Origin: Candidatus Microthrix parvicella Bio17-1
Lineage (GTDB): Bacteria; Actinomycetota; Acidimicrobiia; Acidimicrobiales; Microtrichaceae
Assembly: GCF_000299415.1 (NCBI RefSeq)
Contig: NZ_AMPG01000003.1
Span: 440,093 to 504,092, forward strand
DNA: 64,000 nt
Direction of reading: 5' to 3'
The translations under genes were made by a program, and so were the position numbers. Positions 1 through 64,000 of the stretch are shown piece after piece (position 1 is the first letter of the stretch; each line of letters opens with the position of its first letter). The notes under the pieces were generated by a model. The model worked only from the letters and a program-made list of their open reading frames with translations, searched no databases and was not told the origin of the DNA.

Positions 1-1
1 T

Positions 2-859
2 GCGGTGTCAAGGCCGGACGGGGCCGCCGGCGCCTTGCCGGGCGTGGCGGTCACCGACACGCTGCGATCGATCGACGGGGCCCCCGTTGACCGTGCCGGG
101 TTGGTGGCCGTCCAAACACCTCAGGGATTCCAGGCCAACCTGTTGCGCAGCGTGCATGCCTCGTCGCCGGAGGCCACCGACGACGCTTCGTTGATCGAGG
201 CGGCCGGACACCGGGTGGTTGTCGTGGACGGCGATCCGACCAACCTCAAGGTGACCGATCCTTCGGACCTGTGGGTGGCCAAGGCGCAGCTCGCCGAACG
301 GCGCCGGACCGACCCCAATGAACGCAGCGGGGACCACACCGGCGAGGATGGTGTCATGGCCGATGAAGAACGCACACCGGTGCCCGATCTGCGGGTGGGC
401 AATGGTTTTGACATCCACCGGTTCTCCGACGATCCCGATCGCCACTGCGTGCTGGGCGGAGTGAGGATCCCCGACACGCCCGGCCTGGTGGCCCACAGCG
501 ATGGCGACCCGGTTGCCCATGCCGTCGCCGAAGCGCTCTTGGGCGCAGTCGGGTTGGGGGACCTGGGCTCGCACTTCCCCGACACCGACCCAAGTCACGC
601 GAATGCAGACTCGATGGTGTTGCTGGCCGAGGTGGTGGGCAAGCTGGCCGATGCAGGTTGGAGTGCGGTCAATGTCGACTGTTCGGTGATTGCTGAGCGA
701 CCCAAGCTGGCGCCACACCGGGACGAGATGGTGGCTCGGCTGAGCGAGGTGGTGGGTGCCCCGGTATCGGTGAAGGGGCGCCGGGCGGAAGGTGTCGGGG
801 CGTTGGGCTCCGGCGAGGCGATCGTGGCCCTGGCGAGTGCACTGGTTGCGCGCCGATGA
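2..859 (+). CDS. ispDF: Bifunctional IspD/IspF (MEP isoprenoid pathway), 5' end outside window
   Basis: This is the 3' part of a fused gene of the non-mevalonate isoprenoid pathway. The first ~90 residues are the C-terminal end of IspD (2-C-methyl-D-erythritol 4-phosphate cytidylyltransferase), shown by VAVTDTLRSIDG and AVQTPQGFQANLLRS. After a charged linker comes a full IspF (2-C-methyl-D-erythritol 2,4-cyclodiphosphate synthase): GNGFDIHRF supplies the Asp and His zinc ligands, followed by AHSDGDPVAHA, GDLGSHFPDTDP and a C-terminal EGVGALGSGE. The frame is open to the first base of the window, so the start lies upstream; the GTG at position 5 is internal. Its stop overlaps the start of rlmB by the ATGA tetranucleotide, so the two are probably co-transcribed. 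The fusion itself is known in several bacterial groups. Confidence is high for both domains. Confidence 0.93.
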   Translation, partial: AVSRPDGAAGALPGVAVTDTLRSIDGAPVDRAGLVAVQTPQGFQANLLRSVHASSPEATDDASLIEAAGHRVVVVDGDPTNLKVTDPSDLWVAKAQLAERRRTDPNERSGDHTGEDGVMADEERTPVPDLRVGNGFDIHRFSDDPDRHCVLGGVRIPDTPGLVAHSDGDPVAHAVAEALLGAVGLGDLGSHFPDTDPSHANADSMVLLAEVVGKLADAGWSAVNVDCSVIAERPKLAPHRDEMVARLSEVVGAPVSVKGRRAEGVGALGSGEAIVALASALVARR

Positions 860-1941
860 GTAGGGGCGGATACAAGGGCAACAGCGGCGGCCGGCCCCGC
901 GGGAAGGGCGTACCAAAGGGTGGTGCCGGAGCGCGCGGCCGGACGTCGGGCCGCGGCTCGGGACCGCCGGAACGCGGTGGTCAGGATTCACGCGGCAAAG
1001 GTGCTCGAGGTAAGGCGCCCCGCGGTGCCGCACCGTCCTCTCGGCGCGCTGCGCCTGGTCGGGCGCCGGCCGGGCCGAGAGGATCAGCGGGCCCGGGAGG
1101 CCCGAGCGACCGTCGGGGTCGCACCAGTTCGGCGGGTTCCCGTTATGGACTGGGCGGCGATCAGGTGGAGGGTCGCCAGGCGGTCCGCGAACTGCTGCTG
1201 GCCGGTACCCGGAAGGTTCGCGAGGTGCTCCTGGCGGAGGACCTCGATCCGGCGCCGGTCATCGACGACATCCGACAGCTCGCTCGGGAACAGCGGGTGA
1301 CCGTGACCGAACTCGGGCGCAAGGCGCTCGATCGGCGCAGCTTCACCGAGTCGAGCCAGGGCGTGGTGGCCCTGGCTGCCGAGCTGAAACCGTTGGAGTT
1401 GGAGGAGTTGCTGGCCTTGGGTGGCCGTGGGGGCGCCACCGGCATCGGCGCCGGTACCCCGTTTTTGTTGGCGTTGGATTCGGTGACCGACCCGCGCAAC
1501 CTGGGCGCGATGTTGCGCACCGCAGAGTGCGCAGGTGTGGACGGCGTGATTCTGCCCCGCCACCGGGCGGCGCATGTCACCGCTTCGGTATCAAAGACCG
1601 CTGCCGGTGCCATCGAACATTTGCCGATGGCGTTGGTCGGTGGCCTGCCCGCCGCGCTCGAGTCGTTGCGATCTTCGGGAGTGTGGGTGGTGGGCCTGGA
1701 CGGCGCGGGGCCCACCTCGATCTACGACCTCACCGTCGCCACCCAGCCGATTTGTCTGGTTGCCGGTGCCGAGGGCAAGGGGCTCTCCAGGCTGGTGGCC
1801 CGTCGCTGCGATGAGGTGGTGTCGCTCCCATTGCGGGGCAGCCTCGACTCGTTGAATGTGGGGGCTGCCGTGGCGGTCGCCGTCTACGAGATCACCCGAC
1901 GTCGATCCATCGCGGAGGGTGGCTCCACCGCCGGCGGGTAA
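856..1941 (+). CDS. rlmB: 23S rRNA (guanosine-2'-O)-methyltransferase RlmB, SpoU/TrmH family
   Basis: The product is a 361-aa SPOUT methyltransferase expected to 2'-O-methylate a guanosine of 23S rRNA using SAM. The first ~95 residues are an Arg/Gly/Ser-rich, probably disordered basic extension common in actinobacterial homologues. A substrate-binding domain follows, opening with QVEGRQAVRELL. The C-terminal SPOUT domain carries the three family motifs: DPRNLGAMLRTAE, VAGAEGKGLS and LPLRGSLDSLNVGAA, which form the trefoil knot and SAM pocket. The ATG overlaps the ispDF stop. The neighbouring IspDF-RlmB pair is a common actinobacterial arrangement, usually with cysS between them, which is absent here. 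The exact target nucleotide is inferred from the family. Confidence 0.9.
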   Translation: MSRGGYKGNSGGRPRGKGVPKGGAGARGRTSGRGSGPPERGGQDSRGKGARGKAPRGAAPSSRRAAPGRAPAGPRGSAGPGGPSDRRGRTSSAGSRYGLGGDQVEGRQAVRELLLAGTRKVREVLLAEDLDPAPVIDDIRQLAREQRVTVTELGRKALDRRSFTESSQGVVALAAELKPLELEELLALGGRGGATGIGAGTPFLLALDSVTDPRNLGAMLRTAECAGVDGVILPRHRAAHVTASVSKTAAGAIEHLPMALVGGLPAALESLRSSGVWVVGLDGAGPTSIYDLTVATQPICLVAGAEGKGLSRLVARRCDEVVSLPLRGSLDSLNVGAAVAVAVYEITRRRSIAEGGSTAGG

Positions 1942-2054
1942 GGGTCACCAACTTGGGTCGCGAGGGCCGCTACTGTCCTGATCAACGATCCGTCTCACCA
2001 ACGTGTGCGGAATAACCCGGAGAGTTCTTTTCGGGTCGACTGCGGAACCACACC

Positions 2055-2639
2055 ATGACCGAACCAACACGATCACGATCCCCCCGACCCCCGCAGGCCA
2101 ATGCTGCCCGGGGCATCACCTTGGTGGCGGTCGCGGTGATCATCGGCGCGCTGCTGATCTGGAAGAACCCCGGAACCGGGCAGGTGACCGCATCGCCCGA
2201 CCTGCATTCGGCGACAACCACCACTGCGGCCGCTGGAGGTGGCCAGAAGGCGGCGACCACAACGACGGCGGCGGCTCCGACCACCGCCGTTCCAGCCGCA
2301 GACCTGCAGGTCACGGTGGCCAATGCCTCCGGGGTGCCGGGTGCAGCCGGGACGATCACCGAAAAGCTGAAGGGTGCCGGTTACGCCAAGGTGGCGGCGC
2401 TCGACGGTGACAAGAATCAACCGACGAAGGTGTTCTACGAAGGCAAGTTTGAGGCGGATGCCAAGGCGGTGGCCAAGGTCATCGGTCTGCCCGCCACCAC
2501 GGTCGAGCCCCGTCCCCCGGAAGTGGCGATCGAGGATGAAGGGAAGAACGCACAGGTGATCGTGGTGCTCGGCGACGGGTTCACGCCCGACAACCCGGGT
2601 GCCGGCGCAGGCGGGGCCGCAACCACGGTGGCCGGCTGA
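2055..2639 (+). CDS. Membrane-anchored LytR_C-domain protein
   Basis: This 194-aa protein starts with a short Pro/Arg-rich cytoplasmic piece, then one membrane segment (about residues 16-36, GITLVAVAVIIGALLIW). A Thr/Ala-rich linker rich in TTTAAA-type runs follows, then a globular C-terminal domain (LQVTVANASGVPGAAG and VIVVLGDGF). That domain matches the LytR_C family found at the C-terminus of LytR-CpsA-Psr cell-wall ligases and also as stand-alone secreted domains. No LCP catalytic domain is present, so it is unlikely to be a ligase itself; an accessory cell-envelope role is inference. The start ATG has no strong Shine-Dalgarno sequence. It stands alone after a 113-bp gap from rlmB and ends 28 bp before the glycerate kinase start. 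Confidence 0.75.
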   Translation: MTEPTRSRSPRPPQANAARGITLVAVAVIIGALLIWKNPGTGQVTASPDLHSATTTTAAAGGGQKAATTTTAAAPTTAVPAADLQVTVANASGVPGAAGTITEKLKGAGYAKVAALDGDKNQPTKVFYEGKFEADAKAVAKVIGLPATTVEPRPPEVAIEDEGKNAQVIVVLGDGFTPDNPGAGAGGAATTVAG

Positions 2640-2667
2640 GTCGAAATGCCCGGCTGAGCCTGACCTG

Positions 2668-3711
2668 GTGCGCGTGGTCCTCGCCCCGGACAAGTTCCGC
2701 GGCTCGTTGAGCGCAGCCCAGGCGGCCGATGCGATGGCGGTTGCGGTCGAGCGTCGGGGTTGGGATGCGGTGCGCGTGCCCATGAGTGATGGCGGCGAAG
2801 GATTCCTTCACGTGCTGGGTGGCCCCAACCGCACCACGACGGTCACCGGGCCGCTGGGAGACCCCGTTGAGGCCAAGTGGCGGTTTGTCCGCCGTCGGGC
2901 CGTGTTGGAAATGGCCGAGGCCGCCGGTTTGGAGATCGCAGGTGGTGCGGAGGCAAACGATCCGCTGTCGGCCGACACCACGGGTGTGGGCGAGTTGATC
3001 GGGGCTGCGCTGGATGCGGGGGCGCGGTCGATCACGATCGGGATGGGGGGATCGGCAACCACCGACGGCGGCCTTGGTGCGCTGCGGGCCCTGGGCCCGG
3101 TACCCCGGCTGGCCGGAGTGCGCATGGAGGTGGCCTGCGACGTGCGTTTCCGTTTCGTCGAGGCGGCCTCGCGTTTCGCAGGCCAGAAGGGGGCGTCACC
3201 CGCCCAGGTGCAGCTGTTGTCCAGGCGTTTGGACGCCTTGGTGGAGCTCTACGTGGAGACCTATGGCGTGGACGTTTCGGAACTGGTGGGCTCTGGGGCC
3301 GCGGGTGGCCTGGCGGGCGGGTTGGCTGCCTTGGGGGCCAACCTGTGTGAGGGCTTTGAAGTGGTGGCCGACCACTTGGGCCTGGAGTCACTCATCGAGG
3401 AGGCCGACCTGGTGGTCACCGGCGAGGGGCTCTGTGACACAGCGTCGTTCGATGGCAAGGTGGTTGGTGGGGTTGCCGAGCTGTCGAGCTCGTTGGAGAC
3501 GCCGGTGGTGGCGGTGGTTGGCGAGTTGGACCCGGCGGTGTCCCTACCGGAAGGGCTGCCGGTGGTCTCCCTGCTCGACGAGGTGGGTCCTGAGGAGTCG
3601 TTTGGTCATGCGGCAGTATCGGTCACCGCCGCCACCGATGCGGTCTTGGGCCGGTGGCTGGAGGGCCGTGAGCTCAGAGACGGTGCCGTCGGACGTATTC
3701 GTCGACGTTGA
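2668..3711 (+). CDS. Glycerate kinase (GlxK/GarK family)
   Basis: This 347-aa enzyme phosphorylates D-glycerate with ATP to give a phosphoglycerate (2-PG in most members of this family). The N-terminus MRVVLAPDKFRGSLSA is the family hallmark (APDKFKGSL). It is followed by PMSDGGEGF, the Gly-rich IGMGGSATTDGG loop, SGAAGGLAGGL, and TGEGLCDTASFDGK, which matches the family's TGEGxxDxQT box. I chose GTG 2668 because it begins exactly at the conserved N-terminus; an upstream in-frame start would overlap the preceding gene by about 40 nt. Its 3' end overlaps the convergent gpgS by 38 bp. The two enzymes are metabolically close (glycerate phosphorylation and a phosphoglycerate-consuming glycosyltransferase). 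Confidence 0.88.
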   Translation: MRVVLAPDKFRGSLSAAQAADAMAVAVERRGWDAVRVPMSDGGEGFLHVLGGPNRTTTVTGPLGDPVEAKWRFVRRRAVLEMAEAAGLEIAGGAEANDPLSADTTGVGELIGAALDAGARSITIGMGGSATTDGGLGALRALGPVPRLAGVRMEVACDVRFRFVEAASRFAGQKGASPAQVQLLSRRLDALVELYVETYGVDVSELVGSGAAGGLAGGLAALGANLCEGFEVVADHLGLESLIEEADLVVTGEGLCDTASFDGKVVGGVAELSSSLETPVVAVVGELDPAVSLPEGLPVVSLLDEVGPEESFGHAAVSVTAATDAVLGRWLEGRELRDGAVGRIRRR

Positions 3712-4633
3712 CCATCGGTGGCAACTCGCCCAAATCGACGTCCACGGGTGGGATGTCGGGACGTTCCAGGGTCATGGACTCGGTGATCAACGACGGATCG
3801 ACCCGGCGCAGGATGGCTGCGGCAACGGCGGCAGCCTGGGGCCCCAACTGCGACAGTGGCCGGTTGCGGTGCACCCGAAGCTCCAAGTCCACCTGGGCGA
3901 TCGCTCCGAGGCCCACCATGGCGGCGACGTCGATCAACAGCCCGACGTCCACCCCATAGCCCCGCACAAAGCTGAGCCGTTCGAGCACCGTTCGTCGACC
4001 TGCGAACTCGCCCGAAAGGGGCTGGGCCACCTGTGCCAGGTGTGGAAAGAACATCGACAGGAGCGGCCGCGCCACCAACTCGGTCACGCGGCCACCGCCG
4101 GTGCCGTCCTCGCCGGGGCGGTGATAGTGGCCCTTGGTGAACTGCACGTCGTTGTCGCTGAGCAGGGGCCCCAGCAGGCCGGTGATGAAGTGACTTGAGA
4201 AATCGGTGATGTCGGCGTCACACCACACGATGACGTCGCCACTGCCCGCGCACAGCGACTTCCACAACACCTCGCCCTTGCCGTGGCCCGCTCCGAAGTC
4301 GGCCAGCAGGTCCGACGACGTCACCACGGTTGCTCCAGCCGTTCTTGCCTCTCGTGCGGTGGCATCGGTGGAGTGGTCGTCCATCACGATCAGCTCGTCC
4401 ACCAGGCCGCCGATCACCAGGTCATGGTGGAGGGCGTTGACGATGTCGCCCACCGTGTTCTCCTCGTTGCGGGCGGGCAGGGCCACGGTGACCCTGTCGG
4501 TTCGGTGAGCGGCAAGCCGGGCGACGTCGTAGTCGCGATGGCACACGCTGCGGAGCGGGCCGTCCAAGGGCGGAGCGACGGCTGGGCCCGAGGGCGGGGG
4601 CAGCGTGGGCGGTGTGATGGGGGACGGGGTCAT
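3674..4633 (-). CDS. gpgS: Glucosyl-3-phosphoglycerate synthase
   Basis: This 319-aa GT81-type glycosyltransferase would transfer glucose from a nucleotide sugar to 3-phosphoglycerate. That is the first step towards glucosylglycerate and, in mycobacteria, methylglucose lipopolysaccharide. The GT-A fold signature VTVALPARNEENTVGDIV opens the catalytic domain. DELIVMDDHSTDAT follows, then the metal-binding DxD motif in VIVWCDADI, GGRVTELVARPLL, GYGVDVGLLID, and the conserved HRNRPLSQLG near the end. The start ATG gives a length matching the family (~320 aa); the frame stays open for another 72 codons upstream, but that stretch is unlike the family. Its stop lies inside the 3' end of the glycerate kinase gene on the other strand. 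Confidence 0.9.
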   Translation of the reverse strand: MTPSPITPPTLPPPSGPAVAPPLDGPLRSVCHRDYDVARLAAHRTDRVTVALPARNEENTVGDIVNALHHDLVIGGLVDELIVMDDHSTDATAREARTAGATVVTSSDLLADFGAGHGKGEVLWKSLCAGSGDVIVWCDADITDFSSHFITGLLGPLLSDNDVQFTKGHYHRPGEDGTGGGRVTELVARPLLSMFFPHLAQVAQPLSGEFAGRRTVLERLSFVRGYGVDVGLLIDVAAMVGLGAIAQVDLELRVHRNRPLSQLGPQAAAVAAAILRRVDPSLITESMTLERPDIPPVDVDLGELPPMVNVDEYVRRHRL

Positions 4634-4908
4634 GGGAGGTGCTCGGGTGGGGGTGAGGGAGCAGGGGGACGGGAGGAACGATTGGGCAATCGTGGAAAGG
4701 AGGAGAACCGCCGGGCTGCGGTCATGACCTTCCGAGCGGAACGAGCCTACGGCGTGGCGTCGATCGAGGACCCGTCGGGCGGTAAGGGAACAATCGGGGG
4801 TCGCTGCGGGTTCCTGCCATGTGGCTGTGTTCACTACGATCGCACCCACCTGGATTCATCCCTCCCGCAAGGCGAGTGGATTCTCAACCCGCCTAAGGAG
4901 CAACCACG

Positions 4909-5184
4909 ATGGCCGTGACCGTACGCATTCCCACCACCCTCCGCACCCTGACTGGCGGTACCTCGTCGGTCGAGGTTGCGGGCACCAACGTGGGTGAGGT
5001 GTTGGCAGCGCTCGAAGAGGCCCACCCTGGTTTCCGAGAGCGAATTTTTGGCGACGACGGCGAGCTTCGACGCTTCGTCAACGTGTTCGTCAGCGACGAG
5101 GACGTGCGCTACCTTGACGGCTTGTCCACGCCGGTACCCGACGGTGAGACGGTGGCGATCGTCCCGGCGGTGGCGGGCGGTTAG
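4909..5184 (+). CDS. cysO: CysO-type ubiquitin-like sulfur carrier (MoaD/ThiS family)
   Basis: This 91-aa beta-grasp protein ends in the diglycine AVAGG. In this family the C-terminus is thiocarboxylated and carries sulfide for biosynthesis. The pattern IPTTLRTLTGG, RRFVNVFVSDEDVRYLDGL and DGETVAIVPAVAGG is close to mycobacterial CysO, which feeds sulfur to CysM for O-phosphoserine-dependent cysteine synthesis. In mycobacteria cysO sits with mec and cysM; neither is adjacent here, so the cysteine role is inferred from sequence similarity. The start ATG follows AAGGAGCAACC, a good ribosome-binding site. The stop codon lies inside the CIRCE operator of groEL. Confidence 0.85.
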   Translation: MAVTVRIPTTLRTLTGGTSSVEVAGTNVGEVLAALEEAHPGFRERIFGDDGELRRFVNVFVSDEDVRYLDGLSTPVPDGETVAIVPAVAGG

Positions 5185-5207
5185 CAGTCGTGTGTGTCGA
5201 GTGCTAA
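5181..5207 (+). promoter_or_regulatory. CIRCE operator (HrcA-binding) upstream of groEL
   Basis: The site reads TTAGCAGTC, a 9-nt spacer, then GAGTGCTAA. The consensus CIRCE element is TTAGCACTC-N9-GAGTGCTAA, so the right arm is perfect and the left arm has one mismatch. It lies 59 bp before the groEL start and its first bases include the cysO stop codon. CIRCE is the binding site of the heat-shock repressor HrcA, so groEL is expected to be HrcA-controlled. The heat-shock promoter would then lie within or before the end of cysO. Confidence 0.88.
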
Positions 5208-5224
5208 AACACGGGTTCCAATGA

Positions 5225-6856
<1,632 letters not shown>

Positions 6857-6863
6857 GTCGTTG

Positions 6864-6879
6864 CTGCGCCCCGGCGCAG
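6864..6879. terminator. Possible hairpin terminator between convergent genes
   Basis: CTGCGCC and GGCGCAG form a 7-bp GC-rich inverted repeat around a 2-nt centre, just after the groEL stop and before the end of the convergent membrane-protein gene. No clear T-tract follows, so function as a terminator is tentative. Confidence 0.35.
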
Positions 6880-6928
6880 GCGGGATGTTGTTTGAACCCC
6901 GACTTGGGCGTCCCGGTCGTCGTTGTGG

Positions 6929-9355
6929 CTACAGGTCGTCCCGGTTGCGCATGTAGGTGATCGCCGCCCAACCGGGTGCTACCGGCATCCAGAAGGTGGC
7001 CAGGCGAAACAGGAACACCGCCGGTACGGCAACGGCCGAACTGAGGCCGATTGCGGTCAGCCCCGCGATGTAGGCGGCTTCGGAGGCGCCCAGCCCCCCA
7101 GGGGTGGGCGCCGCCGCCTCCACGAACGCGCCGGTCAGGTACACGACGCCGATCTGGACGAACCCGGCGCCGCCACCGAAGGCCAACACGGACACGTACA
7201 GTGCCATCAGGTAGGACAGCGTGGTCATTGCCGAGCCCCCGAAGAGAGCCGCCACCTTGCCCGGTCGGGTGGCGATACCAACCACGCCGTCGCGGGCACG
7301 GGCGAGCGCCTGGATCAGGTTGTTGAGAAAGACCCGACGGCCCCAGGGGGTCACCATCACCACGCCGGATACGGCCAGGATGGCGGCGCCAATGCCGAGG
7401 ACGGTGGTCAGCGAGGGGAGCGACAGGCCCTGGGTCCCGCGGGACCGGCCGGCGGCGGTGATGAAGCTGGCGACCAACAGAATGTGAACCAGAAATCCGG
7501 CGACGACCGACATGCCGACGCCGGCCGCAGAGACCGCCGCATCGACGCCCTGCTTCGTGAGGAATCGGATGTTGAGCGCCATGCCTCCGACCTTTGCTGG
7601 AGTGATCGTGTCGGAGAACGCAGCGGCCACCTGGGCCAGCAGGGCCTGAAGGAACGGCACCCGGTTGGGTACCCCGCCTACCAGGGCCAGCCCCGAGCCC
7701 ACGTAGGACAGGGCCGAGAACCCGACGGCAACCAACGCCCAGCCCCAGTTGGCCGCCTGGGTCTCCGACCACAGGTTGCCGGCGGACGCCAACTGTGGCA
7801 CCAGGAAATACGCGGCCCCGCCCAGCATTGAGATGGTGAGGATCCGCCTGCTGTTAAACCGGGCGAGTTCTTCGGTGTCCGGTACTTCGTCGATGGAGGT
7901 GCGCGTGGCGACCTCGCTCCGCAGCTTCTTGAAACCGTCCTTGCTCAACTCCTCACGGGTGGATGGGGTGACGGCCAACGGCTGGAGTCGAGACAAGGCG
8001 TCCACCAGCGGCCGGCGGCCCAATTGGCCCAGCGCCGCATCGACGGCGATCTCCGGGCCCACGACGGCGGCTGTGGAGGCCAACAACTCGATCACGTCGT
8101 CGGTCAGTTGAACCTCGTCGGCAACAACCTCGGCCCCGGCGAAGTCCACCATCCACACCTGGTCGTTGTCGTCGACCATCAGGTTGTCCAGCCGAAGGTG
8201 ACGGTGAGCGATACCCGCGCGGTGCAGCGTGGCCACCTGCGACCAAACGCCGTTCAGTAGGCTGGCCAGGCGGTCGTTGGAGACCTCGCTGAGGTCGGTT
8301 GACTCCACGAACTCAGTGGCCAGCATCATGCCGTTGGCGCCGGTGGCCCCAAAGGCCAGGACGCGCGGTGTGCGAACACCCAGGTTGTGAGCTTGTAGCG
8401 ATGCCAGCGCCTCGTGGTTGGCCTCACCCCGAAGGGTGCCGAGGCTGCGCTCGCCGCGCGGCGCCTTCAGGCGGAGGCGCCGCCACAGACGTGACAGCAA
8501 CTCGGCCGCATGACGGTTGGGGCCCCGCACCTTGATGGCCAGATCGGAGCCGTCGGCCAGGCGGCTCCGCCATCGCACCGAGGTCGGGCTGCTCGCCGTC
8601 GTGGGTGTGAGGCTGACCGGCATCAAACCGAGCCGTCGCAACGAGTCGACCACTTCGGGTCCCGTGGGATCCTGGTTGGGCGTGGCAAATGCGATGCCCA
8701 CCAGCGCGCCGGCGACGGTACCCACGCCGAGATCCACCAACACCCCGAGAAAGCCCGAGGTGGACAGCACGGAGACCGCTGCGATGTAGGCAACCGTGGT
8801 CCACCACCATGCGCTGCGCCACCGCGTGCTCAGCCAGGGGCCCCCCAACACGAGTGCGGCCACGGTGGCGCCCAGGATGGGTGAGGTGGAAATGGTGGGG
8901 ATCGACTGACCGCTGAGACGTTCGGCGAGGAAACCGTCCAGGGTGCTCGACGACGACAGGCGTTCGAGCACCGTGCCGGCTCCGTAGCTCGCGACGGCCC
9001 CGGCCGCCGCAGCAAGGTCGAGCAGGACGGCCGTCCGTGGCCTGCGTTGTCGGATCAGCCTGCCGTTGGTGATCAGCACCACCGCCGCCAGCACGTAGAC
9101 GCCCAGCGAGCTGATCAGTGTCTGCAAAACGTCTGGAAAGGCATCCAACAACAGACGCTGGTTGTAGGCCAGGCCTGCGATGGCGTCCTCGTAGAGCACC
9201 GCGATGATCAGGCCGACCAGCAATGCGGCTGCGCCGAGCAGCAGCCGGGCCACGTAGGTGGGGGCCCGTACCGTGGCGGGGGACGCGTGGCCCTGCAGTT
9301 CGCAGTCCGGAGCGTCGGCGCCTCCGGTGATCATACGGGGGGTGGCCTGGGCCAT
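6929..9355 (-). CDS. Flippase-like (LPG-synthase TM family) protein with degenerate kinase domain
   Basis: This 808-aa three-part membrane protein has an N-terminal set of membrane helices (about residues 34-230), a cytoplasmic kinase-like domain (about 235-430), and a C-terminal block of roughly eight helices. The last block resembles the YbhN/AglD lysylphosphatidylglycerol-synthase transmembrane family (TPAKVGGMALNIRFL, AAAPTPGGLGASEAA). In the kinase-like domain a beta-3 Lys is visible (LAIKVRG). The catalytic loop reads HRHLRLDN at about 384-391, with His where the catalytic Asp is expected, and the metal loop reads VDFAGA. This suggests a pseudokinase. The ATG was chosen because it leaves 52 bp to the divergent hemQ; longer versions would run into that gene. 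Substrate and function are unknown; lipid or polyprenyl-linked transport is a family-level guess. Confidence 0.75.
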   Translation of the reverse strand: MAQATPRMITGGADAPDCELQGHASPATVRAPTYVARLLLGAAALLVGLIIAVLYEDAIAGLAYNQRLLLDAFPDVLQTLISSLGVYVLAAVVLITNGRLIRQRRPRTAVLLDLAAAAGAVASYGAGTVLERLSSSSTLDGFLAERLSGQSIPTISTSPILGATVAALVLGGPWLSTRWRSAWWWTTVAYIAAVSVLSTSGFLGVLVDLGVGTVAGALVGIAFATPNQDPTGPEVVDSLRRLGLMPVSLTPTTASSPTSVRWRSRLADGSDLAIKVRGPNRHAAELLSRLWRRLRLKAPRGERSLGTLRGEANHEALASLQAHNLGVRTPRVLAFGATGANGMMLATEFVESTDLSEVSNDRLASLLNGVWSQVATLHRAGIAHRHLRLDNLMVDDNDQVWMVDFAGAEVVADEVQLTDDVIELLASTAAVVGPEIAVDAALGQLGRRPLVDALSRLQPLAVTPSTREELSKDGFKKLRSEVATRTSIDEVPDTEELARFNSRRILTISMLGGAAYFLVPQLASAGNLWSETQAANWGWALVAVGFSALSYVGSGLALVGGVPNRVPFLQALLAQVAAAFSDTITPAKVGGMALNIRFLTKQGVDAAVSAAGVGMSVVAGFLVHILLVASFITAAGRSRGTQGLSLPSLTTVLGIGAAILAVSGVVMVTPWGRRVFLNNLIQALARARDGVVGIATRPGKVAALFGGSAMTTLSYLMALYVSVLAFGGGAGFVQIGVVYLTGAFVEAAAPTPGGLGASEAAYIAGLTAIGLSSAVAVPAVFLFRLATFWMPVAPGWAAITYMRNRDDL

Positions 9356-9407
9356 GGCATCGGACCCTACTGGTCGGCCGCCCCGTGCCGGGTCGTAGGC
9401 TCGGGCC

Positions 9408-10091
9408 ATGACCACGCCATCTGAGCCCAAAGAGGGGCAGGCCGTAGTGCACCTGTTCTTCAGCGTTCCCGCCACCGCCGACCGCGCCGCCGTGGAGTCG
9501 GCCATGAAGCGAGGAAATGATGGCGACGACCAGGCGATCTGTGCGGCCCTCTTGGGGCACAAAGCCGATCTGGGCGTGATGGCGCTGGCCTCCGACCAGT
9601 GGCGCCTGCGGGCTTTGCAGACCGACCTGGTGGCGGCCGGCCTGCGCCTGGAAGACAGCTACGTGTCGCTGACCGAGGTGTCCGAGTATGCCAAGGGTAT
9701 GCCCGAGTCCCGGTTGCAAGAACGCCTTTTTCCCACGTTGCCACCCGAGGGTAAGCCCGCGTTTTGCTTCTACCCCATGTCGAAGCGGCGGGGGCCGGGC
9801 TCCAACTGGTTCACCCTGCCGTACGAGCAGCGCAAGGCCCTGATGTATGAGCACGGTGGCTCCGGCAGGAAGTTCGCCGGGCGAGTGACCCAGTTGATCA
9901 CCGGATCGACGGGTCTCGATGAGTTCGAGTGGGGCGTCACGCTGTTTGCGCAACACCCCGACGATCTCAAAGAGGTGGTGTACACCATGCGCTTCGACGA
10001 GGCGTCGGCCCGTTACGCCGAGTTCGGGCAGTTCTGGGTCGGCATGCTGGACGAGCCGGCAGCGGTCCTGGATGCCGTCGGCCTCACCTGA
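9408..10091 (+). CDS. hemQ: Coproheme decarboxylase HemQ/ChdC (chlorite-dismutase family)
   Basis: This 227-aa protein of the chlorite-dismutase fold would convert coproheme III to heme b with H2O2, the last step of the coproporphyrin-dependent heme pathway of Gram-positive bacteria. The core pattern is typical: FCFYPMSKRRGPGSNWF contains the conserved Tyr thought to carry the radical, EHGGSGRKFAGRV carries a conserved His region for heme ligation, then GLDEFEWGVTLF and FGQFWVG. The divergent neighbour begins 52 bp upstream, so both promoters must lie in or near that short gap. No other heme gene is adjacent. Family assignment is firm; activity is inferred from the actinobacterial HemQ group. 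Confidence 0.9.
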   Translation: MTTPSEPKEGQAVVHLFFSVPATADRAAVESAMKRGNDGDDQAICAALLGHKADLGVMALASDQWRLRALQTDLVAAGLRLEDSYVSLTEVSEYAKGMPESRLQERLFPTLPPEGKPAFCFYPMSKRRGPGSNWFTLPYEQRKALMYEHGGSGRKFAGRVTQLITGSTGLDEFEWGVTLFAQHPDDLKEVVYTMRFDEASARYAEFGQFWVGMLDEPAAVLDAVGLT

Positions 10092-10206
10092 GCTCGGCTG
10101 CACCCGTTGAGAAATCGCTACGGTTGTGTGACATTCGTCCCTGGCCGCGCTCCGTCCGCTACGCTCGCCGCTCTGTGAGGGGGAAGCGCATGATCCACGC
10201 CGACGG

Positions 10207-11535
10207 ATGCGAGTGAGTCGACCACTGTGGCGCCGTTGGGTACTGCTTGCGCTGGCAACATCCGTCGCCCTGGGGGTTGCGGCCGTGGGTCCTTCGGCTG
10301 GTGCCTCGGAGCAACGCCAGGAGAACTGCAAGACACCGAGGGCTGAGAAGCCCGAGGCTCCGGGCGTGTTCGGTTCGCTGGTCGCCGGTGACTGCTCGGC
10401 CATCGTTGGTGCCAAGATCGAGATGTCGTTGGACGGCGAGGTGGTGGACACCATCGTCTCGGGAGCCGACGGCACGTTCTCCTTGGCACTCGACGAGCCC
10501 GGTACCTACACGGCCACCCTGCAGGTCGATTCGCTCCCGAAGGGCGTGGCCCTGACCGACAAGGGCGACACCGTTCGGACGGTGCCGATTCAGGCCGACC
10601 GGCCCCGCCCGCTGCTGTACTCCTTCGGGGAGAGCACCCGCCAGGCCGCCACCAAGCTGGACGAGATCCCCGGCAAGCTTGTCGATGGGGTTCAGTTGGG
10701 CCTGATTCTCGCCATGTGTGCCATTGGATTGTCCCTCATCTATGGCACCATCCAGCTGACCAACTTCAGCCATGGCGAGATGGTGACCTTTGGGGCCATC
10801 GTCACCTGGTACCTCAACCAGAGCGTTGGGCTGTCCCTCCCCGTCGCAGGGATCCTGGGCGTGATCATCGGCGCCGCATCGGGCGCCGGTCTCGAACTCG
10901 GTTTGTGGCGTCCGCTGCGGCGCCGAAAGATCAGCCTGTTCGGGCTGATGACCGTCAGCTTCGGTCTGTCGCTCCTGGCGATCAACGTGTTTCAGTACGT
11001 CTTTGGTGCACGCAACAAGCCCTACACCGGCACGGTGGGGGGCGGTGGTTGGGAGTTGGGCTCCCGCGTGATCCCGGCTCGCACCATCATCACCATCATC
11101 ATCGCCGTGGTCGTGTTGGGCGCGGTCGCAGCGTTCCTGCGGACCGCCCGCTTCGGCAAGGCAATGCGGGCAGTGGCCGACAACCCACCGCTTGCCTCCT
11201 CGTCGGGCATCGATGTCGATCGTGTGGTGTTGATGGTGTGGGTGATGGGCGCAGGCCTGGCCGCGCTGGGAGGCGTGTTGTACTCCACCAGCTTCCAGGT
11301 CAACTTCATGGAAGGCCAGCAACTGTTGCTGCTGATGTTCGCCGGTATCACCCTGGGCGGGCTCGGCACCTCCTTTGGTGCAGCGGCCGGCTGCTTCGTG
11401 CTGGGCCTGGCGATTCAGATGTCCACGCTGTACATCCCAACGTCACTGCGAAACGTCGGAGCGTTGGCGGTGCTGATCGTGGTGTTGATGTTTGCTCCGC
11501 AGGGCATCTTCGGACGACGGGAGCGAGTGGGCTGA
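10207..11535 (+). CDS. livH: Branched-chain amino-acid ABC permease LivH with extra secreted N-terminal domain
   Basis: Residues ~155-442 are a standard LivH permease (IYGTIQLTNFSHGEMVTFGA, RAVADNPPLASSSGID, FAGITLGGLGTSFGAAAG), with about eight membrane helices. Ahead of it is something unusual for the family: a signal peptide (residues 1-33, basic start and hydrophobic core) and about 120 extracellular residues. These include two Cys (41 and 63) and a small beta-sandwich-like stretch (GAKIEMSLDGEVVDTIVSG, DGTFSLALDEPGTYTATL) resembling carboxypeptidase-regulatory or Cna-B folds. The frame runs without interruption into the permease. It is the first gene of a tight livHMGF operon, and TGATG overlap links it to livM. 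The extra domain may dock the binding protein or a wall component; that is inference. Confidence 0.85.
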   Translation: MRVSRPLWRRWVLLALATSVALGVAAVGPSAGASEQRQENCKTPRAEKPEAPGVFGSLVAGDCSAIVGAKIEMSLDGEVVDTIVSGADGTFSLALDEPGTYTATLQVDSLPKGVALTDKGDTVRTVPIQADRPRPLLYSFGESTRQAATKLDEIPGKLVDGVQLGLILAMCAIGLSLIYGTIQLTNFSHGEMVTFGAIVTWYLNQSVGLSLPVAGILGVIIGAASGAGLELGLWRPLRRRKISLFGLMTVSFGLSLLAINVFQYVFGARNKPYTGTVGGGGWELGSRVIPARTIITIIIAVVVLGAVAAFLRTARFGKAMRAVADNPPLASSSGIDVDRVVLMVWVMGAGLAALGGVLYSTSFQVNFMEGQQLLLLMFAGITLGGLGTSFGAAAGCFVLGLAIQMSTLYIPTSLRNVGALAVLIVVLMFAPQGIFGRRERVG

Positions 11536-12530
11536 TGGACTGGTCTTTCATCATTTCGCAGACCTTGACGGCGTTGTTTACGCCGCTGGCGCTGTTCTAC
11601 ATCCTGGGCGCCCAGGGGCTGAACATCCACTTCGGCTACACGGGGCTGCTGAACTTCGGCCAGGCCGGGTTCATGGCTGCCGGTGCGTACGGCACGGCCA
11701 TCAGCTACACCGTCTGGGGATGGCCCCTGTGGGCGTCGCTGCTGTTTGGCATCCTCGCATCGGTGGTCTTGGGGATACTGCTTGGTCTGCCGACCCTGCG
11801 CCTGCGAGGTGACTACCTGGCCATCGTCACCATTGCAGCCTCGGAGATCATCCGCCTGACCATTCGGTCGGAAGCGGTTGAGAGCGTCACCGGCGGCAAC
11901 TCGGGCATCAACGAGTTCGCCACAGGTTTTTATGACGCCAATTTCTTCTCCAACAGTGGGCGCTATGAGTTGGGTCCGCTGTCGTTCCGCGGTCAGGAGT
12001 TGTGGGTGATGCTGTGGGGCTGGCTCTTGGTGGCGTTCTTTGCGCTGCTGACCTACCTGCTGATGCGCAGCCCGTGGGGCCGTGTCCTCAAGTCGGTGCG
12101 CGAGAACGAGGATGCCGTTCGCTCGCTGGGCAAAAACGTCTACGCCTACAAAATGCAGTCGCTCATCCTGGGTGGCGTCATGGGTGCCTGCGGCGGCATC
12201 ATCCTGGCCTTGGCCAAGAACTTCGCCGGTCCGGACGACTTCGCCACTAAAGCCACCTTCATCGCCTACACCGCCCTCATTCTTGGTGGGGCAGCCACCA
12301 CGCTCGGTCCGGTCATCGGCGGAATGATGTTCTGGTCGATCTTCACCTTCGTGTCGGTCACCGCCGATCAGGCGGCCAAGGCCAACGTGATTCCCAACTC
12401 GGTGATGACCGACGTGCAAGCCGGTGTCATACCGTTCATCTTCCTCGGTATCGCCCTCATGGTGCTGATGGTGTTCCGACCGCAAGGGATCTTCGGAGAC
12501 CGAAAGGAACTTGAGGTCGATGCCCGCTGA
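11535..12530 (+). CDS. livM: Branched-chain amino-acid ABC permease LivM
   Basis: This 331-aa inner-membrane permease is the partner of LivH. It has the family pattern GLNIHFGYTGLLNFGQAGFMA, LPTLRLRGDYLAIVTIAASEIIRL, SPWGRVLKSVRENEDAVRSLGKN (the EAA-type loop that contacts the ATPases) and the closing FRPQGIFG. The ATG overlaps the livH stop (TGATG), which fixes the start; the frame is open further upstream inside livH but that stretch is not coding. The following livG start lies inside the last codons of livM, so the genes are translationally coupled. Confidence 0.93.
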   Translation: MDWSFIISQTLTALFTPLALFYILGAQGLNIHFGYTGLLNFGQAGFMAAGAYGTAISYTVWGWPLWASLLFGILASVVLGILLGLPTLRLRGDYLAIVTIAASEIIRLTIRSEAVESVTGGNSGINEFATGFYDANFFSNSGRYELGPLSFRGQELWVMLWGWLLVAFFALLTYLLMRSPWGRVLKSVRENEDAVRSLGKNVYAYKMQSLILGGVMGACGGIILALAKNFAGPDDFATKATFIAYTALILGGAATTLGPVIGGMMFWSIFTFVSVTADQAAKANVIPNSVMTDVQAGVIPFIFLGIALMVLMVFRPQGIFGDRKELEVDAR

Positions 12531-13569
12531 CGACGCCACCGTGCCCGCCGACGCACCCAAACCCAACGCTCCATCCAGCGAGCCCGGTGACTTGGGGCAA
12601 AGCAGCACGATTCACCCCGACCGAGCCACCGCCCCGTCTCCCGAGGCGGTGAAGCGGGAACGCGCCTTCGAGGCCGAACAGTTGGCGGACGTGCCCCGTG
12701 AGCCGGGTGCTCCCAAGCCGGACAGCATTCTCACCGCCGATGGGGTGGTCCGTCGCTTCGGCGGCGTCACCGCCGTCAACGTCGACCACGTTGAGTTTCA
12801 ACGTGGGGCAATCTCGGCACTCATCGGCCCCAACGGAGCCGGCAAAACCACCTTCTTCAATCTGCTGACCAATTTCGATAAGGCCACCGCAGGGTCCTGG
12901 ACCTACAACGACCGTCGCATGACCGGCATGGCGCCACACAAGGTGGCGCGGCTGGGCATGATTCGCACGTTCCAGCTCACCAAATCGCTCTCGAAACTCA
13001 CCGTCATCCAGAACATGATGTTGGGTGCCACCAACCAACGCGGCGAGAGCTTTCTGGCTGCGGTCTTCCCGCCGTTGTGGAGGGCCCAGGAACAGGAGAT
13101 CACCGAGCGGGCCGACGCGCTGCTGGAACGATTCCGACTGGCCCACATGCGCGAGGAGTTCGCCGGATCGTTATCGGGTGGCCAGCGCAAGCTGCTGGAG
13201 ATGGCCCGTGCCCTCATGGCAGAGCCCGATCTGATCATGCTGGACGAGCCGATGGCCGGGGTGAACCCGGCATTGAAGCAGTCGTTGCTGGGTCACATCC
13301 TGTCGCTTCGTGACGAGGGTCGCACCGTGATCTTCGTGGAACACGACATGGACATGGTGCAGGAGATCTCCGACTGGGTGACCGTCATGGCCGAAGGCCG
13401 CCTGATTGCTGAGGGGACACCTTCGGACATCAGCGCCAACGACGCTGTGATCGATGCGTACCTCGGCAGTCATCACGATCTGGACCTGCGGCCCGACATG
13501 CTGACAAACCCCGAAGGCAGCCCGGCAACGGGGCCCGATCCTGCGGCCGGAGTCGAGGAGGCGCCCTGA
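12520..13569 (+). CDS. livG: Branched-chain amino-acid ABC transporter ATPase LivG
   Basis: This 349-aa ATPase has Walker A GPNGAGKTT, signature LSGGQRKLLE, Walker B LIMLDEP and H-loop EHDMDMV, in the LivG style with the long insert before the signature (NQRGESFLAAVFPPLWR). About 70 hydrophilic residues rich in Pro, Asp and Glu precede the ATPase domain, and another ~30 follow; both look disordered and are longer than usual. The ATG at 12520 follows TTGAGG. A TTG three codons earlier is possible but less likely. The stop overlaps the livF start as TGATG. Confidence 0.92.
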   Translation: MPADDATVPADAPKPNAPSSEPGDLGQSSTIHPDRATAPSPEAVKRERAFEAEQLADVPREPGAPKPDSILTADGVVRRFGGVTAVNVDHVEFQRGAISALIGPNGAGKTTFFNLLTNFDKATAGSWTYNDRRMTGMAPHKVARLGMIRTFQLTKSLSKLTVIQNMMLGATNQRGESFLAAVFPPLWRAQEQEITERADALLERFRLAHMREEFAGSLSGGQRKLLEMARALMAEPDLIMLDEPMAGVNPALKQSLLGHILSLRDEGRTVIFVEHDMDMVQEISDWVTVMAEGRLIAEGTPSDISANDAVIDAYLGSHHDLDLRPDMLTNPEGSPATGPDPAAGVEEAP

Positions 13570-14468
13570 TGGACGGACCCGACGAAGTGAATGACGTGTC
13601 CCCCACGGAGGTTCTTGGCGGTCAGAGTGCGGCCCGGGAATTGGCCGATGAGGCAATCACCGACGCGGAGAAGGGCAGTGGTGCGGCGGCCGACCATCAG
13701 GCTCCCGTTCACCTGTCGACCGATCCTCAACCCGGCGAACCCATCTTGGTGGCCGACGATCTCATCGCCGGTTACGTGCCGGGAGTCAACATCCTGAACG
13801 GATGCTCGGCCGTGCTCAAGCGCGGCGAAATGGTAGGCATCATCGGCCCGAACGGCGCCGGCAAGTCGACACTGCTCAAAGCGATGTTCGGCCTGATCAA
13901 CATCACCTCCGGCGTTGTCAGCCTGCGTGGCGAGAACATCACCTCGATGAAGGCCCACCAGCTGGTGAGTCGCGGTGTCGGGTTCGTCCCCCAAACCGAA
14001 AACGTGTTCGCTGCGCTGACGGTTCGCGAGAACATGGAGATGGGTGCGTTCCTGAGGCCATCGGTGGTCAAGGAGCGCTTCGAGCACGTGGCCGACCTCT
14101 TCCCCCGCTTGGGTGAGCGAGCGTCGCAGCAGGCCGGCTCATTGTCGGGCGGTGAGCGCCAGATGGTTGCGATGGGTCGAGCGCTCATGATGGAGCCATC
14201 GGTTCTGCTGCTCGATGAGCCTTCCGCAGGTTTGTCGCCCGCCTTTCAGGATGAGGTGTTCATCAACTGCCGTCGGATCAACGCCACCGGCGTGTCAATC
14301 CTCATGGTGGAACAGAACGCGCGCCGCTGTCTGCAGGTGTGCGACCGGGCCTTTGTGCTGGACCAGGGCAAGAACGCCATTGCCGGCACCGGCTCCGAGT
14401 TGCTGCATGACCCGAAGGTGATCGAGCTCTACCTCGGCACTCTGGCCAAGAACCGCAACCTGGACTGA
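13569..14468 (+). CDS. livF: Branched-chain amino-acid ABC transporter ATPase LivF
   Basis: This 299-aa ATPase is the last gene of the livHMGF operon. The motifs are Walker A GPNGAGKST, RGVGFVPQTENVFAALTVREN, signature LSGGERQMVAMGRAL, Walker B VLLLDEP and MVEQNARR. Like LivG it has an acidic N-terminal extension of about 55 residues before the ATPase core, an oddity shared by both ATPases of this operon. A strong hairpin terminator lies downstream. Function with LivG/H/M in import of branched-chain or related amino acids (or another small substrate) is inferred from the family. Confidence 0.92.
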   Translation: MDGPDEVNDVSPTEVLGGQSAARELADEAITDAEKGSGAAADHQAPVHLSTDPQPGEPILVADDLIAGYVPGVNILNGCSAVLKRGEMVGIIGPNGAGKSTLLKAMFGLINITSGVVSLRGENITSMKAHQLVSRGVGFVPQTENVFAALTVRENMEMGAFLRPSVVKERFEHVADLFPRLGERASQQAGSLSGGERQMVAMGRALMMEPSVLLLDEPSAGLSPAFQDEVFINCRRINATGVSILMVEQNARRCLQVCDRAFVLDQGKNAIAGTGSELLHDPKVIELYLGTLAKNRNLD

Positions 14469-14558
14469 AGTTCCAGGCGGTGGCCGGATGAGCCGGTCGG
14501 GGATACCACTCGGGCAGCGCTGAGCTCTTGGCGGCTAGCGCCCGACGCCGGACGCGCA

Positions 14559-14586
14559 AGGGCCCGGTCCTTCCGGACCGGGCCCT
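14559..14586. terminator. Perfect 12-bp bidirectional hairpin terminator
   Basis: AGGGCCCGGTCC and GGACCGGGCCCT pair perfectly around a TTCC loop. The hairpin sits in the 155-bp gap between the convergent ends of livF and the binding-protein gene and could stop transcription from both sides. There is no clear U-tract, as is common for actinobacterial terminators. Confidence 0.8.
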
Positions 14587-14623
14587 CCGAGTTCAGTGCC
14601 GCCTCAGCGACCCGAGGTGGGTA

Positions 14624-16006
14624 CTACTTGCCGGCCTCGAAGTTCTCGGCCAGTGCGTTACCCATGTTGCCGTCCACTCCGTAGACCGGCACGTTGGCCG
14701 GGCCGATGCCCTGCTCGATCATCGTCGAGAGCACCTTGGAACTCTCGTCAAAGCCGATCAAAGCAATGGCGTCCGGGTCGGCATTCTTGGCGGAGCCCAC
14801 GACGTCGGCGAAGTCGGTCGCCTTGGGGTCGTAGATCTCCTTGCCGACCACCTTTCCGCCGGCTGCCTCAAGCGACTTGGTGAGGTCGTCTGCCAGGCCG
14901 GTGCCATAGTCGTCGTTCAGCGCCAGGATGAACACGTTCTTGTGGTTGTCCGCAAGAATCGTGTCGGCGAGGACGCTGCCCTGAAGGATGTCGGACGGGG
15001 CGTTTCGGAAGTAGAGGCCCTTGTCGTTGTAGTCCGAGAACTTCTTGGACGTGTTGGCCGGGGAGAACATGACCACTCCGGCGTTGACGATGGTGTCGAT
15101 CACCGAGAGGCTCACCGATGACGAGGCGGCGCCGATAATGGCGTCGACGTCCTTGGCGAGCAGGGTGCTGACCGTCTTGGGCGCAACACCGTTCTCGGTG
15201 TCGCCGGAGTCACCCTCAATGTGGATGACGTCCTTGCCGAGCACTCCGCCGGCTTCGTTCATCTCCTGCACGGCCAGGTCGACACCGGCGAACTCCGGTG
15301 GGCCGAGGAAGGCGAGCGAACCCGTCTTGGGCAGCAGCGACCCGATCTCGAGCTGTCCGTTGCCCTTGCGGTCACCAACAACGGGAACCTCGGCCACGTC
15401 GGCATCCTTGGGCGCCGAAGCCTTCACAAACTCGGTGGTGTCGTCGTCGATGCACTCCTTGAGCGCAGCCTGGTCTTCCTTCTTGCGAGTTGCGTTGAGC
15501 TTGTCGCAGTTGGTGCCGAACTCGAGCACGCCGTAAGACGCCTCGGTCGGCTCACCATTGCCGGAGAACTCCAGCGGGCCGGACTGTCCGTCGTAGTCGG
15601 GATCGCCACCGGCATCGATGATCTTCTTGCACGCTTCGAAGGTGGTGCACTTCTCGCCGCCCCGAGTGATGCCGTTGATCTTTTCGGCGAAGGCGCTGCC
15701 GTCGGTCTTGGCCTGGGTCACGGCAAGGCCGATGATGATGGCGGCGTCGTAGCTTTCACCCGCATAGTTGAAGTCGACCAGCTTGGGATCGATTTCCATC
15801 AGGCGGGCCTTGAACTCGTCGCCCAGGTCGACCATGGGGGTGGTGCCCCTCATGCCGATCAGGCTGTTGGCGTCCGCGGCGCCCTCCGAATCCGTTTTGG
15901 CGGTGGTGTCGCTGGCGCTGTCGCCGTCGTCGCCGCATGCGGCTACGACCAGGCTCATCGCCAAAACTCCGGCCGCAAGGCGACCGTACTTTCGCTGTTT
16001 GAACAT
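14624..16006 (-). CDS. ABC substrate-binding lipoprotein (LivK family), circularly permuted
   Basis: This 460-aa lipoprotein has a signal peptide and lipobox VAAC (Cys24). The order of family segments after it is unusual. Residues ~47-205 (GMRGTTPMVDLGDEF, FNYAGESYDAAI, GEKCTTFEACKKI, DYDGQSGPLEF, EASYGVLEFG) correspond to the C-terminal part of actinobacterial LivK-like proteins. Residues ~217-460 (LEIGSLLPKTGSLAFLGPPE, AVQEMNEAGGVLG, AIIGAASSSVSLSVID, VYGVDGNMGNALAENFEAGK) correspond to their N-terminal and central part. The protein ends exactly where the usual sequence would continue into GMRGTTP. The linker (ASAPKDADVAEVPVVGDRKG) joins the old ends. It likely delivers substrate to livHMGF, which it faces convergently. 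Alternative: an assembly or cloning rearrangement, though the intact signal peptide and stop argue against this. Confidence 0.85.
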   Translation of the reverse strand: MFKQRKYGRLAAGVLAMSLVVAACGDDGDSASDTTAKTDSEGAADANSLIGMRGTTPMVDLGDEFKARLMEIDPKLVDFNYAGESYDAAIIIGLAVTQAKTDGSAFAEKINGITRGGEKCTTFEACKKIIDAGGDPDYDGQSGPLEFSGNGEPTEASYGVLEFGTNCDKLNATRKKEDQAALKECIDDDTTEFVKASAPKDADVAEVPVVGDRKGNGQLEIGSLLPKTGSLAFLGPPEFAGVDLAVQEMNEAGGVLGKDVIHIEGDSGDTENGVAPKTVSTLLAKDVDAIIGAASSSVSLSVIDTIVNAGVVMFSPANTSKKFSDYNDKGLYFRNAPSDILQGSVLADTILADNHKNVFILALNDDYGTGLADDLTKSLEAAGGKVVGKEIYDPKATDFADVVGSAKNADPDAIALIGFDESSKVLSTMIEQGIGPANVPVYGVDGNMGNALAENFEAGK

Positions 16007-16098
16007 GCTTTACCCTCCTGTGGTTGTCCCTCGTCGGGACCAAAGGCCCCGTCAACCGCGAGGAAGTTTCCCCCCGGCACTGAACGCAACCCTAGCCT

Positions 16099-16134
16099 GT
16101 AACGCTGGTCACATGACGGGTAACGCCGGTCACA
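16099..16134. promoter_or_regulatory. Pair of 15-bp direct repeats between livK-like gene and amt
   Basis: GTAACGCTGGTCACA and GTAACGCCGGTCACA differ at one base and are spaced 21 bp start to start, i.e. two helical turns. They lie upstream of the leftward binding-protein gene and the rightward amt gene, so they could be an operator for either. The bound regulator is unknown; GTAAC resembles the gTnAC half of actinobacterial GlnR boxes, which is only suggestive. Confidence 0.4.
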
Positions 16135-16191
16135 AGGGCGATCGCCTGTCGTGAGGATGTTCGGGTGTCGTTCGGTTCCGTTCATCCGCTC

Positions 16192-16219
16192 GAAACAGTT
16201 TGGAAACAGTGGCTGTTTA
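16192..16219. promoter_or_regulatory. GAAAC repeats at 11-bp spacing upstream of amt (GlnR-like?)
   Basis: GAAAC occurs twice (16192 and 16203) with exactly six bases between copies, followed after six more by TGTTT. The GlnR binding pattern of actinobacteria uses GTNAC and GAAAC half-sites separated by 6 nt. The spacing and the location 70-100 bp before an ammonium transporter start fit nitrogen control, but the GTNAC halves are not clear here, so this is tentative. Confidence 0.35.
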
Positions 16220-16292
16220 CGTTCATCCACGTCCTCCCATTTCGACGTCTCGGCGGGCACCCGTCGCGCGATCGGTAACCGAAAGGAGTCCT

Positions 16293-17552
16293 GTGGATTC
16301 GGGATCGCTCACGTGGATCATGGTGTGTACGGCGCTGGTGCTGTTCATGACCCCTGGCCTGGCATTGTTTTACGGCGGGCTCACACGCACCAAGAGCACG
16401 CTCAACATGATGATGATGAGCCTGTGGTGTGTTCTCGTCGTGCCGCTGCTGTGGGCCGTCGTGGGCTATTCGCTGGCGTTTCGCAGCTCAGGCCCCCTGC
16501 TCGGCGACCTCAGCGCATTTGGGCTCAAGGGCATCTCCGCATTTGAGGATGTCGGAGTCCCCGAACTGGCATTCGTGGCCTTCCTCGGAACTTTTGCCGC
16601 AATCACCCCGGCCCTCATCTCCGGTGCGGTGGCCGACCGCATGAAATTCTCGGCCTGGGCGATCTTCGTGCCCATCTGGTCGCTGCTGGTCTATGTGCCG
16701 GTGACCTATTGGGTGGCCAACCCCGAGGGTTGGCTGAAGGTGCGAGGTTCGCTGGACTTCGCGGGAGGTACCTCCATTCACGTCAACGCCGGAATCGCCG
16801 CGCTGGTGGCGGCTGTGATGCTTGGGAGGCGACGTGGTTGGCCGTCGGAAGGGTTCCTGCCCCACTCGATGCCGTTGGTGCTCATTGGCACCGGCATTCT
16901 GTGGCTGGGCTGGTTCGGTTTCAATGCCGGTTCGGCCGGCGCGGCCGATGGCCACGCTCTGGCGGCGCTGATGGCCACCTTCATGGCCTCGTCTGCCGGA
17001 GGGCTTGGTTGGGTGCTCACCGAACGATTTCGGGATGGGGCGTTCACCACGCTTGGCGCCGCCTCGGGCGTTGTCGCAGGGCTGGTGGCCATTACCCCGG
17101 CCTGTGCCTACGTCGATCCGATGGGCGCGATCGCCATCGGGCTGATCGCCGGTGTCGTCTGCTCACAGGCGGTGTCACTCAAGCGTCGGTTTGGTTTCGA
17201 CGACTCCCTCGATGTGGTCGGCGTGCACTTTGTGGGTGGCCTCATCGGCTCGCTCCTGATCGGCTTTCTCTCCAACCCGGGTGCCACCGGTTGGAAACCG
17301 GGCCGAGGCCCGGGGCTGGCCGAACCCGGCCTGTTGTTTGGCGGGGGACCCGGGCTGCTGGGCGAGCAGGTGCTGGCCAACGTGGTCACCATTGTCTTTT
17401 CCGGCCTGATGACGGCCGCCATCCTGTACTTGATCTCGGTCACGATCGGCCTGCGCGTCGATGAGGACACCGAGGCCGTGGGCCTCGACGCGACCGATCA
17501 CGGCGAGACGGCCTACCACCAGGCCGGGCTTGCCCTCGGCTCCCGGACCTGA
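16293..17552 (+). CDS. amt: Ammonium transporter (Amt family)
   Basis: This 419-aa integral membrane channel for ammonium has about eleven helices. The twin pore histidines are both present, in GTSIHVNAG (~162) and VGVHFVGGLIGSLLIG (~312). MTPGLALFYGGL, TYWVANPEGWL and LGWFGFNAGSA are further family signatures. GTG 16293 was chosen because AAAGGAG precedes it by 5 nt and it begins just before the first helix; an ATG 31 codons upstream would add a basic, non-membrane leader. The P-II gene glnB follows 48 bp downstream and then glnD, the classical amt-glnB(K)-glnD nitrogen operon in which P-II blocks the channel when nitrogen is plentiful. Confidence 0.95.
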   Translation: MDSGSLTWIMVCTALVLFMTPGLALFYGGLTRTKSTLNMMMMSLWCVLVVPLLWAVVGYSLAFRSSGPLLGDLSAFGLKGISAFEDVGVPELAFVAFLGTFAAITPALISGAVADRMKFSAWAIFVPIWSLLVYVPVTYWVANPEGWLKVRGSLDFAGGTSIHVNAGIAALVAAVMLGRRRGWPSEGFLPHSMPLVLIGTGILWLGWFGFNAGSAGAADGHALAALMATFMASSAGGLGWVLTERFRDGAFTTLGAASGVVAGLVAITPACAYVDPMGAIAIGLIAGVVCSQAVSLKRRFGFDDSLDVVGVHFVGGLIGSLLIGFLSNPGATGWKPGRGPGLAEPGLLFGGGPGLLGEQVLANVVTIVFSGLMTAAILYLISVTIGLRVDEDTEAVGLDATDHGETAYHQAGLALGSRT

Positions 17553-17582
17553 GCTGAAACCGTTCAACCACCCCACCGCTGA

Positions 17583-20304
<2,722 letters not shown>

Positions 20305-20308
20305 GCGG

Positions 20309-21070
20309 GTGCCACTAGCCTCCCAACCCGTGGAGTGCATCACCGAGTCCGACCTGATCAGATGGTCCGAGGCACTCGCTGCGATTGCCCGCAGCGGGTT
20401 GGGGTTCACCGAGAGCCTGTACGAGCAGGAACGGTACGAAGAGGTGTTGGCGGTGGCGGCCGACATGCGGGTGGCGGCTGGGCGCGGCACGCTCGACCCG
20501 TCGGCGTTGGTGCAGGAGTGGATGAAGGGCGCCGGTGATGGGGCGCTGGGTTACGTCACCCCGAAGGTTGCCGTGGGCGCGGTGGTGGGCAACGACGACG
20601 GTGAGATTCTGCTGATTCAGCGGGCGGACTCGGGCGTGTGGCTCTACCCCACCGGGTGGGCCGACATCGGCTATTCGCCGGCGGAGGTGGCCGTCAAAGA
20701 GGTGGGGGAGGAGACCGGCATCATCGCCGAAGTGGAGTCGTTTGTCGCCGTCTTCGATGGCCTGCGCCGAGGGTTTTCCGCCGTGCCGTTGTATTCCTTG
20801 ATCTTCAAGTTGCGGCCGGTGGGTGGTTCGTTGGCTCGTCACCCGCTGGAGTGCCTCGACGTGGGCTGGTTTGACCGCGACTCACTTCCGGACCCGCTGG
20901 CCGGGGCGGGCAACTGGGTGGATATCGCCTTCCAGGCCATCGACGCCGAGGCGCCGATCCCGTACTTCGACCCGCCGCGAAGCGACGTATGGATCCCGGA
21001 GGGCGAGCCCCTCCCGCCCGCCGACCGAACAAGGGTGACGGGTCACACCGAGGAGCAAACCCATGGTTGA
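20309..21070 (+). CDS. NUDIX hydrolase with N-terminal NUDIX-associated domain
   Basis: This ~253-aa protein has an N-terminal helical domain of the Nudix_N type (WSEALAAIARSGLGFTESLYEQERYEEVL) and a NUDIX hydrolase domain (VAVGAVVGNDDGEILLIQR, WLYPTGWADIGYSP). The Nudix box is recognisable as GWADIG...KEVGEETGI. The first conserved Glu of G-x5-E is Tyr and the Arg of REUxEE is Lys, while the metal-binding EVGEE is kept. A nucleoside-diphosphate-linked substrate such as ADP-ribose is a family guess. The start is uncertain between GTG 20309 and GTG 20330. It overlaps the following GNAT gene by 8 nt. Confidence 0.82.
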   Translation: MPLASQPVECITESDLIRWSEALAAIARSGLGFTESLYEQERYEEVLAVAADMRVAAGRGTLDPSALVQEWMKGAGDGALGYVTPKVAVGAVVGNDDGEILLIQRADSGVWLYPTGWADIGYSPAEVAVKEVGEETGIIAEVESFVAVFDGLRRGFSAVPLYSLIFKLRPVGGSLARHPLECLDVGWFDRDSLPDPLAGAGNWVDIAFQAIDAEAPIPYFDPPRSDVWIPEGEPLPPADRTRVTGHTEEQTHG

Positions 21071-21497
21071 GGTACGTGAAGTCAGCGAGATGGAGCCGGG
21101 CCTCACCGAGGCGATGGCGGCGCTTTTGCCGCAGCTGTCAAAGTCGGCCTCGGCCCTCACCGAGGAGGTATTGGCCGGGGTCGTCACCCACGAGGCCTGC
21201 CACTTCCTGGTCGCCGAGGAGGACGGGGCGCTGCTCGGCAGCCTCACCCTGGTGGTGTTTCCCCTCCCCACCGGCGTTCGTGCCTGGATCGAGGACGTGG
21301 TGGTCGACGGCGACGCCCGCGGCAAGGGCGTCGGCGCTGCCCTCAACCGGTTTGCGTTGGAGGTGGCGGAGTCGCTGGGCGCCCGCTCGGTTGACCTGAC
21401 CAGCCGCCCCACCCGCGAGGTTGCGAACCGCCTCTACAAGCGTCTCGGGTTTGTCCAGCGCGACACCAATGTTTACCGCCACAGGGGTGATGCGTAG
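21063..21497 (+). CDS. GNAT-family N-acetyltransferase
   Basis: This 144-aa single-domain acetyltransferase has motif A as VVVDGDARGKGVGAALN, the acetyl-CoA pyrophosphate loop, followed by the C-terminal signature ANRLYKRLGFVQRDTNVYR. The acceptor cannot be told from sequence. The ATG is preceded by GAGGAGCAAACC and overlaps the end of the NUDIX gene, so the two form a small operon. It ends 8 bp before the convergent sugar dehydrogenase stop. Confidence 0.85.
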   Translation: MVEVREVSEMEPGLTEAMAALLPQLSKSASALTEEVLAGVVTHEACHFLVAEEDGALLGSLTLVVFPLPTGVRAWIEDVVVDGDARGKGVGAALNRFALEVAESLGARSVDLTSRPTREVANRLYKRLGFVQRDTNVYRHRGDA

Positions 21498-21505
21498 GGC
21501 GGTGC

Positions 21506-22732
21506 TCAGCCGGCTTGGGTGAGGCGCCAGAGCTGGTTTTGATCGACGGAGACGGCGTACACCTCGCCATCGGCTGCGGTGCCGAAGCTGGTAATGCCTG
21601 GCACTTCTGCACCCAGGTCGAGATCGGTCACCTCACCGTCGGCATCGGGGCGAAGGCCGTGGAGCCTGCCCTCGCACAGATCGGCCCACAGGTAGACGCC
21701 GTCGAGGTTGGGAAGTCCGGGAGCGTTGCGTACGACCACCCCGCCGGTGACCGAGCAGCGCCCGTCGGAGTGGCTGTAGTCGAACACCGGATCGACCATA
21801 TCGCCGGGTGCGTCGGCCGGGTCCGGGTCGTCGGTATAGGGGTGGGTACCCTCGCGGTGATTCCACCCGAAGTTGGCGCCTTCGCCCAGGCCGTCGTCGG
21901 CGGCCACGTGGTTGATCTCCTCCCACTCGCCCTGGCCGACGTCGGCAATCCACAGGTCGCCTGTTGCCGAGTCGAAGGTGAATCGCCACGGGTTGCGCAG
22001 GCCGTATGCCCATGCCTCCGGCGCGGCCTTGGATCCGTTCGGGGTGGTGCCGTCGGAGAACGGGTTGTCGTCGGGGATCTGGTAGGGCTCGTCGCCGTCA
22101 AGCGTGGGGCGGATCCGCAACATCGACCCCAGGAGGGTGGCCGGATTCTGGCCGTTTTCGTTGGGATCACCTCCGGCGCCGCCATCGCCCAGACCGAGCC
22201 AGAGCAGCCCGTCGGCGTCCACGGCGAGGTTGCCGCCGTTGTGGTTTGAGAACGGCTGAGGAACCACCAGCATCTCGCGCCCTGATGCGGTTGCCACCCC
22301 GTCTGCTCCGAGCGGGAAGGTCTTGATCACGCTGGCACCATCGGCGGCCCGGGTGTAGCTGACGTACAACTCGTCATCGTTTGGCGACGTGGCCAGGCCC
22401 AACAGGCCCTTCTCGCCGGAGAGGTCGCCGACGTCGGAGGTGATGTCCAAGACCGTCGAGGACCTGTCGGGGTTTTTGGGGTCGATCCGGCGGACGTTGC
22501 CTGCCCGTTCGGCCACCAGAAGTGTGCCGTCGGCGGCTCCCAGCACCACGGTGGGGGCCTCAAGGTCGGTGGTTATCGCCTCGGCCTTGACCGAGCTGTC
22601 AGGGATCGAAGACGGCGCCGTTGTCTCGACCGAACCGGACTTGTCGGTGTCCGTGTCGGCGTCGGTGCATCCGAACAGCACGGCACTGCACGCAACCACC
22701 ACCGTCAGGGCACCAATCAGACGGGAGTTCAT
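21506..22732 (-). CDS. PQQ-dependent sugar dehydrogenase-like lipoprotein (GSDH family)
   Basis: This 408-aa secreted protein begins with a lipoprotein signal (ALTVVVACSAVLFGC, lipobox Cys ~22). The six-bladed propeller of soluble aldose dehydrogenases is indicated by FSNHNGGNLAVDADGLLWLGLGDGG (catalytic His in NHNGG), YGLRNPWRFTFD, WIADVGQGEWEEINHV, NFGWNHREGTHPY and CSVTGGVV. These enzymes oxidise aldoses with PQQ on the cell surface; no PQQ biosynthesis genes lie nearby, so cofactor and substrate are inferred. It is the third gene of a leftward set with phoU and the Na/Pi transporter, 9 bp downstream of phoU, although the functions look unrelated. Confidence 0.86.
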   Translation of the reverse strand: MNSRLIGALTVVVACSAVLFGCTDADTDTDKSGSVETTAPSSIPDSSVKAEAITTDLEAPTVVLGAADGTLLVAERAGNVRRIDPKNPDRSSTVLDITSDVGDLSGEKGLLGLATSPNDDELYVSYTRAADGASVIKTFPLGADGVATASGREMLVVPQPFSNHNGGNLAVDADGLLWLGLGDGGAGGDPNENGQNPATLLGSMLRIRPTLDGDEPYQIPDDNPFSDGTTPNGSKAAPEAWAYGLRNPWRFTFDSATGDLWIADVGQGEWEEINHVAADDGLGEGANFGWNHREGTHPYTDDPDPADAPGDMVDPVFDYSHSDGRCSVTGGVVVRNAPGLPNLDGVYLWADLCEGRLHGLRPDADGEVTDLDLGAEVPGITSFGTAADGEVYAVSVDQNQLWRLTQAG

Positions 22733-22741
22733 CGGATGCGC

Positions 22742-23401
22742 CTATTCGTCCAGATCGGTGGGTTCGGTGCCGGTGAGTGGCACCGTAACCGTGCGTGCCG
22801 AACCTTCCAGGTTTGCCACGATGCGCTTGATGTAACGGGCCAACATGGCTCGGGGCACACCGTAGCTGGATGGCTCGTCGCTGCTCATCAGCTGAACCAC
22901 CCGGTCCTCCAGCTCGGCCATCAACGCCTCGGCGGTGGTGCTGAACGCGTCGACGGCGGCGGGGTCGCGCTCGGCGAGCAACTCGCTGGTCGTGCTGAAC
23001 ATGGCCGACACCACTCGGCGGTCATCGTCAAAGACCGCCCGGTCCGGGGCATCGGTGAACCGGATGCCTTCCTCAGCCATGCCGAAGATGTTCTTACACT
23101 GATCTCCCACCCGCTCCAGGCGCTTGACCACCAGCAGGCTGGGCATCACCAGGCTCATGTCGGACTGGCCGTGCACGGCCGAGTGCACCACCAACTCGCG
23201 GCGCACCGTTTCCTCGATCTCATTGACCTGACGGTCGGTATCGTGCACGTCGTCGCCGATTGCGTCGATGTTGGGTCCGGCCACCAACGCCGACATTGCC
23301 AAATCAAAGCTGTGTCGACCTGCGCCCAGCATCTCGTTGATCTGGCGGTCGACCGAGTCGGTCACCGCATCGCCGTCGCCTCGAAAAAAACTCATGACCA
23401 T
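22742..23401 (-). CDS. PhoU-domain phosphate-uptake regulator
   Basis: This 219-aa all-helical protein has the PhoU repeat pattern (DRQVNEIEETVRRELVVH; LVVKRLERVGDQCKNIFGMAEEG, with acidic metal-binding residues). It directly follows, by 10 bp, a Na/Pi cotransporter of the QSSS type. Such pairs are common, with the PhoU-like protein thought to regulate the transporter, and the two can be fused in other species. The first ATG has GAGG eight bases upstream; a second ATG two codons later is possible. Confidence 0.85.
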   Translation of the reverse strand: MVMSFFRGDGDAVTDSVDRQINEMLGAGRHSFDLAMSALVAGPNIDAIGDDVHDTDRQVNEIEETVRRELVVHSAVHGQSDMSLVMPSLLVVKRLERVGDQCKNIFGMAEEGIRFTDAPDRAVFDDDRRVVSAMFSTTSELLAERDPAAVDAFSTTAEALMAELEDRVVQLMSSDEPSSYGVPRAMLARYIKRIVANLEGSARTVTVPLTGTEPTDLDE

Positions 23402-23411
23402 GCGTGGTACC

Positions 23412-24551
23412 TCATCTTAGGGTGACGATTCCGAGTAGCGGGATCACGACAAAGCAGACACCTACGCCCGTGACGACGACAGTCGGGTGGCGGGCGGCCA
23501 CCTCGCCGGTCCGGGTCGCCAGGCGAATCGGGATCTCGCGCATTGCCGGCACGGGATAGAACAGCAGGATACCGCCGATGTTGAAGAGTGTGTGCACCAG
23601 GGCGATCGTGAGCGCCTCGGGCCGGGACGTGGCCAGGGACGCGAGGATCCCCGTGATCGTCGTGCCCACGTTGGCCCCGAGGGTGACCGGGTAGACGCTG
23701 CGCAATGTCAGCACCCCGGAGGCGGCCAGCGGCACCATGATCGATGTGGTGATCGACGACGACTGCACCGCCATGGTGATCACCAGGCCCAACAGCATCG
23801 CCGCAGCGCCGCCGCTGCGGCCGAGGAACGCGTTGATCGACTGTTCCATCCGGTCTGCGACCAGCGCCTTCATGTTGGTGGTGATAAACGCCAGCGCCAC
23901 GAAGATGAAGACCAAACCGGCGATGATCAACAAGACCCCAAGCAGCGTGCCGGAGGCACCGGTGGACTCCAGCGCCGACCGCACCCATCCGGCCGGGCCC
24001 TTGACCGCCTGCTGGACCGGGCTCTTGAAGGTGCCGCCGCCGGTGCCGACGAGCCGGTCGGAAAGCCACGTCGCCGAGCGGGCCAGCACGTGGGTGGCCA
24101 TCTCCAGCGGCAACAGCACTGCGACCGCAAGCAGGTTGAAATAGTCGTGCACGGTGGCGGCGGCGAATGCATCGCGCATCTCGGCGGAGCGCCGGAGGTG
24201 ACCGAGCGATACCAGCGTGGCGGTCACGGTGGTGCCGATGTTGGCGCCCATGATCATCGGCACGGCCGCTTCGACCGGCAACAACCCGGTGCCGACCAGG
24301 CCGACGATCGTTGAGGTGGTCACCGATGAGGACTGGGCCACCACGGTTGCGAGGATGCCGACGCACAGCGCTGCGATCGGGTTCTTGACGCTGGTGAACA
24401 ACTGCTCCTGGATGCCCTCGCCCAGCGACGAGATGCCGCCCTCCAGTACCGAGATGCCGACGAGGAACAGGTAGAGAAGGCCGAACACCAGCAGCGCGCG
24501 CACGACTGTGGGCACCTCACGGGGCTCAGCGCTCGATGCCGGATCGCTCAC
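23412..24551 (-). CDS. Na+/phosphate cotransporter family protein (NptA/PNaS)
   Basis: This 379-aa membrane protein has two inverted repeats, each with the family QSSS signature: VVAQSSSVTTSTIVGLVGTG and MAVQSSSITTSIMVPLAASG, each followed by MGANIGTTVTA or LGANVGTTITG. About nine helices are present. It would import phosphate with sodium. I chose GTG 24551, close to the first helix and 85 bp from the divergent gtrA-like gene; longer starts would overlap that gene. PhoU and the sugar dehydrogenase follow in the same direction. Confidence 0.87.
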   Translation of the reverse strand: MSDPASSAEPREVPTVVRALLVFGLLYLFLVGISVLEGGISSLGEGIQEQLFTSVKNPIAALCVGILATVVAQSSSVTTSTIVGLVGTGLLPVEAAVPMIMGANIGTTVTATLVSLGHLRRSAEMRDAFAAATVHDYFNLLAVAVLLPLEMATHVLARSATWLSDRLVGTGGGTFKSPVQQAVKGPAGWVRSALESTGASGTLLGVLLIIAGLVFIFVALAFITTNMKALVADRMEQSINAFLGRSGGAAAMLLGLVITMAVQSSSITTSIMVPLAASGVLTLRSVYPVTLGANVGTTITGILASLATSRPEALTIALVHTLFNIGGILLFYPVPAMREIPIRLATRTGEVAARHPTVVVTGVGVCFVVIPLLGIVTLR

Positions 24552-24636
24552 AGCGCAAAGTCTTACCGATAAACGCGCGGGAGGCAGGAATCGGTGCGCT
24601 CGGGCTTCGCAGACCGGCGCCGATAGTGTGGTGTGC

Positions 24637-25260
24637 ATGGAAACGGCCGAAGACATCTGGGCGGAGGTTCCCGCCAAGACCTCGACGGACCGCATCAAGA
24701 AGCTGTGGCACCACCACCAGTTCCGCAAGCTGGTGCGCTACTCGGCCGTCTCGCTGGTGTTCGTGCCCCTTGGGCAGATCCTGTTGCAACTCTTTCACTG
24801 GTGGTTGGGTATCGCGGTGGTGCCGGCCCAGTTGATCGCAGCCACCATCCTCACCCCACCCAATTTTCTGGCCAACAAGTACTACGTCTGGCGCCACGCC
24901 AATCGGGACAAGGTTCGCACCGAGGTCGTTGTCTTCTGGGTCTCGGCTGTGCTGGGAACTGCATTTGCTGCCGGGTGTCTGTACCTGGTGGACGGCTGGC
25001 TGCCCGAGGACACCACCGACGCATGGGTCCGGGCGCTCGGCATCTTCGCAGCCCAGTTGCTGGGCTACGGCGTCGTGTGGGCAGCCCGCTTCGTGTTCCT
25101 CGACAAGTTGGTGTTCAACGTGACCCACCTGCACGAGGAAGATGCTGCCGACCTGAACGAACGCAGCGAACCACAAAACGACGACGAGCAGGCCAACCTC
25201 GACGGCAGTGGCTCGGCTCCCGCACCGTCATCGCCTGCGACGCCGGCGGGTGATCGTTGA
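24637..25260 (+). CDS. GtrA-like four-helix membrane protein
   Basis: This 207-aa protein has a GtrA domain with four hydrophobic segments between about residues 32 and 165 (RYSAVSLVFVPLGQILLQLF, PPNFLANKYYVWR, VVFWVSAVLGTAFAAGC, FAAQLLGYGVVWAARFVFLDKLVF). GtrA proteins are implicated in moving polyprenyl-linked sugars for cell-surface glycan modification. The last ~40 residues are acidic, Pro/Ser-rich and likely cytoplasmic. The downstream methyltransferase begins at TTG inside the stop codon (TTGA), so the two are coupled. Confidence 0.8.
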   Translation: METAEDIWAEVPAKTSTDRIKKLWHHHQFRKLVRYSAVSLVFVPLGQILLQLFHWWLGIAVVPAQLIAATILTPPNFLANKYYVWRHANRDKVRTEVVVFWVSAVLGTAFAAGCLYLVDGWLPEDTTDAWVRALGIFAAQLLGYGVVWAARFVFLDKLVFNVTHLHEEDAADLNERSEPQNDDEQANLDGSGSAPAPSSPATPAGDR

Positions 25261-25883
25261 CGCCTGAGGATCGGGCGGCCGCCGAGGCAGCCCGAGGTTT
25301 CATGCCGCCTGGCGAGGGCCTGGCGCTGTACTCCGCGGCCGTGACCGCTCTTGGCTCGGTGTCCTCAGCGCCAATGCTGGAGATCGGTTCGTATTGCGGC
25401 AAGTCCGCCCTGTACCTGGGCGCCGCCGCCCGAGACGCCGACCGGGTGCTGTTCGCCCTGGATCATCATCGTGGCTCGGAGGAGAACCAGGCCGGATGGG
25501 AACATCACGATGCCGATCTGGTCGACCCCGAGGTGGGGCTGCTGGACACGTTGCCGACGTTTCGCCGTACCGTTCAGGCCGCCGGACTGGATCGGGTGGT
25601 GGTGGCGCTGGTCGGGCACTCCGAGGTGGTGGCGCCGGTGTGGTCGACGCCGCTGGCGCTGCTGTTCATCGACGGCGGGCACGGCGCTGAACCCGCCCAC
25701 CGAGACTTCGAGTTGTGGACCCCGCATGTGGCGACGGGTGGCACGTTGGCCATCCACGACGTGTTTCCCGACCCTGCCGATGGGGGTCGTCCGCCATATG
25801 AGATCTACCTTCGGGCGCTTGACTCGGGAAGGTTCGTCGACTCGGACCACACCGGTTCGTTGCGGCTATTGACCCGGGTCTGA
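25257..25883 (+). CDS. Class I SAM-dependent methyltransferase-like protein
   Basis: This 208-aa protein has a Rossmann-fold SAM motif I (MLEIGSYCGKSALYLGAAA), an acidic motif II (VLFALDHHRGSEENQ), and LLFIDGGHGAEPAHRDFELW with LAIHDVF, typical of the Methyltransf_24 group found near sugar- and glycan-modifying genes. TTG is the likely start because it overlaps the preceding stop as TTGA and no better codon lies nearby. Its 3' end overlaps the leftward secreted-protein gene by 18 bp. The substrate is unknown. Confidence 0.8.
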   Translation: MTPEDRAAAEAARGFMPPGEGLALYSAAVTALGSVSSAPMLEIGSYCGKSALYLGAAARDADRVLFALDHHRGSEENQAGWEHHDADLVDPEVGLLDTLPTFRRTVQAAGLDRVVVALVGHSEVVAPVWSTPLALLFIDGGHGAEPAHRDFELWTPHVATGGTLAIHDVFPDPADGGRPPYEIYLRALDSGRFVDSDHTGSLRLLTRV

Positions 25884-26456
25884 CCCTTCTTGGTCCGACC
25901 GGCCTTGGGCCGGTTGGCCCTGAACCGGTTGGTGCTGAGTTGGTTGACCCACGGGCGGCTTGCCGGCCATGGGCGCGGCCGCGCTCCACCGGCTGGTCGA
26001 GCGGCGGCTCTGACGGATCACCAGCGACAGGATCACCAAGAGCGCCAACAGCATTGCGCCCAACACCGCGTACTGGCTTCCGGTGCCACGATCGCCCTGA
26101 TACTGGGGTTGATGGCCCGAGTTGGGTCGAGGCAGGGCGTTGTTGAGTCCGCCGCCCTTTTCCATCGGGTCGACGGCGATGGTGGTTGGCGTCCCGCCCG
26201 TAGCTCCCGGCACGGCAGCGGTGCTCGATGGCGCAGTGGCAGCCGAGGTGGGCGTACCGGAGGTGGTGGGACGGTCCGGCAACGGACGCTCATCCACCAG
26301 GGGAGGGGGCGTGGTGGGGGTATTGGGTTGCTGGGCGCCCGCCACCGGGGCCGCGAGCGCCGCTCCCAGAGCCAGTGCTGACAGAGCCACTGCTGACAGA
26401 GCCAGAGCTACAGCGGTGCCCCGGCGGGCAGTCGGGCGTGCTCGGTGAACAGCCAC
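25866..26456 (-). CDS. Secreted Pro/Thr-rich protein with C-terminal membrane segment
   Basis: This ~196-aa protein has a clear signal peptide (basic MAVHRARPTARRG, then an Ala/Leu/Val core ending APVAGA). A Thr/Pro/Ala-rich extracellular stretch follows, then one membrane helix (QYAVLGAMLLALLVILSLVI), then a basic and Gln/Pro-rich cytoplasmic tail. No catalytic domain is recognisable. The GTG start is chosen for the signal peptide and lies inside the 3' end of the upstream gene (49-bp overlap). It is the last gene of the leftward glycosyltransferase cluster, so a cell-envelope role is a fair guess. Confidence 0.6.
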   Translation of the reverse strand: MAVHRARPTARRGTAVALALSAVALSALALGAALAAPVAGAQQPNTPTTPPPLVDERPLPDRPTTSGTPTSAATAPSSTAAVPGATGGTPTTIAVDPMEKGGGLNNALPRPNSGHQPQYQGDRGTGSQYAVLGAMLLALLVILSLVIRQSRRSTSRWSAAAPMAGKPPVGQPTQHQPVQGQPAQGRSDQEGSDPGQ

Positions 26457-27463
26457 GAGGCCGGGCTGGCTTCGGACAACGCATCGGCGGCCAGGACCAC
26501 TGCGGCGGACGAGTACGTTGATTGTTCGCCGGAGGGAAAGTAATCCTCCTGTGGGTACACGATGCCTGTCCAATAGTGGCCCTCCTCGGTGCGCAGACGC
26601 TGTGCCCACCGGAACATTGCGGCAGCCACCTCGGGCTCGCCGACTGCAAGGTGTGCCATGGCGCACTCGCAGGTTTCGGCCGCGGTGACCCACGGCCGGT
26701 CGGACACGCAGCGTACGCCCCGTTCGTCCATCACGAACGCCGCCCGACGGGATGCCAGGCGGTGACGGCCACGCTCGCCGGTTTCCACCCCGGTGAGCAC
26801 CGGGTAGTACCAGTCCATGGCCCAGCGGTGCTTGGGTGCGAATGCCTCGGGTTCGTCGCGGATGACCCGGCCCAACGCCTCAGCCGAATCGACCCAGTCC
26901 TTGCGGTCGTGGCCCAACACCTCGGCGATTGCCACGGCGCAACGCAGGCTGTGGGCGATCGACGACGATCCGGTGAGCAGGGCAAACTCAAATGCGGAAC
27001 CGTCAGGCCTGCGGGCCCACAGCACCTCGCCCCGATCGGTCTGCAGGCCGCGCACGAAATCGACCGCGCCGCACAGCATCTCCCAGTTGGATTCCAGGTA
27101 GGAGCGATCCTCGAAGAGCAACCAGTGGTGGTAAAGGCCGGCGGCCACGTACGCCACACAGTTGGCGTCGAGCTTGGGCTCCTCGACCTCTCCGCCCGCC
27201 AGGTAGTACTGGTGCCACGACCCGTCTGCGTGCTGTAAGCCCGCCAGCCATGCGAAGCCGGCCTCGGCCTCCGCTCTGCGGCCGCCCAACATGAGCGCCA
27301 TCAGGGCCTCGGTGTGGTTCCACGGGTCGGCGTGACCTCCGGGGAACCAGGGCATCATGCCGTCGCTCAACTGCCACTCGGCCAACCGGTCCACGGTGAG
27401 GGTCAGTTGGCCACCGTCCAAGACGCCGGGTACCCCGTGAAGCCATCCGCCGGGCGGTGCCAT
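26408..27463 (-). CDS. Prenyltransferase/cyclase-like (alpha/alpha)-barrel protein
   Basis: This 351-aa soluble protein is built of helical-hairpin repeats with Trp-rich turns (WHQYYLAGGEVEEPKLDANC, HHWLLFEDRSYLESNW, KHRWAMDWYYPVLTG, EGHYWTGIVYPQEDYFPSGE). This pattern is seen in the terpene cyclase/prenyltransferase and (alpha/alpha)6 glycosidase superfamilies. It is a standard partner of the adjacent methyltransferase and GT4 genes in actinobacteria. No DDXXD-type or QW-repeat catalytic signature is obvious, so the reaction is unknown; a glycan-processing role is as likely as an isoprenoid one. The ATG overlaps the stop of the upstream methyltransferase (TGATG on the coding strand). Confidence 0.7.
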   Translation of the reverse strand: MAPPGGWLHGVPGVLDGGQLTLTVDRLAEWQLSDGMMPWFPGGHADPWNHTEALMALMLGGRRAEAEAGFAWLAGLQHADGSWHQYYLAGGEVEEPKLDANCVAYVAAGLYHHWLLFEDRSYLESNWEMLCGAVDFVRGLQTDRGEVLWARRPDGSAFEFALLTGSSSIAHSLRCAVAIAEVLGHDRKDWVDSAEALGRVIRDEPEAFAPKHRWAMDWYYPVLTGVETGERGRHRLASRRAAFVMDERGVRCVSDRPWVTAAETCECAMAHLAVGEPEVAAAMFRWAQRLRTEEGHYWTGIVYPQEDYFPSGEQSTYSSAAVVLAADALSEASPASWLFTEHARLPAGAPL

Positions 27464-28200
27464 CAGCGTGCACGTCCGGACTCGGCGGGCAACCCGGCGT
27501 AGGCCACCAGGCTCTTGCCCAACGGTCGAGCCAACAACGATTCGGCCGTACGCGTGATCCATGGTGCCTTCACCATGTCCCACACCAGCAGCTTGTGGTA
27601 CGCCTCAACGACCTTGTTGGTGTCGTTGGCGGGCCCGGCCAGGCAGCGGAGCCACCAGTACGGGCTGTGCAGTGCGTGGGTGCGGGCCGTGCCGTCGGGG
27701 CGCAGCCCGGCGGCGCCGATGCGCTCGTTGAGCATGGGCTCGGTATAGATGCGCAGGTGGCCGCCCTCCACCAGCGGCGCGTGGTACTCGGCGGACAACC
27801 ACCAGCAGATCTTCTCGGGCAGCCAGGCGGGAACCGTGGCGGCCATCCTGCCGTCGGGGCGCAGCACCCGACGGATTTCGGCGAGGACCCCGGCGTCGTC
27901 GGCGATGTGCTCGAGCACCTCAGACACGATGACGCGATCGAAACTGGCGTCGGGAAACGGCAGGGTCAGCGCGTTGCCTCGCATGACGATGGCGCCGGTG
28001 CCCTCGGGAGACTCACCCACCTCCGCCATGGCCCCGAGCATCCCGGCCATTTCGGGCAACGCATCGGGGTCGTAGTCCAATGCCACCACATGGGCGCCCC
28101 GACGCGCCGCCTCGTAGCTGTGACGGCCGAGACCGGCACCGATGTCGAGGTAGCGGTGGCCGGCACGTACGTCCAACCGATCGAAATCAACGGTCAGCAT
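27463..28200 (-). CDS. SAM-dependent methyltransferase (Methyltransf_11 type)
   Basis: This 245-aa class I methyltransferase has motif I YLDIGAGLGRHSYEAARRGA and motif II HVVALDYDP. The LPFPDASFDRVIVSEVLEHI loop and EIRRVLRPDGRM are also present. These are typical of small-molecule, lipid or glycan methyltransferases. ATG 28200 follows GGAAAG by 7 nt; an upstream TTG in the same frame is less likely. It overlaps the end of the glycosyltransferase gene by 14 bp and is followed by the cyclase-like gene at TGATG, so all three are co-expressed. Confidence 0.84.
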   Translation of the reverse strand: MLTVDFDRLDVRAGHRYLDIGAGLGRHSYEAARRGAHVVALDYDPDALPEMAGMLGAMAEVGESPEGTGAIVMRGNALTLPFPDASFDRVIVSEVLEHIADDAGVLAEIRRVLRPDGRMAATVPAWLPEKICWWLSAEYHAPLVEGGHLRIYTEPMLNERIGAAGLRPDGTARTHALHSPYWWLRCLAGPANDTNKVVEAYHKLLVWDMVKAPWITRTAESLLARPLGKSLVAYAGLPAESGRAR

Positions 28201-29512
28201 GATGTCGCTTTCCAATGGTGGCCGTGCGGTTGGTCGAGGTGTCGGCGGCAGCGTCGGCGAGCAGTGCCCGGTAGTGGGTCACCGTGCGCTCGGCGGTTCG
28301 TTTCCAGCTCCAGTTTTCCACGACTCGATTGCGACCCCGTTCGCCGACGGCTGTTGCCTCTGCCGGATGATCGAACACGCGGTTGATGCCGGCCACCAGC
28401 GCGTCGGCGTCGCCGGGCGGCACCTGGTAGCAGGTGTCGCCGTCGACACCGGTGACCTCGGGGAGCGCGCCGCCGGTGGTGGCCACCAGCGGGCAGGCGG
28501 CCGCCATGGCCTCGATTGCAGGAAGCGAGAAGCCCTCGTACAGCGACGGGACGACCGCCACCGACGCCTCGGAGTACAACTCGACGATGCGTTCGTCGCT
28601 GACACCGCTGACGAAGGTGACACAGTCGCGCAGGCCCAGGCGGTCCAGCGTGGAGTGGGTGCGACTGCCGTCCTTGAGTGACCCGATGATGGTGAGGGTC
28701 ACGTCGGGGCGCTCGGCCCGAAGTTTGGCCACCGCCTCCAGCAGGAACCGCTGGCCCTTCATGGGCACGTCGGCCGAGGCGGTCGAGATGATGCGACGCG
28801 GTACCCGCTCCACGCCGGTGAGCGGGCGAAACAGGTTGGGATCGACTCCCACCGGCACGATGTGAAGCCGATCGGGAGATACGTCGTGATCGGCGAGGAT
28901 GTCGGTGGCGGAGTTCTCCGACACGGTGATGATGCGGCTCAGGCGCTTGGCCACGCGGGTCTGCATGCGGGTAAAGCGATACCAGCGTCGCTTTCCCCAG
29001 CGGGCCTTCCAATCCTCGGCGTGTTCCATCTCCACCCTGCGGTCCACGGTGATGGGGTGATGGATCGTGCCCAAGACCGGCAACCCTTGGCGCTCGATGG
29101 CCAGCAGGCCGTAACCGAGGCTTTGGTTGTCGTGCACCAGGTCGAAGCGATCGCCGTGCTGGGCCAGCCAGCGGGCGGCGCGGATCGAGAACGCCAGCGG
29201 TTCGGGAAAGGTACCCGCCGAAAATGAGGTGACCTCGGCCCAGTCGGCGAAGTCCTTGAGTTCCCACAAACCGGGCATGCGCATGGGGAAGTGATCGTTG
29301 TAGATGTCGAGGCTGGGCAGCTTGATCAGCGGCACCCGCTCGTCCAGGGTGGGGTAGGGCTGACCCGACAGCACCTCGACGTGGTGTCCGAGGTCGGCGA
29401 GCGCCTTGGTGAGGTGCCGGGTGTACACGCCCTGACCGCCCACGTGTGGCTTACCCCGGTAGGTGAGGTAGGCGATGGACAGCGGATCGCCGGGACCGGG
29501 GAGTGTGCGCAT
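28187..29512 (-). CDS. Glycosyltransferase family 4 (GT-B)
   Basis: This 441-aa retaining GT-B glycosyltransferase has an N-terminal domain beginning IAYLTYRGKPHVGGQGVYTRHL (the Gly-rich acceptor-side loop) and a C-terminal domain with PVGVDPNLFRP and TASADVPMKG. It also has the E-x7-E motif in SLYEGFSLPAIEAMAA, which binds the nucleotide-sugar donor. It is first in the leftward cluster with the methyltransferase, the cyclase-like protein and the secreted protein, suggesting assembly of a modified surface or storage glycan. Donor and acceptor are unknown. Confidence 0.87.
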   Translation of the reverse strand: MRTLPGPGDPLSIAYLTYRGKPHVGGQGVYTRHLTKALADLGHHVEVLSGQPYPTLDERVPLIKLPSLDIYNDHFPMRMPGLWELKDFADWAEVTSFSAGTFPEPLAFSIRAARWLAQHGDRFDLVHDNQSLGYGLLAIERQGLPVLGTIHHPITVDRRVEMEHAEDWKARWGKRRWYRFTRMQTRVAKRLSRIITVSENSATDILADHDVSPDRLHIVPVGVDPNLFRPLTGVERVPRRIISTASADVPMKGQRFLLEAVAKLRAERPDVTLTIIGSLKDGSRTHSTLDRLGLRDCVTFVSGVSDERIVELYSEASVAVVPSLYEGFSLPAIEAMAAACPLVATTGGALPEVTGVDGDTCYQVPPGDADALVAGINRVFDHPAEATAVGERGRNRVVENWSWKRTAERTVTHYRALLADAAADTSTNRTATIGKRHHADR

Positions 29513-29615
29513 GGCCGACTAGCTTCCCCGCAGCGTTGGCGGATGGTCAATCTCAACCAGGCGTGCGGTGGCGCTTGGGCGCAGCGGAGACTGATCGTTG
29601 AGCTGCAACTGCGGG

Positions 29616-32147
29616 TCAGCCCGCTGACGGGGCGGCGGCGTCAACCATGCCGTCGTCGGCTCCGGTCACGCCAGGATCCGCCTGCTCGTCGGTCGCCGGT
29701 TCGCCGCCACCCTGCGACAACAACACAGCCGCCACGACATACAGCAGCAGACCGATGACCACCGTGCGGTTGAAGCCGAAGCTCATCGACAGGATGGTGC
29801 CGGTGGACGAGCCGAGCACCGAGAAGAACCCGTTGACCGCCCAGCACCAGGCCACCAGCCGACCATCGTCGTCCGGGTCCTGGGATTCGGCGGTCAGGTT
29901 TGCCCGGTCGATCCCCGTGGGCAGGAACATGCCCAACAGCACACCAATGGGGAACAACATGGCAAACACCAACACGATGCGGGCGCCTTGGGGCCACGCC
30001 AAGGCCACGTTGGTGATCGGTCGGCTGATGACGAGGTACAGCAGGGTGACCGCCCACAACGCCACCGTGGTGGCGGTGAGACGCACGCGGACATTGGCGC
30101 CGAACCTGTCCGAGTAGCGGGCGCCCACCGCGGTCGCCAGCAACAGCGTGAACAGTGAAACCGAAAGTGACAGGGTGGGGAAGCCCAGTAGCAGCGAGAA
30201 CCGCTGGATCATCGCCACCTCGACGAAGATGAACCCCAGCCCGATCGACGCGAAGTACAGAAACAGGCGTGCCTTGCCCCGAACTTTGACGGTTGACTTT
30301 CGGCGGGCCAAACCGAAGGGCAGCCACAGGAAGAGCGCTGCGGTGATCGTGGCGATCAGCACCAGCATCAACAACAACCGTTCACCGATTGCGATCTCAG
30401 AGTCGCTGTAGTTGCGGGAGAACATGGCGTCGACGTTGCTGAACGGTGTGAAGTGCCAGAAGAAGGGGCCGTTGTCGTTGATCGCAGAGATGTCGTAGGG
30501 GTAGTCGGCCACCAGCCTGGTGACGGTGGCGTCGTCGCCGGAGATGATCTGAGCAGTGATGCCCTCCCCGGTGCCGTCCACCCCGGGCAGATGCACCACC
30601 CGGCCGTCAGGAGTTTCTTCGACCACCTTGGTGACCCGTTCCATGGCGACGGGCTCCGGCGGATTCTTAAACAGCAGGATGGTGGAGATCTTGGCGATCG
30701 AGGCTTCCACGCCTTCCACGGTGAGCCCGGTGTGGTTGGCGAAGTCGCCCTGTTTGCCACCCATCTCCTCGTTGAGCGCCGAGCGGGCCGTTGCCAGGTA
30801 CCGGGCCGTGCGGTTGGGCGCCGACTCGAATTGGAAGTCGCCGAACTGCGACACGATCATGCCCCGGTCGGTGAGGTGGCTGTAGGCGGTGGTCAACATC
30901 TCCTCGGTGTAGAGGTAGCTCTCGGAGAGCACGAACGCCCCCGAGGTGGCGGCGTTGGACGCGGCGTAGCTGTCGGGGGCGACGAACCAGATCAGGTCGT
31001 AGTTTTTGTCGCTGCGGGCCAGGAAGGTGCGCCCGTCACCCTGCACATAGTTGACGCCGGGCTGCTCGGTGATGTTGCCGGTGAATTCCGCGAACTCGTT
31101 GCGCAGCAGGCTGGCGGTCACCGGGTTCAGTTCGACCGCGTCGATGTTCTTTGCCCCGTAGGTACGGGCGGCCATGATCTCGTTGCCACCCGCGGCGCCG
31201 ATGATCAGCATGTTCTCGGGTGGCTCGTCCAACGCTGCGAACGGGATCTGGCGGCTGTCAATGTCGAAGCGGGCCGTCGTTTTGCGGGTGCCGTCGTAGC
31301 GCCAGATCGATGATCCCCACAGCCCGTCGTGGTTCAGAGTGATCAGGTCCTTGGTGGTCTGGGTGGCGTCCACCCGAAACACGGCGCCCCAGTCGCCCGC
31401 CAGCACCTCCTGATCGACGCGCAGCGTCTTGGTGGCGTCGGTGCGGATCGGGATGGAGACGGCAAGCAGCATCGCCGCCAAAGCGACCGCTCCCATCCCC
31501 CCTGCGAAGGCCAGATGGCGCCCCGACCTGACGGCCAGCCACACGCCGAGGGCCACCAGTGCAAGGTTGGATGCCACGATCATGTTCGGAGGGCCGATCC
31601 AAGCCTGGAGCGGGACGGCGGTGAGGCAACCCAAGGCAGCGCCGGTGAGGTCCCAAAAGTAGAGTCGCCGAACTTCGTGCGCCTCGGCGACGATCAGCTT
31701 GGCCAACACCAGGCCGATGGCGAAAAACACCATGGTGAGCGCGATCGACATCACCAGCAGCTTCAAGAACTGCGGGCCGGCGATGCCGACCGCGGAGGCC
31801 CAGATCTTCTGCGTGTCCAATTGCAGGCGGGCCACCACCGCATAGGAGACCAGCCCAACCACACCGGCCACCGGTGCCAACCGGGCCACCAACGACACGG
31901 TGTCGGCCCGACGCAGCCTGGGTGAGAGGGACACGATGGCGCTGGCGGCGCCCAGGCCCAACAGCGCCAGCCCGATCACGAAGTAGGTGTAGTAATAGAA
32001 CAGCTTGAACGAGATCACCCGCGTGTAGGCGATCTCGGTGGACAGGCCGACGAAGCCCACAACGAACGCTGCGGTCAGTCGTGCGGTCACGTCGCGGGCG
32101 GGCGCGGTCGATGGTGGGTGCGTCTCGGCTGCGTGGGAGTCGTTCAT
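29616..32147 (-). CDS. Large membrane protein with spermidine-synthase-like domain
   Basis: This 843-aa protein has an N-terminal membrane region (about residues 22-240, roughly seven helices, starting RLTAAFVVGFVGLSTEIAY). A soluble Rossmann domain like spermidine/spermine synthases follows (NMLIIGAAGGNEIMAARTYGA, NIDAVELNP, YVQGDGRTFLARSDKNYDLIWF). A second membrane block (~600-820, seven or so helices) closes the protein. The SAM-like GxGGG loop reads GAAGGNE and the acidic residue at the end of beta-2 (VELNP) is kept, but polyamine synthesis is doubtful in such membrane-fused forms. The real substrate is unknown. It stands alone between the glycan cluster and the divergent Tad operon. Confidence 0.78.
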   Translation of the reverse strand: MNDSHAAETHPPSTAPARDVTARLTAAFVVGFVGLSTEIAYTRVISFKLFYYYTYFVIGLALLGLGAASAIVSLSPRLRRADTVSLVARLAPVAGVVGLVSYAVVARLQLDTQKIWASAVGIAGPQFLKLLVMSIALTMVFFAIGLVLAKLIVAEAHEVRRLYFWDLTGAALGCLTAVPLQAWIGPPNMIVASNLALVALGVWLAVRSGRHLAFAGGMGAVALAAMLLAVSIPIRTDATKTLRVDQEVLAGDWGAVFRVDATQTTKDLITLNHDGLWGSSIWRYDGTRKTTARFDIDSRQIPFAALDEPPENMLIIGAAGGNEIMAARTYGAKNIDAVELNPVTASLLRNEFAEFTGNITEQPGVNYVQGDGRTFLARSDKNYDLIWFVAPDSYAASNAATSGAFVLSESYLYTEEMLTTAYSHLTDRGMIVSQFGDFQFESAPNRTARYLATARSALNEEMGGKQGDFANHTGLTVEGVEASIAKISTILLFKNPPEPVAMERVTKVVEETPDGRVVHLPGVDGTGEGITAQIISGDDATVTRLVADYPYDISAINDNGPFFWHFTPFSNVDAMFSRNYSDSEIAIGERLLLMLVLIATITAALFLWLPFGLARRKSTVKVRGKARLFLYFASIGLGFIFVEVAMIQRFSLLLGFPTLSLSVSLFTLLLATAVGARYSDRFGANVRVRLTATTVALWAVTLLYLVISRPITNVALAWPQGARIVLVFAMLFPIGVLLGMFLPTGIDRANLTAESQDPDDDGRLVAWCWAVNGFFSVLGSSTGTILSMSFGFNRTVVIGLLLYVVAAVLLSQGGGEPATDEQADPGVTGADDGMVDAAAPSAG

Positions 32148-32372
32148 GACAGCGCAGGAGGCTATCGGAGGGCCGCCGGGCAGTACCTGCGCAGGGTGAA
32201 TGCACCGACGATTCCGTGCTCCGGGTCGGGGTCACCGGGGTTGATGACCCGATGACACATCGAGGTCGGGGCCCGATGCTGGGGGCATGTTTACTTCGCA
32301 GCGCCCCCGTCCAGCGTGTGTTGGGCGGCAACCCGTTGATCTCCACCCCGACTGTTCCCGACCTCTCATCGG

Positions 32373-33188
32373 ATGCGACGCGTTACTCGTCGGATTGTCG
32401 TGATCGCACTCTGGGGTCCCAAGGGCGGGCAGGGTGTCAGCGTCACGGTTGCGTCGTTGGCGTTGTCCCATGTGCGGAGGTCACAGGACAGCGTGGCCAT
32501 CGTGGACCTGGCCGGCGACCAGCCGGCGCTCCTGGGGGCGACGGGAATCCAGTCGGTCGGTGTACTCGACTGGCTGGCGAGCGACGCGGCGGGCGGAGCG
32601 CTGGAACGCACGGCCCTGAACGTGGCGGAGCGGTTGACGGTGGTGCCACTCGGTGGGGGCGACGTGTCGGGGCGCGACACCGGTTCGGGTGGGTTGACCC
32701 CTGGTGGCCATGGGGCGGCCGGCCGGATCGACGCGCTGTGGCGGGCGGTCGATGGCCTGGCCGACGTCGTCCTGGTCGATGTTGGCGTTCCCTCCGCTCG
32801 TGACGGCATGGTCGAACCGGCCGCAACGGCCGGGGCCGACGATCTCCGACGAGCGGCGGTGCTGGCGGCCGCAAACAACGTGGTGGTGATCCGTGCCTGC
32901 TACCTGGCCCTGCGGCGATTCCGTGGTTTGAACCTGCGCTGCGACTCGGCGGTGTTGGTGCGCGAGCCTCAGCGCGCCCTCAGCCGGGGTGATGTTGCCG
33001 ACACACTCGATGCGCCGGTGTCGGCCACGGTGGAACTCGACCCGGCGGTGGCGCGGTCGGTGGATTCCGGAATGTTGGTGTCACGTCTTCCTCGACGCCT
33101 GGACCGAACGATGGCGGCGCTGGCAGACCTCCTGCTCGTCGACGGTGTTCACGCCGCGGCCGCCAGCGAGCGGAAGTCGGCGGGCTGA
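32373..33188 (+). CDS. CpaE/TadZ-like ParA-family protein with degenerate P-loop
   Basis: This 271-aa SIMIBI-fold protein is at the head of the Tad pilus operon. CpaE/TadZ proteins position the Tad secretion machine at the pole or membrane. The deviant Walker A reads WGPKGGQGVSV where KGGxGKT is usual, so the catalytic Lys and the Thr are missing, while the signature Lys of the first part (PKGG) remains. Walker A'-like SVAIVDLAGDQPAL and VVLVDVG are visible. The C-terminal part has LDAPVSATVELDPAVARSVDSG, as in pilus-assembly ATPases. ATP binding without hydrolysis, or no ATP binding at all, is likely. tadA begins 1 bp after its stop. Confidence 0.75.
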   Translation: MRRVTRRIVVIALWGPKGGQGVSVTVASLALSHVRRSQDSVAIVDLAGDQPALLGATGIQSVGVLDWLASDAAGGALERTALNVAERLTVVPLGGGDVSGRDTGSGGLTPGGHGAAGRIDALWRAVDGLADVVLVDVGVPSARDGMVEPAATAGADDLRRAAVLAAANNVVVIRACYLALRRFRGLNLRCDSAVLVREPQRALSRGDVADTLDAPVSATVELDPAVARSVDSGMLVSRLPRRLDRTMAALADLLLVDGVHAAAASERKSAG

Positions 33189-33189
33189 G

Positions 33190-34407
33190 GTGGCACCCGA
33201 CCTGCGCGCTCGACAAGTCGGCCCCCCGAAGGGGACCGGGCCTTCGTTCGGCACGGGAGGGCCTGCCGAAGCGGTATCCGGTTCGGAGATCGCCTCCCTG
33301 GCCAGGCGGGTGCGGGCGGTGCTGGAACGCCGTGAGCCCAGCGGGGAGTGGCCGGTTTCGGCGGTTGCGGCGGTGCTGGCGGAGTTCGACCCGCTCCAGC
33401 AGACGTCGCGGCACCTACAGGTGGCGGAGGAGGTTCGGGCGGAGCTGGTTGGGCTTGGTCCGGTGGCGGCCCTCCTGGCTCTTCCCGGGGTGACCGACGT
33501 TTTGGTCAACGGTCCGGGTCCGGTGTGGATCGAACGCTCCGGCCGCGTTGAGGCCACAGGGGTGACCTTGAGCGAGGCCGATGTGTACCGGTTGGTGGAA
33601 CGCACGCTGGGGCCGCTTGGCAAGCGCGTCGACCCCGCTTCGCCGGTCGCCGACGCGGCGATGGCCGACGGTACCCGGGTGGCGGTGGTGGTGCCGCCGG
33701 TGGCCCTCGGTGGCCCGGTGCTGGCCTACCGGCGCTTCGAGGTGCGAGCGGTGCCGCTGGATGCGCTGGCAGGTCCCGCCCAGGTCGATGCGTTGATGGG
33801 GATCCTGAAGGCTCGCAACAACGTGATCGTGTTTGGGGGCACCGGAGCCGGAAAAACCACGCTGCTGGACGCGCTTTGCTCACAACTGCCCCCGCACGAG
33901 CGTCTGGTGGTGGTTGAGGACACGGCCGAGCTGATGCCCCCGGGGCGGCATCTGGTGCGTCTGGAAGCTCGCCGTGCCAATGCCGAAGGTGCAGGTTCGG
34001 TCGATCTGGGCGACCTGGTTCGTGCGGCGCTTCGGCTGCGACCCGACCGGCTGATCGTCGGGGAGGTGCGTGGGGGCGAGGCCGCCGATCTGGTCAGTGC
34101 GCTGTCAACCGGTCACGACGGGGGCCTGTCCACCGTGCACGCAGGAAACCCCGCCGAGGCGATGGATCGCCTGGAGTCGCTCACCCTGCTCGGTGCCCCG
34201 GGCTTGGGCATCGCCGGCATTCGCCGTCGGTTGCATGCTGCCGTGGACGTGTTGGTTGGGGTTGAACGTCGAGGCGACGGGTCCCGCGGTGTTGTCGGTG
34301 TGTGGAGCCTGGAAGGAACGGCCGAATCGCCCACTTTTGTGCCGCTGGCGGGTTCGGCCCCGGTGCCGCTGCCTGGCGAAAGTCGACGAGGTGTGGGTCG
34401 TGGGTGA
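33190..34407 (+). CDS. tadA: Tad secretion ATPase TadA/CpaF
   Basis: This 405-aa type II/IV secretion ATPase powers Flp pilus assembly. The N-domain contains VTDVLVNGPGPVWIERSGR. Walker A is IVFGGTGAGKTTLLDAL, followed by the Asp box VVVEDTAEL, RPDRLIVGEVRGGEAADLV (Walker B region) and the His box STVHAGNPAEAMDRLE. GTG 33190 starts immediately after the CpaE-like gene; the open frame continues upstream but lies within that gene. The next gene overlaps by 8 nt. Confidence 0.92.
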   Translation: MAPDLRARQVGPPKGTGPSFGTGGPAEAVSGSEIASLARRVRAVLERREPSGEWPVSAVAAVLAEFDPLQQTSRHLQVAEEVRAELVGLGPVAALLALPGVTDVLVNGPGPVWIERSGRVEATGVTLSEADVYRLVERTLGPLGKRVDPASPVADAAMADGTRVAVVVPPVALGGPVLAYRRFEVRAVPLDALAGPAQVDALMGILKARNNVIVFGGTGAGKTTLLDALCSQLPPHERLVVVEDTAELMPPGRHLVRLEARRANAEGAGSVDLGDLVRAALRLRPDRLIVGEVRGGEAADLVSALSTGHDGGLSTVHAGNPAEAMDRLESLTLLGAPGLGIAGIRRRLHAAVDVLVGVERRGDGSRGVVGVWSLEGTAESPTFVPLAGSAPVPLPGESRRGVGRG

Positions 34408-35098
34408 TCTGTTCGTTTCCGCAATCGCCGGCTCGGCAGCCGCAGCGGCTTGGCTGATCCCGACGCTTGGCCCGGTCGCACGACGTTCGGTGGAGTCGCC
34501 CACAATCCCGTCCACCACCCCGACCACGACCCCGTCGGACCGCAAGCCTCGGCATCCCGGGTCGGGGGAGGGGGCGGCGGTCGGGGCCCTGGCCGAGGCC
34601 TTGGCTGCGCGCGTTCGGTCCGGGGCATCGTTGCCCGAGGCGCTCGGCCAGGCGGACGCACCGGAGCCGCTCGGTGAAGACGTGCGGGTGCTGGCGCTTG
34701 AGTTGCGGCGGGGTGTGCCGTTGGACGATGCGCTCCGAGGGCTGGCCGAGGGCGCACCACTTGAGCGGCGCCTGCTGGTGGCGGCACTGCGGCTGGCGGC
34801 CCGGCACGGCGGCCGCACCGCCGATGCGCTGGACGGGGTGGCCAACACGCTTCGCGACCGGAGGGCCGTCGCTGCCGAGCTGGCTGCTCAGACCTCTCAA
34901 GCCCGTTTGTCGGCCTGGGTGCTCGTGGCGCTGCCGCCGCTGTTTCTGGTGCTTGGTTCGGTGGTCGACCCGAGGCTGATCGGGGCGGTGGCCACCCCCG
35001 CCGGCGTCGTGGTGCTTGCCGTGGCGGTCGCGCTGGAGGTGGTTGGTTTCGTGTGGAGCCGTCGCATCCTCGCCTCCGGGGTGGGCGGTGACACGTGA
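34400..35098 (+). CDS. tadB: Tad pilus inner-membrane platform protein, TadB-like (short)
   Basis: This 232-aa membrane protein has a T2SSF/GspF-type helical domain (AEALAARVRSGASLPEAL, LAARHGGRTADALDGVANTLRDRRAV) and C-terminal helices (LVALPPLFLVLGS, GVVVLAVAVALEVVGFVW). It is shorter than typical TadB (~310 aa), lacking part of the N-terminal membrane region. GTG 34400 sits in the tadA stop region; GTG 34391 is also possible. With the next gene it forms the usual TadB-TadC pair. Its GTGA overlap couples it to tadC. Confidence 0.8.
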   Translation: MGDLFVSAIAGSAAAAAWLIPTLGPVARRSVESPTIPSTTPTTTPSDRKPRHPGSGEGAAVGALAEALAARVRSGASLPEALGQADAPEPLGEDVRVLALELRRGVPLDDALRGLAEGAPLERRLLVAALRLAARHGGRTADALDGVANTLRDRRAVAAELAAQTSQARLSAWVLVALPPLFLVLGSVVDPRLIGAVATPAGVVVLAVAVALEVVGFVWSRRILASGVGGDT

Positions 35099-35862
35099 GC
35101 GCCGTCACCACGATCGCCGTGGGGTGGTTGGGCTGGGCCGCGTGGACGTCGACCTCCATGAACGCCGCCGCTTCGTCGACCAACTCGGCCAGACACCTCG
35201 GTTGGGCTGAGGGCGCCCCCGGCCTCCCCGGGGTGATCGAGGGTGAGCAGCAATCGCGGGAGCCCGCCGGGGGCCTCGATCGCCGCTCCCGCATTGCGCT
35301 GGTGCTCGGCGGCGTGGCCCTGTTGGTTCACCCCGTCCTGGCGTTGGTGGTCGTCGCCTGGTGGGGAAAGGGGCGGCTGGCCCGACGCCGAGTGAGGCTG
35401 GCCCAAGTAGCGGCACGGCGGGCTGCCGTCCCCGAGATCGCTGATCTGTTTGTTGTGGCGTTGTCGGCGGGTCTGACCGTTCGGGGAGCCATCCTCGGCG
35501 TTGCGGAGGTTGTCTCGGGACCGTTGTCCGACGACCTTCGAATGGCAGGCCGGGGTCTGGCCCAGGGTGATTCGATCCGCCGAGTGCTCGATCAATGGAG
35601 CGAATCGGAGCATCCCCTGGAACCGATCGGTGCGGCGCTGGCGGCCGCTGACCGATCCGGCTCGGCGGCGACACCGCTGCTGGCCCGCTGCGCCGATCAG
35701 CAACGTGAGTTGGCCCGGCGCCGGGCGGAGGCGCTGGTGCGACGGTTGCCGGTTCGGCTGCTCGGCCCGTTGGTGCTGTGCATCCTTCCGGCACTGATGG
35801 CGGCCACCTTTGGACCGTTGGCGATCGTCTCGTTTCGCCAATTGGGCGATGCGGTGCCGTAA
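35095..35862 (+). CDS. tadC: Tad pilus inner-membrane platform protein, TadC-like
   Basis: This 255-aa membrane protein has a T2SSF domain (EIADLFVVALSAGLTVRGAI, GSAATPLLARCADQQRELARRRAEALVRRLP). Hydrophobic helices lie near residues 70-90 and at the end (GPLVLCILPALMAATFGP). It pairs with TadB as the membrane platform of the Tad machine. The start GTG overlaps the tadB stop as GTGA. An 86-bp gap with a good ribosome-binding site separates it from the pilin gene. Confidence 0.8.
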   Translation: MSAVTTIAVGWLGWAAWTSTSMNAAASSTNSARHLGWAEGAPGLPGVIEGEQQSREPAGGLDRRSRIALVLGGVALLVHPVLALVVVAWWGKGRLARRRVRLAQVAARRAAVPEIADLFVVALSAGLTVRGAILGVAEVVSGPLSDDLRMAGRGLAQGDSIRRVLDQWSESEHPLEPIGAALAAADRSGSAATPLLARCADQQRELARRRAEALVRRLPVRLLGPLVLCILPALMAATFGPLAIVSFRQLGDAVP

Positions 35863-35948
35863 CCGCAACGTCTCGGGCGCAACCCGCCACAGCCCTACCA
35901 ACGCAATTCCACCCGATTCATCCAACCCAACCCAACCAGGAGCATCAC

Positions 35949-36209
35949 ATGTCAGCGATCAAGCACGTCCCACTCAGCATCATTCACCAACTCACGACCC
36001 AACGTGAGGTGCCCGGTTACCGGCCGACCGGCCAACCTCCCCGGACCGTTCGCCGCTTGGACCGGGGTCAGAGCACGGTGGAGTACGCCCTTCTGGTGGT
36101 GGGCATTGCCACCCTCGCGCTGCTGGTACTGGCATGGGCGAGCTCGACCGATGTGGTTGGGGCACTGTTCGACCGTGTGTTTCGGTGGGTCACGGGAAGG
36201 GTGGGGTGA
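35949..36209 (+). CDS. Flp-type pilin / DUF4244-like small prepilin
   Basis: This 86-aa protein has a 40-residue polar leader ending DRG, followed by QSTVEYALLVVGIATLALLVLAWA. That is the prepilin processing site (cleavage expected after Gly) with the conserved Glu at +5 and a hydrophobic helix, as in Flp pilins and the DUF4244 proteins of actinobacterial Tad loci. The ATG is preceded by AGGAG. The gene overlaps the TadE-like gene by 4 nt (GTGA). No prepilin peptidase gene is found next to it. Confidence 0.82.
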   Translation: MSAIKHVPLSIIHQLTTQREVPGYRPTGQPPRTVRRLDRGQSTVEYALLVVGIATLALLVLAWASSTDVVGALFDRVFRWVTGRVG

Positions 36210-36592
36210 TCGGCCCGTCCCGACGGTGCCGCGGGCAGTCCACCGTTGAGCTGGCGGCGGTCTTGCCGGTACTGGTCATTCTGACCCTGTTGGTCATTCA
36301 GGCGGCGTTGGTGGGCCGGGACCGAATCGTCCTGACCCACCGCTGTCGTGCCGCAGCGCGCGCTGCGATGGTGACGCCAACCAACGCAGCGGCGACCGAT
36401 GCCGGAAAGGGTGCAGCGTCGGAGGGGTCCGGTTTCGTCGCTCACCTGGAGGGCAGGATCGCCGTCGGAGAGCTGGTGACCGTGGGTTGCCGGCAACGGC
36501 TGGTGACCGGGCTGCCGTTGGTCGGACCGATGCTCGGTGACCCTGAGGTCACCGAGCGGTTTGTTGTCCGAATCGAATCGGTCGGCGACTGA
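36206..36592 (+). CDS. TadE-like pseudopilin
   Basis: This 128-aa protein has a short basic leader and the TadE signature CRGQSTVELAAVLPVLVILTLLVIQ. That is a Gly/Gln prepilin-like cleavage site, a Glu at +5 and one membrane helix. A soluble C-terminal region with no recognised domain follows. The start GTG overlaps the pilin stop. It is the last gene of the Tad operon (cpaE-like, tadA, tadB, tadC, flp, tadE) and is convergent with the glutathione peroxidase gene 52 bp away. Confidence 0.82.
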   Translation: MIGPSRRCRGQSTVELAAVLPVLVILTLLVIQAALVGRDRIVLTHRCRAAARAAMVTPTNAAATDAGKGAASEGSGFVAHLEGRIAVGELVTVGCRQRLVTGLPLVGPMLGDPEVTERFVVRIESVGD

Positions 36593-36644
36593 GACGAACC
36601 GCTCGCGCTGGTGGCTCGCTGTCGTCAGACCCGATGCATGAGTC

Positions 36645-37121
36645 TTAGGACCGGAAGTTGGCCAGGTCGGCCTGGATCTCCTCGGGTTCAACCTGTGGCT
36701 CGTAGCGCTTCAGTGGCGTGCCGTCGCCGCCGACCAGGAACTTGGTGAAGTTCCAGGCGATGTCGCCGTTGCCGTCGGCTTTGGGCAACGCCTCGCGCAG
36801 CATCCGGTAGAGGGGGTTGGCGTCGTCGCCGTTGACGTCCACCTTGGCCATGAGCTGGAACGGCTCGCCATAGTTTTCCCGCACGAAGGACAGGATCTCC
36901 TCCTCGGTGCCGGGCTCCTGGGCGCCAAACTGGTTGCAGGGCACCCCCAGCACCACCAGGTCGTCGTTGGTCTCATCGAGGGTACGCAGACCTGCGTACT
37001 GTCCGGTGAGGCCTCAATAGCTGGCGACGTTGACCACCAGCACCAATTTGCCGGCGTAGGTGGAAAACGAAATCTGCTCGCCGGTGATCGACGTCATCTC
37101 CAGGTCGTGGAACGTGCTCAT
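36645..37121 (-). CDS. Selenocysteine-containing glutathione peroxidase (in-frame TGA)
   Basis: This 158-aa thiol peroxidase would reduce H2O2 and organic hydroperoxides with its catalytic chalcogen residue. The frame contains one internal TGA at codon 36 (positions 37014-37016), exactly where the family has catalytic Cys or Sec: LVVNVASY-TGA-GLTGQYAGL. The rest is canonical: VLGVPCNQFGAQEP carries the catalytic Gln, and GDIAWNFTKFLVG carries the catalytic Trp and Asn. A hairpin of bacterial SECIS type starts 14 nt after the TGA, with the apical sequence GCAGGUCUGC seen in E. coli fdhF. So TGA is read here as selenocysteine. The ATG follows AAGGG by 6 nt. A conventional call would start at an internal ATG after the TGA and lose the active site. 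It assumes selA/B/C/D elsewhere in the genome; a sequencing error (TGC to TGA) is the alternative. Confidence 0.88.
36982..36999 (-). promoter_or_regulatory. Bacterial SECIS hairpin of the glutathione peroxidase
   Basis: On the coding strand, GTACGCA and TGCGTAC pair perfectly around a GGTC loop. It begins 14 nt after the TGA codon, so the loop is about 21 nt from the TGA, within the 16-37 nt range usual for bacterial SECIS elements. The loop and closing pairs (GCAGGUCUGC) match those of the E. coli formate dehydrogenase H element bound by SelB. It overlaps codons for Tyr-Ala-Gly-Leu-Arg in the conserved helix after the active site. Confidence 0.85.
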
Positions 37122-37158
37122 GGCTGCCCTTCTGAGGGGTGGGTGGTTGGATGCGACC

Positions 37159-39612
37159 CTACCGGCGGAGTGGTGCCATGTCGTGTGACTCGGGAGTGCG
37201 ACCTTGCGTCGTGGTGTCCGCTCGACGGCCCAACAGGCCGTCGAGCACCACCAGTGCCCCCGCCTTGTCCAGGGGCTCGTTGAGGTTGCCGCACTTTGGG
37301 GACTGCACGCAGGAGGGACAACCGCCGACGCACGGGCACTCGTCGATGGCGTCGCGGGTGGCGGCCAGGTGGCGCTCCGCGATCCGTTCGGCGAGCTCGG
37401 CGATGCCGGCGCCGCCGGGGTAGCCGTCGTGGATCAATACGGTGGGCCCTCCGGTGTCGGGATGGCAGGCGGTGGACAGCCCGCCCACGTCCCACCGGTC
37501 GCACAGGCCGAACAATCCCAGCATGCCGATGGCTCCATGTTCGGCTGCGTGGAGCGCGCCCGGCAGCACGTCCGGGTCGAGCAGCCGGGTGGGGACAGCG
37601 CCGTCTGAGGTTGCAGGGCCGCCCCAGATCGCCGGTTCATCCAAGGTGAATACCACAGCTCGGGTTTCCAGCTCCTGGGGCGGCAGCTCCAACCGGGTCG
37701 TGCCGAGGTTCTCGTGGCTGCCCACCGCACGTCGCTGGTAGCCGGTGACCCTGCTCGTCACCAGCACGGGTGCCACCCTCACCCGCCCCGGCATGCCCGA
37801 TGCGTCTCGGGAACGGCCCGAGTACTCCAGTGGCCGAGCGTCGGGCAGTTCCAAGATGCGCACGTCGGAGTCGGTGCGGGCCAGCGTGTAGGTGTCACCC
37901 CGATCGGGCTCCACCTCGGCCACGCGGGCATCGAGGTCCAGGCGGTTCACCCTCCAGGCGCGGCCCCGGTGCAGGTAGATGGCACCCTCGTGCACCGTTT
38001 CGGGCGCCCGCCCGGAGCCGACGGTGCCGACCAACTCGTCGCCGTGGCGGATCTCCACCTCGGCGGCATCGGTGGACCTCAGGCCGATCAGCGAGAACGG
38101 CCAGCGGGTGCCGGCCCACGTGGCCACCACCTCACGCCCCGCGCCCCGCCCCCGGTGCCTCACGCTCAGCGCCCCGCTTCGGGCCAAGGTGGTGACGGCC
38201 TCGTCCAACTCGCCGGGCCAATAGCGGTCGTCGTCGTGTCTCAGCGGGTACTCGTGAGCGGCACACAGCAGGTGCGGGTGGAGGACGTAGGGGTTGTAGG
38301 GGTTGATCACGGCTGGTTCGGGCACCCGGGTGAGCAGGTCGCCGGGGTGTCTGGCCATCCACTGGTCCAGCTGATCCTCGCCGCAGACCAGCACTGCGAT
38401 TGACGGGCTTGTGCCACGGCCGGCTCGGCCGATCTGTTGATGAAACGATGCAACCGTGCCGGGAAAGCCACCGCACACCACCGCATCCAGCGAGCCTACG
38501 TCGATGCCCAACTCCAGGGCCGAGGTGGCCACGACGCCCCGCAGGGTTCCGGCAAACAGCTCGGCCTCGATCTCGCGGCGTTCCTTGACGAGGTACCCGG
38601 CCCGGTAGGGGTGCACCAGGTCGCCGACGGCAGCGTCGAGCAACTGGCGCATGCGTGCCCATGCAAGCTCGACACCCTTGCGTGAGCGGGTGAACGCCAA
38701 CGTTCGGTGGCCTCCCTCGATGAGTGCGGCCGCCAGGGTGGCTGTGGCTTCGGTCAACGATTGCGGTGCCAGGCCGGTTTCACCGCCGGTTGTTGCCCCG
38801 GGGTTCCACACCACCACGGTGCGCATGCCCGTGGGCGAGGTGTCGTCGTCCACGACGTCCACCGGGTCGCCGATCAATGCCTCGGCCAACTCGCCGGGTC
38901 GGCCGATCGTCGCCGAGGTGAAAATGAAGGTGGGATCCGCTCCGTACAACGCGGCCACCCGTCGAAGGCGCCGCAGCACGTTGGCGCTGTGACCCCCGAA
39001 CATGCCCCGAAGCAGGTGCAACTCGTCCACGACCACGTAGCGCAGGTTGCGAAAGAGGCGGGCCCATCGACGGTGATGGGCCAGCAGCCCATGGTGCAAC
39101 ATCTCGGGATTGGTCAGTACCACCCGGGCCGAGTTGCGGGCCCAGGTTCGTTCCTCGGGTCCGGCATCCCCATCCACCGTGGCGGCGAGCAACTCGGTGA
39201 TCCCCAAGCCGCCGAGAGACCGCAGCTGGTCCTGGGCAAGTGCCTTGGTGGGGTAGATGAGCAGGGCCGTGGCGCCACTGCCGGGCGCCGAGACCGCCTC
39301 GGCGATCGGGACCTGAAAGCACCTGGACTTGCCCGAGGCGGTGCCGGTGGCGATCACGGTGTGGCGACCGGCACGGATCAGGTCGATCGCTGCGGCCTGG
39401 TGCGCCCACAGCGGGAGGTCGATCAGGCCCGAGAGTCGGTCCGGCAAGGGTGTCGCCAGGGTCGAGTGCCGGCCCGGGCGTGCGGGCACCGACAGCACAC
39501 CGGCCAACCTGGGGTCGCCGTTCAGGTGGGCCAACGCCGCGGGGAGCGGGGTGCCCGGGTTGACGGTTGTGGGTGAAACCGCTGCGGTCGGGGGCGAAGT
39601 GCGGACGGCCAT
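37159..39612 (-). CDS. DEAD/DEAH-box helicase with C-terminal Cys-rich (DUF1998/MrfA-type) domain
   Basis: This 817-aa superfamily 2 helicase has a Q-motif-like LWAHQAAAIDLI, motif I ATGTASGKSRCF, Ia IYPTKALAQDQ, motif II VVDELHLL (DELH variant), motif III FTSATIG, motif V TSALELGIDVGSLD and motif VI QQIGRAGRG. A long C-terminal region ends with four cysteines (CPCVGGCPSC, with a further Cys in SPKCGN), as in MrfA/Hrq1-type DUF1998 helicases that act in repair of DNA crosslinks or bulky adducts. ATG 39612 gives the N-terminus; the frame is open 48 codons further but without family similarity. It transcribes towards the peroxidase and is divergent from the RsbW-like gene. Confidence 0.87.
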   Translation of the reverse strand: MAVRTSPPTAAVSPTTVNPGTPLPAALAHLNGDPRLAGVLSVPARPGRHSTLATPLPDRLSGLIDLPLWAHQAAAIDLIRAGRHTVIATGTASGKSRCFQVPIAEAVSAPGSGATALLIYPTKALAQDQLRSLGGLGITELLAATVDGDAGPEERTWARNSARVVLTNPEMLHHGLLAHHRRWARLFRNLRYVVVDELHLLRGMFGGHSANVLRRLRRVAALYGADPTFIFTSATIGRPGELAEALIGDPVDVVDDDTSPTGMRTVVVWNPGATTGGETGLAPQSLTEATATLAAALIEGGHRTLAFTRSRKGVELAWARMRQLLDAAVGDLVHPYRAGYLVKERREIEAELFAGTLRGVVATSALELGIDVGSLDAVVCGGFPGTVASFHQQIGRAGRGTSPSIAVLVCGEDQLDQWMARHPGDLLTRVPEPAVINPYNPYVLHPHLLCAAHEYPLRHDDDRYWPGELDEAVTTLARSGALSVRHRGRGAGREVVATWAGTRWPFSLIGLRSTDAAEVEIRHGDELVGTVGSGRAPETVHEGAIYLHRGRAWRVNRLDLDARVAEVEPDRGDTYTLARTDSDVRILELPDARPLEYSGRSRDASGMPGRVRVAPVLVTSRVTGYQRRAVGSHENLGTTRLELPPQELETRAVVFTLDEPAIWGGPATSDGAVPTRLLDPDVLPGALHAAEHGAIGMLGLFGLCDRWDVGGLSTACHPDTGGPTVLIHDGYPGGAGIAELAERIAERHLAATRDAIDECPCVGGCPSCVQSPKCGNLNEPLDKAGALVVLDGLLGRRADTTTQGRTPESHDMAPLRR

Positions 39613-39742
39613 CGGGTCTCCAAGATACGGGCCGCCTGTGACATCGTCCCGGGCACCCGGTGGACCTGGTGGGCAAATCGGCCCGGGGTGATCGGCGTCG
39701 GGGCGGATTGGGCCTAGATTGGTAGACAGAGAAAGGGATCGT

Positions 39743-40321
39743 GTGAAGTCCGGCAATGAGGCTCAACAGTCCGCAGTGGACGGTGTGTCCGGCCCGACGC
39801 GCCGCGACTCCGACCTCGACGATGTCGGCGGTCTGCCGGCGCCCGAGCCGGTGGAGGTGGAGTTCGAGTTTCCCGCCGAGTTGGCCAGCCTGGCCATGGT
39901 GCGCCGGCGGGTGGAGCAGGTCGCCCGGGTGGCGGCCAAGTTGGGCCCCGGCGACCTGGACAAGCTGCGGCTGGTGCTGACCGAAGTGGTGGCCAACGCC
40001 GTATCGGCCCATGCCGAACGCAGGTCCCCGGACGACCTCCGGCTGCGATGTTGTCTCAGCGCAGACCGTCTCGAGGTGTCCATTCTCGATCAGGGCGGTG
40101 GGTTTCTGGCCACCACCGGCTCTCATCCCGTCATCGACACGTCGCTGCCGGATGTGAGCACTCCGGAGGGGCAACAACGCGAGGGCGGCTTCGGGTTGGG
40201 CTTGATCGGTGCCTTCGCCGATGAGGCCGAGTTTCAGCCGGTGGACGGGGGCACCTCGGTTCGCTTCGTCATCTACCCCAGCGGTGGTGTTCCCAACGAC
40301 GCGATCTCACCTCCGCCGTAA
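39743..40321 (+). CDS. RsbW-like anti-sigma-factor serine kinase (HATPase_c_2)
   Basis: This 192-aa GHKL-fold protein has the N box LVLTEVVANAVSAH, the G1 box DQGGGF and the G2 box GGFGLGLIGAFAD, in an otherwise HATPase_c_2-type fold. Such proteins bind and inhibit a sigma factor or phosphorylate an anti-sigma antagonist in partner-switching regulation. No sigma factor or antagonist gene is adjacent, so the partner is unknown. GTG 39743 was chosen because AAAGGG precedes it; a TTG eight codons upstream is possible. About 45 disordered residues precede the domain. The divergent helicase gene is 130 bp away. Confidence 0.78.
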   Translation: MKSGNEAQQSAVDGVSGPTRRDSDLDDVGGLPAPEPVEVEFEFPAELASLAMVRRRVEQVARVAAKLGPGDLDKLRLVLTEVVANAVSAHAERRSPDDLRLRCCLSADRLEVSILDQGGGFLATTGSHPVIDTSLPDVSTPEGQQREGGFGLGLIGAFADEAEFQPVDGGTSVRFVIYPSGGVPNDAISPPP

Positions 40322-40483
40322 TCATCGCCTCCCGTTGGTGGACCTCAAAGCGCTGACACGATCCTGGGGGATTCACTACTTCACGTGGAACGGCTCGTGA
40401 GTGCGTCTGTGCGAGTTCGCCGCGTCGTCGGGCCCGGCTAAACTCCCAAGCCTGCTCGGGGTCATCCCGAGGCTCTTGGCAGG

Positions 40484-43147
40484 TTGTCCGCCGGGCTCGC
40501 GGTGGGTGTCGATGCATGGAGGCCCCCGCTGACCATTCTGCTCCTCCTGCACCTGTGCTTTGGCGTGGCCCTGCTCTGCGTTGGACGCTCCGGTGACCGT
40601 CGGCTGTTTGCCGTGGCGGCGATTCCTCCTGCGGTGACGTTGGTGTGGGCGCTTGTGTCCGCCGGCGGCATTCTCGACGGGTCAGCGGTGACCGAGTCGA
40701 TCCCGTGGGTCCGAGGGCTTGACCTGAGCCTGGACGTGCGGGTCGATGCGTTTTCGCTGGTGATGGTGTTGCTCGTCGCCGGCATCGGCCTGGGGATCCA
40801 GGCCTACGCCGGGCGATACTTCAACCGGGACACCCCAGACCTGGGTCGTCTCGCAGGTCTGCTGACCTTGTTTGCCGGAGCGATGTTGGGGCTGGTGACC
40901 GCCAACCACCTGATGTGGCTCTACGTGTGCTGGGAGCTGACGTCGATCACGTCGTACCTCCTCATCGGGTGGGCAGATCGCGATCCCAACGCTCGGTCCT
41001 CGGCGTTGCAGGCGCTGCTGACGACCGGCGCGGGCGGCCTGGTGATGTTGGTGGGTCTCATCCTCGTGGGGCAGACGGCCGGAACGTATGAGTTGTCGGC
41101 CATCGTGGCCTCGCCGCCGTCGGGTACCACGGTCACCGTGGGGCTTGGGTGCATCTTGGTCGGGGCCTTCACCAAGTCGGCGCAGTTCCCGTTCTCGTCG
41201 TGGCTCCCCGGCGCCATGGTGGCACCCACGCCGATCTCCGCCTACCTGCACTCGGCAACGATGGTGAAGGCGGGCGTGTACCTGGTGGCGCGGTTTGCCC
41301 CGCCGTTTGCCGACGTCGGGTTCTGGCGGCCGACGGTGCTCACCATCGCCCTGATCACCATGATCACCGGCGGCGCCAGGGCGCTCCAGCAGACCGACCT
41401 CAAGCGCCTGTTGGCTTTTGGCACCGTCAGCCAGCTCGGGTTTCTGATGGTGCTTTTCGGGGCGGGCCGGCCGGATGCCACCCTGGCCGGGGTGGTGCTC
41501 ATCATCGCCCACGCACTGTTCAAGGCGCCGCTGTTCATGGTGGTTGGCGTCATCGACCACCAGGCTCACACCCGTGATGTTCGGTCGTTGGGCGTGTGGG
41601 GTCCAGGATGGGCCGGACCCAAGTGGGTGGCGGTTGCGTCAGGCCTGTCGATGGCCGGCATCCCGTTTCTTTTTGGGTTTATTGCGAAGGAGGCCGCGTA
41701 CGAGGCGTTCTCCCATCACGCCGGCACGGGCGAGTGGTTGGTGCTCGTCGGCATCGTTGCAGGATCGGTGTTGACCTTCGCCTACACTGGGCGGTTCCTG
41801 CTTGGTGCCTTCACCGATCGTTCGGTGCCCGAGTGCGTCAGGTCCTCGGCACCGGTGAAGTTGACGGGCGAGGCACCCGAGCAGGCTGCGGGCGAAGCGG
41901 GCGTCGCAGCCAACGCATCGTCATCGGCGTCAGCGTTGGCATCAACGTCGGCCAAGGCTCCTGCCTTCGCCTTTTGGGCGCCCGCTGGGGTGCTTGCGGG
42001 CTTCACAGTGGTGTTGGGGGTCGTGCCGGCGTTGGCGTCACGTCTCGTGTATGGCGCGGCAGCGTCCCTGGACTCCTCGGTCGAGGCCACCGGCCACCTC
42101 GCGCTGTGGCACGGCTTCTCCACCCCGCTGCTGCTGAGTGCCGTCACCGTTGGGCTCGGTTGCATCATGGTGCTGGGGGCGCGCCGGGTGGCCGCCGCCC
42201 AGGCGGCGGTTCCCTCGCTGGCGCTCGGCGACTCGGCCTACCTCGGGTTGTTGCGTCTGTTGAACCTGACCGCAGACCGGGTCACCGGTGTGGTTCAGTC
42301 GGGATCACTGCCCACCTACGTCGGCGTGGTGCTCGTCACGGTGGTGACCGTGCCAGGCGTGGGGCTCATCGGGGAGCTCCAGGGCCAGGCCCTCCCGCGG
42401 TTTGCCGACAGCCCTGGCGAGGTGGCGGTGACCGCGCTCATCATCGTGGCGGCCGCGGCGGCCGCCACGATCCGGCGCCGCCTGTCGGCCGTGCTTTGCC
42501 TGGGTGCGGTCGGCTACGGCATGTCGCTTCTGTATGTGCTGAGGGGCGCACCAGACCTGGCACTCACCCAGTTGGGCATCGAGACGCTGGGTGCGGTGCT
42601 GTTCGTGTTGGTGCTCCGAGTCTTGCCGAATGAATTTCGCGAGCGGGCCACGCCGTTGGGGCGGATGGTGCGGCTGGCAATCTCGGGTGCCGTTGGCCTG
42701 TTCGTCTTCGTGTTCGCATTGGTGGCGTCCGGCGCACGTACCGCCCGCCCCGTCTCTGATGAGTTCCTGGCCCGGTCGGTTTCCGAGGGCGGCGGATCCA
42801 ACGTGGTCAACGTCATCCTGGTGGACTTCCGTGGCTTCGACACGTTGGGCGAGATCACCGTGCTCACCGTGGCGGCGCTTGGTCTGGTGGCGCTGGGGCG
42901 TGCCGGTGCTCGAGGCTTGACCATCGGCACCCCGGCAGAGGACGCACGGGTGGTTCCTGGCCTGAAGGCCTACCTGGAGCCCCGAAATCGTGGGCGCTCT
43001 CGGGCCGGTGGCGGTGCTCAGGGCAACAGGGAGTCTTCGACGCGGTCACCCACCGGCTCCGACACCGATGCGCAGCCTGATCCCTCTGAGGACGACCCCG
43101 ACCTTGGCGGACCCCACGCTGGGATTGACGCCGGCGGTTCGCCGTGA
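40484..43147 (+). CDS. mrpA: Mrp Na+/H+ antiporter subunit A (MrpA/MnhA)
   Basis: This 887-aa membrane protein is the large NuoL-like subunit of the multi-subunit Na+(K+)/H+ antiporter. The proton-path signatures are WLYVCWELTSITSYLLIGW (conserved Glu) and AQFPFSSWLPGAMVAPTPISAYLHSATMVKAG (conserved Lys). The C-terminal part (LGAVGYGMSLLYVLRGAPDLALTQLGIETL, FDTLGEITVLTVAALG) corresponds to the MbhD/MnhB-like segment fused in MrpA. A Ser/Ala-rich linker (~residues 465-490) interrupts the helices, and the last ~55 residues are charged and disordered. The start is uncertain (TTG 40484 or GTG 40502). It is first in a seven-gene operon with 4-nt overlaps. Confidence 0.9.
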   Translation: MSAGLAVGVDAWRPPLTILLLLHLCFGVALLCVGRSGDRRLFAVAAIPPAVTLVWALVSAGGILDGSAVTESIPWVRGLDLSLDVRVDAFSLVMVLLVAGIGLGIQAYAGRYFNRDTPDLGRLAGLLTLFAGAMLGLVTANHLMWLYVCWELTSITSYLLIGWADRDPNARSSALQALLTTGAGGLVMLVGLILVGQTAGTYELSAIVASPPSGTTVTVGLGCILVGAFTKSAQFPFSSWLPGAMVAPTPISAYLHSATMVKAGVYLVARFAPPFADVGFWRPTVLTIALITMITGGARALQQTDLKRLLAFGTVSQLGFLMVLFGAGRPDATLAGVVLIIAHALFKAPLFMVVGVIDHQAHTRDVRSLGVWGPGWAGPKWVAVASGLSMAGIPFLFGFIAKEAAYEAFSHHAGTGEWLVLVGIVAGSVLTFAYTGRFLLGAFTDRSVPECVRSSAPVKLTGEAPEQAAGEAGVAANASSSASALASTSAKAPAFAFWAPAGVLAGFTVVLGVVPALASRLVYGAAASLDSSVEATGHLALWHGFSTPLLLSAVTVGLGCIMVLGARRVAAAQAAVPSLALGDSAYLGLLRLLNLTADRVTGVVQSGSLPTYVGVVLVTVVTVPGVGLIGELQGQALPRFADSPGEVAVTALIIVAAAAAATIRRRLSAVLCLGAVGYGMSLLYVLRGAPDLALTQLGIETLGAVLFVLVLRVLPNEFRERATPLGRMVRLAISGAVGLFVFVFALVASGARTARPVSDEFLARSVSEGGGSNVVNVILVDFRGFDTLGEITVLTVAALGLVALGRAGARGLTIGTPAEDARVVPGLKAYLEPRNRGRSRAGGGAQGNRESSTRSPTGSDTDAQPDPSEDDPDLGGPHAGIDAGGSP

Positions 43148-43626
43148 GGCGCTCGATGGTGTTGGAGTCGCTGGTTCGGGTGGTGTTTCCCTCGGCGATG
43201 GTGCTGGCGCTGTATCTCCTTTTCGCGGGCCACAACCAGCCTGGCGGTGGCTTTGTCGGTGGCCTCGTGGCGGGTGCCGCATTTGCGCTCCGGTACGCGG
43301 CCGGGGGTCTCGACGAGGTTCGCCGGGTCGGTCGCGTACCCGGCCGGTACTTCGTCGGTGCCGGGCTGTTTCTGGCCGTGGTGACGTCGATGGCACCGCT
43401 GCTGTTCGGCGGTGACTTGCTGCAGAGCGGCAAGATCAAGCTGCATCCGCCGTTGCTGGGCGACATCAAGTTGAACTCGGTGCTGGCCTTCGACATCGGG
43501 GTGTTCGGGGTGGTTGTCGGCCTCGTGTTGATGATGCTCTCCGCCTTTGGTGAGGCGGCTGTTTCCGAGGACGACCCAGCCGCAGCGGCACCGACGGCCA
43601 CCGACTCCGGGGCGGGCGCGTCGTGA
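43144..43626 (+). CDS. mrpB: Mrp antiporter subunit B (MrpB/MnhB)
   Basis: This 160-aa protein has four helices. The signature FPSAMVLALYLLFAGHNQPGGGFVGGLVAGAAFALRY is typical of MnhB, with KLNSVLAFDIGVFGVVVGLVLMML near the end. The start GTG overlaps the mrpA stop as GTGA. The C-terminus is a short acidic tail. Part of the Mrp complex that exports Na+ using the proton gradient. Confidence 0.92.
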   Translation: MRRSMVLESLVRVVFPSAMVLALYLLFAGHNQPGGGFVGGLVAGAAFALRYAAGGLDEVRRVGRVPGRYFVGAGLFLAVVTSMAPLLFGGDLLQSGKIKLHPPLLGDIKLNSVLAFDIGVFGVVVGLVLMMLSAFGEAAVSEDDPAAAAPTATDSGAGAS

Positions 43627-44153
43627 GCTTCACACTGGCGTTGGGGGCCGCACTGCTGTTTGGTATGGGCACCTGGCTGTTGTTGCAGCGACGTCTGAGC
43701 CGCATCATCATCGGCCTCGGGCTGATCAGCCACGGGGCCAACCTGCTGTTGGTGGTTTCCGGGCGGGGTGGGCTTCCGGCCTTCGTCAACGGGGCACCCT
43801 CCGACCCCGACCGCTACATCGACCCCCTGCCGCAGGCCATGTTGCTCACCGCCATCGTCATCAGCTTCGGCGTCACAGCGTTTCTTTTGGCGATGGCCTG
43901 GCGAAGTTTCGTCTTGACCGGCGACGACCTGGTGGAGGACGACCGCGAGGACCGGCGTATCGCCCGGGAGGATCGGGCGGCCGCAGCGGCGTCGGACGAG
44001 GAGGTGGCCGATACCGAACTGGGTGAGGTGGCCCGTCGAGCCGCCGAGCAGGGCACCGATCCCGAGGTCGTCACCGACCACGCCTTTCTGGAGGGTTCCA
44101 GCCGGTGGGTCGCCGAGCCGACCGAGCCCGACGACGGGGGAGGTGGGCAATGA
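43623..44153 (+). CDS. mrpC: Mrp antiporter subunit C (MrpC/MnhC, NuoK-like)
   Basis: This 176-aa protein has three NuoK-like helices (AALLFGMGTWLLLQRRLSRIIIGLGLISHGANLLLV, DPLPQAMLLTAIVISFGVTAFLLA). A ~70-residue acidic cytoplasmic tail rich in Glu, Asp and Ala is longer than usual for MrpC (~115 aa). The GTG start overlaps the mrpB stop as GTGA, and mrpD starts inside the stop as ATGA. Confidence 0.9.
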   Translation: MSFTLALGAALLFGMGTWLLLQRRLSRIIIGLGLISHGANLLLVVSGRGGLPAFVNGAPSDPDRYIDPLPQAMLLTAIVISFGVTAFLLAMAWRSFVLTGDDLVEDDREDRRIAREDRAAAAASDEEVADTELGEVARRAAEQGTDPEVVTDHAFLEGSSRWVAEPTEPDDGGGGQ

Positions 44154-45637
44154 ACGCCGTGCTTCCGCTGCCGGTCGTCTTGCCGCTGCTCGGCGCCGCA
44201 CTGTCGATCACGGCATTCAAGTCGCGACGAACCCAGCGTCTGATCAGCCTGGCGGTGCTGTCCGCCACGACCGTGATCAGCGTCGTGTTGCTGATTCAAG
44301 CCGACCGCTTTGGCCCTGTGGTCGCACAGATGGGTGGCTGGCCGGCGCCGTTCGGTATCACGCTGATCGCCGACCGCCTGGCGGGCATCATGTTGGCGGT
44401 TGCGTCGGTGATGTTGGTTTCGGTGTTGGTCTATGCAATTGGCCAGCCGGGCGCCGAGCGCAACCACGGTGCCTTTCATCCGGTGTACCTGGTGCTGTCG
44501 GCGGGGGTCATGGCGGCGTTTCTCACCGGTGACCTGTTCAACCTTTTTGTGGCATTCGAGATGATGCTGACCGCCAGTTATGTGTTGCTCACGCTGGGTG
44601 GTGGTCGCGAACAGATCCGTTCGGGCATGACCTATGTGGTCATCAGCCTGGTGGCATCCGCGCTGTTCCTCACCTCGCTGGCGCTGATTTATGCAGCGAC
44701 CGGCACGGTCAACATGGCACAGCTTGCGGTGCGCATGGCCGAGCTTCCCGATGGTGTGCGGTTGGCGTTCGGGCTGCTGTTGCTGGTGGTTTTTGGAATC
44801 AAAGCGGCGCTGTTCCCGTTGTTTTCGTGGCTTCCCGACAGCTATCCCACCGCTCCGTCACCGATCACCGCGGTGTTCGCCGGGCTGCTCACCAAGGTGG
44901 GGGTGTACGCCATCATCCGCACCCAGACGCTGTTCCTCGATTCGAGTTCCCGGCCGGGCACGTTGATCCTGGTGGTTGCCTCGATCACCATGGTGGTCGG
45001 CGTGCTGGGGGCGATCGCACAGGACGACATCCCCCGCATTCTCAGCTTCCACATCGTGTCCCAGATCGGCTACATGATCATGGGCCTGGGTTTGTTCACG
45101 GTGGCGGGCCTGGCCGGGGCGATTCTGTACATCATTCACCACATCATCGTGAAGACCACGCTGTTTCTCGTCGCCGGGCTGGCGGAGGTTCGGGCCGGTT
45201 CGGGGCGTCTGGCCGCCATCGGTGGGGTGGCCCGCGTGTACCCGGTGTTGGGAGTGCTGTTTCTGCTGCCTGCCCTCAGCCTGGCAGGCCTGCCACCGTT
45301 CTCTGGCTTCGTCGCCAAGTTTGCGCTGGTGGAGGCGGGGCTGAGTGTCGGCCAGTATGTCGTGGTGGCGATTTCGATCCTGGTGTCGCTACTCACGCTC
45401 TTCTCGATGACCAAGATCTGGGGAGGTGCATTCTGGGGCGAGCCGCAGTTCACCGAGGATGCGGCCGACCCGGAGGCGCCCCCCAAGGGCCTTCGGGTGA
45501 TGTACCTGTCGGTCGGGTTTCTGGTGGCGGTGTCGTTGGCGGTCGCCTTGGCGGCCGGCCCGCTCTACAACCTCAGCGACCGGACGGCCAACGAACTGTT
45601 GCACCCGGACCGGTACGTGGTGGAGGTGCTCGGGTGA
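44150..45637 (+). CDS. mrpD: Mrp antiporter subunit D (MrpD/MnhD, NuoN/M-like)
   Basis: This 495-aa membrane protein has about fourteen helices and the proton-translocation pattern GDLFNLFVAFEMMLTASYVLLTLGG (conserved Glu) and KAALFPLFSWLPDSYPTAPSPITAVFAGLLTKVGVYAI (conserved Lys residues). IGYMIMGLGLFTVAG is also present. The ATG overlaps the mrpC stop (ATGA); the open frame extends upstream inside mrpC but does not fit the family. Followed by mrpE as TGATG. Confidence 0.94.
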   Translation: MNAVLPLPVVLPLLGAALSITAFKSRRTQRLISLAVLSATTVISVVLLIQADRFGPVVAQMGGWPAPFGITLIADRLAGIMLAVASVMLVSVLVYAIGQPGAERNHGAFHPVYLVLSAGVMAAFLTGDLFNLFVAFEMMLTASYVLLTLGGGREQIRSGMTYVVISLVASALFLTSLALIYAATGTVNMAQLAVRMAELPDGVRLAFGLLLLVVFGIKAALFPLFSWLPDSYPTAPSPITAVFAGLLTKVGVYAIIRTQTLFLDSSSRPGTLILVVASITMVVGVLGAIAQDDIPRILSFHIVSQIGYMIMGLGLFTVAGLAGAILYIIHHIIVKTTLFLVAGLAEVRAGSGRLAAIGGVARVYPVLGVLFLLPALSLAGLPPFSGFVAKFALVEAGLSVGQYVVVAISILVSLLTLFSMTKIWGGAFWGEPQFTEDAADPEAPPKGLRVMYLSVGFLVAVSLAVALAAGPLYNLSDRTANELLHPDRYVVEVLG

Positions 45638-46212
45638 TGGGGCGGAGTGGTGGCAAACGCCCGGGCCGGGGTGGCTCGATGCTGTTGTTCGCCTGGCTCG
45701 TGGTGATGTGGACCGCCTTGTGGGGCGTGCCGACCCTGGCCAACCTGCTGGGTGGGGCGGTGGTGGCGTCGGTGGTGCTGTGGGTGTTTCCACGCGGTGA
45801 TGACGCGGACGCGATGGTGACGTTCCGTCCAGTTCATGCAGCGGTCTTTCTTGTGTGGTTTCTTGGTCAATTGGTGTCGTCCAGCCTGCGGGTGGCCTGG
45901 CTGATCGTGAAGCCATCGGGGCCCGACGAGATGGAGCCGGGCATCGTTGCCACGCCGATCCGCGGCATCTCCGACCAGATCACTTCGATGGTGGCCAACG
46001 CCATCACCCTCACCCCCGGCACGTTGACCGTCGAGGTCTCCCGTGAGCCCTCGGTGATCTATGTGCACTGCATCGAGTCGCAGGCGCCCGACGACATTCG
46101 TGAGCAGGTGTTGGACCTGGAGCATCGCATGGTGGAGGCGTTCGGTTCGGCCGGCGCCCGGAGCGCATGGGCTCATGGGTCGATCCCGCCGCTGGGGGAG
46201 GTGCGCCGATGA
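45637..46212 (+). CDS. mrpE: Mrp antiporter subunit E (MrpE/MnhE)
   Basis: This 191-aa protein has two helices (MLLFAWLVVMWTALWG; FRPVHAAVFLVWFLGQLVSSSLRVAW) followed by the soluble MrpE domain (ATPIRGISDQITSMVANAITLTPGTLTVEVS, VIYVHCIES). A basic N-terminus of about 14 residues precedes the first helix. The ATG overlaps the mrpD stop; the frame is open far upstream within mrpD, which is not coding in this phase. Assembly partner of the Mrp complex. Confidence 0.92.
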   Translation: MGRSGGKRPGRGGSMLLFAWLVVMWTALWGVPTLANLLGGAVVASVVLWVFPRGDDADAMVTFRPVHAAVFLVWFLGQLVSSSLRVAWLIVKPSGPDEMEPGIVATPIRGISDQITSMVANAITLTPGTLTVEVSREPSVIYVHCIESQAPDDIREQVLDLEHRMVEAFGSAGARSAWAHGSIPPLGEVRR

Positions 46213-46463
46213 TCTACAACGTTGCGTTGGCGGTCCTGGCGCTGGCGGCTGCAGCGTTTTTGGTTCGGTTGGTGCGCGGCCCGCGCCTGGCCGATCGGGT
46301 GGTTGCGCTCGACGGCGTACTCACCACCGTGGCGCTGACGATCATTGCCAACAGCGCTCGCACCGACTCCACCAAGTATCTGGTGGTTGCGGTGGTGGTC
46401 GCGCTGGTGGCCTTCGTGGGCACGGTGATTTACGCCCGGTTTATTGAAACCACGTCGGGCTGA
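46209..46463 (+). CDS. mrpF: Mrp antiporter subunit F (MrpF/MnhF)
   Basis: This 84-aa protein has three helices. The family signature is RLVRGPRLADRVVALDGVLTTVALTI, with the conserved Asp of DRVVALD. The ATG overlaps the mrpE stop as ATGA. Small membrane subunit of the Mrp antiporter. Confidence 0.92.
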   Translation: MIYNVALAVLALAAAAFLVRLVRGPRLADRVVALDGVLTTVALTIIANSARTDSTKYLVVAVVVALVAFVGTVIYARFIETTSG

Positions 46464-46477
46464 GAGGTCTCTCCATC

Positions 46478-46831
46478 ATGGATGTAGCTGCTTCACTTTT
46501 GATACTCGCCGGAGCGATACTCACCCTGATCGCCGGGGTGGGACAGCTGCGTTCCGAGGACCTGTTCGTGCGCATGCACGCCGCAACCAAACCGGCGACC
46601 TTGGGTTGGACGCTGGTGGTTGCCGGTGCGGTGCTGGCCATCCCGTCCTGGTCGGGGGTGACCAAGCTGGTGCTGGCGCTGGGCCTGCAGTTTTTGACCG
46701 CACCGGTGGCCGGTCATCTGGTGGGGCGTGCCGCCTACCGGGTGCGGGCCGCTCGGCCCGACCGCAACCGCACCGAGCACCTGGTCATCGACGAACTGGG
46801 CGAGCAGTTGCCGCCCGACGAACTCTCCTGA
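46478..46831 (+). CDS. mrpG: Mrp antiporter subunit G (MrpG/MnhG)
   Basis: This 117-aa protein has three helices and the signature SEDLFVRMHAATKPATLGWTLVVAGAVL, followed by the conserved LQFLTAPVAGHLVGRAAYR. It closes the complete mrpABCDEFG operon, 14 bp after mrpF. The C-terminal ~35 residues are hydrophilic. Confidence 0.92.
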   Translation: MDVAASLLILAGAILTLIAGVGQLRSEDLFVRMHAATKPATLGWTLVVAGAVLAIPSWSGVTKLVLALGLQFLTAPVAGHLVGRAAYRVRAARPDRNRTEHLVIDELGEQLPPDELS

Positions 46832-46984
46832 TCGGTCGCGCCAATCCCTCAAGCCGCAGCGGGGCGGCGCAGAGCGAGCTTTGGCGCGGCCTTTCAAACC
46901 CGGTTCGGGACGCGGCGCCGCCGGCGTCGCCTAGGTTCGCCACCACGCGCTCGTCACACCCACCGCGTGTCGAAAGGACCGATC

Positions 46985-48307
46985 ATGCCCGCACCAGGAA
47001 TGCACTCCGGCGTCGCCACCGACGAGGCCCTCAACCTGTCGATGTCCGCCTCCGCCGTGCCGCTGTTCGAGGCGGTGTGCGAGTTCATCGCCAACGAAGT
47101 GGACCCGATCACCGAGGAGTTCTACGCGTTGGGGGAGGGTCGCAGTGACCGCTGGAGTTTTGCCGATGGACAGTTGGAACTGTTGGACGGGGTGAAGGCC
47201 AAGGCCCGCGCCGCGGGACTCTGGAACTTTTTTCTGCCCGACGCTGACACCGGTGAGGGCCTGTCCAACCTGGACTACGCCTACATCGCCGCAGAGTTGG
47301 GCAAGAGCCCGCTGGCGCCCGAATGCCTCAACTGCTCCGCACCCGACACCGGCAACATGGAAGTGCTGGAACGGGTTGGGACCGCCGCGCAGAAGGAGCG
47401 GTGGCTGAAGCCGTTGTTGGACGGTCGGATCCGGTCGGCGTTTGCCATGACCGAGCCGGACGTGGCCTCCAGCGACGCACGCAACGTGGCCACCAGCGCG
47501 GTGCTCGACGGAGACGAATGGCTGATCAACGGCGAAAAGTTCTACATCTCGGGTGCGGGCGATCCCCGCTGCGAGATCATGATCGTGATGGTCCGCACCA
47601 GCCCGGACGGGCCGCCGCACCAACAACAGAGTCAGATCCTGGTGCCCATGAACACCCCCGGCGTGGAAATCGTGGGGGCGATGCAGGTCTTTGGGCAAGA
47701 CGATGCGCCCCACGGCCACATGCACCTGCGTTTCGCCGACGTGCGGGTACCGGCATCCAACATGCTGCTGGGTGAGGGGCGTGGCTTCGAGATCAGCCAG
47801 CTTCGGCTTGGACCCGGGCGTATCCACCACTGCATGCGGTCGATCGGGGCGGCGGAGAAGGCCCTGGAGCTGATGGTGCGACGTGGGCTGAACCGGGAGG
47901 CCTTCGGCAGGCCGCTGGCCCGCCTGGGCAAGAACACCGAGGTCATTGCGAAGGCCCGAATCGAGATCGAGTCGATGCGCCTGATGGTGCTCCGAGCCGC
48001 CCGTGCCATGGACTTCACGGGGAACGCCGAGGCTCGTATCTGGGTCAGCGCGGTCAAGGCGATGGTGCCCGAGCGGGTCTGCGCCATCATCGACGAGGCC
48101 ATCCAGGTTCATGGAGCTGCGGGGATTTCACAGTGGACCCCCCTGGCCGGTATGTACGCCGCGCAGCGCACGTTGCGGTTGGCTGACGGTCCGGATGAGG
48201 TGCATTGGCATGTAGTGGGTCGCGCCGAATTGACCCGCTATGAGAACGATCATTCCCCGGCGGTGCCCCCTGCCGGCGAGCGCGGCGGGGTCTTTTCCGG
48301 GCCCTGA
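46985..48307 (+). CDS. Acyl-CoA dehydrogenase family protein (ACAD11-like)
   Basis: This 440-aa flavoprotein oxidises acyl-CoA to enoyl-CoA. The family pattern is present: FAMTEPDVASSDARNVAT (FAD/substrate binding), WLINGEKFYISGAGDPRCE, GPGRIHHCMRSIGAAEKALELM, REAFGRPLA, and the C-terminal QVHGAAGISQWTPLAGMYAAQRTLRLADGPDEVHW. The last two stretches suggest an ACAD10/11-type enzyme for long-chain or branched substrates. The ATG follows AAAGGA. It stands alone between the Mrp operon and topA. Confidence 0.9.
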   Translation: MPAPGMHSGVATDEALNLSMSASAVPLFEAVCEFIANEVDPITEEFYALGEGRSDRWSFADGQLELLDGVKAKARAAGLWNFFLPDADTGEGLSNLDYAYIAAELGKSPLAPECLNCSAPDTGNMEVLERVGTAAQKERWLKPLLDGRIRSAFAMTEPDVASSDARNVATSAVLDGDEWLINGEKFYISGAGDPRCEIMIVMVRTSPDGPPHQQQSQILVPMNTPGVEIVGAMQVFGQDDAPHGHMHLRFADVRVPASNMLLGEGRGFEISQLRLGPGRIHHCMRSIGAAEKALELMVRRGLNREAFGRPLARLGKNTEVIAKARIEIESMRLMVLRAARAMDFTGNAEARIWVSAVKAMVPERVCAIIDEAIQVHGAAGISQWTPLAGMYAAQRTLRLADGPDEVHWHVVGRAELTRYENDHSPAVPPAGERGGVFSGP

Positions 48308-48406
48308 TCTGTTTGGATATCCGGTACCTCTGAGAGCCCCGGCAAGTGGTTGTCTCAACCGGGTGTGTTTGACGCACGGCGCCCGGCTGGTCTTGGCTAG
48401 GCGGCA

Positions 48407-51169
48407 ATGTCCTCTCTCGTCATCGTCGAGTCACCCGCCAAGGCCCGCACCATCTCCAAGTTTCTTGGTGCGGGCTATGTGGTGGAATCCTCCATCGGCC
48501 ACATCCGCGACCTCCCGCGCTCCGCGGCCGAGGTTCCGGCCGTCTACAAGGGGGAACCCTGGGCCCGCTTGGGGGTGGACACCGCCAACGACTTCAAGCC
48601 GCTGTACGTGGTGGCCGGCGACAAGAAGTCCCAGGTGAAGCATCTGAAGGGGCTGCTGGCCGAGGCGGACGAGTTGTTCCTCGCAACGGATGAGGATCGC
48701 GAGGGTGAGGCAATTGCGTGGCACCTGCTGGAGGTGCTCAGCCCCAAGGTTCCGGTGCGCCGCATGGTGTTCCACGAGATCACGCCCGATGCCATCCAGG
48801 CGGCCATCGACAACCCGCGCGAGCTGGATCGTCGCATGGTCGATGCTCAGGAGGCCCGTCGAATCCTCGACCGCCTCTACGGCTACGAGGTGTCGCCGGT
48901 TCTGTGGAAGAAGGTGATGCCTCGGTTGTCGGCGGGTCGGGTGCAGTCGGTGGCCACCCGCATCGTGGTGGAACGCGAGCGGGCCCGCATGGCCTTTCAG
49001 GTTGCGTCCTATTGGGACCTCAAGGCCCAGGTTGCAACCACTCCAGGGGATGGTGCAGCGTCGACTGCGACACGGTTCGGCGCCCAGGTGATCGAACTGG
49101 ACGGCGTGCGTCTGGCCACCAGCCGCGATTTCAATGCCGATGGCCAACTGACCCGTGAGGGTGCGCTGGTGTTGGACGAGCCCAAGGCCTCGGCGCTGGC
49201 GGCAGCGTTGGCCGACGCAGCGGCCACGGTCACCTCGGTGGAGGCCAAGCCCTACACCCGCCGTCCCTACCCGCCCTTCATGACCTCCACCCTGCAGCAG
49301 GAGGCGGGGCGCAAGCTGCGCTTCAGTTCGGCGCAGACCATGTCGGTGGCCCAGCGACTGTACGAAAACGGTTTCATCACCTACATGCGTACCGACTCGA
49401 CCACGTTGTCGGAGTCGGCGCTCAAGGCAGCACGCAGCGAAATCTCGCAGCGCTACGGGGCGCCCTACCTGCCAAAGGAGCCGCGCACCTACAAGAAGAA
49501 GGTCAAGAACGCGCAAGAGGCGCACGAGGCCATCCGCCCCGCAGGCGACAGCTTTCGGGCGCCCGATGAGGTGCGCGATCAGCTGCGAAGCGACGAGTTT
49601 CGCCTGTACGAACTGATCTGGCGTCGCACCGTGGCCAGTCAGATGAATGACGCACGGGGCGAGTCGGTGCAGGTGCGCCTCTCGGCTCAGACCAACCCTA
49701 CGGGCGGCGCCTCCGCACAGAGTGTCACGATGTCGGCCTCGGGGCGCACCATCCTGTTCCCGGGCTTCCTCGCGGCCTACGTGGAGGGCGAGGACGACGG
49801 CGCCGAAGCCGACGACGCCGAGTCGGTGCTGCCCGATGTGAGCGAGGGCCAGGCGATGGTGGTTGACGAGGCCGAGGCGAAGGGCCACGAGACCCAGCCG
49901 CCGTCACGTTTCACCGAGGCGTCGTTGGTGAAGCGCCTTGAGGAGCTGGGTGTGGGCCGTCCGTCCACGTACGCCTCGATCATCTCCACGATCCTCGACC
50001 GGGGGTACGTGTGGAAGAAGGGATCGGCCTTGATCCCCAGCTTCACGGCCTTCGCCGTGATCGGTTTGCTCGAGGGGCACTTCCCGGAGCTGGTCGACTA
50101 CGCGTTTACCGCACGCATGGAGGACGACCTCGACGGTATTGCCGGCGGGTCGGAGGAGGCGATTCCATGGCTGAGCCGCTTCTACTTCGGAGCCAACGAG
50201 GATGATGCCGGGCTGGCCCGCATGGTCTCGGAAAACCTGGGGGACATCGACGCACGGCAGGTCAACTCGATCCCGCTGGGTACCGACGACGAGGGACGCG
50301 AGGTGGTGGCCCGGGTTGGACGCTACGGCCCGTATCTGCAACGCGGCGATGACCGGGCGGGGGTGCCCGAAGACCTGGCGCCCGATGAGCTGACGTTGGA
50401 GAAGGCCACGGAACTGCTGGATGCGCCGTCGGGCGACCGGGAGTTGGGCACCCACCCGGACACCGGTTGGCCGGTGCAGGTGAAAGCGGGCCGGTATGGG
50501 CCGTACGTGTCGATGGCCGATCCCGAGCAGCCCGATGACAAGCCTCGTTCCGCCTCGCTGTTCGCCACCATGGACGTGGCCACCGTCGGCTTGGACGAGG
50601 CGGTGCAGTTGTTGACGCTGCCTCGCGTGATCGGCGTCGATCCGGCCGACGGTGAGGAGATCGAGGCACTCAACGGTCGCTATGGGCCTTACATCAAGAA
50701 GGGCAAAGACAGCCGCAGCCTCGACTCGGAGGATCAGCTGTTCACCATGACCCTCGAGCAGGCACTCGCCAAGTTGGCTGAGCCCAAGCGTCGCAAGGGG
50801 CAAAGTGCGAAGCCACCGCTGAAGGACCTGGGCCCCGACCCCGACAATGCGGAGCGATCGATCCTCGTCAAGGACGGCCGCTTCGGCCCGTACGTGACCG
50901 ACGGCGAGACCAACGCCAGCCTGCGTAAGGGCGACACGCCCGACGATCTGACCATGGAGCGGGCGCAAGAGCTGCTCGCCGACCGGCGGGCCAAGGGTCC
51001 GGCGAAGAAGAAGGCTCCGGCGAAGAAGAAGGCGCCGGCGAAGAAGAAGGCGCCGGCCAAGAAGAAGGCTCCGGCGAAGAAGAAGGCGCCGGCAAAGAAG
51101 AAGGCGCCGGCAAAGAAGAAGGCTCCGGCCAAGAAGAAGGCTCCGGCCAAGAAGAAGGCGCCCGAGTAG
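48407..51169 (+). CDS. topA: DNA topoisomerase I (type IA) with lysine-rich tail
   Basis: This 920-aa enzyme relaxes negatively supercoiled DNA. The Toprim domain starts LVIVESPAKARTISKFLG, with the acidic cluster ATDEDREGEAIAWHL. The catalytic Tyr is in FITYMRTDSTTL (Tyr326). ARRILDRLYGYEVSPVLWKK and LVKRLEELGVGRPSTYASII are also typical. As in other actinobacteria there are no zinc fingers; instead several ~45-residue C-terminal repeats (GRYGPYVSMADPEQPDD, GRFGPYVTDGETNASLRKG) and a tail of nine AKKKAP units. The gene begins the conserved topA-MFS-tmk-holB neighbourhood. Confidence 0.97.
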   Translation: MSSLVIVESPAKARTISKFLGAGYVVESSIGHIRDLPRSAAEVPAVYKGEPWARLGVDTANDFKPLYVVAGDKKSQVKHLKGLLAEADELFLATDEDREGEAIAWHLLEVLSPKVPVRRMVFHEITPDAIQAAIDNPRELDRRMVDAQEARRILDRLYGYEVSPVLWKKVMPRLSAGRVQSVATRIVVERERARMAFQVASYWDLKAQVATTPGDGAASTATRFGAQVIELDGVRLATSRDFNADGQLTREGALVLDEPKASALAAALADAAATVTSVEAKPYTRRPYPPFMTSTLQQEAGRKLRFSSAQTMSVAQRLYENGFITYMRTDSTTLSESALKAARSEISQRYGAPYLPKEPRTYKKKVKNAQEAHEAIRPAGDSFRAPDEVRDQLRSDEFRLYELIWRRTVASQMNDARGESVQVRLSAQTNPTGGASAQSVTMSASGRTILFPGFLAAYVEGEDDGAEADDAESVLPDVSEGQAMVVDEAEAKGHETQPPSRFTEASLVKRLEELGVGRPSTYASIISTILDRGYVWKKGSALIPSFTAFAVIGLLEGHFPELVDYAFTARMEDDLDGIAGGSEEAIPWLSRFYFGANEDDAGLARMVSENLGDIDARQVNSIPLGTDDEGREVVARVGRYGPYLQRGDDRAGVPEDLAPDELTLEKATELLDAPSGDRELGTHPDTGWPVQVKAGRYGPYVSMADPEQPDDKPRSASLFATMDVATVGLDEAVQLLTLPRVIGVDPADGEEIEALNGRYGPYIKKGKDSRSLDSEDQLFTMTLEQALAKLAEPKRRKGQSAKPPLKDLGPDPDNAERSILVKDGRFGPYVTDGETNASLRKGDTPDDLTMERAQELLADRRAKGPAKKKAPAKKKAPAKKKAPAKKKAPAKKKAPAKKKAPAKKKAPAKKKAPAKKKAPE
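51002..51163 (+). repeat. Nine tandem 18-bp repeats encoding AKKKAP (topA tail)
   Basis: Nearly identical 18-bp units of the form GCG AAG AAG AAG GCN CCG encode nine AKKKAP hexapeptides at the end of TopA. Units differ only in the third base of Ala codons. Such Lys-rich tails raise DNA affinity and processivity in actinobacterial TopA. The copy number could vary between strains because the array is in frame and highly repetitive. Confidence 0.9.
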
Positions 51170-51209
51170 CCGCAGCATCGCCGAATCAGGAGCTTGTCCG
51201 CCCTACGAT

Positions 51210-52958
51210 GTGCGCTGCGCTCCCGGCCGACCCGGTGAGGCGTCCCTCGACACCGTGATGAGAACCAGCTCACAGCCGATGGGGTCCGACGAGGCCCTGG
51301 CGTCGCCAATCGACGACCCGCCGATCGCCGGAACCTCCGTTGACGCCCCGGACGGGGTGGTCGCTTCAAGCGACTTCGTCGACGATGAGTTGGACCCCTC
51401 CACCGAGGGGCTTGGGTGGCGTCAACGGATCTTTGGCACCAGCGACTTCTTCTACCTGTGGGTGGTGCAGCTGATCTCTGCGCTGGGCGATTGGGTGGGG
51501 CTGTTCGCCATCACCGCGCTGGCCACCCAGATTTCCTCGCAGCCCGAGGCCGCAACCGCACTCGTGCTGACCGCCCGGGTGGCGCCTGGCCTGTTCCTGG
51601 CCCCGCTGGCCGGGGTGATGGTGGATCGCTTCGACCGCAAGAAGGTGATGATCGTCTCCGACCTGGCCAGGGCGGCGGTGTTCATGGCCCTCCCCTTTGT
51701 GCGCACCGTTCCCGGACTGGTTGTCGCTTCGCTTCTGTTGGAGGTGTTCACCATGTTGTGGTCGCCCGCCAAGGAGGCGGTTGTCCCCAGCCTGGTGCCC
51801 CGCAAGAAGCTGACCGACGCCAACTCGCTCAGCCTGGTTGCCGCCTACTGCACGATGCCGGTCGCCGGTGGTCTGATCTTCCTGTTGACCGCAGCCAACG
51901 GTTCATTGGCCAACATTTCGTGGTTGGGGCCGCTCCAGTTTCAGAGTTCGTTGAGCCAGTCGCAGGCGCTGGCGTTCTACTTCAACGCTGCATCGTTCGT
52001 GATCGGGGCGCTGATCATCTGGAAATTGGTGCGTATTCCCAAGCATGCGCTTGGCGGCAGTGTGGTGGGCGACGAGCGGGCGGCGGGCATCGGACAAACG
52101 TTCTCCGACATGCGTGAGGGCTGGCGTTTTATCATTGGTAACCCCGTGGTTCTGGGGGTCAACGTGGGGCTGGCCACCGGGCTGTTCGGCGCGGCAATGC
52201 TGGTTCCCCTTGGGCCGGTGTTTGCCGAAAAGGTGATCGGTTCGGGCGACACCTTCTCGTTGTTCATCACAGCGTTGGGTTTGGGTGTTGCCCTGGGTGT
52301 TGGCGCACTGTCGTTTGTCCAGAAGCTGCTGCCGAAGCGGGCGTCGTTTCTGTTGGCCTCGTTTGTCAGCGGGTTCGCGCTGATCCTTGCCGCCTCCATG
52401 TCGTCGTTCTGGCCTGCCGCCGCATGTGTGTTGCTGCTGGGCATCTGTGGTGGAACGGTCTACATCCTGGGTTTCACCCTGTTGCAGACGTACACCACGG
52501 ACGAAGTGCGCGGCCGGATCTTCTCCACGCTGCTCACCTTGGTGCGTCTGTGCGTGCTGTTGTCACTGCTGCTCGGCCCGTTGCTGGCGGCGCTGTTCGA
52601 GCGGCTGATGTCGTCGTTGTTCGAGCCCGACGCGGCCGGCATCCCCCAGATGCAGTTGGGTTCGATCTCGCTGGCGGTCCCGGGCGTGCGGGTGGCGTTG
52701 TGGACCGGTGGTTTGGTGATTCTGGGCGCCGCAACGTTGGCATCCCGGTCGATGGGGTTCCACCTCCGTGAGGGAGTGGCCGATGTTCGGGCCCAGCTCC
52801 GTTCCTCCGAGGTCCGGCCCGAGTACTCTGCTGAGATCCACCTGACCGACTTCGCCGAGGCGACGGTCGAACTCTCCGAGGCGCAACCGCCTCCGTCGGC
52901 ACCGGGACTCCGCGGCCGTCGTGCTGCCCGAGGCCGACGATCCGAGGTGGTTGGGTGA
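51210..52958 (+). CDS. MFS transporter (topA-tmk neighbour)
   Basis: This is a 582-aa (or ~566 if started at ATG 51258) membrane protein with about twelve helices. The MFS A motif is LAGVMVDRFDRKKVMIVSD. A hydrophilic N-terminus of about 65 residues and a charged C-terminal tail of about 60 residues flank the helical core. It is of the ABC-like MFS_3/enterobactin-exporter type (YLWVVQLISALGDWVGLFAITALA). It overlaps tmk by 4 nt. The substrate is unknown; the location between topA and tmk is conserved in related actinobacteria. Confidence 0.82.
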   Translation: MRCAPGRPGEASLDTVMRTSSQPMGSDEALASPIDDPPIAGTSVDAPDGVVASSDFVDDELDPSTEGLGWRQRIFGTSDFFYLWVVQLISALGDWVGLFAITALATQISSQPEAATALVLTARVAPGLFLAPLAGVMVDRFDRKKVMIVSDLARAAVFMALPFVRTVPGLVVASLLLEVFTMLWSPAKEAVVPSLVPRKKLTDANSLSLVAAYCTMPVAGGLIFLLTAANGSLANISWLGPLQFQSSLSQSQALAFYFNAASFVIGALIIWKLVRIPKHALGGSVVGDERAAGIGQTFSDMREGWRFIIGNPVVLGVNVGLATGLFGAAMLVPLGPVFAEKVIGSGDTFSLFITALGLGVALGVGALSFVQKLLPKRASFLLASFVSGFALILAASMSSFWPAAACVLLLGICGGTVYILGFTLLQTYTTDEVRGRIFSTLLTLVRLCVLLSLLLGPLLAALFERLMSSLFEPDAAGIPQMQLGSISLAVPGVRVALWTGGLVILGAATLASRSMGFHLREGVADVRAQLRSSEVRPEYSAEIHLTDFAEATVELSEAQPPPSAPGLRGRRAARGRRSEVVG

Positions 52959-53596
52959 CGTCTCCTCGCGGCTCCTTCGTGGTGTTGGAGGGCCCTGACG
53001 GCGCCGGCAAGTCCACTCAGGTGGCACGCCTCGCCACCCGGCTGGACGCACTGCCCACGCGTGAGCCGGGTGATACGCCGTTGGGCGCGGAGTTGCGCCG
53101 ACTGTTGTTGGACGACGATCAACTCACCCGTCCGGGCCTTCGGGCGGAGGCGTTGATGATGGCGGCCGACAGGGCCCAACACATCGAGGAAGTGGTGGAG
53201 CCTGCGTTGGCGGCGGGCCGACACGTGGTGAGCGATCGTTTCATCGGATCGTCGGTGGCCTACCAGGGGTACGGCCGGGGGCTCGATCCCATGGCGGTAT
53301 TGGGCATTTCGCAGTTTGCCGCAGCCGGTTTGGAGGCCGACCTGGTGATTGTGGTGGACGTGCCGGTCGAGGTCACCCTCGATCGGGTGGGAGGCCAGCA
53401 GGACCGCATCGAGGCGGCCGGACCAGAGTTTCATCGCCGTGTTCGCACGGGGTTCCTGGCTCAGGCCGATGCCGATGCGCAACGATGGGTGGTCGTCGAT
53501 GGGAGTCGTTCGGTGGATGAAGTAACTCAGGCAATCGTGACGGCTGTTCGGGATCGGTTGGGGTTGCTCAATGACGCAAGCCGAGCCCGTGGTTGA
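52955..53596 (+). CDS. tmk: Thymidylate kinase
   Basis: This 213-aa enzyme phosphorylates dTMP to dTDP. Walker A is LEGPDGAGKSTQ, followed by TREPGDTPLGAELRRLLL (the DRX-type loop region), RAQHIEEVVEPAL and VVSDRFIGSSVAYQGYGRGL (DR[YF] motif). The GTG start overlaps the MFS stop as GTGA, and the 3' end overlaps holB by 26 nt, so the pair is translationally linked. Confidence 0.96.
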   Translation: MTSPRGSFVVLEGPDGAGKSTQVARLATRLDALPTREPGDTPLGAELRRLLLDDDQLTRPGLRAEALMMAADRAQHIEEVVEPALAAGRHVVSDRFIGSSVAYQGYGRGLDPMAVLGISQFAAAGLEADLVIVVDVPVEVTLDRVGGQQDRIEAAGPEFHRRVRTGFLAQADADAQRWVVVDGSRSVDEVTQAIVTAVRDRLGLLNDASRARG

Positions 53597-54668
53597 TCCT
53601 GCGGTGGCCGGCAAGCCGGCTCCCTTCGATGAACTGGTGGGGCAGGCACCGGCGGTGGCCCAGCTGACTGCAGCGCTCGAGCGCCCGGTACCCGCGTACC
53701 TCTTTGTCGGACACACCGGGTGGGGGACTCGACGCGCCGCAGATCTTTTCGCCGGCGAGTTGCTGGCGGGCCGTGATCCGGATGGGGTCAAACGACATCG
53801 CAGCCTTGCAGCAGCCGAGAACCATCCTGCCATCGCAGTGGTGGAGCGCACGGGTGCCGCCATCAGCGTCGAGGAGGCACGGTCCATTGCCCGACGCGCC
53901 GAGTTGGCACCGCCGGAGGGTACACATCAAGTGCTGGTTCTGGTGGACTTTCACCTGGTTCGCAGCGCGGCGCCTGCGTTGTTGAAGACCATCGAGGAAC
54001 CGCCTTCGAGCACCACGTTCGTGGTCTTGGCCGAGGAGGTCACCCCCGAGTTGGTGACCATTGCATCAAGGTGTCTGCGGGTTGATTTTCGGCCCATCCC
54101 AACCGACGACCTGATGCGGACGGTGGTGGCAGAGGGCTACGCCCCCGAGGCGGTGGCGGCTGCCGCCAGGGCGGCCGGCGGAGACCTGGAGCGGGTTCGG
54201 GCCCTGCTGTCAGACGATGCCGCATCCACGCGTTGGCAACGTTGGGCACAACTTCTCAATCGGGTCGACGGAACAGCGGCCGTCGCCAGCGGGCTGTCGA
54301 CCGAGCTGATTGCCGACCTTGACGCAGCGGGCGAGGCGCTCGCTGCCGGCCATGCGCAACAACTTGAAGCCTTCGATGCAGCCGAGGACGAAGGGCAGCG
54401 GGGTCAGGCAGGGCGACGCAAGCGTCTGGAAGACCGCCACAAGCGAGAGGCCAGGCGTCTGCGTAACGACGCGCTCCGGGCCGGTATGGCGGCACTCGCC
54501 GACGAGGCACGAGCGGCGGTGAGCACACCGACGGCAAGCACGATCGCCAACTACGAACGCGTCGGCGATTCCTTGGCAGCCTTGGAGTTGGCGCTGGTGC
54601 ACAATGCTCGTGAGGATCTGGCCCTCTTGGCGCTCGTGATGGCCCTGGGCGAGGGTGCTACAGGTTGA
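53571..54668 (+). CDS. holB: DNA polymerase III delta' (clamp-loader) subunit
   Basis: This 365-aa AAA+ fold protein has FDELVGQAPAVAQLTAALE, APALLKTIEEPPSSTTFVVLAEE (sensor region) and IASRCLRVDFRPIPTDDL. The P-loop is degenerate (FVGHTGWGTRRAA, without GKT), as expected for a delta' subunit that does not hydrolyse ATP. The four zinc-binding cysteines usual in delta' are missing between the P-loop and IAVVERTG. A Lys/Arg-rich stretch at ~285-310 (RRKRLEDRHKREARRLRND) is an insertion not seen in E. coli delta'. The tmk-holB linkage supports the call. Confidence 0.85.
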   Translation: MTQAEPVVDPAVAGKPAPFDELVGQAPAVAQLTAALERPVPAYLFVGHTGWGTRRAADLFAGELLAGRDPDGVKRHRSLAAAENHPAIAVVERTGAAISVEEARSIARRAELAPPEGTHQVLVLVDFHLVRSAAPALLKTIEEPPSSTTFVVLAEEVTPELVTIASRCLRVDFRPIPTDDLMRTVVAEGYAPEAVAAAARAAGGDLERVRALLSDDAASTRWQRWAQLLNRVDGTAAVASGLSTELIADLDAAGEALAAGHAQQLEAFDAAEDEGQRGQAGRRKRLEDRHKREARRLRNDALRAGMAALADEARAAVSTPTASTIANYERVGDSLAALELALVHNAREDLALLALVMALGEGATG

Positions 54669-54820
54669 TTCCTCGGGCCTTCCGTGCCTCATGCTCTTGA
54701 CCGGCAACGGGCTGGGGTAGACGGATTTCTCTTTAGCCAGGGCTAGTGTCGTTGTGGTCAACGGCTCAGAAAGGTGTCGGCGGTGCATGCATCGCCCACC
54801 CCAGACAGCAGAATTGTTTC

Positions 54821-55876
54821 ATGATGAACCGATCACCGAATCACTCTGACGGTCAGTCACTGAGTCAGGGGTCAGCTTCGTTTCCTGTCGCGAAGGTGGG
54901 GGTGGCATTGGTGGCCGTGGCGGCACTGGTCTTTGGTGGGTGGCGGGGCATCGAGCGGCAGGCAGAACGATCGGATTCAACCGGGCAGGCCGGCGCCGCA
55001 ACGCTGCAGACGCCCAGGTCCTCATCTGCGGCGACGTGGCCCCAGTCGTTCGTTGTCACCCCGGTTTCAACTGCTCTGAAGCAGAAGGCAGCGGCCGACC
55101 AGGCTGCCGCAGCGGCAGCGGCAACCACCATCCCGGCCCTACCTCAGCGGGGCGCATGGGATGAGCTGGCCCCGGTTCCCGGCTCCGAGGTACACGACGT
55201 TTCGTCGCTTCCGGCACTGTCCAAGGAACTGGCCCCGGTGGTGGTGCTGACCTTCGACGACGGACCCGGCCCTCAGACCGCTGCGATCCTGGATATTTTG
55301 CAACGCGAGCAGGTGACCGCCACCTTCTTCATGTTGGGCAGCCAGGTGCGGGAGCGACCCGAGGACGCCAGGGCGGTGGCCGCGGCGGGGTTTCCGATTG
55401 GATCGCACACCATGGATCACAAGGATCTGGCCACGCTGACGCCTTACGAGGTCGAACGTGAGATTCGCGACTCCACCAGTGCGATCAACGAGGTGGTCGG
55501 CAAGGGAACCGTTCAGTGCATGCGCGCGCCGTACGGCAGCTTTAACGACGAGACGCTGGGCGTGGCCAAGGAGCAGTCGCTGGGGTTGGTCGGTTGGGAT
55601 GTTGACACCGAAGACTGGAAGGTTCGTGACTCGGCTCGAATTTTGGCCCGTGCCACGATGCCAGGACACCGTCAGCTCATCCTCATGCACGACGCCGGCG
55701 GCAACCGCGATGCCACGGTCGCGGCGCTGCCGCAGATCATCGCCCGCTACAAGGCTCAGGGCGCCCGCTTCATCTCGCTCTGTGGCTCGGAGTTGGATGG
55801 TGGCAATGCAACCACCGAGGCCCCCGTTGTGGCCTCACCGGTCACCACCGCGCCAAAGCCCCCGACGCTTGGCTGA
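54821..55876 (+). CDS. Membrane-anchored polysaccharide deacetylase (NodB domain)
   Basis: This 351-aa protein has an N-terminal membrane segment (about residues 25-45, VGVALVAVAALVFGGW) and a long Ala/Ser/Thr-rich linker. A CE4 NodB domain follows, with all catalytic motifs: VVLTFDDGPGP (Asp pair), GSHTMDHKDL (metal His pair), RAPYGSFNDET and VGWDVDTEDW with LILMHDAGG. It would remove acetyl groups from peptidoglycan or chitin-like surface glycans outside the cell. The start is the first of two adjacent ATGs; the ribosome-binding site is weak. A Thr-rich tail ends the protein. Confidence 0.88.
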   Translation: MMNRSPNHSDGQSLSQGSASFPVAKVGVALVAVAALVFGGWRGIERQAERSDSTGQAGAATLQTPRSSSAATWPQSFVVTPVSTALKQKAAADQAAAAAAATTIPALPQRGAWDELAPVPGSEVHDVSSLPALSKELAPVVVLTFDDGPGPQTAAILDILQREQVTATFFMLGSQVRERPEDARAVAAAGFPIGSHTMDHKDLATLTPYEVEREIRDSTSAINEVVGKGTVQCMRAPYGSFNDETLGVAKEQSLGLVGWDVDTEDWKVRDSARILARATMPGHRQLILMHDAGGNRDATVAALPQIIARYKAQGARFISLCGSELDGGNATTEAPVVASPVTTAPKPPTLG

Positions 55877-56100
55877 ACGACGAAGCCGCGGGCCGCCATC
55901 ACGATGCCAAGCGGGTCTCCACGGTTCGTGGGCTTTGAGAGTCCACGGCCGGGCGTGCAACTTCGAGGCCCCGCAGTGCTCGGACTTGGTGAGGCATTCC
56001 GGTTGCTGCTCAGCGCGTTCAATCGCCGGGGCAGACAGCGAGCAGCTTGCCGAAAGTAGATGGCCGGAGGCATCGGCATCGCTGGTAGGGTGTGGTCTTC

Positions 56101-56176
56101 GCCCGGGTAGCTCAGACGGCAGAGCAGCTCACTCGTAATGAGCAGGTCAGGAGTTCGATTCTCCTCTCGGGCTCCA
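56101..56176 (+). tRNA. tRNA-Thr (anticodon CGT), CCA encoded
   Basis: The 76-nt cloverleaf has acceptor arms GCCCGGG/CTCGGGC (one G-T pair), D arm GCTC-AGACGGCA-GAGC and anticodon stem GCTCA/TGAGC. The loop CTCGTAA gives anticodon CGT (codon ACG, Thr). The T arm AGGAG-TTCGATT-CTCCT is followed by an encoded TCCA end. The gene lies at the edge where the chromosome changes to plasmid-like content, a typical integration site position. Confidence 0.95.
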
Positions 56177-56233
56177 CTCACATCCTTGCAATATCAGGGG
56201 TTTCAGCCCTTTCGCAGGGGTCGCCACCGTGGC

Positions 56234-57643
56234 TCAAAACGGCGTCGGGCCACATTGCGGGCATACCGCCTCAACCTCCTGGTCGTCGTCCACACCGGTG
56301 ACGGTGATCTCGTCGAACACCTGGGTGTCGCCCTGGGAGGTGACCACCGATTCCGACGCTGTGGTCTGCCCGTCGATCTCCCGGTAGTTGTCGACCGTCA
56401 GCGTCAGTTCGGCGTCACGGTCGAGCAACCCGGTCACGGTCGGTTCCGGGGTTTCGGTGATGTAGCCCGGAGGCGGTGCGGTCTCGGTCAGTCGGTAGTT
56501 CCCGACCCGAACGTCGGGAATCTCGATCAGCGACGTCGGCGAGGTGAACGTCTCGTCGTAACCACCTGGACCGGTCAGCCGAAGCGTTGCCCCAGCAACC
56601 GGGTCGCCCGTGACGCCGTCGAGCTTGCCGATCCGCACGGTTCCAAGCGGGGCCTCTTGGCGACCATCAGCCTGTGCAACCTTCGGGGTGCCAGCCACGA
56701 TCATGGTCTGTTGCCGTTCATCCACCGGACGCAACACTCGAGCGCTGGATGGGCCGACGATCGAAACGCCGTAGCTCACCGGCTTGGTGCCGTCGACGAC
56801 GTTTACCCGCAGGTACGCCTTGCCGTCGCTGCTGGTGAGCGGAGCTGGGAAGCCGTAGTCGGTCAGCTTCTGGTCGAATGCGTCGTCGTAGAAGCCGTCG
56901 ACGGTCACGTTCGACTGCAACCCAGGTGGAGCGAGAATGGGTTGGCTGTTGCCAACCGGGTTCCCGGCGGCATTGCGCAGGGTCCACTCGGTGTCGATGA
57001 CCCCGCCGTCAACGCCCGGATGAGGGGTGGCCGAGTCGAGGGTCCAAGCCCAGTCGCGGCCGGTGTTCTCCATCACCGTCCAGGCGAACATCGCCGTAGC
57101 AGCCACCGCACCCGCCGAGCTGGCCTGGTTGCCGTTGAAGGTCCGCACCCCACCGCTGCCGTCCGACAGTCGGAAGTCGGCACCGCTCGTGGGGTCGGGC
57201 AGTCCGACCGGGTAGGTCGTGGCACCAGGCAAACCGAGCTGCGAAGACCGGTATTTGCCGACTACCGCCAAGGCGGCCTGGGCAACCTCATCGTCCTTGA
57301 ACGGACCACTCAGATTGTCGACCGTGAACGCCAGCGCTGACAGGATCGGATCGTCGGTCAGCCCGCCATCCAAATAGGCGCCAGGCTGATCGTCAGGTGC
57401 GCGACCATCCCACTCGATGCAGGTCGCCTGACGTTTGCCGGTCACCGGGTCGGTCAGCTCGTACAGGCCGACGTACGACAGCCCGTCGCCGCCACCGGTG
57501 CCATTGACCTGGACACCGGTGACACCACCCGCTCGCACGACCGCCGCACCCGCCGTGCCGGGGAACACCAGCGTCCCCAAAGTTGTCAGAAGGAGCGCAA
57601 CAACCGCAGCAGCGGCACTCCCCCTCTTGGCCTGAACTTTCAT
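56234..57643 (-). CDS. Secreted surface protein with CnaB/SpaA-like domain
   Basis: This 469-aa secreted protein has a signal peptide (MKVQAKRGSAAAAVV ... PGTAGAA). A ~270-residue N-terminal region of unknown fold has one internal Cys (QATCIEWDG). A prealbumin-like CnaB domain (LGTVRIGKLDGVTGDPVAGATLRL, VGNYRLTETAPPPGYI) follows; such domains form isopeptide-linked stalks in Gram-positive adhesins. There is no LPXTG motif or membrane anchor, and the protein ends CPQCGPTPF 57 bp from the tRNA gene, so a C-terminal truncation at an element boundary is possible. The ATG has a strong AGGAGG. The SGNH lipoprotein gene precedes it by 29 bp on the same strand. Confidence 0.75.
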   Translation of the reverse strand: MKVQAKRGSAAAAVVALLLTTLGTLVFPGTAGAAVVRAGGVTGVQVNGTGGGDGLSYVGLYELTDPVTGKRQATCIEWDGRAPDDQPGAYLDGGLTDDPILSALAFTVDNLSGPFKDDEVAQAALAVVGKYRSSQLGLPGATTYPVGLPDPTSGADFRLSDGSGGVRTFNGNQASSAGAVAATAMFAWTVMENTGRDWAWTLDSATPHPGVDGGVIDTEWTLRNAAGNPVGNSQPILAPPGLQSNVTVDGFYDDAFDQKLTDYGFPAPLTSSDGKAYLRVNVVDGTKPVSYGVSIVGPSSARVLRPVDERQQTMIVAGTPKVAQADGRQEAPLGTVRIGKLDGVTGDPVAGATLRLTGPGGYDETFTSPTSLIEIPDVRVGNYRLTETAPPPGYITETPEPTVTGLLDRDAELTLTVDNYREIDGQTTASESVVTSQGDTQVFDEITVTGVDDDQEVEAVCPQCGPTPF

Positions 57644-57672
57644 ACCAACCTCCTGGTTGATGTAGTTGTCGA

Positions 57673-58398
57673 TCACGAGCGAGCCGCCCGCGCGATCCCG
57701 GCAGCGAAACGAGTCACTCCCGCCGAACTGCCTGATGGGCATGCAGGGCCGTCAAAGCCACGCCGATAGCCCGGCGCCACGCACAGGTGGACCCGATCCG
57801 GCGCACGCAACGACACGAACGCCCCAGAACCCGATCCGGGCTCACCCTCCCGGCGCAGGCCACCCGAGATGAACCGGTCACCACCCAGCCCGGTGGCAGC
57901 ATCAACGACCGGGACACCCCTGGTGGTCGCCCACGCCTCGGCGGTGTCGCGCGCCGACACGCTGTTCGATGCTCGTTCGTTGTCCCACACAGGGGTGAGC
58001 GCCATCCGAAGCTTCGGCGTACCGATGCGAGCTGCGTACGCCTCGTAGCTGTCCCGGTAGGCGCCGCCTATCCGGTGATCAGAACCCGACATGCACGGCG
58101 CCAAGAACGAGTCGTTGCCGCTGAAGGCCAGCACCACCACATCGGCAGACCCCGCCGCTGCGACCGCGTCGGCGAGTAGCGAGCAGGGCGCAGCGCCGGT
58201 TCGAGCTACTACCCGGGCGCCGGGAACCCTCTTTTCGATGGCGGATCTCGCCTCCACCACGAGCGAATCACCGACAACGAGCACCTTGCCGGGCGACACC
58301 CGCACGTTCCGAGGAGCAACCTGACACGCGCACGACGTCAGCACCGCCAACACCGCAACCGTCAGAACTGCTCGGGCACCCAATGACCTCATGGCCAC
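57673..58398 (-). CDS. SGNH/GDSL-type hydrolase lipoprotein
   Basis: This 241-aa lipoprotein has a lipobox in VLAVLTSCAC and an SGNH hydrolase core: block I VLVVGDSLVVEAR (catalytic Ser), block III FSGNDSFLAPC (oxyanion Asn) and a late APDRVHLCVAPGY (catalytic Asp and His). It would act on the cell surface as an esterase or acyl-hydrolase, for example on wall glycans. The start could be GTG 58398 or ATG 58392. It forms a leftward pair with the CnaB-domain protein. Confidence 0.82.
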   Translation of the reverse strand: MAMRSLGARAVLTVAVLAVLTSCACQVAPRNVRVSPGKVLVVGDSLVVEARSAIEKRVPGARVVARTGAAPCSLLADAVAAAGSADVVVLAFSGNDSFLAPCMSGSDHRIGGAYRDSYEAYAARIGTPKLRMALTPVWDNERASNSVSARDTAEAWATTRGVPVVDAATGLGGDRFISGGLRREGEPGSGSGAFVSLRAPDRVHLCVAPGYRRGFDGPACPSGSSAGVTRFAAGIARAARS

Positions 58399-58751
58399 AA
58401 GGAATACAAGTCATTAGTGGGATTGGGGTGGGGGTCGGACGCCACCACCGTCGAAGTCCCTCAACCCCTCAAATTGCCACTTGTGCAACTGTCAAGATTC
58501 ACTTTTGTTCGTCTGTTCACCGCCCACTATGTACAAATCCTCGTTTGTTCAGGTGTCGAATCCCTATGTAGCTCCAGGTCGTCGAGAGCCGGCAGCAGCG
58601 CGTGCTGCGCGCCGAGCCCGATCCACCACGGTCACCCATCGATGCCGATGTACATCCGTTCGGTTCCACATGCTCACGAACCCGCAACGGACCATTCCCA
58701 CAAATGCGTGCCACGTTGACGGTGACCACCACCTCGAAGGGAAACCAGACC
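58399..58751. other. Gene-free 353-bp interval upstream of parA
   Basis: No convincing gene lies here. The left half is less GC-rich and holds imperfect TTTGTTC/CTGTTCA repeats (around 58503-58553), close to AT-rich ACTATGTACAAATC. The right half is GC-rich and has weak coding-like frames with no family match. The region probably carries the divergent promoters of the SGNH gene and parA, and the TTTGTTC repeats could be partition sites for the RHH protein. Confidence 0.4.
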
Positions 58752-59531
58752 ATGCACACGCTCGCTGTTGTCCACCACAAAGGGGGAGTCGGTAAGACCA
58801 CGACCACCGCACACCTCGGTCACGCCCTCGCCGCCGGACCGGGCGCACCCAAGGTGTTGCTGATCGACCTCGACCCCCAGGCGTCACTCACCCGGCTGGT
58901 CGGGCTCACACCCGGCGCCGGCGACGTCGGCTACGCAGCGGCAATTGACGACCACGACATCGAGGCACAGGTCGTCCGGTCTGATGAGTGGGGGCTCGAC
59001 GTGCTTCCAGCGGGCCAACGTCATGCTCGCATCGAGCGGTCATCGGATCCAGGGACCGAGCAGCAGCTCCGGCTGATGCTCGAAGAGGCAACCGCGCGGT
59101 GGGACTACGTCCTCATCGACGCCCCGGGTTCCCTCGGAATGCTCACCACCACTGCCCTGGCGGCAGCCGCCAGCGGAGTGATCGTCCCGACCACACCCGA
59201 CTATCTCGCTCTTGAACCGCTCAAGACGATCATCCAGCTGATCGACACCGTCCAGACCGCCTACCAGCCCGGATGCGTGCTCCGTGGAGTCGTCATCAAC
59301 GCGCAGGCGAACACCCGCGAACACGCACATCACGCTGACCAGCTCCAGCAAGTGTTCGATCGTCAGATCCTCGGCGCCGTTCCGCGCAGGACCGTCCTCC
59401 AGGACACCGCATCAGCGGGACTCCCGCTAACCAGGATCCGCACCGGGCCGGCCGCAGGTCTCGTGCACGACTACGACCAGATCGCCTCACGACTCGCCGC
59501 TCAGCTCACCAGCCAAGGAGCACCACGATGA
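58752..59531 (+). CDS. ParA-family partition ATPase
   Basis: This 259-aa deviant Walker-type ATPase has HHKGGVGKTTTTAHLGHAL (Walker A with the signature Lys), LLIDLDPQASLTRL (Walker A') and YVLIDAPGSLGMLTTTAL (Walker B). It is the plasmid-type short ParA without an N-terminal HTH. The ATG follows AAGGGAA and its stop overlaps the small RHH protein start (ATGA). The cassette ParA plus RHH is typical of low-copy plasmids or integrated elements, not of the chromosomal parAB locus. Confidence 0.88.
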   Translation: MHTLAVVHHKGGVGKTTTTAHLGHALAAGPGAPKVLLIDLDPQASLTRLVGLTPGAGDVGYAAAIDDHDIEAQVVRSDEWGLDVLPAGQRHARIERSSDPGTEQQLRLMLEEATARWDYVLIDAPGSLGMLTTTALAAAASGVIVPTTPDYLALEPLKTIIQLIDTVQTAYQPGCVLRGVVINAQANTREHAHHADQLQQVFDRQILGAVPRRTVLQDTASAGLPLTRIRTGPAAGLVHDYDQIASRLAAQLTSQGAPR

Positions 59532-59815
59532 CTACCCGTCGCAATCCGCTCGACAACGATCTGCTCGCAGACCTCGGCATCAGCACTACATCGGCTGGCG
59601 CCGACGCAACGACCGGCGACCGTGCACCTGCAGCGCCGCCGTCAGCGCCCGCGGGCCCGGACCTGGCGCCCGGCACGGTCAAGACCAAACGGATCGGCGT
59701 CGACGTCAGCGAAGAGGTCTGGATCGCCACCAAGATCGTCGCCGCCCAGCGGGGGACCACCGTGGCCAACCTGATCCGTAGCCACCTTGCCCGGCTGATC
59801 GCCGAGCAGGCGTGA
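59528..59815 (+). CDS. Ribbon-helix-helix DNA-binding protein (ParA partner, CopG/ParG-like)
   Basis: This 95-aa protein has an N-terminal disordered, Ala/Pro/Asp-rich half and a C-terminal ribbon-helix-helix (TKRIGVDVSEEVWIATKIVAAQRGTTVANLIRSHL). Plasmid ParG-like centromere-binding proteins have this form: the RHH binds the centromere repeats and the tail stimulates ParA. Direct coupling with parA by an ATGA overlap supports this role. Confidence 0.75.
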   Translation: MTTRRNPLDNDLLADLGISTTSAGADATTGDRAPAAPPSAPAGPDLAPGTVKTKRIGVDVSEEVWIATKIVAAQRGTTVANLIRSHLARLIAEQA

Positions 59816-60742
59816 GCGTCGACGCCCCACCGCTCGACTCTGAGGCGGCACGCGGCGACTCTGAAGTGAAGCAGGCTTGTCCGGATCAGAGCGATGGGCT
59901 GCCTCACCGTTCAGCTACAACCCAAGCGATCATGGCAGAGCAGGGGCAATGACAGGGTGTGGCGAATTGCTTCTCACCTGTGTGAAGTGATCCTCAGAGC
60001 GACGCTGGGTCGGCCGCTCGTCGTTAATCTGACTCCCTTCTCAATTCCCTCCGACCGTCACCGGATGCGCTGCTCTAGTAGGGCCAAGACGCAGCCACGG
60101 GGGCGGAGCGGGCGGCTCTCGGCCAGGTGTGCCCACCTGGAGCTTCTGCGCTTGGTGGAGGCCGAGCCGGACCGTGATGTGGTGACCGGGTGCCCGGTAG
60201 GAGACGGACCCGCCTTGGTCCGTCAGGAAGCGGACCCCGAGCATGCCCACCAGGTCAAGCAGGTCGATCGACTCGGGCCGGGCAGCCGGTCGGGTGCTCG
60301 CTCCGCTGTGCTCCCGCTCCCGCTCCCGCTCCCGCTCCCGCTCCCGCTCCCGCTCCCGCTCCCGCTCCCGCTCCCGCTCCCGCTCCCGCTCCCGCTCCCG
60401 CTCCCGCTCCCGCTCCCGCTCCCGCCGCCCTGGCCGACCCCGTTCAGCCTGTTCGAACCGGACGGCAAAGCGGTGACCCGTTCGGCACACACATCGTGTC
60501 GAAGTCCGAATAGGCGGCGGCCGTGCCAGCACAAGGAGCAACCGCAACCCCAATCCGAGAGCCCACACCATGTAGTTGCCGGGTGCAGTGATACAGAACC
60601 GCACCCGGCAGGGCGCCGACTCACCGGAAGGCTACGCACCTTCTCTCCTACCAGAGGTTTGTCTGTGCGGTGGCGCATCGGAGGTGGTGTGCTGCCATCA
60701 CCCAGGAGGTCGGCCGTCGTGAACACGGACGAATCGCATTCT
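59816..60742. other. Gene-poor 927-bp interval holding a CTCCCG array
   Basis: No open frame here resembles a known protein on either strand; the long frames are artefacts of the central hexamer array, which leaves all six frames open. Flanking the array is ordinary GC-rich sequence with no family match. The interval lies between the par genes and a lower-GC orphan gene. Confidence 0.4.
60311..60424. repeat. 19 perfect tandem copies of CTCCCG
   Basis: A 114-bp perfect array of the hexamer CTCCCG. Read in different frames it would give runs of Pro-Leu, Arg-Ser, Ala-Pro, Arg-Glu or Gly-Ser, none part of a recognisable protein. Such arrays change length by slippage; because the unit is six bases, a change would not shift frame. 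Function is unknown. Confidence 0.95.
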
Positions 60743-61933
60743 CTAGGTCTGTAAAATCGCTGTTACAACGGCTCCTAACACGCCAGCCGCAACGACCCCC
60801 AAGCCAGTTACGATGGCGAGCGTTCGGGACTCGATCCGCATCGAGATCTGTTCGATATTCGCGAGAAGGGGAGCGCTGTCGAACGCCTCCATAAGAGCGG
60901 TATCCACTTCGTAGCCAATGCTGAATATGGCTGCAGCCAGACCTGGGTCCACATTCAACTCGAAGGCCCGCCTTTTGGCCAGCCAGTCTCGTTTTATACG
61001 TTGCAGTACAGCGAAGAGTGTCCAAAGGCGGTTTATATTGCGTAGGCCTTCGACTCGGGATCGATAGCGTCTTAGCCAAAACGCTGGATTCAAACAGTTT
61101 CTGGCTAGTAACGGTCCAGCGTATGAGCGTTCGAGCCTCAGGGTACTCTCGATGACCTTCTGCGCCTCATCCTCAATCCAAGAGAACCTGAAGCCAATGT
61201 TCTTAAGTTCCGAAAACAATTCGACGGGCAGAAGCATCTCGGTGGCGAAAGCACCCATTAGTGACGAGATATCTTCCGCGCAGTTCAGGTACACCAGAGC
61301 CGCCGATAGCGAGCCGGACGTCGTGACTGTCATGGGTGAACCAGGAGTGGCCCTCAATAGGGAAAGTTTGTGACCGAAAAGAAGTTCGCAATCTGGAGAG
61401 CAACCTTGGTTAAGAGTGTAAACTCCCAAGGAGCTGGCCGCATTTGTCAGGATGTCAAAAACAACCTGTCCTTCCCTGAAGCCAAGAGAATCCGAAAGAT
61501 GATACCATCCGACTAAAAGCGCTAGACCGTTCCAAAAGACGAAGTATTCTTCAATTATTCCATTTTCTAATGGCTCACCTGTATCAGCGTGCATGGTGGG
61601 GACGCTGACTTCGATTACTAGGGGAACCGCCAGAGGCAGGCGAAGACCCGTCAGCGTGCTTCCCCCATCCAAGAAAGTACTGATATTGGGATCTTGAAAC
61701 GGAAATACACCTGACCGTCGCCAGGACCCAGGGTCCACATGCGGTTCGGTCACGCTTTGGACTCGTGAATCAGCCAGTAATGCGTCTCTCAGGAGCCAAA
61801 ACACCTTCTCGGGGTCCATTTGATCATCAGGGATCATGAATAGCGTGCCGAATCGGGCAGCCACCGTGGGTGAGCCACGCATCTCCCATTGGGGCGAGGG
61901 AAGCGATGGGTTATCTGTGAGCTTGGTTGGCAC
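60743..61933 (-). CDS. Orphan 396-aa protein with C-terminal membrane anchor, lower GC
   Basis: I do not recognise this protein. Its only clear feature is a C-terminal hydrophobic segment (TLAIVTGLGVVAAGVLGAVV), preceded by a helical stretch (ANIEQISMRIESR) and followed by only a few residues, so it looks tail-anchored. The large N-terminal part is soluble with Trp and Cys scattered (SDSLGFREG, CSPDCELLFG). Base composition is visibly more AT-rich than its neighbours, suggesting transfer. The start is GTG with TAATATATT directly upstream, so the transcript may be leaderless. Location in a mobile-type region makes a defence or element-maintenance role possible but unproven. Confidence 0.6.
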   Translation of the reverse strand: MPTKLTDNPSLPSPQWEMRGSPTVAARFGTLFMIPDDQMDPEKVFWLLRDALLADSRVQSVTEPHVDPGSWRRSGVFPFQDPNISTFLDGGSTLTGLRLPLAVPLVIEVSVPTMHADTGEPLENGIIEEYFVFWNGLALLVGWYHLSDSLGFREGQVVFDILTNAASSLGVYTLNQGCSPDCELLFGHKLSLLRATPGSPMTVTTSGSLSAALVYLNCAEDISSLMGAFATEMLLPVELFSELKNIGFRFSWIEDEAQKVIESTLRLERSYAGPLLARNCLNPAFWLRRYRSRVEGLRNINRLWTLFAVLQRIKRDWLAKRRAFELNVDPGLAAAIFSIGYEVDTALMEAFDSAPLLANIEQISMRIESRTLAIVTGLGVVAAGVLGAVVTAILQT

Positions 61934-61960
61934 GGAGAATATATTAGTTCAGCGTCTGAC
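61920..61960 (-). promoter_or_regulatory. AT-rich -10-like element at the orphan gene start
   Basis: TAATATATT lies within 7 nt upstream of the GTG start. A -10 box at this distance leaves no room for a leader, as in the leaderless transcripts common in actinobacteria. No -35 match is obvious. Confidence 0.35.
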
Positions 61961-62174
61961 GCCTATGGCCGACTCAGCACCTGTCGGCGGAGGGGGGTCG
62001 TTTGAGAATGTGGGACCTTCCTGATGTCGGTGGGACTGCCTTGCTCGGTTGCTGGCATCGGTGCCCTTTACATCAGGCTCCCGAAGGGAGCCCTTGATTG
62101 ACGGCCAAACCATGCCGACCTCCTTTGGCCTCGACGGCCAATGCTCGCCGTCGAAAGGCGGATGTAGGCGATGG

Positions 62175-62183
62175 TTGTCCACA
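62175..62183 (+). promoter_or_regulatory. DnaA-box-like TTGTCCACA
   Basis: TTGTCCACA is the preferred DnaA box of high-GC actinobacteria. Only one copy is seen, so an origin is not shown, but it sits beside a palindrome and a replication-type gene. Confidence 0.3.
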
Positions 62184-62207
62184 GATTCGACGGCCGGCAC
62201 GCGCCAA

Positions 62208-62233
62208 TTGCCGCACCCTGCAGGGTGCGGCAA
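62208..62233. repeat. Perfect 26-bp palindrome (possible terminator)
   Basis: Arms TTGCCGCACCCTG and CAGGGTGCGGCAA are exact inverse complements with no spacer. It lies 75 bp after the stop of the leftward winged-helix gene, so it could be its terminator. It could also be a protein-binding site of the element. No T-tract follows. Confidence 0.65.
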
Positions 62234-62307
62234 CGCCGGTCAATTAGGGATGATGAGCTGGGCCGGTCTGTCAGCTCGCGGAACTCGTGGTCACCGCCCC
62301 AGTGCCT

Positions 62308-63222
62308 CTAGGGAGATGGGCCAGGAACTGCAAGGCCGGCCCTGAGCAGCGGCGCAACAGCACCTACGACAGCAGCTCGCGCAGCGCTGCCACGGCGCGC
62401 CACGGATGTCTTAAGCCAGTGTGAGTCTTCAATGGGCAGCACTGCCGCCCATTCACCGGTCGAGGCTTTGTCGGCCCACATTCGGGCAGCTCGGTCGTGC
62501 TCGTCGTCTGCGACAGCGGGCTCTTCGCTGATGGGTCTGGGACTCGAGGCTGTTGGGCGGCTTACCCGGCCTGGTCCTTGTTTGGAGGCGGGCGGCCGGC
62601 GACGGGGGCCACGAGTTGGGTCCATCACCTCGTCGGCGACCCGCACGCACCACTCTGCGTACTGCACACGACCGTCGGGTTCAGCTCCGACCCGCTTCTT
62701 GGCGGCAAGTACACGGCTGCGGGTCCAGCGCTCAGGCAAGAGGAACACGTATCTGTTCGGGTACGGGCGTCCGTTGCGGAACTCGTGAGACCAATCGACC
62801 AGTCCCAAAGCCCGCAGCTTCGGCAGGACCCTCCGCACCGTCCGGGCAGCCACGCGGGAGCGACGGCCGATCTTTCGTTGGTTCGCCCAAGCCAGGAGTC
62901 CGAACTCGTTCGCCAGCGAGAGCATCGCCAGGGCCACAACCTCGTCGGTGGAATCCAAGACGCCCAACTCGACCATCATCTCGACCACACCGCGCACGTG
63001 ACCCCGGAACTTCACGTCGCGATCGGCAGGTAGTGGGATGCGGGTGGTCCGGTGTTCATAGGAAGGCCCGCGGGCAGGACGCTGATGGGCGCCTTCGCGG
63101 AAGCCGCCCCGGCGCCGACCAGATGCCTGCCCCACAGCGCGATCCACGCCACGCCGAACGAGCGCCCGGGCCAGGTCATCGGCTAGCTGCGTCGGTGCGC
63201 TCGATGGTGCCTCGACCATCAT
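62308..63222 (-). CDS. Winged-helix protein, possible plasmid replication initiator
   Basis: This 304-aa basic protein has a helix-turn-helix region in RKIGRRSRVAARTVRRVLPKLRALGLVDW followed by a wing-like EFRNGRPYPNRYVFLLPERW. This resembles replication-initiator or replication-related winged-helix proteins of actinobacterial plasmids and integrative elements. The N- and C-terminal thirds are Arg/Pro-rich and look disordered. It carries no relaxase or polymerase motifs. The ATG is followed by a second ATG. Assignment to replication is an inference from fold and context (ParA cassette nearby); a transcription regulator is the alternative. Confidence 0.55.
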   Translation of the reverse strand: MMVEAPSSAPTQLADDLARALVRRGVDRAVGQASGRRRGGFREGAHQRPARGPSYEHRTTRIPLPADRDVKFRGHVRGVVEMMVELGVLDSTDEVVALAMLSLANEFGLLAWANQRKIGRRSRVAARTVRRVLPKLRALGLVDWSHEFRNGRPYPNRYVFLLPERWTRSRVLAAKKRVGAEPDGRVQYAEWCVRVADEVMDPTRGPRRRPPASKQGPGRVSRPTASSPRPISEEPAVADDEHDRAARMWADKASTGEWAAVLPIEDSHWLKTSVARRGSAARAAVVGAVAPLLRAGLAVPGPSP

Positions 63223-63280
63223 GGCGACTCGTTGGAGCCGGCAGACACCACCGGGAGCGGCACGGAACGAGGGTCGCTGC

Positions 63281-63595
63281 TCATCGATCGTACTCAGCGA
63301 GCGCCCGACGGTCGGCCACGGTCAATGGAATGCCGGCGGAGCGGCGGGCACGTGCCATGCGTGCCAGCACCGCGCGGCGTAGCGGCAGGCAGTGCTCGCA
63401 CACCGGGACGCGGTCGATCACTGCCACTACAGCGAATTGGGGGTCCGTGCGTTTACACATTCCACACAGAACGTGTTGGCAGACCAGGCGCACGCCGCCG
63501 TCCCACACTTGAGCGGATCCCAGCTCGTGGCTGGCACCGTCGATGTCCCCGCACCCGGGGCAACGGTTACCAGGCTGGGGGAGCACCGGACTCAC
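63281..63595 (-). CDS. Small zinc-finger-type protein
   Basis: This ~104-aa protein has paired cysteines in CPGCGD, CQHVLCGMCKRTD and PVCEHCLP, i.e. several CxxC-type metal-binding knuckles, and an Arg-rich C-terminus. It may bind nucleic acid or another protein. It is not recognised as any named family. The GTG start is tentative. It lies on the same strand as the winged-helix gene in the mobile-type region. Confidence 0.5.
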   Translation of the reverse strand: MSPVLPQPGNRCPGCGDIDGASHELGSAQVWDGGVRLVCQHVLCGMCKRTDPQFAVVAVIDRVPVCEHCLPLRRAVLARMARARRSAGIPLTVADRRALAEYDR

Positions 63596-63640
63596 ACCCG
63601 GTCGACAAAGCGTGCTCTTCGAGAAGCTTCTCGGGCGGGG

Positions 63641-64000
63641 TCATGTGCACACCGCCATCTGCGGGAACCGTGCGAGTTCATGGCGCACCCGGTCGGCTAA
63701 CGGTGGAGGGCAGTCGTCGCCCTGGGTCCAGCCGACCACCAGGTTGAGCGCCCACGCCATCAGCTCGTCCTTGATCCACCTGCCACCTCGCACCCGATCG
63801 CCACTAGGTGGGTGGCGGATGGCCCACACCGGTCGGAGCTGCTTCGAACCGGCGCCAATACACATCGTTGCCAGGTCCTGGTGGGTGATCCACTCGGGCA
63901 ACTGGTCGGCCACGTAGATCACCCGCAGGGCAATCGCCAGCCCGGGAGTGCGTTCCAGTAGGTGGCGACGCTCTGGTGATGCCAGTCCGCCGAACACCCC
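63641..64000 (-). CDS. Hypothetical protein, 5' end beyond window
   Basis: The frame is open to the window edge, so the true start is probably outside. The visible ~119 residues have no recognised domain; they hold Trp-rich stretches (LPEWITHQDLATMC, GGRWIKDELMAWALNLVVGW) suggesting a compact helical fold. It is on the same strand and spacing as the zinc-finger and winged-helix genes, so it probably belongs to the same element operon. Confidence 0.4.
   Translation of the reverse strand, partial: GVFGGLASPERRHLLERTPGLAIALRVIYVADQLPEWITHQDLATMCIGAGSKQLRPVWAIRHPPSGDRVRGGRWIKDELMAWALNLVVGWTQGDDCPPPLADRVRHELARFPQMAVCT

Follow-up and report, generated by a model that had tools for sequence, protein, structure and literature searches.

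The window, the whole stretch of 64,000 nucleotides analysed here, holds on its minus strand a glutathione peroxidase (GPx) frame that is broken at one codon, which raises the question of whether that codon ends the protein or is read as selenocysteine (Sec). The frame runs from an ATG at 37121 to a TAA ending at 36645, and its single break is a TGA at 37016-37014. The features of the locus are as follows:

36645..37121, minus strand: predicted Sec-glutathione peroxidase gene, 158 aa with the TGA taken as Sec, stop codon TAA
37014..37016, minus strand: in-frame TGA, codon 36, at the peroxidatic site (putative Sec), aligned with Cys codons of homologues
36982..36999, minus strand: upper stem-loop of the candidate SECIS element, GTACGCA-GGTC-TGCGTAC, starting 14 nt past the TGA
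37127..37133, minus strand: AGAAGGG, read from the sequence, 5 nt upstream of the ATG, a motif that we take to be Shine-Dalgarno-like
36645..36956, minus strand: truncated ORF of 103 aa with a GTG start, from the conventional ORF list in which TGA is a stop

A preliminary description of this DNA had given the same frame and coordinates, with AAGGG upstream of the ATG, and had placed the TGA at codon 36, the catalytic position of the GPx family, within the motif VNVASY-U-GLTGQY; our reading agrees on each point. Its expectation that a gene finder would report a 103-aa product without the active site is likewise matched by the conventional ORF list.

The product belongs to the GPx family. Pfam GSHPx (PF00255) matches residues 4-109 of the 158-aa protein (E 5.1e-35, 119.8 bits, cut-off 27), and homology to GPx is present on both sides of the TGA. 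An AlphaFold2 model of the protein (pLDDT 88.5, pTM 0.87) resembles the Schistosoma mansoni GPx 2v1m with a TM of 0.94, the top score among the 50 matches listed. The tetrad in this GPx consists of U36, Q68, W123 and N124, where Gln68 is presumably the tetrad Gln. Gln68, Trp123 and Asn124 lie downstream of the TGA, as the preliminary description had said of the remaining catalytic residues, and are kept in all 115 rows of our alignment (25 Sec and 90 Cys copies). The U-x-x-T motif reads U36-G-L-T39, and no second GPx was found in the genome besides 36645..37121. A tetrad of Sec or Cys, Gln, Trp and Asn is described for GPx in PMC3824332. Animal SecGPx of the GPX4 type has a like fold (TM 0.87-0.90 to the listed GPX4 structures) and a like tetrad; for these enzymes a cycle using two GSH is described (PMC9925728, PMC3824332).

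The genome to which the window belongs (4.2 Mb, 13 contigs, 95% complete) was searched for the sel genes, on whose presence the preliminary description had made its reading depend. All were found: tRNA-Sec (67.8 bits, Rfam cut-off 47; anticodon TCA by ARAGORN), selA (394.7 bits, cut-off 267.9), selB (278.9 bits, cut-off 242.25), whose start lies 49 nt past the selA stop, and selD (352.1 bits, cut-off 125). Because all four are present, the Sec reading withstands this test. The selD gene (G000:C3:23101-24048; L052:2051-3080) has an in-frame TGA of its own near the N-terminus, in SHGAGUACKLG, so SelD is a probable second selenoprotein of the genome.

The TGA is not confined to this genome. Among 296 genomes sampled from the class, with GPx counted at E 1e-15 or better, 126 have a GPx; the match contains one TGA in 16 of these, and the TGA, read from the DNA, stands at the active-site codon in all 16 copies. 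SelA, the sole sel marker scored in relatives, was found in 16/16 TGA-GPx genomes versus 47/110 of the remaining GPx genomes (Fisher p 1.0e-5) and, within the order, in 14/14 versus 16/59 (Fisher p 3.9e-7), p values that overstate independence, as the genomes are related. The 110 are genomes with a match without a TGA, plus G078, and most were judged from the match and not from a DNA reading; SelA matches weaker than E 1e-15 were dropped (G126, G134, G149, G163 and G250), three of these five being in GPx genomes, and counting them would give 50/110. SelA does not imply a Sec-GPx, being present also in 47 GPx genomes that lack the TGA form. The GPx of G078 (L050, G078:C88) was rejected as a Sec form, having Cys at the site and two in-frame TGAs downstream; it is probably a frameshifted or decayed gene and was left out of the resolving-Cys alignment and the tree.

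A scan of genome_contigs gave nine further TGA copies, all in named MAGs, whose contigs can be wrongly binned:

L065, L072 and L077: MAGs of Acidimicrobiaceae or Acidimicrobiales (Actinomycetota)
L057, L060, L063, L064 and L121: MAGs of Gammaproteobacteria, including Pseudomonadales
L059: MAG of Deltaproteobacteria

Together with two Cys copies taken up below, these nine make up the named clade loci, and SelA was found in all 11 genomes behind them. The full sequence set (25 Sec, 90 Cys) comprises 31 class matches, 4 viral sequences and 80 genome_contigs loci. The last are the top 80 among at least 593 matches to the Sec alignment, so the proportions in the set should not be read as population frequencies. 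In the 90 non-TGA rows, TGC or TGT stands opposite codon 36; the motif used to find the rows demanded Cys or a stop at this codon, with Ser also allowed in part. The exact TGA plus SECIS pattern, a narrower criterion than family membership that overlooks G051, turned up in 5 of the 396 genomes of a phylum sample, namely this one and four others from its order, and in 0 of the 358 genomes from other classes. IMG/VR yielded four GPx contigs of the Cys type (L053-L056), and none of its contigs showed the exact degenerate pattern; a tblastn search of plasmids returned 184 records, every one below 60% identity.

With 24 further loci bearing TGA at codon 36, agreement among 25 loci from different assemblies and the sel genes in place, a lone sequencing or assembly error, with TGC or TGT misread as TGA, has a negligible chance of being the explanation. 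Readthrough as such would be compatible with the sequence alone, and the UGA might then be read as some other amino acid, by reassignment or plain readthrough. Against this, the site is that of the peroxidatic residue, which is Cys in homologues; tRNA-Sec (TCA), SelA, SelB and SelD are all present; and SelA accompanies the TGA form in all 16 class genomes that have it. We regard such a reading as very improbable.

The preliminary description had also identified a hairpin behind the TGA as a SECIS element. The stem-loop is found at the claimed distance of 14 nt, and its apical decamer, GCAGGTCTGC, is indeed the same as in the E. coli fdhF SECIS, whereas the flanks differ and the decamer lies 18 nt from the TGA here versus 15 nt in fdhF. 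In the bSECIS model, as presented in PMC13188914, the apical loop has 3-9 nt, the upper stem 4-16 bp, a G occupies one of the first two loop positions and the loop lies 16-37 nt past the UGA. The present stem-loop fits this model, which is lax, with a 7 bp stem, the loop GGTC and 21 nt from UGA to loop.

The fit is weaker support than had been implied. A lax hairpin test (stem of at least 7 pairs with G-U allowed, loop of 3-9 nt that has G in its first two positions and lies at a distance of 16-37 nt) is passed by 537 of 2852 codon-phased 60-mers from five window genes and, when the present stretch is recoded synonymously, by 4.1% of 20,000 versions. A fold of 57 nt has -18.8 kcal/mol (z -2.15), a value equalled or bettered by 7/200 shuffles. 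GCAGGTCTGC occurs three times in the window versus 0.27 expected; the further copies lie at 2298-2307 on the minus strand and 40853-40862 on the plus strand. A search of 36645-37160 against Rfam at E up to 5 matched no family, and library support for a SECIS is therefore missing. Taken alone, the hairpin is weak evidence and not unusual in the GC-rich DNA of the window.

Its conservation says more. A 15 nt run, CAGTACGCAGGTCTG, is identical in 16/16 class TGA copies, wobble positions included, and 15 Cys copies vary at the wobble positions matching those fixed in the run; L057 and L064 deviate from it. Across the 25 TGA copies, 171 of 175 stem cells (97.7%) are paired and 4 unpaired, and pairing falls to 0-73% when the partner is slid. 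L057 shows a both-sided change in the stem, from G-C to A-U, and L021 has G-U at that pair. Covariation over the 25 copies is slight, the observed value being reached by 42/500 shuffles, and is thin because the stem hardly varies. Within the stem-loop, GCA, GGT and CGT are codons little used in five genes of the window, where they make up 15, 17 and 11%, respectively, of the codons for their amino acid. Residue 46 is Arg in 23/25 Sec copies, and 89/90 Cys copies have Glu or Gln there; the coding hairpin thus seems to fix protein residues as well, residue 46 being an example. R1, a covariance model for the GPx SECIS, was run on the genome with 150 of 1661 candidates scored and was convincing only at the GPx site; its next three matches have E values of 0.15, 0.56 and 0.84, so that it points to no other selenoprotein. 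Two single copies may be noted: L072 has AGT (Ser) after the TGA, where the other 24 copies have a Gly codon, and the Cys copy L058 keeps most of the hairpin in a decayed form, CAATACGCAGGTCTTTGTACA.

These data bear on the reading of the locus as a pseudogene, in which a Cys codon has mutated to a stop and the downstream part is decaying. A conventional reading does cut the gene at codon 36 and leave a 103-aa ORF. However, the TGA is common to 25 loci, all of which keep the catalytic residues; identity to this GPx is 50-60% among 15 aligned TGA loci; the wobble sites of the hairpin are conserved; and G078, with Cys at the site and two TGAs downstream, provides a contrast. We give a pseudogene scarcely any credence. 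The best explanation, in which we have high confidence, is a short GPX4-like GPx with Sec at residue 36. This view is carried by the sel genes, by where the TGA stands and by the conservation of TGA and hairpin, which likewise support the earlier proposal that the organism makes a selenoprotein peroxidase.

The 25 Sec copies, together with two Cys copies (L058 and L096), form one clade of 27 rows (support 100/99) in a midpoint-rooted tree whose inner branching is mostly open and whose bootstrap is not fully settled. L072 (Acidimicrobiaceae) adjoins the copy of a same-order genome on short branches, which makes Acidimicrobiales the probable origin of the window. Members of the clade lack the resolving cysteine. 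Its position is V80 here, and it is Cys in 0/25 Sec copies versus 88/90 Cys copies; the Sec copies have Ala (14), Val (9) or Ile (2), and L057, a Sec copy, has a Cys six residues past it. Among the Cys copies, L058 and L096, both gammaproteobacterial, are the two that have no Cys there. L058 is nested beside L057 (100/89) and is likely a return from Sec to Cys. L096 branches off at the clade base, from a fork that the tree does not resolve, and so could be either a further return or an early offshoot in which Sec was never present. The most economical account of the tree would be one change from Cys to Sec, tied to the absence of the resolving Cys, with at least one return.

Bacterial and plant CysGPx share the family with this GPx (class matches without TGA are 40-56% identical, G078 left out) but have Cys and a resolving Cys, where this gene has TGA and a position 80 without Cys. 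The resolving Cys by which a two-Cys, thioredoxin-type GPx is recognised is absent from this protein. CysGPx with a resolving Cys is described as mostly reduced by thioredoxin and SecGPx as reduced by two glutathione (PMC9925728, PMC3824332), and PMC8614756 speaks of bacterial GPxs as having both cysteines. From the absent resolving Cys and these accounts of reductants, we infer that the enzyme probably follows a one-Sec cycle with an external thiol and not one with a thioredoxin-reduced internal disulfide.

Alternatively, a Sec enzyme might resolve internally through another Cys, for instance Cys62, with thioredoxin remaining the reductant. Cys62 is present in 25/25 Sec copies; it is also present in 87/90 Cys copies, nearly all of which have the usual resolving Cys, and is therefore not special to the Sec clade. 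Internal resolution in this manner appears unlikely. For the external-thiol cycle, mycothiol as the reductant is a guess: the genome encodes an MshC-like protein (414 bits, short of the curated 485.1 cut-off), and the MshC profile also matches in 14/14 control genomes, over the cut-off in one. A wider scenario, which we put forward tentatively as possible, would have Cys replaced by Sec and the resolving Cys lost once, the gene spreading among Actinomycetota and Proteobacteria with its SECIS, serving in actinobacteria as a selenium-dependent peroxidase that takes mycothiol or another small thiol in place of thioredoxin, and returning to Cys at least once, with the resolving residue still absent.

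What the data show directly is the frame, its homology, the sel genes, the conserved TGA and hairpin and the lack of the resolving Cys; Sec insertion, enzyme activity and the reductant are what we infer. As in the established E. coli system, SelA would charge tRNA-Sec using selenophosphate made by SelD, and SelB with Sec-tRNA would bind the hairpin past the UGA, leading to Sec insertion in place of termination. Gln68, Trp123 and Asn124 would complete the catalytic tetrad with Sec36. The enzyme would reduce H2O2 or organic hydroperoxides, and the resulting selenenic acid would be resolved by an external thiol, the Cys at position 80 being absent.

Sec-GPx is an established bacterial selenoprotein family, in print since 2005-2006, to which this GPx adds a member. 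A Sec-GPx was predicted for T. denticola in 2005 (PMC1242214); the 2006 survey gives one Sec-GPx case, Treponema denticola Gpx (PMC1794560), and a marine metagenome survey of 2008 tabulates Sec GPx with the figure 40, eukaryotes possibly included (PMC2398784). Reviews from 2022 and 2026 present a bacterial Sec GPX-like protein with UxxT (WP_010957027.1; PMC9312934, PMC13188914). As described there, that protein has in common with the present one PF00255, Sec at the peroxidatic site, the U-x-x-T motif and a UGA with a downstream SECIS; its host differs. Eukaryotic SECIS elements are placed in the 3' UTR (PMC8881744), whereas the hairpin here lies in the coding region directly past the UGA. No paper was found in the open-access literature on selenocysteine and Microthrix, and no description of this clade among open-access titles and abstracts on selenocysteine in Acidimicrobiia, the GPx resolving Cys or mycothiol.

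Turning to the neighbouring DNA, a gene for an MrfA-like DEAD-box helicase (DEAD, Helicase_C and MZB; 37159-39756, minus strand) ends 37 nt upstream of the GPx start. As tblastn gave no match to the helicase in 24 clade loci, within flanks of about 300 to 3000 nt, there is no sign of it as a conserved partner. On the other side, a run of ORFs at 32373-36592 of the window (plus strand) gives the impression of a tad pilus locus; its ORF at 36134-36592 (plus strand) is TadE-like and matches Pfam TadE.

Annotation that takes the TGA as a stop leaves a 103-aa fragment of this enzyme without its active site. Beyond the single gene, the locus points to a clade in which Sec use and the absence of the resolving Cys coincide, with one Cys copy (L058) nested inside it and a second (L096) at the fork near its base. 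Such a clade would allow the chemistry of Sec and Cys peroxidases to be put to a comparative test within a single bacterial family.
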